Source: Nitrospirota bacterium (GTDB taxonomy: Bacteria > Nitrospirota > Thermodesulfovibrionia > Thermodesulfovibrionales > JdFR-88). From it: a DNA stretch of 36,659 nucleotides. The notes beneath the pieces were generated by a model. That model was not told where the DNA came from and searched no databases. It saw only the letters and a list, made by a program, of their open reading frames with translations. The stretch covers positions 1-36,659 of the forward strand of contig JAJYIR010000024.1 in assembly GCA_021789935.1 (NCBI GenBank), given 5' to 3'. Positions within the stretch are counted from its first letter, which is position 1. The number at the start of each line of letters is the position of its first letter. Below, piece by piece: positions 1 to 36,659 of this stretch. Position numbers and translations under genes: made by a program.

Positions 1-43
1 GGGCATACTCTGCTATATTAGACCACTCTGCGCCGACGAGGAG

Positions 44-191
44 TACTGGACGTAGCAAGTCGCATGGGTTGTATTAATTTTTTAGTCGCCACATCATAAG
101 TATTATCTATCCTGTCTTTCGAAAAAAATCTTTATTGGCGCGAGCTGTATGAAGAAATCAGTTAAAAGCTAAGTCACAGGACCCCGGCTTT
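44..191. repeat. Long direct repeat flanking mazEF, copy 1 (148 bp)
   Basis: This block recurs at 1141-1293 in the same orientation. Aligned by eye, the copies differ by one 5-bp insertion (AATAA, copy 2 only) and about three substitutions, so identity is near 98 percent. Copy 1 starts at TACTGGACGTAGCAAG and ends at GACCCCGGCTTT, inside what is the loop of a hairpin in copy 2. Together the copies enclose about 950 bp that hold mazEF and nothing else. I see no open reading frame or known IS end in the repeat. Confidence 0.93.
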
Positions 192-241
192 TAACAAAGA
201 GAAACACTTCCACATTTTAAGAAAAAAAGCAAAGTCGCTGG

Positions 242-263
242 ATTCCGTGTCGGGGCACGGAAT
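242..263. repeat. Perfect 8-bp stem-loop, dispersed-repeat type
   Basis: ATTCCGTG and CACGGAAT form a perfect 8-bp stem around a 6-nt loop. The surroundings (AAGTCGCTGG before, GACGGC after) match the surroundings of a second hairpin at 1284-1301 with a different stem (AAGTCACAGGA before, TGACTGC after). This suggests a family of dispersed hairpins with constant edges and variable stems. No T-run follows, so it is not a classical terminator. It lies downstream of mazF, which reads towards it. Confidence 0.7.
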
Positions 264-316
264 GACGGCAAAAGACAAATGCGGACGCAGCAAACATCGA
301 CATGCTCCCAAGAAGT

Positions 317-649
317 TCAGGTCAGCAAGGGCCTGAATTTGGCTAGGATTGTAGAAATTGAATTCGCTCCCACACGGTCAACGATCTTTATTTTTCTCGC
401 CTGCCAGTCGACGGAGCGAATCTGATCGGCGAGGGCGGCCCCGGAGGTCTTTTTCGCGCCCTCAAGTTGTACTTCGAAAGGATAGCCCTTGATCTTTGTC
501 GTTATGGGGCACACAAGACAGAGACCTGAAGCTTTGTTATAGAATTCCGGAGATAGAACAACCGCCGGTCTGAAACCTGACTGCTCATGCCCTAACGTCG
601 GGTCAAGGCTCAAGAGGATTACATCTCCGCGGTCGGGAATCGTCCTCAT
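317..649 (-). CDS. mazF: MazF/PemK-family endoribonuclease toxin
   Basis: 110 residues, the normal size for a MazF toxin, a ribosome-independent mRNA interferase that cuts RNA at short sequences and is neutralised by MazE. The N-terminal strand RGDVILLSLDPTLGHEQSG leads into RPAVVLSP, then CPITTKIKGYPFEV, the family core. By alignment with the E. coli protein, E22, R27 and T50 correspond to catalytic-centre residues, so the toxin looks intact. The ATG overlaps the TAA of the upstream antitoxin gene (TAATG), the usual translational coupling. The module sits between two long direct repeats and is AT-richer than the chromosome around it, a sign of acquisition. A frameshifted relic of the same gene lies at 31.6 kb. 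Family assignment is firm; the RNA target cannot be read from sequence. Confidence 0.95.
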   Translation of the reverse strand: MRTIPDRGDVILLSLDPTLGHEQSGFRPAVVLSPEFYNKASGLCLVCPITTKIKGYPFEVQLEGAKKTSGAALADQIRSVDWQARKIKIVDRVGANSISTILAKFRPLLT

Positions 650-891
650 TAAATGATCTCTCTACCAACGGGACGCCCAAAATCAATTTCAGCGTGCCGA
701 TTCCGTGGAGTAATCCCTTTAACAAGTTCCCTTAAAGAATATTCCTTAGTTTCTACTGGCTTGATTATGACCCCTCCATCGGCTTCCTCAATTTCCACAG
801 CTGAGTCCACATCGATTCCGGCCTTCTTAGCCAAATCTCTGGGTATCCTCACGCCAATGCTGTTTCCCCATTTGGCCGCTTTCGTAATCAC
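649..891 (-). CDS. mazE: MazE/AbrB-type antitoxin
   Basis: 80 residues. The N-terminal half (ITKAAKWGNSIGVRIPRDLA) is a SpoVT/AbrB swapped-hairpin DNA-binding domain typical of MazE. The acidic C-terminal half (EIEEADGGVIIKPV, then a short tail) is the part that usually wraps and inhibits MazF. The frame is open further upstream, but I place the start at the GTG at 891 because AAAGAGG lies about 7 nt before it, the protein then begins right at the AbrB fold, and a promoter and operator sit just upstream. An alternative GTG lies two codons earlier. The stop overlaps the mazF ATG by one base. The pair is expected to be autoregulated through the operator at 936-954. Confidence 0.9.
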   Translation of the reverse strand: MITKAAKWGNSIGVRIPRDLAKKAGIDVDSAVEIEEADGGVIIKPVETKEYSLRELVKGITPRNRHAEIDFGRPVGREII

Positions 892-934
892 ATCCACACC
901 TCTCTTTATCGAATTTTTTTGTATAACTGTTTTT

Positions 935-963
935 AGTATATCCCATGAATATACAAAAGGCAA
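935..963 (-). promoter_or_regulatory. Sigma-70-type promoter of mazEF
   Basis: On the minus strand, TTGCCT (963-958) is separated by 17 bp from TATACT (940-935), a 4/6 and 5/6 match to the sigma-70 consensus. This puts the transcript start near 928, about 37 nt before the mazE GTG. No other gene lies downstream on this strand before the direct repeat, so it serves mazEF alone. Confidence 0.7.
936..954. promoter_or_regulatory. Palindromic operator over the mazEF -10 box
   Basis: GTATAT (936-941) and ATATAC (949-954) form a perfect inverted repeat with a 7-bp spacer, overlapping the -10 box and part of the promoter spacer. Another GTATA occurs at 921-925. MazE-type AbrB dimers bind such AT-rich palindromes and repress with MazF as co-repressor. 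That the MazE here binds this site is inferred from position and symmetry. Confidence 0.65.
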
Positions 964-1140
964 GTCTATTGGTGCATAGGATTTGCAAGGGAAAAGCAAT
1001 TCCGTTGAGGAAAAACGATTCTCGCAGATCCGAGTTCATTGTGCTCTGTACGACTGGAAAATGTTAGTCATTTGGTCCGGTAGCGGCGCGGGTTAGGGGC
1101 CGAAACACGCATCAAATCTTATCAACGGCTGAGTTTCACT

Positions 1141-1293
1141 TACTGGACGTAGCAAGAATAATCGCATGGGTTGTATTAATTTTTTAGTCGCCACATCATA
1201 AGTATTATCTATCCGGTCTTTCAAAAAAAATCCTTATTGGCGCGAGCTGTATGAAGAAATCAGTTAAAAGCTAAGTCACAGGACCCCGGCTTT
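1141..1293. repeat. Long direct repeat flanking mazEF, copy 2 (153 bp)
   Basis: Second copy of the 44-191 block, same orientation, with an extra AATAA after GCAAG and about three substitutions. It lies upstream of mazE and ends in the loop of the hairpin at 1284-1301, so the boundary shared by the two copies falls in a potential cruciform. The stretch 892-1404 holds, in order, the mazE leader and promoter, about 110 bp that also survive beside the mazEF relic at 31.5 kb, this repeat, the hairpin and then the 3' end of sppA; I see no gene in it. Confidence 0.93.
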
Positions 1294-1301
1294 CGCCGGG
1301 G
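1284..1301. repeat. GC-rich hairpin at the end of direct repeat 2
   Basis: CCCCGGC and GCCGGGG pair around TTTC; the flanking GTCAC (1275-1279) and GTGAC (1301-1305) extend the symmetry. It shares edge motifs (AAGTC.C..GGA before, TGAC after) with the hairpin at 242-263. No T-run follows on either strand. It lies just past the 3' end of sppA. Confidence 0.65.
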
Positions 1302-1404
1302 TGACTGCATCAGGGAACTGTACCCACAGCGATCCCAGTAGACCCAAAACCAGAAAGGCCAATCCCCTTTTCCTCTTCCAGGTGCCACACAGAATATGCC
1401 AGCC

Positions 1405-2394
1405 TCAGGGGTTCCACATATACATAAAAGACACTCCCGGTTCCGGCCAGAGAGAGCCGGTATAAATTGAAAAAAGGTCCCTGCCCGCCGCCGCTTCCGC
1501 TGCCAGGCGCGCACTTGAATAAATGGTGGATTTGAAGCTCGAAGGGCGCAAATAAGTCACCACTCGCGCCTTTTTTATCCCGAGGGACTTTTTAAGGCCG
1601 CTTATCGAGTCATCCAGATAGGCCTCCTGGTCTATCAGCTTGTCTTTAAGCGCCTGGTCCGCGGTAAAGATGCGGCCGTCGGCAAGCTGAAGGAGCTGTT
1701 GCCTTGTCAGTTTTGCGTTTTTTTGCCTGTTTTCGTTCACGACATTTATAAACCGGGAGAAGAGGTTGTTTATTATGCCCTGAAGCATCGTCTTTTCCTG
1801 CGGTGTGCTCGGGCGGAAAGGCGACCAGAAGTCTTTTTCCGCTCCGGACTTGTATGTTTCCTCCCGGACCCCCACCTTTGACATGAGCCCCTCGATATCA
1901 AACTTCATCGCTATTACGCCGATGCTGCCCGTAAGCGCCGTCGGGCTTGCGATTATCCTGTCTGCCGCCTGGGCCACGTAATAGCCGCCTGACGCCCCGA
2001 TATCCATTATATATGCATACACCGGGACCTTCTTTTTTTTCTTGAACGCCATTATCTCATGATAGATAACGTCGCTTGCGGTTACTCCCCCGCCCGGGGA
2101 ATTTATCCTGATTATGACGCCCGCGATGTCCTTGTCCGCCTGCGCCTTCACCAGGGCCTCTTTGAAGTAGGCAACGGGGGAGGGCTGGCTCGAGGCCCCG
2201 AGACCCCCTTTCTTTTCGCTGAACGAGATGACTCCGTCAAGGTCCAGAAGCAGGATCTTGGGGCGCCCCCGGCCCTCGATAAGCTTTTCCTTTAGGGGTT
2301 TTTGTTCAGGGGAAAGAGAAATATTGACGCATGAGGCGAGCGAGAACAAAAGCGGAATGAGGAACAGGAAAAAAAGTGAAATCCTTCCCTTCAT
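1405..2394 (-). CDS. sppA: Signal peptide peptidase SppA, lipoprotein-anchored (S49)
   Basis: 329 residues, the size of single-domain bacterial SppA. Residues 1-22 are a lipoprotein signal ending in the lipobox LASC, so Cys22 should be lipidated and the catalytic domain faces the periplasm. The S49 fold is clear: INSPGGG at 98-103, the nucleophile Ser135 in GASGGYY, LTGSIGV at 154-160, and the general base Lys182 in TYKSGAEKD. SppA trims signal-peptide remnants in the membrane. It is monocistronic and divergent from selB. The far C-terminus (after about residue 290) is not conserved in my memory of the family. Family call firm; whether it is the genome's only SppA is unknown. Confidence 0.95.
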   Translation of the reverse strand: MKGRISLFFLFLIPLLFSLASCVNISLSPEQKPLKEKLIEGRGRPKILLLDLDGVISFSEKKGGLGASSQPSPVAYFKEALVKAQADKDIAGVIIRINSPGGGVTASDVIYHEIMAFKKKKKVPVYAYIMDIGASGGYYVAQAADRIIASPTALTGSIGVIAMKFDIEGLMSKVGVREETYKSGAEKDFWSPFRPSTPQEKTMLQGIINNLFSRFINVVNENRQKNAKLTRQQLLQLADGRIFTADQALKDKLIDQEAYLDDSISGLKKSLGIKKARVVTYLRPSSFKSTIYSSARLAAEAAAGRDLFSIYTGSLWPEPGVSFMYMWNP

Positions 2395-2455
2395 CGCATG
2401 TCTCCTTGCATGGGGATTTTAATTGGGACCTCTCTCTTTAGGCACGGCATCGGCT

Positions 2456-2523
2456 TTGAAATAGGTTCCGCTAAGATTATATCAAACCAAAGCCGTTTCC
2501 AATTCCATATTTCAGGTTATAAT
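2456..2523 (+). promoter_or_regulatory. Candidate promoters for selB
   Basis: Two overlapping candidates are visible. TTGAAA (2456-2461) with a 16-bp spacer to TATATC (2478-2483) would give a leader of about 40 nt. TTTCCA (2496-2501) with a 16-bp spacer to a perfect TATAAT (2518-2523) would start transcription within a few bases of the selB ATG at 2532, a nearly leaderless message; selB has no Shine-Dalgarno sequence just upstream. Which one is used cannot be decided from sequence. Confidence 0.45.
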
Positions 2524-2531
2524 TACTCCTG

Positions 2532-4421
2532 ATGCGCTATGTGGTTTTAGGAACAGCCGGGCACATAGACCACGGCAAGAGCACACTGGTGAAGGCCCTG
2601 ACCGGCACGGACCCGGACAGGCTGAAGGAAGAGAAGGAAAGGGGCATAACCATTGATTTGGGTTTTGCCAACCTGGATTATCCCGAAGCCGGCCTGACGG
2701 TGGGCATTGTCGATGTCCCGGGGCATGAGAGGCTCATCAGGAACATGCTTGCCGGGGCCGGGGGAATAGATATCGTGCTCCTGGTGATCGCTGCGGACGA
2801 GGGGATTATGCCCCAGAGCCGTGAGCACCTGCAGATTTGCGAGCTTCTGAAGATCAGCAGGGGTCTGGTTGCGCTCACGAAGGCGGACCTGGTGGAAAGC
2901 GACTGGCTGGAGCTTGTGGCCGGTGAGGCCAGGGAGTTTGTAAAAGGCAGCTTCCTTGAGGGCGCGCCAGTGATACCGGTTTCAGCCAAATCCGGGCTGA
3001 ACATAGACCTTTTAAAGGAAAAAATAAAAGAGATCGCGCTGGGCGTAAAGGAAAAACAGGCGGGGGGGCTTTTCAGGCTGCCTGTAGACCGGGTTTTCAC
3101 ATTGAAGGGGTTTGGCACGGTTGTTACGGGCACAGCCCTTTCCGGCACGGTGCGGGCCGAAGAGACGGTCCAGATGCTCCCCAAAGGGATCGAAACCAGG
3201 ATAAGGGGAATTCAAAGCCACGGCAAGCCCGTAAAGGAGGCCTTTGCGGGGCAGCGGGTGGCGCTTAATCTCCAGGGGGTGGAAAAAGACGAGCTGGAGA
3301 GGGGAGATGTTGTCGTAAGCCCGGGGAGATTCCAGCCTGTTTCCGCCATGGACGTGAAAATAGAGCTTCTGCCTGGCGCGCCGTCCATAAAAAGCGGCGC
3401 AAGGGTGCATTTCCATCTGGGCACATCGGAGAAGGTCGCCAGAGTTGTCCTCTACGACAGGCAGGAACTCAAGGGCGGGGAGTCCTCCTATGCGCAGCTG
3501 CGACTTTCCGGCCCTGTTGTGGCCCAGGGCATGGACAGGTTCGTTGTCCGCCGCCTCTCGCCGCTTGAAACAATGGGCGGGGGCTCAGTCCTTGACCCGC
3601 GGCCCGGCCGGAGAAAAAAGAGCATGGGGCTTGAAGACCTGGGGATATATGAAAAAGGCTCTCTCAAGGAAAAGCTCTCCAGGAAGATCATGAGTTCCGC
3701 GCTGAAATCCATAAGCAAGCTGGAGCTTGAAGGATGGGTAAGGGCCGAAGTAAAAGAGGTAGACAAGGCGCTTGATGAGCTGCAAAAAGAGAAGGCCGTA
3801 ATACAGGTGGGCGACGGGGCCTTCGTGCACTCCGATGTCTTTTCTGCCTTCAGGCAGGCCGCCATGAACCTGGCCGGGCAGTTCCACAAAAAAAACCCGC
3901 TTAGGCCCGGCATGCCCAGGGAAGAGCTGAGGGCTGACCTCAAGGCGGACCAGAAAATCTTTTCCGGGCTGTTGCCGCTGGTGCGCGAGCTTGTCTCCGA
4001 GAAGGATTCCGTCAGGCTGGCCTCTTTCCAGGCCGCTTTGAGCGGCAAGGATGAGCAGTTCCGGGAGAAAATAATCAGGGAGCTTGAGGCAGCCGGGTTT
4101 CAGCCCCCGGAGAAAAGCGAGCTGGCAAAAAAACTCGCGCTGGACGAAAAAAGGCTCACGGATGTATTGAGGCTCATGGACAAGGAAGGGGTGCTGGTTA
4201 GAATAAATGAGACACTTTACCTTCCCTCCTCCGTTTTCCAGAGGATGATTTCTCTTCTTAAGGGGTTTTTTGCAAAAAAACCGGAAATGGCGGTCTCTGA
4301 GTTCAGGGACGTCCTTGGCACCACAAGGAAATACGCCCTGCCGTATCTCGAATATCTTGATTCCCACAAGCTGACCATGCGTGTGGGGGACACGAGGAAA
4401 CCGCTTAAAGGACTTCTGTAA
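2532..4421 (+). CDS. selB: Selenocysteine-specific elongation factor SelB
   Basis: 629 residues, close to E. coli SelB. It is a translational GTPase that carries Sec-tRNA to in-frame UGA codons marked by a SECIS hairpin. The GTPase domain shows GHIDHGKST (10-18), the switch I threonine in GITIDLGFA (38-46), DVPGH (61-65) and TKAD (116-119). Domains II-III follow ([20 protein letters not shown]), and the C-terminal third is the winged-helix array that binds SECIS RNA; the last part ([20 protein letters not shown]) is the most recognisable helix. The start is fixed by the conserved N-terminus. No selA, selC or selD and no UGA-containing selenoprotein gene is visible in the window, so partners lie elsewhere. 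It occupies the place upstream of fabG where fabD often stands. Confidence 0.96.
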
Positions 4422-4533
4422 ATAGTCCCGGACTTTTTTGTACGCGTCAGGCCAAAGGGGCTGGCTATGGAAAAATATTGCACTCTCCTGTTAAAATCTA
4501 CAGTCAATTTTTTCGCGGAGGTTTCCCGGTAAA

Positions 4534-5274
4534 ATGAATTTAAAAGGACAAGTGGCTTTTATAACCGGCGGGGCCAGGGGAATAGGCTGGTCAATCGCCA
4601 ACGAGCTGGCGGCAAGGGGCGCAAAGGTTGCCCTCGGGGACTTGAACCTGGAGGAGGCTGCAGCCGCCGCCGAGGCCATCAGGGCCGGCGGGGCGGAGGC
4701 CTTGTCATACGGGCTTGACGTCTCCAGGGAGCAGGACGTCGAGAAGACCTTCGAGGCCATTAAGAACGACTTGGGCAGGCTTGATATTCTCGTAAATAAC
4801 GCTGGTATCACCAGGGACGGGCTTCTTATGAGAATGAAACCCGAGGACTGGGACCTTGTTATCAATGTGAACCTCCGGAGCGTCTTTCTCTGCAGCAGGG
4901 AGGCCGTAAAGATAATGTCCCGTCAGAGATACGGCAGGATCGTGAGCATCGCCTCCGTGGTGGCCTTCATGGGGAACCCCGGGCAGGCGAATTACAGCGC
5001 CTCAAAAGCCGGGATAGTGGGACTCACGAAGACCATAGCCAAAGAGTACGCGGGCAGAGGAATAACCGCCAATGCCGTGGCGCCCGGCTTTATCGTTACC
5101 GCCATGACGGAAAAACTGTCTGAAGAAGTCAGAAACCAGATGCTGGCCTCCATACCGTCCGGCAAGTTCGGAACGCCGGAGGACGTGGCCCGCGCGGTTT
5201 CTTTTTTCTGTTCTCCTGACACCGGATACATAACCGGGCAGGTCATACACGTAAACGGCGGAATGTACATGTGA
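4534..5274 (+). CDS. fabG: 3-oxoacyl-[ACP] reductase FabG
   Basis: 246 residues, the normal FabG length. It reduces 3-oxoacyl-ACP with NADPH in each round of type II fatty-acid elongation. This short-chain dehydrogenase has the cofactor loop TGGARGIG at 11-18, NNAG at 88-91, and the catalytic Ser141, Tyr154 and Lys158 (YSASK); MGNPGQANYSASKAG is specifically FabG-like. A GGAGG lies about 12 nt upstream of the ATG. It is first in the fabG-acpP-fabF-rnc run, 55 bp before acpP. Its adjacency to acpP separates it from the many FabG-like paralogues. Confidence 0.96.
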   Translation: MNLKGQVAFITGGARGIGWSIANELAARGAKVALGDLNLEEAAAAAEAIRAGGAEALSYGLDVSREQDVEKTFEAIKNDLGRLDILVNNAGITRDGLLMRMKPEDWDLVINVNLRSVFLCSREAVKIMSRQRYGRIVSIASVVAFMGNPGQANYSASKAGIVGLTKTIAKEYAGRGITANAVAPGFIVTAMTEKLSEEVRNQMLASIPSGKFGTPEDVARAVSFFCSPDTGYITGQVIHVNGGMYM

Positions 5275-5329
5275 CGCCGCAGTACCAATAAAAAAATAAA
5301 AAATAGTAATTAAAAGGAGGTAACGCCGC

Positions 5330-5563
5330 ATGGTAGAGCAGAGCGTTAAGGAGATCATAGCCAAACAGTTGGGAGTGGATATCGCTGAAGTGAAGCCCGA
5401 GGCGTCTTTTGTGGAAGACCTGGGGGCCGACTCCCTTGACACGGTGGAGCTTGTAATGGCGTTTGAGGAGGGGTTCGACATAGAGATACCCGACGAGGAT
5501 GCCGAAAAGATAACGAAGGTGCAAGACGCCGTGGATTATATAAAGAAGAAAAAAGGTGAATGA
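5330..5563 (+). CDS. acpP: Acyl carrier protein
   Basis: 77 residues, acidic. Ser35 in the DSL motif ([11 protein letters not shown]) receives the 4'-phosphopantetheine arm that carries growing acyl chains. The start ATG follows a very strong Shine-Dalgarno (AAAAGGAGG, 8-9 nt away), in keeping with the high expression of ACP. It lies between fabG and fabF, 12 bp before the latter. The helix II-III region [15 protein letters not shown] is canonical. No alternative reading is plausible. Confidence 0.98.
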
Positions 5564-5575
5564 AGACCGCATCAG

Positions 5576-6814
5576 ATGAAACGGAGAGTTGTAGTAACAG
5601 GCCTGGGTCTCATTTCCCCGCTCGGCATAGGTACGGAGGCGACATGGAAGGGGCTCGTTGAGGGCCGCTCCGGAATAGGGAAAATAACGCAGTTCGACGC
5701 GGCCAGTTTCCCAACGCAGATAGCCGGGGAGGTGGACGGCTTTGTCCCCGAAGACTATGTGGAAGCCAAAGAAGTAAAAAAGATGGACCGCTTCATCCAG
5801 TTCGCGATGGCAGCAGCGGGTTTTGCCGTCGCCGATTCGGGGCTGTCCATAGATGCTTCCAATGCGGATCGTGCCGGCGTCGTGATAGGCGCGGGCATGG
5901 GCGGCCTTGGAACGATAGAACGTTACCACCAGGCTTATCTGGAAAAAGGCCCCAGGCGCATAACCCCTTTCTTCATACCCATGCTGATAATAAACCTGGC
6001 ATCGGGCAGCGTATCGATAAAGTTCGGGGCAAAGGGGCCTAACTCCGCCGCCGTCACCGCATGCGCCACCGGCAGCCACTCGATAGGAGAGGCTTTCCGT
6101 ATAATACAATACGGCGATGCAGATGCCATGATAGCTGGCGGCACGGAAGCCGTGATAACGCCGATGGCCATCGGGGGCTTTAACGCCATGAAGGCCCTGT
6201 CGACCAGAAACGGCGACCCGGCTGGGGCCTCCAGGCCGTTTGACTCTGGCAGGGACGGCTTTGTGATGGGCGAAGGGGCCGGGGTGCTGGTCCTTGAGGA
6301 GCTGGAATTCGCCCGGCGCAGGGGCGCTCGCATTTATGCCGAGCTGTGCGGCTTCGGCATGAGTTCGGATGCATACCATATAACCTCGCCTGCCCCGGAT
6401 GGCGAGGGGGCGGCCCGGTGCATGGCAAACGCACTCCGGGATGCAGGCATATCCGCCGGGGAAGTGGACTATGTAAACGCACACGGCACCTCGACCAAGC
6501 AGGGTGATGAAATAGAGACGTCCGCCATAAAAAAAGTCTTTGGCGGCCATGCCGGCCGGCTTGCCGTAAGCTCCACAAAGTCCATGACGGGCCATCTGCT
6601 TGGCGCGGCTGGCGGTGTGGAGGCGGCGGTGGCAATCCTTAGCATCGTCAATTCCCTCATTCCCCCTACGATAAACCTGGACAACCCGGATCCCGAGTGC
6701 GATCTGGATTATGTTCCCCATAAAGCCAGGCAGCAGCGGGTGGACTGCTCCCTTTCGAACTCCTTTGGGTTCGGAGGGACGAACGCCTGCCTGCTTTTCA
6801 AGAGACTTTCCTGA
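5576..6814 (+). CDS. fabF: 3-oxoacyl-[ACP] synthase II (FabF)
   Basis: 412 residues. This condensing enzyme extends acyl-ACP with malonyl-ACP. The triad is Cys163 (TACATGSHS), His303 ([12 protein letters not shown]) and His340 ([14 protein letters not shown]), at the same numbers as in E. coli FabF. The C-terminal [11 protein letters not shown] loop is intact. It follows acpP by 12 bp, and the next gene, rnc, starts within two bases of its stop. The order acpP-fabF-rnc is widespread in bacteria. FabB is excluded by the neighbourhood and the FabF-type N-terminus ([15 protein letters not shown]). Confidence 0.97.
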
Positions 6815-6815
6815 G

Positions 6816-7550
6816 TTGACGGACCCGAAATCCAATCCGGAAACCCACATTGACCCCGCGAAAAAGATGGGCCATGTTTTCAGGGATGAGGAACTGCTCA
6901 GGCAGGCCCTGACCCACAGGTCCTATTGCGGCGATAAAAAGGGGGGCTCCCCATCCCATAATGAACGGCTTGAGTACCTGGGAGACGCCGTGGTTGAGCT
7001 TGTTTTTTCGGAATATCTTTATCACACCGGCCTGGACGAAGCCCAGATGTCCAGGATAAGGAGCCTGATGGTGCGCGGGCAGGAGCTTGCAAGGGCGGCC
7101 GACGGGATAGGTCTGGGCCCGCACCTGCTTTTGGGCAAAGGAGAGGTGGGCACTGGAGGCAGGACGAAGCGGTCTATCCTGGCAGGAGCGTTCGAGGCCC
7201 TGATCGGGGCCGTTTACCTTGACGGCGGATACGAAGCGGCCAAACAGGCGGTCATCGGCATTTTCAGGGAGAAACTGGAGGCCACAATCGAAAGCGGTGA
7301 GTCACGGGACCCCAAAACCGAGCTCCAGGAGCTTTGCCAGAAGATAATGGGCAATCTGCCGGTTTATAAATTATTGAAAGAGGAAGGCAGGGAGCACGAG
7401 AAGCTCTTTACGGCCGGGGTTTACATCGGCGGCAAATCCTACGGGCGCGGAGAGGGCAGGACGAAGAAGGAGGCCCAGAGCATGGCCGCCCTGGAAGCGC
7501 TGGAAAAGCTTAAGCTGGAGGAACTGGAAGGAAAAGGGAAAGAAAAATAA
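6816..7550 (+). CDS. rnc: Ribonuclease III
   Basis: 245 residues from the TTG at 6816, one base after the fabF stop; this start keeps the first helix of the nuclease domain, which an ATG at 6867 would cut. RNase III cleaves double-stranded RNA in rRNA and mRNA maturation. The signature HNERLEYLGDAV carries the metal-binding Glu50, Glu53 and Asp57, and Glu127 stands in the second motif. However, the second motif reads LAGAFEALIGAVYLD, so Gly124 replaces the Asp that is normal there (E. coli Asp114). The codon is a plain GGA at this site. The dsRNA-binding domain (about 165-240, DPKTELQELCQ to TKKEAQSMAALEAL) is complete. Probably translationally coupled to fabF. Identity is firm; full catalytic strength is open. 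Confidence 0.95.
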   Translation: MTDPKSNPETHIDPAKKMGHVFRDEELLRQALTHRSYCGDKKGGSPSHNERLEYLGDAVVELVFSEYLYHTGLDEAQMSRIRSLMVRGQELARAADGIGLGPHLLLGKGEVGTGGRTKRSILAGAFEALIGAVYLDGGYEAAKQAVIGIFREKLEATIESGESRDPKTELQELCQKIMGNLPVYKLLKEEGREHEKLFTAGVYIGGKSYGRGEGRTKKEAQSMAALEALEKLKLEELEGKGKEK

Positions 7551-7576
7551 AAAAGCCCGGACATGCCGGGCTTTTT
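7550..7576. terminator. Bidirectional rho-independent terminator
   Basis: AAAAAGCCCGG and CCGGGCTTTTT form an 11-bp stem with loop ACATG directly after the rnc stop. With U-runs on both strands it can end both the fab-rnc transcript and the converging ferredoxin transcript. Confidence 0.92.
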
Positions 7577-7599
7577 CATTATGATCGTTTTTGTTTTTC

Positions 7600-7785
7600 T
7601 TAATCTGTCAGCGTTATGGCCTCAACGGGGCAAATGCCGGCAGCGGCCTCACAGTCGCAGCTGGCGCAGCCTTCGGCATTAATAACGTAGGCTTTATCGT
7701 CCTTCAGCTCGAACACTGCCGGGCAAAGCTCAACACATGAACCGCATCCCACGCATGCGTCAAAATCAACAACTGGTGTTTTCAT
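7600..7785 (-). CDS. Small [4Fe-4S] ferredoxin
   Basis: 61 residues, a soluble electron carrier. Cysteines 11, 14 and 17 (CVGCGSC), with Cys52 followed by Pro, would ligate one [4Fe-4S] cluster. Cys21 follows in the first motif, while the second motif is reduced and rearranged (CASCDC at 40-45). This is the monocluster pattern seen in Desulfovibrio and Thermotoga ferredoxins, where an extra cysteine pair can form a disulfide. The AAAGGAGA site stands about 9 nt before the ATG. Monocistronic, convergent with rnc and divergent from the aminotransferase. The redox partner is unknown. Confidence 0.93.
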   Translation of the reverse strand: MKTPVVDFDACVGCGSCVELCPAVFELKDDKAYVINAEGCASCDCEAAAGICPVEAITLTD

Positions 7786-7946
7786 AGTCTTTTTATCTCC
7801 TTTTGTTGGATTGAAGGCCTTTCTAATTTATAAATATTTTACTTTAATAACTTCTAGTATTTTATCATTTTTTGCCGGTGTGGTAAAATTCAACACTAAA
7901 CCAAATCCAAAAAAAGTACGGCAGCACAGGGGAGAAAAAGATAAAA

Positions 7947-9125
7947 ATGCTTTCATTACGGGCCAAAGAGATAAAACCTTCACCTACCCTTGCCATAGAT
8001 TCCAGGGCCAAGGCGATGAAGGCCCAGGGGATAGATGTAATAAGTTTCGGCGTGGGCGAGCCGGATTTCGACACGCCGGAAAACATAAAAGAGGCGGCCA
8101 TAAAGGCCATAAAGGACGGTTTCACCAAATATACGCCTGTGGGCGGCACGGACAAACTGAAGGACGCCATAATAGGGAAACTGGAAAAGGACAACGGGCT
8201 GAAATACGACCGCGCGGAAATAATTGTCTCCTGCGGCGCGAAGCACAGCCTTTATAACACCATGCAGGCCCTTCTGGATCCGGGCGATGAAGTGATAATA
8301 CCCTCCCCATACTGGGTGAGTTATCCGGAGCAGGCCGTCCTTGCCGGGGCGAAGCCGGTTTTTATAAAAACACTGGAGGCTGACAGGTTTCTTCTGGATC
8401 CCGCCGCGTTTGAAAAGGGAATAACCAAAAAGACCAAGGCCCTCATACTGAATTCCCCATCCAACCCGACAGGCTTTTCATACGGGCGAGAGGCCCTTGC
8501 CAGGATTGCGCAGATCGCCGTGGAAAAGGGCATCTATGTGATATCGGACGAGATATATGAAAAGCTCCTCTATGACGGGACGGAGCATTTAAGCATCGCC
8601 TCGATTGGAGAGGAGATCAAAAAAAGGACGGTCGTCATAAACGGGGTTTCCAAGGCGTATTCCATGACCGGCTGGAGGATCGGGTATGCCGCCGGGCCCG
8701 CGCCCCTTATAAAGGCGATGACCTCCATGCAGAGCCAGTCTACTTCCAACCCCACATCCATCTCCCAGGCGGCGTCCATCGAAGCGCTTAATGGGCCGCA
8801 GGATTCGGTTAAGGTGATGGCAGCGGAGTTCGACAAAAGGAGAAAGTTCATCGTGGACGGCCTGAACGCCATCCCCGGCATCAGGTGCATCCCGCCCACC
8901 GGAGCGTTTTATGCCTTTCCGAACACCAGCGCCCTTTATGGCAGGTCGCCGGAGATATCCTCGTCCGCGAAACTTGCCATGTATCTTCTGGAGAAGGCAA
9001 ATGTCGCGGTGGTGCCAGGGGATGCCTTTGGAGATGATGATTTCATAAGGCTCTCCTATGCAACGGGCATCGGGGAGATAGAAAAAGGTCTGGAGAGGAT
9101 AAAGAAGGCCCTCGCCGCGTTTTAA
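7947..9125 (+). CDS. Class I aspartate-type aminotransferase (PLP)
   Basis: 392 residues, fold type I. Lys236 (NGVSKAYSMTGWRIGYAAG) forms the Schiff base with PLP; Asn173 (SPSNPTG), Asp201 and Tyr204 (SDEIYEKLLYDG) hold the cofactor. The N-terminal FGVGEPDFDTPENIKEAA and YTPVGGTDKL are those of subgroup I-gamma aspartate aminotransferases, which in many bacteria also use prephenate or aromatic acids. GGGGAGA lies about 11 nt before the ATG. The 160 bp upstream contain a possible -10 box (TAAAAT, 7884-7889) but no convincing -35. No biosynthetic neighbours narrow the substrate; aspartate/2-oxoglutarate is the default reading. Confidence 0.92.
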   Translation: MLSLRAKEIKPSPTLAIDSRAKAMKAQGIDVISFGVGEPDFDTPENIKEAAIKAIKDGFTKYTPVGGTDKLKDAIIGKLEKDNGLKYDRAEIIVSCGAKHSLYNTMQALLDPGDEVIIPSPYWVSYPEQAVLAGAKPVFIKTLEADRFLLDPAAFEKGITKKTKALILNSPSNPTGFSYGREALARIAQIAVEKGIYVISDEIYEKLLYDGTEHLSIASIGEEIKKRTVVINGVSKAYSMTGWRIGYAAGPAPLIKAMTSMQSQSTSNPTSISQAASIEALNGPQDSVKVMAAEFDKRRKFIVDGLNAIPGIRCIPPTGAFYAFPNTSALYGRSPEISSSAKLAMYLLEKANVAVVPGDAFGDDDFIRLSYATGIGEIEKGLERIKKALAAF

Positions 9126-9207
9126 GGGTTTTTCGTTTTTCCCCTCCCTGAAGTATTTTTTTCTTTGAGGGTTCGTGCCCCTGGGTGTCCGGTTCCGAGG
9201 GTTTTTC

Positions 9208-9244
9208 TTTGCCTGCCTTCGCCGTCCTGGCCAAGGCAGGCAAA
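9208..9244. repeat. 12-bp inverted repeat between aminotransferase and era
   Basis: TTTGCCTGCCTT (9208-9219) and AAGGCAGGCAAA (9233-9244) pair perfectly around 13 nt. The T-run precedes and the A-run follows the stem on the plus strand, so a classical terminator is not formed in either direction; it may be a dispersed hairpin. The rest of the 209-bp gap shows nothing I can name. Confidence 0.6.
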
Positions 9245-9337
9245 AAAATCCGCAGCCTTGCCATCACCGCCTTCTTCCTGAAGGTAAGTGGTGGATGCTT
9301 GCAATAAACACGCCCGCGGCCTTACACTTATAAGGTG

Positions 9338-10288
9338 ATGAAAGAAAAAGAAAAAAATATAAACGCCGAAAAAACGTTCCGTTCCGGGTACGTCTCCATA
9401 ATCGGGAGGCCGAACGCGGGCAAATCCACCCTGCTTAACACCATCCTGGGGCAAAAGGTTTCCATAGTCACCAAAAAACCCCAGACCACGCGCAACCGCA
9501 TCATAGGCGTAAAGACGCTCGAAGATGCCCAGATTGTCTTCATGGACACTCCGGGCATACATAAAAAGCTCCACACAAAACTGGACGAGGCCATGATGCG
9601 CGAGGCACGGGACGCCATGCAGGAGGTGGACATAATTTTGTTCATGGTGGAGCCAAAATCCCCGGGAGCGGAGGAAAAAGACATATTGGACCTCATAACC
9701 GGGAGCAAAAAAGGGAAGTCCAAAAAAGTTTTTCTGTTCCTCGTCATAAACAAGGTGGACACGGTACGCAAATCGAAGTTGCTGCCCATTATTCAGGAGT
9801 ATGCGGGACTTTTCAGCTTCGATGAGGTAATCCCCATTTCCGCCCTTAATGGCGATGGGGTGGACCTGCTGCTTGAAAAACTCCCCGGCTGCCTGCCGGA
9901 GGGGCCTATGTACTATCCGGAGGACCTTGTTACCGATCAGCTTGAAAGATTCATGGTTTCTGAGATAATAAGGGAGAAAGTGATGGAGACCACCTTCGAG
10001 GAGGTCCCTCATGCCGTGGCCGTGGAGATCGTCCGGTGGGAGGAGCCGCAGGGCGAGGGCGGCCCTGTCCGCGGGCTGGTCCGCATCAACGCGGACATCT
10101 GGGTGGAGCGGGACAGCCAGAAAGGTATTATAATAGGAAAGGGCGGCCGCATGCTCAAGGAAATCGGTCAGGCGGCAAGGCTTGAAGCGGAAAAGCTCCT
10201 TAACGCCAGGGTCTTTCTGGAACTATGGGTAAAGCTGAAGAAGGACTGGCGTTCGGACACGAAGTCCATATCCGAACTCGGGTTTTGA
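9338..10288 (+). CDS. era: GTPase Era
   Basis: 316 residues. Era binds 16S rRNA near its 3' end and is needed for 30S maturation. The GTPase domain shows GRPNAGKST (about 23-31), the Thr-rich switch (KKPQTTRNRIIG), DTPG (FMDTPGIHKKLH), and NKVD. The C-terminal KH domain holds IIIGKGGRMLKEIG (GKGG at 267-270). I use the ATG at 9338; a GTG one codon earlier is in frame and equally possible, and the Shine-Dalgarno is weak. The run era - DUF151 nuclease - recO is compact on one strand and era-recO is a common pairing. Confidence 0.97.
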   Translation: MKEKEKNINAEKTFRSGYVSIIGRPNAGKSTLLNTILGQKVSIVTKKPQTTRNRIIGVKTLEDAQIVFMDTPGIHKKLHTKLDEAMMREARDAMQEVDIILFMVEPKSPGAEEKDILDLITGSKKGKSKKVFLFLVINKVDTVRKSKLLPIIQEYAGLFSFDEVIPISALNGDGVDLLLEKLPGCLPEGPMYYPEDLVTDQLERFMVSEIIREKVMETTFEEVPHAVAVEIVRWEEPQGEGGPVRGLVRINADIWVERDSQKGIIIGKGGRMLKEIGQAARLEAEKLLNARVFLELWVKLKKDWRSDTKSISELGF

Positions 10289-10296
10289 TTTAAATC

Positions 10297-10340
10297 GAGA
10301 AGCAAAAAGCAAAGCAGAAAAAGTAAAAAAGTAAAAAAGG
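10297..10340. repeat. Purine tract of A-runs broken by G/C
   Basis: A low-complexity tract made of runs of three to six A separated by single G, GC or GT, between era and the DUF151 gene. Similar tracts occur at 11581-11617, 17336-17375, 28566-28594, 28640-28665 and (as T-runs) 31290-31338, always intergenic. No period is exact enough to call a tandem array. Confidence 0.6.
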
Positions 10341-10356
10341 CGGGTCCGGCGAAGGC

Positions 10357-10809
10357 ATGCTCATAGAAATGAAGGTGGAAGGGCTTCTGTTTGATCCGAG
10401 GAGCAACATGTACATACTGCTTCTGCGGGAAACGGACGGGACCGCCACTCTTCCCATATGGATAGGGAAGCCTGAGGCGGACTCCATTGCCCTGGCCCTT
10501 GGGAAGGTGACCACCCCGAGACCCCTTACCCATGACCTCATAAGGAACATAGTGGACGACCTCGATCTCAAGGTAAGCAGGATCATTATTACGGACCTGC
10601 AGGAAAACACGTATTACGCGCTTATTCACCTGACTGACGGGAAGAGAGAAACCCCGGTGGACTCCAGGCCTTCGGATGCAGTTGCCGTGGCGCTCAGGAT
10701 GAACGCCCCCATCTTCGTCGAGGACAGCATACTTGAACTCAAGAATTCCGACGAGCTGGAGGAGTGGCTCAAGAACCTGAAGCCGGAGGACTTCGGCAAC
10801 ATAATGTAG
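10357..10809 (+). CDS. DUF151 bifunctional nuclease-domain protein
   Basis: 150 residues, all of it the bifunctional nuclease domain (BFN, DUF151): the start LIEMKVEGLLFDP, then LPIWIGKPEADSIALAL, and the C-terminal PVDSRPSDAVAVALRMNAPIFV that marks the family. Some plant and archaeal relatives have been reported as DNase/RNase, but the bacterial role is poorly defined. It lies between era and recO, 15 bp before the latter, which hints at nucleic-acid metabolism. The start could be the ATG at 10357 or the one at 10369; both lack an ideal Shine-Dalgarno spacing. Confidence 0.92.
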   Translation: MLIEMKVEGLLFDPRSNMYILLLRETDGTATLPIWIGKPEADSIALALGKVTTPRPLTHDLIRNIVDDLDLKVSRIIITDLQENTYYALIHLTDGKRETPVDSRPSDAVAVALRMNAPIFVEDSILELKNSDELEEWLKNLKPEDFGNIM

Positions 10810-10824
10810 ATGGGACCGATTTAG

Positions 10825-11541
10825 ATGACCGGGCGGACCGAGGGCATTGTCTTAAGGAGCCGCACCCTTGGCGAGGCCGATCTTATAATTGAATACCTCA
10901 CGAAAGACTTCGGAACCCGCAGCGCCTTTGCCAAAAGCCCCAGGAAGATAAAAAGCCGCTTCGGCGGAAGTCTGGAGCCCTTCACGCACGCCCGCATTGC
11001 GCTGACCGGCAAGGAAGACGCAAACCTGCCAAGGCTCACCCAGTCGGACATCATACGGAGCTTCCACCCGCTTAGGGAAAATACCCCAGGGTTCATAAAG
11101 GCCTGCCAGTTCGCAGAGCTGGTTATGAAACTCCTGCCTTCCGAGGGCCGGAGCCATAATGCCTTCGCGCTCATGCTCTGGGGGCTGGACGGATTGGAGA
11201 AGGATCCGGCCTCCGTACTTGTCCCGCTTGTTTTTAAACTGAGATTGCTTGAGCTGGCCGGGTATGCTCCCGCCCTGAACGGCTGCACGCGCTGCGGCGG
11301 GCAGACAGACGTTTTTTATCCGCGCGATGGCGCCCTTTTATGCGGGGGGTGCAAAAAAGAAGGCCCGGCGCTTGGGCTTTCCGCCGCGCTTATCGCCCTG
11401 CATAAAAGCTTAAGCGTCTTCCCGCTTGAAAAACTTTCACGGATAAAGCCATCCGGGGCCCTGCTGACCGAGCTTGAGAGGTTTGTGGAGCTGCATTTCA
11501 GCGAGGGCGTAAACGTCCACATCCGGTCCGTGAAGTTTTAG
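10825..11541 (+). CDS. recO: DNA repair protein RecO
   Basis: 238 residues. RecO works with RecR and RecF to load RecA on SSB-coated single strands. The N-terminal OB fold (GIVLRSRTLGEADLIIEYLT) is characteristic, followed by the helical domain and a zinc site of Cys154, Cys157 (CTRC), Cys173 and Cys176 (CGGC). It ends the plus-strand run that starts with era and converges with the copper ATPase gene. Confidence 0.95.
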   Translation: MTGRTEGIVLRSRTLGEADLIIEYLTKDFGTRSAFAKSPRKIKSRFGGSLEPFTHARIALTGKEDANLPRLTQSDIIRSFHPLRENTPGFIKACQFAELVMKLLPSEGRSHNAFALMLWGLDGLEKDPASVLVPLVFKLRLLELAGYAPALNGCTRCGGQTDVFYPRDGALLCGGCKKEGPALGLSAALIALHKSLSVFPLEKLSRIKPSGALLTELERFVELHFSEGVNVHIRSVKF

Positions 11542-11580
11542 ATTATATTAAAATAAAATCCAATTTTAAGGCCGGCCCCG

Positions 11581-11617
11581 AAAACAAAAAAACAGAAAAA
11601 CAAAAAAAAGCAAAAAA
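11581..11617. repeat. A-run tract between convergent recO and copper ATPase genes
   Basis: Runs of four to eight A separated by single C or GC. On the minus strand this gives T-runs just past the ATPase stop codon, so it could act as a weak terminator tail, but no stable GC stem precedes it; GGCCGGCC at 11569-11576 is the only nearby palindrome. Confidence 0.6.
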
Positions 11618-11618
11618 C

Positions 11619-13937
11619 CTATATCTTGGCGCCGCGAAGCCTGAGGGAGTTACTGATTACCGAAACCGAACTGAAGCTCATCGCCGCCGCCGCAATTACC
11701 GGGCTAAGGAGTATCCCCGCAAACGGGTATAGTATGCCTGCCGCGATGGGTATGCCCATGGAGTTGTAGAGGAAGGCAAAAAACAGGTTCTGTTTTATGT
11801 TGCGCATCGTTGCGCGGCTAAGGCGAATGGCGCGCACTATGCCTTTCAGGTCGCCCTTCACCAGGGTCACTCCAGCGCTCTCCATTGCCACATCGGTCCC
11901 CGTGCCCATTGCGATGCCCACATGCGCCTGGGCCAGCGCGGGTGCATCGTTAATGCCGTCTCCAGCCATGGCCACTATCCGGCCCTCGCCCTGCAGGCGC
12001 TTCACTACTTCCGCCTTTTGAGCAGGCAGGACGCCGGAGATGACCTCGTCTATGGCCAGCTTAGAGGCGACAGCCTGGGCGGTGGTGCGGTTGTCCCCGG
12101 TCAGCATCACCACGCGTATGCCTTCCTTGTGAAGTTCGTTGATTGCGTCCTTTGTAGTCTCCTTCACGGGGTCGGCCACGCCTATAAGTCCGGCGGCCTT
12201 GCCGTCAATGGAGAGGAACATCGCGGTGCCGCCGCTTTTGCGCATCTCCTCGGCCCTGGCCGAAAGCCCCTCAAAATCTATTCCCGATGCAGTCATCATG
12301 GCCAGATTTCCGAGCATCACATCACGTCCTCCCACCTGGCCGGCAACCCCCTTCCCGGTTATCGAGTTGAAGGAAGAGGCCGTTCCGGCCGCAATGCCTC
12401 TTTCGGCCGCGCCTTTTACGATTGCCGCAGCAAGCGGGTGCTCGCTTCCTTTCTCTATTGTGGAGGCGTGATAAAGCACCTCTTTTTCGTCAAAGCCCCG
12501 GGCGGTGACAACTTCGATGAGTTTCGGTTTCCCTTCCGTGAGCGTTCCGGTTTTGTCCACGACCAGAGTATCCACCTTTTTCATGACCTCTATCGCCTCG
12601 GCGTTCTTGAAGAGGACACCTCCGGTTGCCCCCTTGCCCGCCGCCACCATTATAGACATGGGGGTTGCGAGCCCCAGGGCGCATGGGCAAGCAATGATGA
12701 GCACGGCAACGGCGTTTATAAGGGCCAGGGTCATGCGGGGCTGCGGGCCGAATAACGCCCACCCTATGAAGGTAAGGACGGCGATCCCCACCACCGCCTG
12801 GACGAAATATGCGGCCACGATATCCACAAGCTTCTGTACAGGGGCGCGGCTCCGCTGCGCTTCGGCCACCATCCGGACGATCTGTGAAAGGAGGGTCTCG
12901 GCTCCCACCTTTTCGGCCCGCATAAGAAGCGTGCCGGAGCCGTTTATAGTGGCCCCTATCACCCTGCCGCCTTTTTCCTTTCCCGCCGGGATGGGCTCGC
13001 CTGTTATCATGGACTCATCTATGTAGCTCGCCCCTCCCTCGACGGTCCCGTCTACCGGCACCCTTTCCCCGGGGCGGATACGAAGAAGGTCCCCGGGCTT
13101 TACCTCGTCCAGGGGGACATCCTCTTCTGTGCCGTCCGGGCGCACCATGCGCGCTGTTTTGGGTGCAAGCCCGAGAAGCTTCCTGATTGCCGCCCCTGTC
13201 TTGCTTCGGGCCCGGAGTTCAAGCACCTGCCCCAAAAGGACAAGGGTGGTTATAAACGCCGCGGCCTCGAAGTACGTGCCAACCTCTCCATTTGCCGTGC
13301 GGAAGGAGGCCGGAAAAATATGAGGGAAAAGCACCGCGACCACGCTGTAGGAATAGGACACGGACACGCCAAGGGCTATCAGGGTGAACATGTTGGGGCT
13401 TCTGTTTATCACCGACTGCCAGCCCCGGACGAAAAAAGGCCAGCCGCCCCAGAGAACAACCGGTGTTGCAAAGGCCAGCTCAAACCATTTAAGCGGGGCG
13501 GCGGGCAGGCCCCCCATAAAGGGCAGATACGCCCGCATGGCTATTATCACAAGCGGCACCGTAAGGGCCAAGCTCAACCAGAAACGCCGCGTCATGGAGC
13601 GGAGCTCCGGATTCTCCTCCCGGGTGGGCGCTGCGGTGCGGGGTTCGAGGGCCATGCCGCAGATGGGGCAGCCGCCCGGCGCATCCCGGATGACCTCCGG
13701 GTGCATGGGGCACGTCCATTCAGCTTTCCCCCCGGAAACGGGCAAGGATGTTTTTATTTCCGGCTCAAGGGACATCCCGCACTTCGGGCAGGAGACGGAC
13801 TTTTTTCTTTCCCTCACCTCGGGATGCATCGGACAGGTATAAACGGCGGTCTCTCCGGTTTTCTTTTGGGCCACGGATTTCATTATTTTTATTCCCGCGT
13901 CCTTTCCCTGGCAAGAAGTCAAGGCAAGAAAGAACAT
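11619..13937 (-). CDS. copA: Copper-type P1B ATPase with two N-terminal metal-binding modules
   Basis: Up to 772 residues. It should export monovalent copper across the inner membrane using ATP. Two successive YHS-like heavy-metal modules open the protein (YTCPMHPEV...[10 protein letters not shown] at 33-59 and WTCPMHPEV...[10 protein letters not shown] at 74-99), in place of the usual CxxC HMA domains. The ATPase core has the transmembrane CPC (417-419), TGEP (312-315), DKTGT (461-465), the HP motif (His500-Pro501) and GDGIND (659-664). The final helices carry YN and MSFSS, which fit the copper subgroup P1B-1. An ATG at 13883 (residue 19) removes a short hydrophobic stretch and may be the true start. 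Monocistronic; no CopY/CueR-type regulator or chaperone gene adjacent. Confidence 0.93.
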
Positions 13938-14146
13938 TCAACAACTTAAATTTTAACCCTGGCGGCAGGTATGTCAAGGAATTAACCATCTTATTTTCTT
14001 GCGTATCGCTTTTGAGGCTGGAACGAACGTGCCTGGCAAATGCATGCCGCAGGCGGAGGCCGGGTTCCAGGCGGATATAGTCACTTTCGCAATTCCGATT
14101 CTTTGTACTATCATATAGAATAAAAAACCCGCTGGAGGGCATTAAT

Positions 14147-14869
14147 ATGAAATTAAGCGTCATGGCTTTTATAACGATAGGTTTTCTTCTCATTTCCGGC
14201 ATCGCTTTTGCGCAGGAGGGCCTGGCGGGAGGCGCCATTTCCATTTCCGCTTCCGAGAAGGGGTTTTTTGCCCCCGATACGGCGGAGATCATGCTGGCGG
14301 TGGAAACCACTCAGCCGTCCGTGCAGCTTGCGTCGCAGGAAAATGCCGGCAGGGCGGATGCCCTGGTGAGCGCGTTGAATGTCTTCGTAAACGGAAAGGC
14401 CGGGGATTCAATAAAGACCTCCCAGTACTCTGTCCGTCCGGTCTATGAATGGAACGATCAGCAGAAACAGAATGTTTTGACCGGCTACAGGGCAATAAAC
14501 CAGGTCCTGGTAAAGACCCATCGTATGGACGTGGTGGAGCGCATCATAGATGCCGCGTTGGCGGCGGGGGCAAACAGGGTGGACACGCTTGATTTCTCCC
14601 TGGTGAAGGAAACGTCCAACTGCGGCGAGCTTATCGCGAAGGCGGCAATGAACGCAAGACAGGAGGCCCAGGTGCTTGCTAACGCGCTGGGGGTAAAACT
14701 TGGGAAAATAAAAAGCGCCGATCCTTCCTGCGGGCCCGTTTCCACTGGCGGCCCTGCGGGCCAGTTCACGGCGATGGCCGCAAAGGCGCGCAAGCCTTCA
14801 AAAACCCCGATAGAGGCCGGGCAGATAGAACTCAAGGCCACGGTAAGAATTGTTTTCCGGATAGAGTAA
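14147..14869 (+). CDS. Periplasmic SIMPL-domain (DUF541) protein
   Basis: 240 residues. Residues 1-22 form a signal peptide (MKLSVMAFITIGFLLISG..AFA, cleavage probably after A22). The rest is the SIMPL/DUF541 fold: ISISASEKGFFAPDTAEIML, then TGYRAINQVLVKTHRMDVV and RIIDAALAAGANRVDTLDF, and a final IELKATVRIVFRIE strand. Members are exported oligomeric proteins linked to oxidative stress in some bacteria, but no biochemical role is settled. GGAGGG lies 8-9 nt before the ATG. Divergent from the copper ATPase gene across 209 bp. Confidence 0.92.
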   Translation: MKLSVMAFITIGFLLISGIAFAQEGLAGGAISISASEKGFFAPDTAEIMLAVETTQPSVQLASQENAGRADALVSALNVFVNGKAGDSIKTSQYSVRPVYEWNDQQKQNVLTGYRAINQVLVKTHRMDVVERIIDAALAAGANRVDTLDFSLVKETSNCGELIAKAAMNARQEAQVLANALGVKLGKIKSADPSCGPVSTGGPAGQFTAMAAKARKPSKTPIEAGQIELKATVRIVFRIE

Positions 14870-14926
14870 AAGCCGGGCGTAAAAATGTGCTGAGGTCTTT
14901 TTATCCGAGAGGGCCGGGTTTTTATT

Positions 14927-16048
14927 ATGGATACCATCGAGAAGCTTAAAATTCTTTCCGCAGATTCCCAGTATGATCTTGCGTGCGCGTGCGGCACATC
15001 CAGGGAAGACCACAGAAAAAGAGGGCAGGAAGGGAAGTGGCTTTACCCCGTTGCCCTGCCCCAGGGCGGTTATTCGGTCCTTCTTAAGACCCTTCTTTCA
15101 AATGCGTGCAAAAATGACTGCGGGTACTGCCCCCTGCGCTCGGACACGGACATAAGGAGGTGCACGCTCCAGCCGGAAGAAGTGGCCGGCGTGTTCATGG
15201 AATATGTGCGGAGAAGAAAAGTGTTCGGGCTGTTCCTGAGCTCCGGCGTCATCGGCAATCCCGACAAAACGATGGACAGGATAAATGCCGTCGCAAGGAT
15301 ACTGAGGTACAGGCACCAGTTCAAAGGCTACATCCACCTTAAGGTCATCCCGGGGGCCTCGGAGGCGGCAATCGAAGATTCCTTTTCCCTTGCCAGCGCC
15401 GTTTCGCTGAACATCGAGACGGCGGGCAAGAAACGTTTTGACCTGCTTTCGGGGCAAAAGGACTACATGAAAGACATCATCCGGCCGATGAAGTTCATGT
15501 CCGGGCTGAGGGCGGCAGGCGGCAGGGCGGCGCGCGTAAAATGCACGACCCAGTTCATCGTGGGGGCCTCCGGCGAGACGGACTCCGAGATCATAGAATA
15601 CATGTCCGGCATATACAATAAGCTCAGGTTCAACCGGGTGTATTTTTCAGCTTACCAGAAGGGTCTTGGCCGCCCCTCCATTCCAGGGGAGCAAGTGGGC
15701 CTTTCGGATCCGGGCAGCATATTCGCCCGGGAGCACCGGTTGTACCAGGCAGATTTCCTTATGCGAAGGTACGGTTTCAGCAAAACCGACATACCCCTTG
15801 GCAATGACGGGAACCTGAGCCTGGAGAAAGATCCCAAGGAGCTATGGGCCTCGATGCACCCGGAGTTCTACCCGGTGCGGCTAAACACGGCCTGCAGGGA
15901 GCACCTGCTGAGAGTGCCGGGGTTCGGGCCGCAGACGGTGGCGGGGATCATCAAGCTGCGCAGGGAAGGCGTGATAAGGCGCCTTGAGGAGCTTGGCCTG
16001 AAAGGCAAAAGGCTGGAGAAGGCCAGGCTGTATGTGATCTGCGAGTGA
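14927..16048 (+). CDS. Radical SAM protein of the DNA modification/repair-associated family
   Basis: 373 residues. Cys61, Cys65 and Cys68 (CKNDCGYC) make the radical-SAM cluster site. The C-terminus carries a helix-hairpin-helix (LLRVPGFGPQTVAGIIKLRR), a DNA-binding element. The whole matches the family annotated as putative DNA modification/repair radical SAM protein, usually encoded beside a uracil-DNA-glycosylase-like gene (with which it can be fused or paired). That partner is absent here: the neighbours are the SIMPL gene and a dehydrogenase. The Cys20-Ala-Cys22 pair near the N-terminus is typical too. Substrate and reaction are unknown for the family. Confidence 0.9.
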   Translation: MDTIEKLKILSADSQYDLACACGTSREDHRKRGQEGKWLYPVALPQGGYSVLLKTLLSNACKNDCGYCPLRSDTDIRRCTLQPEEVAGVFMEYVRRRKVFGLFLSSGVIGNPDKTMDRINAVARILRYRHQFKGYIHLKVIPGASEAAIEDSFSLASAVSLNIETAGKKRFDLLSGQKDYMKDIIRPMKFMSGLRAAGGRAARVKCTTQFIVGASGETDSEIIEYMSGIYNKLRFNRVYFSAYQKGLGRPSIPGEQVGLSDPGSIFAREHRLYQADFLMRRYGFSKTDIPLGNDGNLSLEKDPKELWASMHPEFYPVRLNTACREHLLRVPGFGPQTVAGIIKLRREGVIRRLEELGLKGKRLEKARLYVICE

Positions 16049-16359
16049 GGGCGTTTTTTACTTTTTCGCGATCTCTGCCATCCTTGTTTCAGAGCTTTTT
16101 TTGTTTTGATCCCGGCAGCCCCCGCCTTTCTTTGCCCGCCGTGGGAAAACAGTTTTAAATGGCTGAAGCCGGGTAAGGACTCCCCTTTCTTATGTGTAGC
16201 TCAATCATTCCGCCCGCGTAATTCCGCCTGAAACACGCATAGGCAGCCCAGGCGGCTTGTGAACGCTCTCTTGACAACCAAATAATATCTGCCATGTTAA
16301 TAATAAGAGAATCTGCGAAAGATGAATTTGGTTTTTCCCATTTGAAAGGAGGCACTAAA
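16049..16359. other. 311-bp intergenic region, mostly featureless
   Basis: It lies between the radical-SAM gene and the dehydrogenase. I see a consensus -35 hexamer TTGACA at 16271-16276 and AT-rich sequence (TTAATAAT) 20 or so bases later, but no -10 box at 16-18 bp, so promoter assignment is weak. An open frame starts at 16294 but lacks a ribosome site; the AAAGGAGG at 16346-16353 serves the ATG at 16360. Confidence 0.4.
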
Positions 16360-17256
16360 ATGAAAATAGGGTTTATAGGCGTGGGGAATATGGGGCTTCC
16401 GATGGCTAAAAATCTGATCAAGGCTGGTCACTCTCTTACCGTCTACAACCGGACCAGGGGCCGCGCCGAGCAGTTGGAACCGCTGGGCGCACGGATCGCC
16501 GCAACAGCGGGCGAGGCCGCCTCCGGCGTTGAGGCACTCGTCACAATGCTGGCAGACGACAACGCCGTTGAGGAAATAATCTTCGCGCCCGGAAGCGGGG
16601 CCATTCACAGCCTGCCCGCGGGGGCCGGGCATATCTCCATGGGCACCATAGGCGTTCAGATGTCGTGCAGGCTAACGGAGGCGCACCATGAAAAAAATCA
16701 GCACTATATATCCGCCCCGGTTTTAGGCAGGCCGGATATGGCCGCCGAGGGGAAGCTGTTCATCATCGCCGCCGGCCCCGGCTCACAGGTGGAGCGGTTC
16801 CGCCCGCTGTTTGACGTGATGGGGCAGAAAACATTTTTTGCGGCCGAAGACGCTCCTTCGGCCAACACAATAAAACTTGCCGCCAACTTCCTGTTTACAT
16901 GCGTTATTGAAAGCCTGGCCGAGTCTTTCTCTTTTGTCCAAAAATCCGGAATTGAGGCAAGTACTTTTCTGGACATCCTCACCCATTCGTTCTTCACCGC
17001 ACCAGCCTACAAAAATTACGGGGACCTTGTGGCGGGGGGCATATTCGAACCCGCCGGGTTCAGACTGTCCCTCGGATTCAAGGACAACCGCCTGCTCATT
17101 GACGCCGCTGAAGAGGCACGCGTACCGATGCCGATTGCGGGTGTTATTCACGACCGGTTCCTGGCCGCCCTGGCACAGGGAATGGCGGATTTGGACTGGG
17201 CCGCCATCTCCCGCATCTCTTATCAGGAGGCCGGCCTTGTGGAGGCCGCCAGGTAA
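16360..17256 (+). CDS. NAD(P)-dependent beta-hydroxyacid dehydrogenase (3-hydroxyisobutyrate dehydrogenase family)
   Basis: 298 residues from the ATG at 16360, chosen because AAAGGAGG stands 6-8 nt upstream and the protein then begins with the Rossmann motif GFIGVGNMG (4-12). The helix NLIKAGHSLTVYNRT with Asn30-Arg31 suggests a preference for NADP(H). The family's catalytic Lys172 and Asn176 are present (NTIKLAANFLF). The motif in which most members have a GSGxxGP-like substrate loop reads SAPVLGRPDMA here, typical of the glyoxylate/succinic-semialdehyde reductase-like branch. Substrate is unproved; tartronate semialdehyde, succinic semialdehyde or glyoxylate are candidates. It stands alone. 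Confidence 0.9.
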   Translation: MKIGFIGVGNMGLPMAKNLIKAGHSLTVYNRTRGRAEQLEPLGARIAATAGEAASGVEALVTMLADDNAVEEIIFAPGSGAIHSLPAGAGHISMGTIGVQMSCRLTEAHHEKNQHYISAPVLGRPDMAAEGKLFIIAAGPGSQVERFRPLFDVMGQKTFFAAEDAPSANTIKLAANFLFTCVIESLAESFSFVQKSGIEASTFLDILTHSFFTAPAYKNYGDLVAGGIFEPAGFRLSLGFKDNRLLIDAAEEARVPMPIAGVIHDRFLAALAQGMADLDWAAISRISYQEAGLVEAAR

Positions 17257-17335
17257 AACAGGCGGAGAGGTCCTGTCACGTTTTATTTAAAAACGAGGCC
17301 GCCGATATGCCATCGGATGCAGCCGCGCAAGGCCC

Positions 17336-17375
17336 CAAACAAAACAAAAAATGGTCTTTTGTTTTGTTTTGTTTG
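17336..17375. terminator. AT-rich inverted repeat between convergent genes
   Basis: CAAACAAAACAAAA (17336-17349) is complementary to TTTTGTTTTGTTTG (17362-17375). It lies between the convergent dehydrogenase and YwiC-like genes. The long A/T arms could form a weak bidirectional terminator, and the sequence belongs to the same A-run class seen elsewhere in the window. Confidence 0.55.
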
Positions 17376-17377
17376 AT

Positions 17378-18154
17378 TTACCTGCTCAAATAGACAACAA
17401 GCGCGCAGAACACCAGGGTCTTTACTGTAGACAGAAGGCCAAGCTGTTTGAATTTCAGTTTACGCTGTTTTAAGGCGGAATAAACATCCTCTGCCAGGGG
17501 CAGAAAAACCAGCAGCACCGGGTGCCCAAGCGCGGCCCCGGCAAGGCTGCCAAGCAGGAGCGCCGAGGAATATACGGCGCCAATAGTCCTGTATTTTTTC
17601 AGGCCGGAATACCTCACCCTGAAGCAGCTGGCGAAATAAAAGAGGAAAAACAGCGCCCACAGATACAGATGCCTTCCGATGCCGCCCGCAACGGACGCGG
17701 AGATCACCGCAACATCCCCCATTATGGCCATGCCGAAGGCCTCGGCATATACGGGTGAAAACTTTCTGCCCTTCTCAAAATGGTAATTCAGCGCAAAAAG
17801 TACCGCTGCCGCGGCGTAAAGAAGCGCCAGCGGCCGGTAAAGCCATACAGAATAGGCCAGCCCCGCAAACCCGGGTAACGCCAGCACGGCCAGCTCAGGC
17901 AGGCGGTCCGTTCTGCCGCTTCTTAGCATGTCCACGGCCGGGGATTTTATAAGGAGCAAAAGCAACAGCGACACGAAAATTATCACTGTGATGGTCCTGG
18001 GGCCGCCTGCCGCCGCCCCGGAAGCAAACGCCGCCAGGAACATTATCCAGGTCCCCGGTTCTTTCGTATAGGAGATGGCGGCCTTCCCTGCCCCGGCCAT
18101 TGGCATTGCCCCTTTATTATCCGATATGGTCTTTCTCATAAAAAAAGCATTCAT
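17378..18154 (-). CDS. YwiC-like integral membrane protein
   Basis: 258 residues from the ATG at 18154, which is preceded directly by GGGGGAGA; an ATG at 18139 is another option, and the open frame continues further upstream without a ribosome site. The region SYTKEPGTWIMFLAAFASG resembles the KEHGAW-type opening of the YwiC-like family, and about eight hydrophobic segments follow. The family has no known function; B. subtilis YwiC sits near nitrate-respiration genes, but nothing here supports that link. It ends just past the AT-rich inverted repeat. Confidence 0.75.
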   Translation of the reverse strand: MNAFFMRKTISDNKGAMPMAGAGKAAISYTKEPGTWIMFLAAFASGAAAGGPRTITVIIFVSLLLLLLIKSPAVDMLRSGRTDRLPELAVLALPGFAGLAYSVWLYRPLALLYAAAAVLFALNYHFEKGRKFSPVYAEAFGMAIMGDVAVISASVAGGIGRHLYLWALFFLFYFASCFRVRYSGLKKYRTIGAVYSSALLLGSLAGAALGHPVLLVFLPLAEDVYSALKQRKLKFKQLGLLSTVKTLVFCALVVYLSR

Positions 18155-18265
18155 TCTCCCCCGCCGATAGATAATGCAGGTGTTTTTAAGTATATCGCCT
18201 CCGGGCCGTATTAGGTGTATGATTGAAACCATAGGCGTAAACCGCCCGCAAAGGAGGGTGCAAAC

Positions 18266-18748
18266 CTGCCCCATTTCGGTCTGATAGACGAAAATGCACT
18301 CGGCCCTGTTGAAGGCCCCCTTATGAGGGCAAAGCTTCACATCAGAGGGGCACGGCACAGGTTTGAGCGCGGCCAGATCTCGGATGGCATTCTGGCCCTT
18401 TATGACGCCATGTGCTCGGCCATGGACTGGTACATATCCGTGCCGGAACGCCGCAAGCGCCTCGTTACAAATGAAGAAGACAACCTGCTGAACGATGAAA
18501 GCCTGTACAGTGTCCTGGTGCGCTCGGGAGTCCTGGACGGGTCTTTTAATTACCAGGAAATGAGCTCCCTGGTAGAGAGGGCCCTCGACAAGGAGATTCA
18601 GGCCTTTGACTGGCGGGGATTCATGAAAAAAACGGACACGGTCTTTACCGGACTTGGAGTGATGCCTTTCGATGAAAAAACGCTGCCGGAGGAAAAATCT
18701 GAACCCTTCCTGGAAAAAAGAAAAGGCCCGGCCGGCAATGAAGAATAA
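18266..18748 (+). CDS. Unrecognised soluble protein, probable non-ATG start
   Basis: 160 residues if it starts at the CTG at 18266; 141 from the first ATG at 18323. I prefer the CTG because AAGGAGG (18251-18257) stands 8 nt before it, no ATG, GTG or TTG is in frame between that site and 18323, and the added stretch (PHFGLIDENALGPVEGPL) reads as real protein running smoothly into MRAKLHIRGARHRFERGQ. Visible features: a basic helix near the start, a helical middle (GILALYDAMCSAMDWYI) and an acidic C-terminal half with no signal or membrane segment. I do not recognise the family. The gene is convergent with the HAD gene, 24 bp apart. Function unknown. Confidence 0.72.
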   Translation: MPHFGLIDENALGPVEGPLMRAKLHIRGARHRFERGQISDGILALYDAMCSAMDWYISVPERRKRLVTNEEDNLLNDESLYSVLVRSGVLDGSFNYQEMSSLVERALDKEIQAFDWRGFMKKTDTVFTGLGVMPFDEKTLPEEKSEPFLEKRKGPAGNEE

Positions 18749-18772
18749 GTTCTTTGATTTTTAATTGGACTC

Positions 18773-19486
18773 TCAGGCAGGGAGCAGGCCTGTCAGGATG
18801 GAATAAAGCTCCTCGTATCTATTGAAAGAGGCATCCGGGCTCAAACCGCCGAAAGGCCCCGCCCCCTTGCCGAAAAGCACACACCTGATGCCGGCGTTTC
18901 TGGCCCCCTGAAGGTCCCTTTCCGGGCTGTCCCCTATGTAAACGCACTCTTCAGGATGCATCTTAAGCTCCCTCATTGCCGCCTCAAAGGGCCTGGGGTC
19001 CGGCTTTCTGTAGCCGATGCGGCTTGAAATTATTTTAGATTGGAAATAGCGCTCCAGATCCAGCATCCGAAGCTCCGGCTCCGCAAAGGCCCACTGGGCA
19101 TCGGAGACAAGGGCGGTCAGAAAGTTCCCGGACATCTCTTCAAGAAAGGCCCTCACCCCGGGGAAAAGCCCGAACCTTCTCATCGTAAGGCTTCTGAAAA
19201 GCACGGTGGACGAAAGGGCTTCCTCAGGGGGGAATCTCTTTCCCCCGTGCCTGTGCATTATGGTGCTGAATATCTCAAAGACATCCACCTCTCTATGGGC
19301 TGCCGCCCTGATCTGCAGGCTGATCTCCCCGAAAAAGGCGGCTTTCAAATCCTCAGGGCCGATCCTTACCTGGTAATAGGCAAGGTACCGGGACAGGGCG
19401 GCATAGACCGAAAGGTCTTCCTCGTTTGTCTCTATGTCTATGAGAGTGCCGTAAAGGTCAAAGATCAACGCGCCCCGTTTTCTCAT
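18773..19486 (-). CDS. HAD-superfamily hydrolase (subfamily IA)
   Basis: 237 residues from the ATG at 19486, which has GGGGGAAG just upstream; nine further codons are open but less well placed. Motif I is FDLYGTL, with nucleophile Asp10; Tyr stands at the +2 position where phosphatases usually have Asp, a pattern found in haloacid-dehalogenase-like and some other IA members. Ser128 (ALVSDAQ), Lys161 (GYRKPDPRPF) and Asp186/Asp191 (GDSPERD) complete motifs II-IV. A helical cap lies between residues 15 and 100. A small-molecule phosphatase or dehalogenase is possible; substrate not readable. Divergent from the phosphorylase gene. Confidence 0.88.
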   Translation of the reverse strand: MRKRGALIFDLYGTLIDIETNEEDLSVYAALSRYLAYYQVRIGPEDLKAAFFGEISLQIRAAAHREVDVFEIFSTIMHRHGGKRFPPEEALSSTVLFRSLTMRRFGLFPGVRAFLEEMSGNFLTALVSDAQWAFAEPELRMLDLERYFQSKIISSRIGYRKPDPRPFEAAMRELKMHPEECVYIGDSPERDLQGARNAGIRCVLFGKGAGPFGGLSPDASFNRYEELYSILTGLLPA

Positions 19487-19620
19487 TCTTCCCCCTTTCT
19501 CCCTTTCAAACAAATTCTATCAAAAGAGTCTTACTTTCATTCGTTATCCGCTATACAATTTGCTTATATGACGAAAGAAGAGGGCCGCTTACAATACGCG
19601 GACTGAAAAGGAGGGGCACT

Positions 19621-21768
19621 GTGGACGGACTTAAAAGACTACCGATCGCGGCGCCGGAACGGATTTCTGGCATTACCTCGCTTGCCTTTAACATGTGGTG
19701 GAGCTGGCATCCGGACGCCAGGATGCTCTTTAAGCGATTAAGCCGCGCGGAATGGAAACTCTCCGGCCATAACCCGGTCAAGATGCTGAATGAGATAGAT
19801 AGAAAGGCCCTCGATGAGGCATCCGGGGACCAGGACTTCCTTGCCCATTACGACCGGGTGATGGAGCGGTTCCATGATGAAGTGGGAAACGGAGGGGGCA
19901 AATGGTTTGCCCATAACATCTGCGCCCCTGAAGCCATGCCCATAGCCTTTTTTTCCGCTGAATACGGGCTGCACCGTTCGCTGCCTTTTTACGCGGGGGG
20001 CCTGGGTTTTCTGGCGGGGGATTTCCTGAAGGAAGGCAGTGACCTGGGGCTGCCGCTGACTGCCGTCGGGTTTATGTACCCGGAGGGGTATATGCGCCAG
20101 AAGATGTCCGCGGGCGGCTGGCAGGAGAACCTGGACGAGCCCCTGGACAGGGCCGGCACGGCCATCTCCAAGGTGATGGATGCGAAGGGCCGGCCGCTTC
20201 TTGTGAAAGTCCCGGTAATAGAGCCTCCCATCTACGTGGAGGTCTGGAAGATAGAGGTGGGCAAGGTCCCGCTATATCTCATAGACACGGACATAGAGGC
20301 CAATGACCCCTGGAACCGCAGGATATCGGCCCACCTGTATACCGGCAATGTCGAGCAGCGCCTGCGGCAGGAGATCGTGCTGGGCATCGGGGGCAGCGCA
20401 GTGCTTGTCGCCATGGGTCTCAGGCACCCGGTGCTCCACCTGAACGAGGGTCATCCCGCCTTTGCCGTAATGGAAAGGATAAGGGAAGGGGTATCGGCAG
20501 GCATGCGTTTTACAGAGGCCCTTCAGAACGTGAAGGAGACAACCGTCTTTACCACTCACACCCCCGTTGCCGCCGGGACGGACGTCTTCCCGTTCGATCT
20601 TATGGAAAAATATTTCAGCCCGTACTGGCCCGCCCTGGGGCTGGACCGCGAAAGTTTCTTTGCTCTGGGCACGGACCCGGCGGACCCACAGGCAGGTTTC
20701 AACATGACCGTCTTTGCCCTGAAGTGCTCCTCCCACAGAAACGGCGTCAGTAAAAGACACGGAGAGGTTGCCAGGCGGATGTGGCATTCCCTCTGGCCAG
20801 GAAGGCCGGAGGACGAAGTGCCTATCGGGTCGGTGACAAACGGCATACATGTGCCTACCTGGATAGAGCCCAAGATAGCGCTTCTCTTCAACCGGCACCT
20901 GGGCGGGGACTGGATAAACAGGCACGACAAGCCGGAGACCTGGGAGGCGGTAAGAAAAATACCGGACATCGAGTTATGGAACACCCACTACTGGCAGAAG
21001 ATGAAACTCGTAATGAGGATAATGGACAGGGCCCGGGAAAGATGGACCGAGGGCGGGCCGGATGCCCAGGTGGTGCTTGCCGAAGGTGTTTTCCTGGACC
21101 CTAATGCTCTCACCCTAGGGTTTGCCCGAAGGTTCGCCACATACAAGAGGGCCTCCCTCATACTGAGCGACACGGAAAGGCTGAAGCGTATACTCAACAA
21201 CAAGTGGATGCCGGTACAGATAGTATTTGCGGGCAAGGCGCATCCCGCCGATGACGCCGGAAAACACATGCTCCAGCAGGTCTTTAATGCCGCCCAGGAC
21301 CCCGCCTTCGGAGGCCGCATCGCCTTCGTCCAGGAATATGATGAGCAGTTCGCCCAGTACATGGTCCATGGCGTGGACCTGTGGCTCAATACCCCGCTGC
21401 CGCCGCTTGAGGCAAGCGGCACAAGCGGCATGAAGGCTGCCCTGAACGGCGTGCCCAATTTGAGCGTTCTCGACGGCTGGTGGCTGGAGGGCTACAACGG
21501 GAAAAACGGCTGGGCCTTCGGGGGAAAAGAGGAGGGCAAAAGCGTCCAGCAAAGGGATGCCGAAGACGCCGCGGCGCTATATGACCTGCTGGAAAACCAG
21601 ATCATACCTCTTTTCTATCACTTAAACGGCGATGGGATATCAAAGGGCTGGGTGCAGATAATGAAGGAGGCCATGATCAGCGCCGGCTCCGGTTTTTCCG
21701 CCAGGAGAATGGTCAAGGAGTACGCAACCAGGTTTTATGAAAAATGCCTGCTTGCCGTGGCAGGCTGA
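19621..21768 (+). CDS. glgP: Alpha-glucan phosphorylase, short type
   Basis: 715 residues from a GTG at 19621 with a strong AAAAGGAGGGG site 5-6 nt upstream. It releases glucose-1-phosphate from glycogen or maltodextrin. The N-terminus (GITSLAFNMWWSWHPDARMLF) and IAFFSAEYGLHRSLPFYAGGLGFLAGDFLK belong to the short alpha-glucan phosphorylase branch found in many bacteria and archaea, shorter than the E. coli MalP/GlgP type. Lys605 in EASGTSGMKAALNGV is the PLP lysine. No glycogen synthase or branching-enzyme gene is adjacent. A hairpin terminator follows the stop. Confidence 0.94.
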   Translation: MDGLKRLPIAAPERISGITSLAFNMWWSWHPDARMLFKRLSRAEWKLSGHNPVKMLNEIDRKALDEASGDQDFLAHYDRVMERFHDEVGNGGGKWFAHNICAPEAMPIAFFSAEYGLHRSLPFYAGGLGFLAGDFLKEGSDLGLPLTAVGFMYPEGYMRQKMSAGGWQENLDEPLDRAGTAISKVMDAKGRPLLVKVPVIEPPIYVEVWKIEVGKVPLYLIDTDIEANDPWNRRISAHLYTGNVEQRLRQEIVLGIGGSAVLVAMGLRHPVLHLNEGHPAFAVMERIREGVSAGMRFTEALQNVKETTVFTTHTPVAAGTDVFPFDLMEKYFSPYWPALGLDRESFFALGTDPADPQAGFNMTVFALKCSSHRNGVSKRHGEVARRMWHSLWPGRPEDEVPIGSVTNGIHVPTWIEPKIALLFNRHLGGDWINRHDKPETWEAVRKIPDIELWNTHYWQKMKLVMRIMDRARERWTEGGPDAQVVLAEGVFLDPNALTLGFARRFATYKRASLILSDTERLKRILNNKWMPVQIVFAGKAHPADDAGKHMLQQVFNAAQDPAFGGRIAFVQEYDEQFAQYMVHGVDLWLNTPLPPLEASGTSGMKAALNGVPNLSVLDGWWLEGYNGKNGWAFGGKEEGKSVQQRDAEDAAALYDLLENQIIPLFYHLNGDGISKGWVQIMKEAMISAGSGFSARRMVKEYATRFYEKCLLAVAG

Positions 21769-21797
21769 GGGACGCCCCCGAGGGCGTCTCCCTCTTT
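21767..21797 (+). terminator. Probable terminator after glgP
   Basis: GACGCCC and GGGCGTC pair around CCGA, extended by GAGG/CCTC with one bulged base, followed by a short CTTT tail. It begins at the last bases of the glgP stop codon. The short U-run makes it moderate. Confidence 0.65.
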
Positions 21798-21976
21798 ACC
21801 CGGCCCTTATACCCGCGTTTCATCCTCAAATCAACAGCACCAGCATACATCGGCAGCATCAGGCATGGATGCCCGCCCCGGAAGCGCCCTTGATCTGCCC
21901 GGATAAAAAAATAAAATACCTGCCCCCTTCAGCCATGTTCTTCCTGATTTTTGGGTATTAAATAAGCAACCCGCTA

Positions 21977-22038
21977 TGACAAAATTGTATGATAGTGACA
22001 AAATTGTATGAATTTTTTAAAATTTCATACTTATGAAA
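21977..22038. promoter_or_regulatory. Repeated operator-like motifs upstream of the PII gene
   Basis: The 316-bp gap 21769-22084 contains a perfect 16-bp direct repeat, TGACAAAATTGTATGA, at 21977-21992 and 21996-22011 (19-bp period, close to two helical turns), followed by a perfect inverted repeat TTTCAT-N4-ATGAAA at 22023-22038. The hexamer GTATGA or its complement TCATAC occurs in all three. The position before glnB-amtB suggests binding of a nitrogen or other regulator. I found no good -24/-12 sigma-54 site. The rest of the gap shows nothing else. Confidence 0.55.
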
Positions 22039-22084
22039 AATCCGGGGGAAAGCATAAATCCAGAAGGCAGGGGGTAATAAGGGG

Positions 22085-22423
22085 ATGAAGATGGTTACAG
22101 CTATTATCAAGCATACCCGGTTTGAGGTGGTCCGCAGGGCTCTTTTGGAGGCCGGCGTGCTTGGGATGACCACAACCGAGGTGCGGGGGTTCGGCAGGCA
22201 AAAGGGTTTCAAGGAAGTGTACCGCGGAGTTGCATACGAAGTAAGGTTCCTCCCGAAGGTGAAGATAGAAGTGGCGGTGCCGGACGAGAAACTGCAGGCG
22301 GTGGTCGGCGCGATCGAGGAGTCGGCCAGGACCGGCGAGGTCGGAGATGGAAAGATATTTGTCACCGACTTGGGGGAGTGCATAAGGATCCGGACCGGGG
22401 AAAGGGGAGAGGAGGCTCTATAA
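22085..22423 (+). CDS. glnK: Nitrogen regulatory protein PII (GlnB/GlnK)
   Basis: 112 residues. PII trimers sense 2-oxoglutarate, ATP/ADP and nitrogen status and block AmtB when ammonium is plentiful. The T-loop [22 protein letters not shown] holds Tyr51, the uridylylation site, and is followed by [18 protein letters not shown] and the C-terminal [18 protein letters not shown], both family signatures. It ends one base before amtB, the classical glnK-amtB pairing, so I use glnK rather than glnB. The T-loop has GVAYEV where E. coli has GAEYMV/GAEYVV-like sequence; this is within the family range. Confidence 0.95.
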
Positions 22424-22424
22424 A

Positions 22425-23648
22425 ATGGTAAGCAAAGGTGATACCGCCTGGATTCTCGTATCCACAGCGCTGGTCATGCTGATGACCCCTGGCCTTGCCC
22501 TGTTCTATGGAGGCATGGTGCGCAGGAAAAATGTACTCAGCATCCTAATGCACAGCTTTTCAGCCATCGCCATCGTGAGCATTCAGTGGATGCTTATCGG
22601 ATATTCTCTGTCGTTTGGCCCTGACGTAAAAGGTATCATAGGGAACCTGGATTGGGCGTTTCTGAGGAATGTCGGACTTACGCCAAACCCCGTGTACGCG
22701 CCCGGGGTGCCGCATCTTGCCTTCATGATATATCAGGCGATGTTTGCCGTCATAACACCCGCGCTTATAAGCGGGGCCTTTGCGGAGAGGATGAAGTTTT
22801 CCGCTTACGTGTTGTTTGTGGTCCTGTGGTCTACCCTGGTTTATGATCCGGTGGCGCATTGGATATGGGGGGCCGGTGGATGGCTCAGGCAGTTGGGCGT
22901 GCTTGATTTCGCTGGCGGCCTGGTTGTGCATGCGACAAGCGGCTTTTCGGCGCTGGCGGCCGCTCTTATCATTGGCAAAAGAAAGAGCCTTTCGAAGGAG
23001 CCTCTGCCCCCTCATAATCTGCCGATGACGGTCATCGGGGCGGGCCTTTTATGGTTTGGGTGGTTTGGTTTCAATGCCGGAAGCGCTCTTTCCTCCGGGC
23101 AGTTGAGCACCCTTGCCTTTGTCACCACGCATGCGGCGGCTGTCTCCGCCCTGGCCACCTGGGTGACGATTGAATGGGCGCACAGGGGAAGACCCACGGT
23201 ATTTGGCGCAGTAACCGGCGCCATAGCCGGGCTTGCGACGATAACGCCCGCGGCCGGCTTTGTCAGCCCGGACACCGCGCTCATAATAGGGGTGATCGCC
23301 GGCGCCATGTGTTATGCGGCCCTGAACCTGAAGCCCATACTGGGTTATGATGATTCACTTGATGCCTTCGGAGTCCACGGCGTGGGCGGTGTTACCGGTA
23401 CCTTGTGCGTGGGCCTGTTCGCCGCGCTGGCCGTAAATCCCGCCGGCGCGAATGGCCTGTTCATGGGCAATGCGCGGCAGTTCTATATACAGCTTGGCGC
23501 CGTCGCGCTTGTTGCGGCATATTCATTTCTGGCAAGCTTTATCATTCTCAAAATCGTGGATGCCGTTACGGGGCTTCGAGTAAGCGAAAAATATGAGGAA
23601 AGCGGCCTTGATATAAGTATTCATGGCGAGGAAGGCTATTACCTCTAA
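22425..23648 (+). CDS. amtB: Ammonium transporter AmtB
   Basis: 407 residues with about eleven membrane helices. The twin pore histidines are His169 (GGLVVHATSGF) and His318 (FGVHGVGG); Asp161 and the outer Phe107 (YQAMFAVITP) are also in place. There is no signal peptide: the protein opens directly with GDTAWILVSTALVMLMTPGLALFYGG, the first helix. The C-terminal tail (LRVSEKYEESGLDISIHGEEGY) is the conserved cytoplasmic part that meets PII. Co-transcribed with glnK (one base apart) and followed by a strong terminator. Confidence 0.96.
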   Translation: MVSKGDTAWILVSTALVMLMTPGLALFYGGMVRRKNVLSILMHSFSAIAIVSIQWMLIGYSLSFGPDVKGIIGNLDWAFLRNVGLTPNPVYAPGVPHLAFMIYQAMFAVITPALISGAFAERMKFSAYVLFVVLWSTLVYDPVAHWIWGAGGWLRQLGVLDFAGGLVVHATSGFSALAAALIIGKRKSLSKEPLPPHNLPMTVIGAGLLWFGWFGFNAGSALSSGQLSTLAFVTTHAAAVSALATWVTIEWAHRGRPTVFGAVTGAIAGLATITPAAGFVSPDTALIIGVIAGAMCYAALNLKPILGYDDSLDAFGVHGVGGVTGTLCVGLFAALAVNPAGANGLFMGNARQFYIQLGAVALVAAYSFLASFIILKIVDAVTGLRVSEKYEESGLDISIHGEEGYYL

Positions 23649-23660
23649 AATCTCATCGTA

Positions 23661-23713
23661 AAGGGCGGGGCCTCTAAATTAAATTCAGGGCCCCGCTCTT
23701 TTTTTATTTTTTA
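23661..23713 (+). terminator. Rho-independent terminator after amtB
   Basis: GCGGGGCC (23665-23672) and GGCCCCGC (23689-23696) form an 8-bp GC stem around an AT-rich 16-nt loop, followed by a long T-run. It ends the glnK-amtB transcript before the converging HD-domain gene. Confidence 0.9.
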
Positions 23714-23724
23714 AAAGTTTCTCC

Positions 23725-24327
23725 CTATTTCCCCCGGACCCACCAGTCGCTCTTGTCCGAAAACCACCACAAAGAGGAGTCCGTCTCCAGTATCTTTGCG
23801 GCAAGCTCTCTGGCGGTCTCCGTCGTCAGCCTTTTGAGCGCGAAAACCAGCCATTCGTCCGCGTATGTGGAGCCGGTGTCCTTGCATTCCTTGAGGGCCA
23901 GGATGAACTCAAGCTGGTCCGCGTCCCTGGCAACGCGGGCCTCCCTTGTCTTACCCTCCGCGAATTCGATCAGGAGCTCTTCTATCTCGGGGCCAAAAGG
24001 AATGCCGTTTGCAAGCTCGCTCCTGGCCCGGGCTTCGTCAACCTTCAAGTATTTCTTATTGACGTAATTCAGGTCCCCGGTCCTGGCTTCGAGGAAGTCA
24101 TGGAAAAGCCCCATCTTCAAAAGCCGGTCCTTGTCTATCTTCTCTCCGGAGGCCTTTTCCTCAATGCTGCCAAGCACGTAGGTAATGCAGGCCGTGCGAA
24201 AGGAGTGTTCCGCAACGGATTCGCCGCCGGAGCCCAGGAACTGAAAGCCGCTCCTCGGGGTCCTTTTGAGCATCCCGACCTCAAAAAGAAAATTCGCTAT
24301 ACCTGTAAGAATATCCGGTTCCGTCAA
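23725..24327 (-). CDS. HD-domain hydrolase, YfbR/HDDC2-like 5'-nucleotidase
   Basis: 200 residues. The HD-domain metal ligands are His41 (SVAEHSFRTA), His76-Asp77 (GLFHDFLEARTGD) and Asp137 (RDADQLEF), the same arrangement as the E. coli deoxynucleotidase YfbR and human HDDC2. It probably dephosphorylates dNMPs or related nucleotides. The C-terminal WWF..SDWW stretch is rich in tryptophan and less typical. The ATG overlaps the stop of the small upstream gene by 4 bp (ATGA), so the two are translated together. Confidence 0.9.
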   Translation of the reverse strand: MTEPDILTGIANFLFEVGMLKRTPRSGFQFLGSGGESVAEHSFRTACITYVLGSIEEKASGEKIDKDRLLKMGLFHDFLEARTGDLNYVNKKYLKVDEARARSELANGIPFGPEIEELLIEFAEGKTREARVARDADQLEFILALKECKDTGSTYADEWLVFALKRLTTETARELAAKILETDSSLWWFSDKSDWWVRGK

Positions 24328-24518
24328 TCAGCATGCTTCTTTCCGCGGTCTTTTCCGCCCAGGGATTTTTCAGTGGGCACTACCCTGTTTCTCTTCTCAA
24401 GGATGCTCTCTATCAAGGCGGACCGGTTCTTTATAACCGGGAGTTCCAGGTCAAGCGCAAGTTTTTTAAGTTCAAGCTCTTCCAGTTTCTCAAGCTCTTT
24501 CCTCTCATTTTTAGTCAT
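24324..24518 (-). CDS. Small SAP/Rho-N-like domain protein
   Basis: 64 residues, very charged. The middle, LKKLALDLELPVIKNRSALIESIL, has the helix-turn-helix pattern of SAP and Rho N-terminal domains, short motifs that contact nucleic acid. Before it comes an acidic/basic coiled segment (KNERKELEKLEELEL) and after it a basic tail. AGGAGATAAAG right before the ATG and the 4-bp overlap with the HD hydrolase gene support it as real. The combination suggests that the small protein accompanies the nucleotidase, but I know of no described system. Function unknown. Confidence 0.75.
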   Translation of the reverse strand: MTKNERKELEKLEELELKKLALDLELPVIKNRSALIESILEKRNRVVPTEKSLGGKDRGKKHAD

Positions 24519-24599
24519 CTTTATCTCCTCCGCCTGAAATCAGTAAGTTTTTTCCATGGGGACAAAAAAAGAAAACCTGCTTTTGAAGATTCTTACCCG

Positions 24600-27281
24600 C
24601 TAGTGGGCCTCCGCCCAGTTGCGGCCGTATCCCGCCTCCACCAGGACAGGCACACTCATACCGGCGGCCCTGCTCATCTCTTCTTTAATTATATCAGTCA
24701 TCCTTGGGGCCTCGTCCTCCGGGGACTCAAAAACCAGTTCATCGTGCACCTGCAGTATGAGCCTCGTCCGGGTTGGCTTGAGGGCCTCCCATATGTTGAT
24801 CATCGCTTTTTTAATTATATCGGCGGCGCTGCCCTGGATCGGGGAGTTCATGGCAAAGCGCTCTCCCAGGGCGCGCACCCTGCGGTCCCGGCTTTGGAGT
24901 TCCGGAATGGGCCTTTTCCTGCCCGAAACGGTCCTTACGTAACCGGTCTTTTCCGCCTCCTCTATCGTCCTTTTCATGTAGGCGGCAACCCCGGTATGCC
25001 GCTCGAAGTACCTGCTTATGTACCTGGACGCCTCCTCGGCGCTTTTGCCCGTGGCCTGGCTCAACCCGAAAGGCGTTATCCCGTAGATAACACCGAAGTT
25101 CACAACCTTTGCCACCCTCCGGTGCTCCGGGCCCACCTGCGAGGGGTCCAGCCCGAATATCTCCGCCGCGGTCATAGTGTGAACATCCGCCCCCCGGGCG
25201 AACTCACTTTTGAGCGTCTCATCGCCGGAGATATGCGCAAGCACCCTTAATTCTATCTGTGAATAGTCGGCGGATATGATGCTGAACCCTTCCTCCGGGA
25301 CAAAGGCCTCGCGCATCTTTTTGCCCCATTCTCCCCTCACCGGGATGTTCTGCAGATTGGGGTTCGTGCTTGAAAGCCTGCCCGTCGCGGTGACGGCCTG
25401 ATTGAATGTGGCATGGATCCTCCCGGTGCGCTGACGGACAAGCGTTGGCAGTACGTCCACGTATGTCGTCTTCAGTTTGAACAAAGCGCGCCAATCGAGG
25501 ACCTCCCTTGGCAGCTCATGCTCGCCCGCCAGTTCCTCCAGCACGCCCACCTCGGTGGAATAACCCGTTTTTTTCTTTTTCCCGGGCGTCAGCTTCAGGA
25601 CGTCAAAAAGCACATGCCCAAGCTGCTTTGGCGAATTTATGTTGAACTCTCCGCCGGCCAGAAAAAAAACCCTCTTTTTGATGCCCTCTAGCTGCGCCTC
25701 AAGCTCTCCGGACAATTCCGCCAGCCTCCCGGTGTCCACCTTTACCCCCGTCTCCTCCATCCCGGCAAGCACACCCATAAGGGGCATCTCGTAGTCCGAA
25801 TAACAGCCGTTCAGCTCTTCCTGCCTGAGCCTCTCAAAGAGGATTGCCTTGCCCGTATGGACCAGCTCCGCCTCGTAGCAGGCAAAGCCGGCGGCTTCCT
25901 CCAGCGGCACAGCCGCGTACTGCCCGCCCTTTCCGGTAAGCTCCCTTATCGTCTTTTTCTTTATCGACAGGTATTCAAGCGCGATGGCCTCCAGGCTGTG
26001 GTCCTCCCTTAAAGGGTTGATCAGGTGAGACGCTATCATCACATCATGGAGCTGCCTGCCCTTGAGCTCCACCCCGTGGTTTTTTAAAAGGACCATCTCC
26101 CGCTTCAGGTTGTGGCCGGCCTTGGGGACCGCCTCATCTTCAAGAAGCGGCCTCAGTATGTCCAGGGCATCCTCCGCCTTAAGCTGTACAGGCGCGCCTT
26201 CGTATTCATGGGCAAACGGCAGATAAAAGCCCCCGTCTTTTTCTTCGGAATCAACATTGCCGGGGAAAAATGAGGCGCCAACGATGGCTTCCCGGCCAGG
26301 CGGAGAGACGGGCAAAACCAAAGGCCTTCCGGGAAAAACCCTCATGGAAAAACCGGCCCGCAGCCCGGGCAGCAGGGCCTTTAGCCTGGTTGCGGAAAGG
26401 ACCACCTCGTATTTTTTTTGCGGCGCCGCCTCCCCGGGGACATACTTCATCAGGGACGTGAGTTCGAACTCCTTGAAAAGAGCGGCCAGCGCATGCCAGT
26501 CCGGCTCATGGAGGCGGAACGAAAGGTCCTCCATGTCCGCCTCAACGGGAACGTCCCGGTCTATCACGGCAAGCTGCCTGGAGAGCTTCAGATTCTCCAT
26601 GTTTTCCTCTATGAGTTTTCTCGTCCTCGGTTTTTTGATCCTTTCCGTATGGGCGATAAGCTCATCGAGGTCTTTGAACTCAAGGAACAGCTCCTTCGCC
26701 GTCTTCTCCCCTATACCCTTTACTCCCGGTATGTTGTCCACGGCGTCCCCTACCAGGGCCATGAACTCAGGCACCCTCCCGGGCGGCACGCCGAAGCGCT
26801 CCATTACATGCTCCGGCCCAAGCACCTGGTTTTTAATGGGGTCGTAGACCCGGACTCCGCCGTCTATAAGCTGCAGCATGTCCTTGTCCGCCGTGACGAT
26901 ATACACGTTATGGCCGGCCCTTGACGCGCGCCCGGCGATTGTGCCTATCACATCGTCCGCCTCGTACCCAGGCACCTCGAAAAGCTGCACCCTGAACGCC
27001 TCTATTACCTTTCTTATATAAGGGAGCTGCTCTATCATCTCATCGGGGGCCCCGGGCCTGTGGGCCTTGTATGCCTCGTAAAGCCTGTGCCTTTCAGTCT
27101 TGTGCGGCGTATCGAAGGAGATTGCGAGGCCGCCGGGGCGCAGGTCCCTTATTATCTTCAGCAGCATATTTGTAAAGCCGAATATCGCGTTTGTGGGGCG
27201 GCCCTTGGAGTCCCTCAGGCCGCGTATGGCGAAATAGGCCCTATAGACATAGGAGTTGCCGTCTATGAGATAGATGTCCAT
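24600..27281 (-). CDS. polA: DNA polymerase I
   Basis: 893 residues with all three Pol I domains. 5'-nuclease domain: residues 1-285 (YLIDGNSYVYRAYFA, IVTADKDMLQL, LVGDAVDNIPGVKGIGEKTA). Middle domain, about 290-485: exonuclease fold present, but the Exo I Asp-x-Glu pair is absent (FSMRVF stands there) and the Exo III aspartates are glutamates (YEAE at 469-472); Asp413 of Exo II remains. Polymerase domain: motif A Asp672 in DYSQIELR, motif B Lys725 and Tyr733, motif C His845-Asp846-Glu847. So it should synthesise and remove primers but not proofread, as with Taq and Bacillus Pol I. No clear Shine-Dalgarno before the ATG. Confidence 0.96.
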   Translation of the reverse strand: MDIYLIDGNSYVYRAYFAIRGLRDSKGRPTNAIFGFTNMLLKIIRDLRPGGLAISFDTPHKTERHRLYEAYKAHRPGAPDEMIEQLPYIRKVIEAFRVQLFEVPGYEADDVIGTIAGRASRAGHNVYIVTADKDMLQLIDGGVRVYDPIKNQVLGPEHVMERFGVPPGRVPEFMALVGDAVDNIPGVKGIGEKTAKELFLEFKDLDELIAHTERIKKPRTRKLIEENMENLKLSRQLAVIDRDVPVEADMEDLSFRLHEPDWHALAALFKEFELTSLMKYVPGEAAPQKKYEVVLSATRLKALLPGLRAGFSMRVFPGRPLVLPVSPPGREAIVGASFFPGNVDSEEKDGGFYLPFAHEYEGAPVQLKAEDALDILRPLLEDEAVPKAGHNLKREMVLLKNHGVELKGRQLHDVMIASHLINPLREDHSLEAIALEYLSIKKKTIRELTGKGGQYAAVPLEEAAGFACYEAELVHTGKAILFERLRQEELNGCYSDYEMPLMGVLAGMEETGVKVDTGRLAELSGELEAQLEGIKKRVFFLAGGEFNINSPKQLGHVLFDVLKLTPGKKKKTGYSTEVGVLEELAGEHELPREVLDWRALFKLKTTYVDVLPTLVRQRTGRIHATFNQAVTATGRLSSTNPNLQNIPVRGEWGKKMREAFVPEEGFSIISADYSQIELRVLAHISGDETLKSEFARGADVHTMTAAEIFGLDPSQVGPEHRRVAKVVNFGVIYGITPFGLSQATGKSAEEASRYISRYFERHTGVAAYMKRTIEEAEKTGYVRTVSGRKRPIPELQSRDRRVRALGERFAMNSPIQGSAADIIKKAMINIWEALKPTRTRLILQVHDELVFESPEDEAPRMTDIIKEEMSRAAGMSVPVLVEAGYGRNWAEAH

Positions 27282-27344
27282 CAGTGCATTTTAACATTTT
27301 GATGCCCGGGAAGCCGGACGAGCGATACCCGGCAAGTGGAAGGC

Positions 27345-27374
27345 GGGATGGCCTGCCAATCCGGCCGCCATCCC
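27345..27374. repeat. 8-bp hairpin between polA and the transglutaminase gene
   Basis: GGGATGGC and GCCATCCC pair perfectly around 14 nt. No T-run follows on the minus strand, the direction of both neighbours, so it is not an obvious terminator. Confidence 0.5.
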
Positions 27375-27433
27375 TTCCCGTTGCCCCCCGCTGCCATGCT
27401 GATGATAAGAAAGCCATCCAGGCAATAGCGGCT

Positions 27434-28477
27434 CTAAAGCTCTTTAAAGCTTATCTTGTATCCAAGGTCAAAGCCAAAGAGGTCCGCGCTGAGGGGTTTG
27501 CCGTCCGCCTCGGCGTATGGATACATGAAGTAATCAAGCCTGCCGCCTTTTTGCCGCGGGTTAAGAAGGACGTCCCTGCCCGTGTAATAGACGATGCGGT
27601 TGTCGTCCACCGCGCCGAAAAAATAATCTACAAGGTCTTTCACGTCATTCAGGTTGGTAGTCCTCTTCTGGAGCATGGCCTTTCTCACGTCCGCGGGGTC
27701 CACAGGCACCCATCCGTATCCGGGGCAGTAGAATTCCGCCCAGCAGTGCTGGCTTTCCGTCATATCGCCCGTCTTGCCCGCAGGCATTCGTATGCTGAAC
27801 ATCTCCCTGGCCGGCACGCCGTCGCTCCTGGCAAGAGCGACGAAGACGGAAGAGATGTCCGCGCATTTACCGCCGCGGGTGGTGATGAGCCGTTCCACCT
27901 TGCCGTACCCGCAGCCCTTTACCCCTTCATCACGGTACATGTTGGCTACTATCCAGTTGTAGATGGCCCTGGCCTTTCCAACCACGGTGTTTTTGCCCCT
28001 CGTTATCTCCAGGGCAAGTGTTTTGACCTTCCCGCTTGTCGGTCCGAGGCTGGTGGGCCTTAGGTACCGGGCGAACTCTTTTTTGGAAAAAGGCATCTCG
28101 CGCTTCGGGAAATCCTTCATTACAAAATCCCTGCGGTCCACTTTGAAGCTGTATTTAAGCACCCTGTTTTTGAAATCTCCCTTCCATTCGGCATAGAGGG
28201 CGATGTTGCCGTGCTCGCCTTCCCTGTAAATGCCTTCTTTAGTGAAGTTGCCGGTTATGCTTACGTCATACACCCTCTGGTATTGGCCGGAGACAGGATA
28301 GGGTATCCAGAGCCTTACGTCTTTTGCCTTTTCAGGCGCCTTCATTTTGAGCTGCAGAGTGACCTCGCCCTTTTTTCTTTCCTTCGCATAAGAGAAGGAC
28401 GAAAATACCACGGCAAGGACGAGAGCAAGGCAAGCCGTAAAAAAAGGAAAAGGATATAAGAAAAACTTTTTCTTCAT
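27434..28477 (-). CDS. Exported transglutaminase-like cysteine-protease-fold protein
   Basis: 347 residues. The N-terminus is a signal peptide (basic KKK, then a hydrophobic run up to about residue 30, ending FSYA). A beta-rich N-terminal region (40-120) precedes the transglutaminase core with Cys205 (RGGKCADISSVFVALARSDGVPAR), His244 (SQHCWAEFYCPGYGW) and Asp260 (VDPAD), a complete triad. Such bacterial proteins are mostly taken to be periplasmic peptidases or amide hydrolases; the true substrate is unknown. A GGAGG lies 11 nt before the ATG. It may be transcribed from the strong minus-strand promoter at 28910-28938, which would give a leader of about 425 nt. Confidence 0.88.
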   Translation of the reverse strand: MKKKFFLYPFPFFTACLALVLAVVFSSFSYAKERKKGEVTLQLKMKAPEKAKDVRLWIPYPVSGQYQRVYDVSITGNFTKEGIYREGEHGNIALYAEWKGDFKNRVLKYSFKVDRRDFVMKDFPKREMPFSKKEFARYLRPTSLGPTSGKVKTLALEITRGKNTVVGKARAIYNWIVANMYRDEGVKGCGYGKVERLITTRGGKCADISSVFVALARSDGVPAREMFSIRMPAGKTGDMTESQHCWAEFYCPGYGWVPVDPADVRKAMLQKRTTNLNDVKDLVDYFFGAVDDNRIVYYTGRDVLLNPRQKGGRLDYFMYPYAEADGKPLSADLFGFDLGYKISFKEL

Positions 28478-28565
28478 CAGGTTTATTGCCTCCGCAAAAT
28501 TTTTTTATCCTTAATTTTTCTCTTGAATTCCCATCGCTGGAAAATGGCGGCAGCCTTCCGGACGC

Positions 28566-28665
28566 CAAAAACAAAAAAACAAAATAAAAAAACGGTTTTT
28601 TTGGGGTGTTTTTGGGGGAAGTTTTCTCTTTTTAAGAGGGTTTTTTGTTTTTTTTTGTTTTTTTG
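28566..28665. repeat. Adjacent A-run and T-run tracts in the long intergenic region
   Basis: 28566-28594 is a C-interrupted A-run tract and 28640-28665 a G-interrupted T-run tract; between them CTCTT-TTT-AAGAG (28626-28638) makes a small hairpin that leads into the T-runs, so on the plus strand this can act as a terminator-like end. AATTTAACTTAACTTAATTTAATTT follows in shortened form at about 28717-28741, a run of TTAAC/TTAAT units. No credible coding frame is present. Confidence 0.55.
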
Positions 28666-28744
28666 CGGGTCTTTTACAGGCTGTTCACCGGAAGATGAAG
28701 CCCAAGGGGGGATTTTAATTTAACTTAACTTAATTTAATTTCCC

Positions 28745-28903
28745 TTTTTCTGGTGGAGCGTTCCGCAAAACAAAAAAGCTTCCTCGCCGGAAAAGAAAAC
28801 CTTGACCAGGCCTTTTCCAGACAGACCTCAGCCAAAAGCCGTTTTAAAAAGTCCGGGCACAAAAAGCTCCACGGCCGCTCACCCCCCTCTTTCGGATTCG
28901 ATA
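28745..28903 (-). ncRNA. Candidate small RNA or structured leader
   Basis: The perfect-consensus promoter at 28910-28938 fires leftwards from about 28903. The first 160 nt of that transcript can fold: GTGGAGC (from 28872-28866) pairs with GCTCCAC (from 28759-28753), enclosing a hairpin with a 9-bp stem (28820-28812 with 28795-28787, one G-U). There is no open frame. It does not match the SRP RNA, tmRNA or RNase P signatures I know, and resemblance to 6S RNA is only in size and rod-like closure. The 3' end is not clear, so it may instead be the first part of a ~425-nt leader of the transglutaminase gene. Confidence 0.4.
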
Positions 28904-28909
28904 GCTAAG

Positions 28910-28938
28910 ATTATAAGAAGGGGCCATATGTCTGTCAA
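28910..28938 (-). promoter_or_regulatory. Perfect-consensus sigma-70 promoter, minus strand
   Basis: On the minus strand TTGACA (28938-28933), a 17-bp spacer and TATAAT (28915-28910): all twelve consensus bases at ideal spacing. The predicted start is near 28903. The nearest gene on this strand begins 425 nt away at 28477. Its -35 box lies 24 bp from that of the divergent helicase promoter. Confidence 0.8.
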
Positions 28939-28962
28939 CCGCACCCCGTCCTTTTTGATTTT

Positions 28963-28992
28963 TTGACATGGATGCCTCAAAAACAGCATAAT
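28963..28992 (+). promoter_or_regulatory. Promoter of the DEAD-box helicase gene
   Basis: TTGACA (28963-28968), an 18-bp spacer and CATAAT (28987-28992), 6/6 and 5/6 matches. The start would be near 28999, giving a leader of about 67 nt to the GTG at 29066. It is divergent from the minus-strand consensus promoter. Confidence 0.75.
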
Positions 28993-29065
28993 TATAGGGC
29001 TCGACATAAATGGGAAAATATTGGATTTCAAGGAAAATCCGCTCAAACTTAAAGGAGACCTGTTA

Positions 29066-30661
29066 GTGCATACAAACTTTCATGATTTTGGCATCTCGGA
29101 CAAGGTGATAATGTCCCTGTCCGAGATGGGCTTCGAAGCGCCGACCCCCATACAAACGGCGGCCATACCGCAGGCACTTAAGGGGAAAGACATCATAGGG
29201 CAGGCCCAGACCGGCACCGGAAAGACAGCCGCTTTCGGGATCCCCCTGCTAGAGCAGAGACCCGATTTCGCCCCGGCAAGAAGCAGATACCCCTATGCCC
29301 TGGTCCTTACCCCCACGCGCGAACTGGCCGTGCAGGTATGTGAGGAGCTTGGCAAGATGGGCGCGCGCGCCGGGGTTGTCTGCCTGCCGGTTTATGGCGG
29401 CCAGTCAATAGAGCTCCAGATTAAAAACCTTAAACGAGGGGTGGACATAGTGGTGGGCACGCCGGGACGGCTCCTGGACCATATACAGAGAAAGACCCTC
29501 AGCCTGAAGGAAACCAAGACCATCGTCCTTGACGAGGCCGACGAAATGCTCAATATGGGGTTTATTGAGGACATAAAAAAGATATTGAGCGAGCTCCCGG
29601 AAGAGCACCAGACGCTGCTTTTTTCGGCCACCATGCCTCGCGAGATACTGGCGATTGCGAAAACCCACATGAAAAAACCGGTTCAAGTAAGTGTGGACGC
29701 GGGCCAGATGGTGGTAGCCAAGATAAAGCAGGTCTTTTATGAAGTGCGGGAGGAAGACAAGATAAAGGCCCTCACCCGCCTCATTGATGTGGAGGGGCCG
29801 GCCCTCACCCTGGTGTTTTGCCATACAAAAAAAGAGGTTGACGACGTTTCCGGGAAGCTCCAGCAGATGGGATACCCGGCCGGCGCGCTTCATGGAGATT
29901 TTACCCAGAGCCACAGGGACGAGATGATGCGCAAATTCAAAAGCGGAGATATAGACATCCTCGTGGCCACCGATGTGGCAGCCCGCGGCCTCGATGTGCC
30001 TGACGTCTCGCACGTCATAAATTTCAGCATCCCCCAGGACCCGGAGGGCTATATACACCGCATAGGAAGAACAGGCAGGGCCGGCAAACCAGGCATAGCC
30101 ATTACCCTGGTGAACCCCAGGCAGTACCGCCATCTGAGGCTTATTGAGCAATCCGCAAAGACCCGCATCATGAAGGAGAAGCTCCCCACCGGGGCAGAGG
30201 TAAAAAAGGCAAGAGAAGACGACCTTGCGGCGGGCCTGGAGGAGGTCATAGCCGAGGGCAAGCATGCAGCCCTTTACCATCTGGCAGACAGTCTCCTTGA
30301 GAAGCACTCCCCACGGGACCTCGCGGCCGCGGCCATGCATATGATGCTCGGCGAAGCGGAGGTCGAGGAGATCGAGGAGGTCCGGACAGGATTTTATGAG
30401 GGAGGGAAGAAAGGTTTTGCCCGCCTTTTCATGACCGTCGGCAGGAAGGACAAGATACGTGTGGAGGACCTGATAAGGTCCATAGCCGCAGAGGCGAACA
30501 TCCCCGCCAGGAATATAGGCAATATCGCCCTTTATGATACGTTCAGCTTCATTGAGGTGCCGTCCGACCTGGCAGACCGCGTTATCGGGGCCGTCAACGA
30601 CAGCATAATCAAAGGCAGAAAGGTCAAAATAGGACACGCTAAAAAAAGGAAACAGGTCTGA
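29066..30661 (+). CDS. DEAD-box ATP-dependent RNA helicase
   Basis: 531 residues from the GTG at 29066, chosen because AAAGGAG (29051-29057) stands 8 nt before it; an in-frame TTG at 29021 has no ribosome site. It unwinds short RNA duplexes, probably in ribosome assembly or cold adaptation. Motifs: Q motif GFEAPTPIQ (22-30), Walker A AQTGTGKT (47-54), PTRELA, DEAD (156-159), SAT (187-189), and HRIGRTGRAG. The C-terminal 75 residues (FARLFMTVGRKDKIRVEDLI to IKGRKVKIGHA) are a DbpA-type RNA-binding domain as in CsdA/DeaD and DbpA. I leave the symbol open between deaD and dbpA types. The gene is monocistronic with a strong terminator. Confidence 0.93.
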   Translation: MHTNFHDFGISDKVIMSLSEMGFEAPTPIQTAAIPQALKGKDIIGQAQTGTGKTAAFGIPLLEQRPDFAPARSRYPYALVLTPTRELAVQVCEELGKMGARAGVVCLPVYGGQSIELQIKNLKRGVDIVVGTPGRLLDHIQRKTLSLKETKTIVLDEADEMLNMGFIEDIKKILSELPEEHQTLLFSATMPREILAIAKTHMKKPVQVSVDAGQMVVAKIKQVFYEVREEDKIKALTRLIDVEGPALTLVFCHTKKEVDDVSGKLQQMGYPAGALHGDFTQSHRDEMMRKFKSGDIDILVATDVAARGLDVPDVSHVINFSIPQDPEGYIHRIGRTGRAGKPGIAITLVNPRQYRHLRLIEQSAKTRIMKEKLPTGAEVKKAREDDLAAGLEEVIAEGKHAALYHLADSLLEKHSPRDLAAAAMHMMLGEAEVEEIEEVRTGFYEGGKKGFARLFMTVGRKDKIRVEDLIRSIAAEANIPARNIGNIALYDTFSFIEVPSDLADRVIGAVNDSIIKGRKVKIGHAKKRKQV

Positions 30662-30728
30662 GGCAAAAAACAAAAAACATCAGCCGTCAGCCGGGCGCAT
30701 CCTGCCCCGCCTGAACGTAAAGGCCCAT

Positions 30729-30778
30729 AAACCGGAAAGCCCCGCACCCGGCACGGATGCGGGGCTTTCCGGTTTTTT
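30729..30778. terminator. Strong bidirectional rho-independent terminator
   Basis: AAACCGGAAAGCCCCGCA and TGCGGGGCTTTCCGGTTT pair perfectly over about 18 bp around an 11-nt loop, with T-runs on both strands. It separates the helicase gene from the converging exported-protein gene. Confidence 0.95.
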
Positions 30779-31247
30779 ACTTCATTCTCCATCCCGCCCA
30801 TTCCGGCACGCCTGCTTCATTTCTGAGAACAAGGGTGCCGCCGTTTTTGACTTTTTTGACCTCCCTGGCGATGATGGCCGGCTTGCCGTCAAATGTGAGC
30901 CTGGAGCCTGTGACCTGCACAGCGTCTCCTTTCGCGAACTTCATGTCCTGCCTTGCGATATACCATTCGGGGCCCAGGTGCACGGATATGGTCTCCTTAT
31001 CGGTCTTCACCATCAGATGAATGCCTGAATGCATTCCTTTCATGGGCCTGAATTTTTCCACCGCCTCAACCTTCCCGGATATTGTCTCTACGGTCCGGGG
31101 GTCGTACATCCTTTGATAGGCCGAACCCGCTCCCCATCCGCCGCTTCCCCTCCAACCCCGCCAGGCCCGGGCAAAAGGCACGGAAGCAAAGACCATTAAG
31201 AATGCCGCTATCGCGATGCCGGCCCAGGCAATCTTCTTTCTGCTCAT
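30777..31247 (-). CDS. Small exported protein, probable OB-fold, function unknown
   Basis: 156 residues from the ATG at 31247, chosen because GGAAGGAGGAAGTC stands directly before it; the frame is open upstream but runs through low-complexity sequence. The N-terminus is a signal peptide (SRKKIAWAGIAIAAFLMVFASVPFARA). A Gly/Trp-rich linker (WRGWRGSGGWGAG) leads to a beta-rich domain, TVETISGKVEAVEKF...GIHLMVKTDKETISVHLGPEWYI...GDAVQVTGSRLTFDGKPAIIAREVKK, which looks like a bacterial OB fold. Similar exported proteins occur in Geobacter-like genomes, sometimes mislabelled as DNA-binding proteins. Target unknown; metal or small-ligand binding in the periplasm is a guess. Confidence 0.78.
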   Translation of the reverse strand: MSRKKIAWAGIAIAAFLMVFASVPFARAWRGWRGSGGWGAGSAYQRMYDPRTVETISGKVEAVEKFRPMKGMHSGIHLMVKTDKETISVHLGPEWYIARQDMKFAKGDAVQVTGSRLTFDGKPAIIAREVKKVKNGGTLVLRNEAGVPEWAGWRMK

Positions 31248-31289
31248 GACTTCCTCCTTCCATAAAAATGGGTTTTTACAAATCTTGCG

Positions 31290-31338
31290 TTTTCTGCTTT
31301 TTGCCTTTTTTTTGTTTTTTTGCTTTTTTGCTTTTTTG
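31290..31338. repeat. T-run tract upstream of the exported-protein gene
   Basis: Runs of four to eight T separated by GC or G, the complement of the A-run tracts at 10297, 11581 and 28566. It lies upstream of the exported-protein gene, at the left edge of the gene-free 31248-31835 region. That region further holds the mazEF relic and the inverted-repeat element described separately; I see no gene in the remainder. Confidence 0.6.
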
Positions 31339-31509
31339 AAATGCAAATAACCCCACCGGGGCCCCGCAGAATGAAAACGGGGAAAGTCCATTATCTTTTA
31401 TTGTACATATCCACATTTTCACACACCTCCCCTGAAAGTCAAATTAAAGGCCGGTGATTTTCGGGAGGGCCCACCCCTTTCTTCCGCGAACCTGGGGACG
31501 GCAAGGCTC

Positions 31510-31738
31510 CGGCCCCTAACCGCGCCGCTACCGAACCAAATGACTAACATTTTCCGGTCGTGCAGCGCACAATGCACTCGGGTCCGCGAGAATCGTTTTT
31601 TCCTCAAGGGCATGGGCAATCAGGTTTCAGGCCGGCGGTTGTTCCATCTCCGGATTTTATAACAAAGCTTCAGGCCTCTGTCTTGTGTGCCCCATAACGG
31701 CAAAGGTCAAGGGCTATCCTTTCGAAGTGCAACTTGAA
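31510..31738 (+). pseudogene. mazF: Decayed mazEF locus: promoter-side block fused to a frameshifted mazF fragment
   Basis: 31510-31606 matches the reverse complement of about 1005-1101, the block upstream of mazE, at roughly 90 percent. 31607-31738 matches the reverse complement of about 461-593, codons 19-62 of mazF (GHEQSGFRPAVVLSP to GYPFEVQLE), at about 90 percent. The roughly 410 bp in between, all of mazE and the mazF start, are missing; the junction falls at AAGGGCATG. A further 1-bp loss (CCGGATTTTATAAC against CCGGAATTCTATAAC) breaks the frame. So this is a dead second copy, in opposite orientation to the intact locus 30 kb away. Confidence 0.9.
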
Positions 31739-31754
31739 ACAGACGAAAAGGACG

Positions 31755-31830
31755 AAAAGGGGACGGTTCTATTTAACGGGCGACGGCGGACAAATTCCGA
31801 AAGGACCGAAAAATAGAACCGCCCCCTTTA
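31755..31830. repeat. Inverted-repeat element with 20-bp arms
   Basis: AAAAGGGGACGGTTCTATTT (31755-31774) and AAATAGAACCGCCCCCTTTA (31811-31830) are inverted copies with about two mismatches, around a 36-bp interior. Similar GGGGACGGTTCTATTT ends are found next to REP-associated (Y1/IS200-like) transposase genes in other bacteria, as I recall. No transposase is present here. It directly follows the mazF relic (with a short GACGAAAAG duplication between) and abuts the stop of the next gene. Confidence 0.8.
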
Positions 31831-31835
31831 TCTTT

Positions 31836-32456
31836 TTATCTTCGCAGGAAATATAGTATCAGGCCGGCCGCAAATGCGATAAAAAGCATCGCGTACCAGA
31901 AGACTTTTGAAAAATCTTGATGATCCGGGGGACGGAGCCGGTCTTCTTCCATGAAGGAGAAGATTACCCCTTTCTCTTTTGACCATGTAAGGTTCCAAAG
32001 CAGGCCTGCTGGTATATAAAGCGTTGAAGAGGCAAACATATTGGCCAGCCATTCCGCCGGGTAACGCCCGTCGCGGAAAAGTATATAAAGGTCGTAGGAC
32101 CAGCTTACAGAGAACATCCAGACGCAGAAAGCCACAAAGGTCTGCCGCCAGGGCATTTTTCCTTTAAAGGATTTGTACAGGGCGCCCACGGCCCATGGAG
32201 CCCCGGCAAACGTCAGCACTGACATGAAAAAAGCGTCCAAGTGGTCCCATGTGGGGTCACCGGAATATGGCGCTATTGCCACCATGCCCGTAAGCGCGAT
32301 CAGAAAAGTCACGATCTTCCACGGAACAAAAAGGAAACGAATATACTCCTTCCGGGAAAAGGCGAATGAGCGCCGGTCCTTCAGATAAAAATAAACCGCA
32401 AACTGACAGGCTGTACCCCATAGCACAACATATGCTATTTTCCCGTCAAAGTTCAC
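31836..32456 (-). CDS. Six-helix integral membrane protein, unrecognised
   Basis: 206 residues from a GTG at 32456 with no good Shine-Dalgarno site. About six hydrophobic helices: 7-25, 40-63, 73-95, 106-128, 138-156 and 184-204. Charged loops between them (SRKEYIRF, SFKGKMPWRQ, TWSKEKG) give no family motif that I recognise. It ends 6 bp from the inverted-repeat element. Its sequence is somewhat AT-richer than the core region, and it belongs to the accessory minus-strand block, but 270 bp separate it from the next gene. Function unknown. Confidence 0.72.
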   Translation of the reverse strand: MNFDGKIAYVVLWGTACQFAVYFYLKDRRSFAFSRKEYIRFLFVPWKIVTFLIALTGMVAIAPYSGDPTWDHLDAFFMSVLTFAGAPWAVGALYKSFKGKMPWRQTFVAFCVWMFSVSWSYDLYILFRDGRYPAEWLANMFASSTLYIPAGLLWNLTWSKEKGVIFSFMEEDRLRPPDHQDFSKVFWYAMLFIAFAAGLILYFLRR

Positions 32457-32726
32457 GGTGTCACCATATTTATATCATATTCGCTTGCATGATTCTGCGG
32501 CAAGTGACATCCCGGTATAGGCAACCCATAAAATCACTGAGTTGCTTTTGGAAATTATCACATCGTCTTAATAAAAAGGTCTGTAATTTACCCCTTCAAT
32601 AAGACAGTTTCGCTAACCCGAAACTATATCGAGAGTACGATCGGAATAACACATAAAAATACGCAATGACAATCTTGCGATAGATTCCTCAGCCGTCATG
32701 AGCATTACGAAAGGTTTCCAAATCCT
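32457..32726. other. 270-bp AT-rich intergenic region
   Basis: I see no gene. AGTTTCG (32606-32612) and CGAAACT (32619-32625) form a 7-bp stem with a 6-nt loop, without a T-run. The base composition is clearly lower in GC than the chromosome core. Confidence 0.4.
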
Positions 32727-33236
32727 CTACTCATCAGGATTCCCTATTTTGTCTTCATAATGTCTTTGCCGCTTGAGATTGCCGTATTCCATCCACGTGA
32801 GAATTATCACAGCTACATCCATTATTGAAAGCAAAACCATCCAAAGAGAATGATGATGTTCATACCTATACATCTGGTAGATTATGAACAGAATGAAAAA
32901 AATAATTGCGGCCGGATAGGACCATAGTTTTCGCCTCCATAGTGACAGAACGAGAGCTATTTTGATAATACCGTGAGAGAGCAGGTAGAGAGACCCAAAC
33001 ACCTTGGTACTAACGGAAAAATGTTGAGCCGACTTGATCAGAAAATTGGCCACCAGATCCTTAGGGTCCTCGCTCAGTTCATGACGGGTTATTGCCCAGA
33101 CAAACCCCTTTAGAGTTCGCTGAGTTACCCACGCTAGAGTTATCCCACCTATAAGCTCAAAAATTCCGTCGATGAATTTAAGCAGAATACCTATTTCAAA
33201 GCCTTTATGTATCAGTTTTCTTCTTTTTTCATCCAT
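32727..33236 (-). CDS. DUF2127 membrane protein
   Basis: 169 residues with about four membrane helices. The opening KGFEIGILLKFIDGIFELIGGI and the later LYLLSHGIIKIALVLSLWRRKLWSYPAAIIFF and IYQMYRY are the DUF2127 signature. The family's function is unknown. The start is the first ATG; its ribosome site is weak. The Arg/Lys/His-rich ends are cytoplasmic by the positive-inside rule. It stands alone, 177 bp from the LysE-type gene. Confidence 0.82.
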   Translation of the reverse strand: MDEKRRKLIHKGFEIGILLKFIDGIFELIGGITLAWVTQRTLKGFVWAITRHELSEDPKDLVANFLIKSAQHFSVSTKVFGSLYLLSHGIIKIALVLSLWRRKLWSYPAAIIFFILFIIYQMYRYEHHHSLWMVLLSIMDVAVIILTWMEYGNLKRQRHYEDKIGNPDE

Positions 33237-33413
33237 GGTTTGCGCCGAAAGCCTTTTTTTAAATTCTAACGTTGAGGTAGAGCCAATTCGTCTTTTTTGC
33301 TCTCGTGCATGGGCTAGCGTAGTTTACCTTTTTATCCTACTCGGAAAGGAGTCCTCTGAAAAGGCTCAGGAGGTTATTGTGGACCAGGTTCGGGATCGAA
33401 GAAGCTTTTTTCT

Positions 33414-34067
33414 TCATATATGAAAATGCAATATCCTGCGAAGCGAGCTTATTAAAAAATAAAAAGACAACAGCAAAAGCACTATGCCTAACCCATAATT
33501 GACCTTCTTCATTATCTCCTTTGATATGAATTTTTTTGTCTTATATAAAATGTTTGAAAGTGTGAACAAATAGGAAAAGAGCCCGAACCCTCCGGCGGCC
33601 AAAAAAAGAAGGGTTGTATCCGTAGTGAAATTTCGGACCATTCCCATCTCGCGAATGAATTTTTCGCCGATCAGCCACCAGACTATCATCATCGGATTTG
33701 TCACGGCAAGAGTGGATCCAATGACAAAGGATACTCTTTTGCTTTTCAGTATTGAGATGCTCAGTTCCTGCATGCCGGCCTTCCCGCCGTCCCTGAAGGT
33801 AAAAAAAGCAAGCACCCATAGTATTGCAGCCGCGAACAAGCCAAAATATGCTATGACAGTCCTACTCTCCAGAAATGGCGCGACTCCAAACATTGCTATG
33901 AAACCGTACATTACATCAGAACAGACAGAACCGAGCGCGACCATGTATGCCGCCCGCAGCTGATCGTTCAATGAGCGTTTTGCTATTTCGATCTGTGTCG
34001 CCCCGATGGGAATGGCCGTAAGGAAACCCATAACGTAGACTGAAAATAAAAATACAACTCTACTCAT
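33414..34067 (-). CDS. LysE-family exporter
   Basis: 217 residues from the ATG at 34067, which overlaps the stop of the upstream glycosyltransferase gene (ATGA). The LysE/RhtB opening is clear: FLFSVYVMGFLTAIPIGATQIEIAKRSL, then ALGSVCSDVMYGFIAMFGV and the second repeat with TNPMMIVWWLIG. About six membrane helices. Members export amino acids or related small molecules; the substrate is not deducible. Coupling to a glycosyltransferase gene is unusual and may mark a functional link, or simply a compact accessory operon. Confidence 0.88.
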   Translation of the reverse strand: MSRVVFLFSVYVMGFLTAIPIGATQIEIAKRSLNDQLRAAYMVALGSVCSDVMYGFIAMFGVAPFLESRTVIAYFGLFAAAILWVLAFFTFRDGGKAGMQELSISILKSKRVSFVIGSTLAVTNPMMIVWWLIGEKFIREMGMVRNFTTDTTLLFLAAGGFGLFSYLFTLSNILYKTKKFISKEIMKKVNYGLGIVLLLLSFYFLISSLRRILHFHI

Positions 34068-35440
34068 GGGACCGTGCATTTGGCCTGAGCGGTAGTTGCG
34101 TTAATGCTTCGCTGCCTCATTTGCCCATCTGCATTCAAATATGACCGGATATCGGAAATTATTTCCCCGATGTCGAGAGAGCCAAAAAAGCAACCCGGAT
34201 CGCAGGTTATAAATTTTTTTGCGACACATGCCATATTGCGGCATGAACTCGGTGAGACATAGACGTGAGACGGGGCATCCTGATTGGCCGGAAAGAATCC
34301 GGGCAAACAGGAGTCGTAGCCATAGATGCGTGGAGGTGTCGCCCCGAAAATTGAAAAAACAGCGGTTTGATTCCTGAATTCATGGCTTGTCATTCTTGAA
34401 TGCTTCCGGGCGGCGGCAATATGCAGGGGGCCGGTATCTCCGGTGATAAAAATGTCGCAATGATCGATTATCGCTGCATAAACATCGATGGATGTGGCGG
34501 CAGGCACCACCTTTATGTTCCGGCGTCCCTCATCCGGCAACGCCTCCATGATTGAAAATTCAATACCTTTTTTAGAGTGGCCGGCCCCCAGTAAAATATC
34601 AAGGGGCAGTTCAGCCAGCCTTTTTAATAATGAAACCTGGATATCAAGCGGCATCCTGGTAAAGCGGCACGAGGCGTCGGGATTGAAAAAAATCTTGGGC
34701 CGTCGCGGGTCCAGGTCCAAACCGTTCATAAGCTGCGCCGCTTCATCTACGGCGTTTGCCGGCAGGTAAATATGTCCGCCCCGAAAATCACTTTCCCTGA
34801 TGCCTCTGGAATCGGAAAACAGGCCTTCAATGAACTTGTGCGTATGATACAGCATGTGGTTTTTAGCATGGCGGTCTTTAGCCCCACGGATTACGGCCGC
34901 CGCAACTCCATGATAGCTTATGAATTTTGTTCCGGGGGAAATCGCAAATTTCCTGCGGGAAATGAATGGACAGAAGTTAAACACCAGGTCGTATTTCGTG
35001 TGTGCCAGGATCTCATTAATAGCCCGTATATCCTCTTCAGCCGGCATGGTTGATCCGGAATAGACGGCAAACAGATTGGAAATCTCTGGGTTCTCCGCAA
35101 TGAGTTCCTTCGCGGTCCGGTTAATGATATAATCGATCCGGGCATCGGGGAAAAAATGTCTAAGGGCCAATATGGCCCCCTGGACTATTATGGCGTCGCC
35201 GATGTTCATATCGCACAAGACACATATCTTTTTAAAATTTCCAGTTTTCAGACGATTTCGATTAATAATTTGGATTATATGGATCGGCAGGGGATTCCCC
35301 AGTAATGTGAAAATCAACGAATCGATAATACGTGACCCTGAACGCGGAAAAAGTTCAGTAAAAAAGCCGATGAATTTATAGTAAAATCGGATCATTTTTT
35401 CATGACTTTTATAAAACTCATCTCGCCTTAATCGTCCCAT
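34064..35440 (-). CDS. Glycosyltransferase family 9 (heptosyltransferase-like)
   Basis: 458 residues, longer than the usual 330-380 of this family because of an N-terminal extension of about 70 residues. The GT-B fold shows KICVLCDMNIGDAIIVQGAILALRHFFPDARIDYI (70-105) and the C-terminal nucleotide-sugar site FITGDTGPLHIAAA followed by VFSIFGATPP. Heptosyltransferases add sugars to lipid A core from ADP-heptose; other members use different sugars. The tail has a Cys-rich stretch (SSCRNMACVAKKFITCDPGCFF) like that seen in WaaF/WaaC-type proteins of some anaerobes. The start is uncertain (ATG at 35440 or 35395). Translationally coupled to the LysE-type gene. Confidence 0.85.
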   Translation of the reverse strand: MGRLRRDEFYKSHEKMIRFYYKFIGFFTELFPRSGSRIIDSLIFTLLGNPLPIHIIQIINRNRLKTGNFKKICVLCDMNIGDAIIVQGAILALRHFFPDARIDYIINRTAKELIAENPEISNLFAVYSGSTMPAEEDIRAINEILAHTKYDLVFNFCPFISRRKFAISPGTKFISYHGVAAAVIRGAKDRHAKNHMLYHTHKFIEGLFSDSRGIRESDFRGGHIYLPANAVDEAAQLMNGLDLDPRRPKIFFNPDASCRFTRMPLDIQVSLLKRLAELPLDILLGAGHSKKGIEFSIMEALPDEGRRNIKVVPAATSIDVYAAIIDHCDIFITGDTGPLHIAAARKHSRMTSHEFRNQTAVFSIFGATPPRIYGYDSCLPGFFPANQDAPSHVYVSPSSCRNMACVAKKFITCDPGCFFGSLDIGEIISDIRSYLNADGQMRQRSINATTAQAKCTVP

Positions 35441-35533
35441 ATAAACGTTCTATAGACAAGGGCTGTCCAACCTCAGATAACACAACTGGAAGAACACATT
35501 GAAAAAAAGGAAGAACATCAAACTTTTGTGCAA

Positions 35534-36271
35534 TTATCTTTCTGTTATGGCCACTGGATCGATCTTTACGATTCCGAATCTCCTGTCACGCGCTCGATAA
35601 TCCATGAGTGCTTGCAGAAATTGTTCCTCGCCGAAATCTGGCCATAAGGTTTCCGTAAAATAAAATTCCGAATAGGCTGACTGCCAGAGAAGAAAATTAC
35701 TTAGTCTTCTTTCCCCTGATGTCCTGATAATGAGGTCTGGCTCTTGCAGGCCAGCGGTATCAAGAAGACCGGAAAACATTTTTTCATCGATATCCTTCGG
35801 GTTACTGCCGCAAGCAATGGCCTTTTTTACTGCCCTCAATATCTCGTCTCTTCCACTGTAGCTTATGGCCGCAGTGAATATCATTTCCTTGCAGTCAGAC
35901 GTGAGGTCCGCCGTTTGTCTTATTAACCTGCGCAAATTTTCAGGCAGCCTATTTAAGTCTCCTATGAACCGAAAATTTATTCCCTGTTTCTTGAACTCGT
36001 GCATTTCTTTCAAGAGATATAATTCCAGCAGTTTCATTAGAAATGCGATTTCAGCTGCCGGTCTCTGCCAGTTTTCAATAGAAAAGGTGTAAAGCGTTAG
36101 TGCCCCGATGCCAAGGTCCCTGGCTGCCTGTATGATCTCTTTTGCACGTTTAGCTCCGCGCCTGTGGCCCTCCACGCGGGGCAATCCCTTCAACTTCGCC
36201 CATCGGCCGTTTCCATCCATTATTATGCCCACATGGCGAGGCAGACTTTCAGGCAAACAGAAAGATTTCAT
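35534..36271 (-). CDS. uppS: Isoprenyl transferase (undecaprenyl diphosphate synthase family)
   Basis: 245 residues. It condenses IPP onto farnesyl diphosphate to make long cis-polyprenyl diphosphates for cell-wall and glycan carriers. The catalytic Asp19 is in MDGNGRWA; GHRRGAKRAKEII, TLYTFSIENWQRP and RTSGERRLSNFLLWQSAYSEFYF complete the family pattern. Small deviations: AISYSGRDEI where most have ALNYGGRDEI. The ATG overlaps the stop of the RND permease gene (ATGA), an unusual position; the main uppS usually sits with frr, cdsA and dxr. It may therefore be a second, dedicated prenyltransferase. The region is AT-richer than the core. Confidence 0.92.
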   Translation of the reverse strand: MKSFCLPESLPRHVGIIMDGNGRWAKLKGLPRVEGHRRGAKRAKEIIQAARDLGIGALTLYTFSIENWQRPAAEIAFLMKLLELYLLKEMHEFKKQGINFRFIGDLNRLPENLRRLIRQTADLTSDCKEMIFTAAISYSGRDEILRAVKKAIACGSNPKDIDEKMFSGLLDTAGLQEPDLIIRTSGERRLSNFLLWQSAYSEFYFTETLWPDFGEEQFLQALMDYRARDRRFGIVKIDPVAITER

Positions 36272-36659
36272 ACACTTGTCTTGCCTTGTTCTTTATTTAC
36301 CCCGAAGACGTGGAACATCACTGGCAGCATGGTCAGGACCAGCGGGAACTGCACGATCAGTCCTGATATGATCGCTATGGCCAGGGGCTTCAGCATGGAG
36401 GCCCCCTGACCTATGCCAAGCGCAAGAGGAAGCAGCGCCAGTATTGCCGCGAAAGTGGTCATGGCGATGGGGCGCATCCTGTTTTTCCCCGCAAGTATCA
36501 ACGCCGTTTTCCTGTCCTTAGCTCCACCGAGCTCATAGTATTCGGAGACATAGAAGATGGCCACTTCCGTCGCGATCCCGATGATCATCGTCATTCCCAT
36601 CATGGCGGAGATGTTCAGCTCCGTCCCCGTGATGAACAGCCCTATAAACACCCCCATGA
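36268..36659 (-). CDS. RND efflux permease, C-terminal end (cut by window)
   Basis: The last ~130 residues of a transporter of about 1000 residues; the frame stays open to the window edge. The sequence MTMIIGIATEVAIFYVSEYYE, then NRMRPIAMTTFAAILALLPLALGIGQGASMLKPLAIAI is the final transmembrane section of an AcrB/CzcA-type RND pump. The absence of charged insertions and the sequence MMGMTMIIGI fit heavy-metal or general HAE pumps alike. Its stop overlaps the uppS start. Base composition is higher in GC than in the genes to its left. Confidence 0.88.
   Translation of the reverse strand, partial: MGVFIGLFITGTELNISAMMGMTMIIGIATEVAIFYVSEYYELGGAKDRKTALILAGKNRMRPIAMTTFAAILALLPLALGIGQGASMLKPLAIAIISGLIVQFPLVLTMLPVMFHVFGVNKEQGKTSV

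What the first reader, a model, noticed from the sequence alone, without database searches (positions are those of the whole stretch)
44..1293. mazEF module enclosed by two nearly identical ~150-bp direct repeats
The blocks 44-191 and 1141-1293 are about 98 percent identical and in the same orientation, with only mazEF between them. Shared ends fall at a hairpin loop. This is the layout of a unit that can be lost or gained by recombination between the repeats, or of a non-autonomous mobile cassette that duplicated a long target. A toxin-antitoxin pair in such a cassette would also punish its own loss. I know of no named element with this repeat.
Basis: partly seen in the sequence, partly recalled or inferred. 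Interest (0 to 1): 0.62.

Follow-up and report, generated by a model that had tools for sequence, protein, structure and literature searches.

The report
mazEF passenger in an ISL3-type transposon
The two 150-bp repeats around a bacterial toxin-antitoxin pair are two copies, one broken and one whole, of the right end of a transposon without its own transposase that carries the pair as cargo: a new example of a known kind of mobile element, not a new kind of cassette.

Summary
In detail: window 44-191 and 1141-1293 are same-strand repeats (98% over 132 ungapped bases; 95% overall, one 5-nt indel) around an intact mazEF.

The repeats do not bound the mobile unit. The CBS-gene/sppA gap, about 100 to 400 nt in relatives, here holds about 2.65 kb running from contig C9:8644 to window 1345. 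It has ISL3-like terminal inverted repeats and a perfect 8-bp target duplication (AAAACCAG). A 2.6-kb island in a same-genus MAG (G002) shares both ends, has other cargo and has an empty site in our genome. ISL3 transposase fragments beside matching ends lie at contig edges in our genome.

The 150-bp block is most of this element's right end, including a decayed GIY-YIG gene tail. Copy 2 continues through a complete hairpin to the terminal repeat; copy 1 is cut at the hairpin loop, where mazEF begins. In G002 the same mazEF unit (98% identical, against 84% for neighbouring genes) has one truncated block elsewhere; another element has a complete block and no mazEF. So the locus looks like a fusion of two related elements.

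Verdict: non-autonomous ISL3-type transposon (mobile-insertion-cassette-like) with a toxin-antitoxin passenger; new member of a known kind. How the second right end arose is inferred.

The parts
1..51 (+). s1: short interspersed segment ending in TACTGGAC; also at 4 loci in 3 other genomes of the family with unrelated flanks; the first 120 nt of the window are identical to own contig C9:9945-10064
44..191 (+). Copy 1 of the block: right-end segment truncated in its hairpin loop, lacking the terminal inverted repeat
222..299 (+). Hairpin repeat at the edge of the mazEF unit, present at many loci in the family
317..649 (-). mazF toxin gene, 110 aa (MazF/PemK endoribonuclease family)
649..903 (-). 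mazE antitoxin gene, about 80-84 aa; exact start not fixed (a GTG near 888-903 is likely; the mechanical ORF runs to 999)
935..963 (-). Promoter-like site upstream of mazE (TTGCCT-17-TATACT); consensus match only
1098..1149 (+). s2: short segment ending in TACTGGACG, also in G009 without mazEF
1141..1293 (+). Copy 2 of the block: first part of the intact right end
1229..1267 (+). Decayed 3' end of a GIY-YIG endonuclease gene (NPYWRELYEEIS*; compare NPYWRDLYEDIK* in an intact 96-aa GIY-YIG ORF of a small element in G001)
1284..1303 (+). Complete hairpin ACCCCGGCTTTCGCCGGGGT of the right end
1322..1345 (-). Right terminal inverted repeat GGGTCTACTGGGATCGCTGTGGGT, pairing with the left one GGCACTTCTGGCTTTTGTGTGGGT at own contig C9:8644-8667
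1346..1353 (+). Right copy of the 8-bp target duplication AAAACCAG (left copy at C9:8636-8643)
31510..31737 (-). Remnant of a second mazEF unit with an internal deletion (matches window 462-593 and 999-1102 at 90-92%)

Best explanation
The locus is one end of a roughly 2.65-kb non-autonomous transposon of ISL3 type, inserted between a CBS-domain gene and sppA. SHOWN: its left end is on contig C9 (8644) and its right end at window 1345; the ends carry ISL3-like inverted repeats and are flanked by the same 8-bp AAAACCAG; relatives lack the insertion; a related island with the same ends and other cargo sits elsewhere in G002, where our genome is empty; ISL3 transposase C-terminal fragments adjoin matching ends in our genome. 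The 150-bp block is the inner part of the right end (decayed GIY-YIG tail plus hairpin). INFERRED: an ISL3 transposase acting in trans moved the unit; mazEF, which interrupts one copy of the right end at its hairpin loop, was joined to a second, complete right end by recombination between two related elements, either at the shared TACTGGACG motif in one crossover or through the block itself. MazEF then works as an ordinary RNase toxin and antitoxin that would tend to keep the element. The two right-end copies could recombine and drop mazEF.
For: Inverted ends 16/24 identical with a perfect 8-bp direct repeat; of 86 shared 8-mers that could flank ends in the two regions compared, only this pair shows more than 12/24. 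A consensus of these ends, drawn up partly from them, hits 9 places in the genome and none in the reversed control. ISL3 transposase C-terminus (PF01610) directly inside GGCTCTACTGGGTTTCCTGTGGGT at contig edges C24 and C38. CBS gene and sppA adjacent in relatives. G002 island L046:4679-7297 with homologous left end (92%) and right end (88%), other cargo, and the corresponding 94-nt gap in our genome. Smaller end-bounded elements of 278-461 bp in G001, G007, G008 and G010 with 8-bp flanks alike in most positions. The mazEF unit is 97.7% identical to G002 C5 while the sppA-selB region is 84% identical. Copy 1's truncation and mazEF junction match G002 C5; copy 2's complete end matches G002 C4. 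ISL3 elements with passengers, about 25-bp ends and AT-rich 8-bp duplications are described (PMC5559704; ISPpu12, PMC4133298).
Against: The element spans two contigs. C9 and the window overlap by 120 identical nt, but C9 then diverges into a RAYT gene, so either a strain variant or a further block copy may lie between them. The terminal repeats are imperfect. No intact ISL3 transposase with these ends is assembled in this genome. The fusion history rests on three loci and few differences; copy 1's private changes could also be plain divergence.
Confidence: 0.8

Rival explanations
1. One reading: mazEF between two 150-bp repeats is itself the mobile or excisable cassette; it moves or is lost by recombination between the repeats.
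For: The layout is real; repeats of 132 bp at 98% are long enough for RecA-type recombination; the mazEF unit is shared nearly identically with another species.
Against: In G002 the mazEF unit has a single block. The single complete block in G002 ends an island with other cargo, not an emptied mazEF site. No locus with mazEF or other cargo between two blocks was found in 60 relatives.
Confidence: 0.12
2. Plain tandem duplication of a block-mazEF segment followed by loss of the second mazEF.
For: Two same-strand copies of the block with mazEF between them.
Against: Copy 1 lacks the second hairpin arm and terminal repeat that copy 2 has, so copy 2 cannot be a duplicate of copy 1; the sequences upstream of the copies (s1 and s2) differ.
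Confidence: 0.05
3. Group II introns or their hairpin-plus-TACTGGA target sites drive the shuffling: s1 and s2 are intron target sites, and cassettes are exchanged at TACTGGA/CGTAG.
For: In G002 C5 the block starts exactly after sequence 88-93% identical to the 3' ends of group II introns (RF00029, RF02003) elsewhere. In G008 the intron's 5' exon appears to end ACTTCTGGA and its 3' exon begins CGTAA, the same junction as s1/s2-block.
Against: No intron at the site in the window; such introns insert themselves and are not known to carry neighbouring genes; only two loci show the motif with an intron.
Confidence: 0.1
4. Assembly artefact: the contig is a chimera joined at repeats.
For: Draft assembly; the window starts at a contig edge in a repeat and shares 120 nt with C9.
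Against: The 8-bp duplication and synteny tie C9 and the window together; an independent assembly shows the copy1-mazEF-s2 stretch; the copies differ too much to be merged by long k-mers. Only the s2/block2 junction lacks independent support.
Confidence: 0.05

Closest known systems
Mobile insertion cassettes (MICs), such as MIC231 of the Bacillus cereus group, and MITE-type derivatives of insertion sequences
   Same: Passenger genes between insertion-sequence inverted repeats, no transposase inside, presumed mobilisation in trans
   Different: ISL3-type ends instead of IS231 (IS4 family) ends; carries mazEF; has a second, truncated right end inside
ISL3-family transposons with passenger genes (fosB transposon of enterococci, PMC5559704; ISPpu12, PMC4133298)
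   Same: End sequences of about 24-25 bp, AT-rich 8-bp target duplication, accessory genes as cargo
   Different: No transposase gene inside this element; different cargo
Toxin-antitoxin pairs in Tn3-family transposons (PMC7157771; Tn4662a in PMC4133298)
   Same: A toxin-antitoxin pair rides on a transposon
   Different: Other transposon family; here the pair lies near the end of a non-autonomous element
Chromosomal and plasmid mazEF / pemIK modules
   Same: MazF and MazE families met by profile; overlapping gene pair in the usual order
   Different: Only its position inside the element

Membership tests
Non-autonomous ISL3-type element (MIC/MITE-like) | Terminal inverted repeats of ISL3 type | tested here: met
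   16/24 between the ends; both resemble the ends that adjoin ISL3 transposase fragments in the same genome
Non-autonomous ISL3-type element (MIC/MITE-like) | 8-bp target-site duplication | tested here: met
   AAAACCAG at C9:8636-8643 and window 1346-1353; related elements have similar but not always identical 8-bp flanks
Non-autonomous ISL3-type element (MIC/MITE-like) | Empty site in relatives | tested here: met
   CBS gene and sppA adjacent without the insert in G002, G003, G007 and G009; reciprocal empty site for the G002 island in our genome
Non-autonomous ISL3-type element (MIC/MITE-like) | No transposase gene inside, but a source of transposase in the genome | tested here: inconclusive
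   None inside the assembled parts; the genome holds only C-terminal ISL3 fragments at contig edges, so an intact source is likely but not assembled
Non-autonomous ISL3-type element (MIC/MITE-like) | Demonstrated transposition | not testable with these tools
   Needs an experiment
Autonomous ISL3 insertion sequence | Encodes a DDE_Tnp_ISL3 transposase | tested here: not met
   PF01610 search finds no match in C9 or C22
mazEF type II toxin-antitoxin | MazF and MazE family proteins in one overlapping operon | tested here: met
   PF02452 89 bits, PF04014 45 bits; NCBIfam MazF 130 bits against a cut-off of 120; the MazE model is below its cut-off (58.7 against 113)
mazEF type II toxin-antitoxin | Toxin and antitoxin activity | not testable with these tools
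   Needs expression in a laboratory E. coli strain
   G002 has mazEF with one block, and a block without mazEF
Integron gene cassette | attC site and integrase | not tested
   The s1/s2 ends do not resemble GTTRRRY attC ends by eye; no integrase search was made

The most novel reading that the evidence does not exclude
Group II intron target junctions (hairpin, then TACTGGA/CGTAG) act as hubs where ISL3-type element ends and toxin-antitoxin or other cargo are exchanged, so that intron mobility or intron-to-intron recombination helps to build these passenger transposons.
Probability: 0.08. Interest if true: 0.55.

Novelty: new member of a known kind. Interest (0 to 1): 0.3.

Why it matters
It turns an apparent new cassette into a defined element: a transposase-less ISL3-type transposon that carries a mazEF pair and has recently been shared between species of one Nitrospirota lineage. 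It adds a toxin-antitoxin pair to the cargo of this element type and gives a clear example in which conspicuous direct repeats are duplicated element ends rather than target duplications.

Tried and rejected
Phage and plasmid collections: no match to 1-1400; viral contigs: none. Rfam: no RNA family in the window. Folding of the block on either strand is not better than shuffles (z about -0.6 to -0.7), so the block was not pursued as a structured RNA. The guess that G002 C5's left edge is a group II intron got no Rfam match on the 323-nt stretch, where the contig cuts the intron short, but homologous loci do match. PADLOC: no defence family in the cargo. s1 and s2 were considered as C-termini of a protein (both can be read ...YWT stop) but other copies do not keep the frame.

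Full report
Observation. The repeats are real: 60-191 and 1162-1293 are 98% identical over 132 ungapped bases. Extended to 44-191 and 1141-1293 they differ by three substitutions and a 5-nt AATAA present only in copy 2. An intact mazEF pair lies between on the minus strand. The identity ends in the loop of a GC-rich hairpin that is complete only in copy 2. The window is a whole contig (C22) of a 60-contig draft genome (G000), so copy 1 is beside a contig edge.

Where the block occurs. In the own genome it occurs three times: the two copies, plus the first 83 nt at contig C9:9988-10070, just before C9 runs into a REP-associated (RAYT) transposase gene (the RAYT naming is from its N-terminal sequence, read by eye). 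C9:9945-10064 is identical to window 1-120. In the same genus, G002 (a Nitrospirae MAG, WY3.bin168) has two good copies: one truncated exactly like copy 1 and followed by the same mazEF (contig C5, 97.7% identical over 1.1 kb), and one complete copy without mazEF (contig C4). No other genome in the named collection, and no viral contig, holds an exact match to the block pattern.

The real unit. In relatives, sppA (window 1405-2394) lies tail to tail with a CBS-domain gene found on C9 of our genome. The gap is about 100 nt in G002 and 378 nt in G003. In our genome it holds C9:8644 onward plus the window up to 1345, 2,646 nt if C9 and C22 are joined at their overlap. The two outer ends are inverted repeats (GGCACTTCTGGCTTTTGTGTGGGT and GGGTCTACTGGGATCGCTGTGGGT, 16/24) flanked on both sides by AAAACCAG. 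In a scan of all 86 shared 8-mers between the two regions this pair stands alone. The G002 C4 copy lies at the right end of a 2.6-kb island whose left end is 92% identical to ours. That island carries a VRR-NUC-domain ORF and another ORF, and our genome has a 94-nt gap at the same place. Smaller elements with similar ends and similar 8-bp flanks occur in G001, G007, G008 and G010.

Family. In our genome and in G005, ISL3 transposase C-terminal fragments (PF01610) lie directly inside ends reading GGCTCTACTGGGTTTCCTGTGGGT, at contig edges as expected of a multi-copy insertion sequence. Left-type ends (GGCTCTTCAGGGTTCTGTGTGGGT) are at the edges of C3 and C27. Published ISL3-type transposons have about 25-bp ends and AT-rich 8-bp duplications and can carry passengers (PMC5559704; PMC4133298). 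Our unit therefore works like, and passes the testable criteria for, a non-autonomous ISL3-type element. It contains no transposase gene in the assembled parts.

What the block is. A 64-nt stretch of the block matches the end of a GIY-YIG endonuclease gene carried by a 461-bp element in G001 (NPYWRDLYEDIK* against NPYWRELYEEIS* here). The rest is a short unidentified stretch, a hairpin and, beyond the repeated part, the terminal repeat. So it is most of the right end of the element, with a decayed passenger gene in it. Copy 1 lost the second hairpin arm and the terminal repeat where mazEF begins; G002 C5 has the same junction, so it predates the sharing.

How the two copies came together (inferred). 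Copy 1 plus mazEF plus s2 equals the G002 C5 unit; copy 2 plus terminal repeat equals the G002 C4 right end. A single crossover at the TACTGGACG shared by s2 and by the start of the block, or recombination through the block itself, would give the observed order. The TACTGGA/CGTAG junction is also where a group II intron sits in G002 C5, and a related intron in G008 has the same exon junction; its role, if any, is open. The mazEF unit is much more alike between the two species (97.7%) than the neighbouring sppA-selB genes (84%), so it was probably exchanged recently.

Function (inferred). MazEF is probably an ordinary RNase toxin-antitoxin passenger that favours retention of the element. Recombination between the two right-end copies could delete it, but no such product was seen.

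Limits. The element spans two contigs; the RAYT branch of C9 may be a strain variant or mark a further copy of the block. The intact ISL3 transposase was not assembled. Activity of neither the transposon nor mazEF was tested.

Noticed in passing
window 31510-31737: Remnant of a second mazEF unit on the minus strand with an internal deletion; another partial copy at own contig C21:20758-21045 starts in a hairpin loop.
   Followed up: partly
L010 9945-10202 (own contig C9): C9 shares exactly 120 nt with the start of the window and then enters a RAYT-like gene; possible strain variant or further block copy.
   Followed up: partly
window 1-51 and 1098-1149: Short interspersed segments s1 and s2 with unrelated 5' parts but a common TACTGGACG 3' end, at several loci in related genomes; nature unknown, perhaps group II intron target sites.
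   Followed up: partly
L109 1414-1874: 461-bp ISL3-ended element in G001 holding a 96-aa GIY-YIG ORF between inverted hairpin repeats; may be a small mobile nuclease unit of its own.
   Followed up: partly
L046 4679-7297: G002 island of the same type with a VRR-NUC-domain ORF (389 aa) and an unknown ORF as cargo.
   Followed up: partly
L140, L144, L146: Group II introns with very similar 3' ends; in L140 (G008) inserted at a CTGGA/CGTAA junction.
   Followed up: partly
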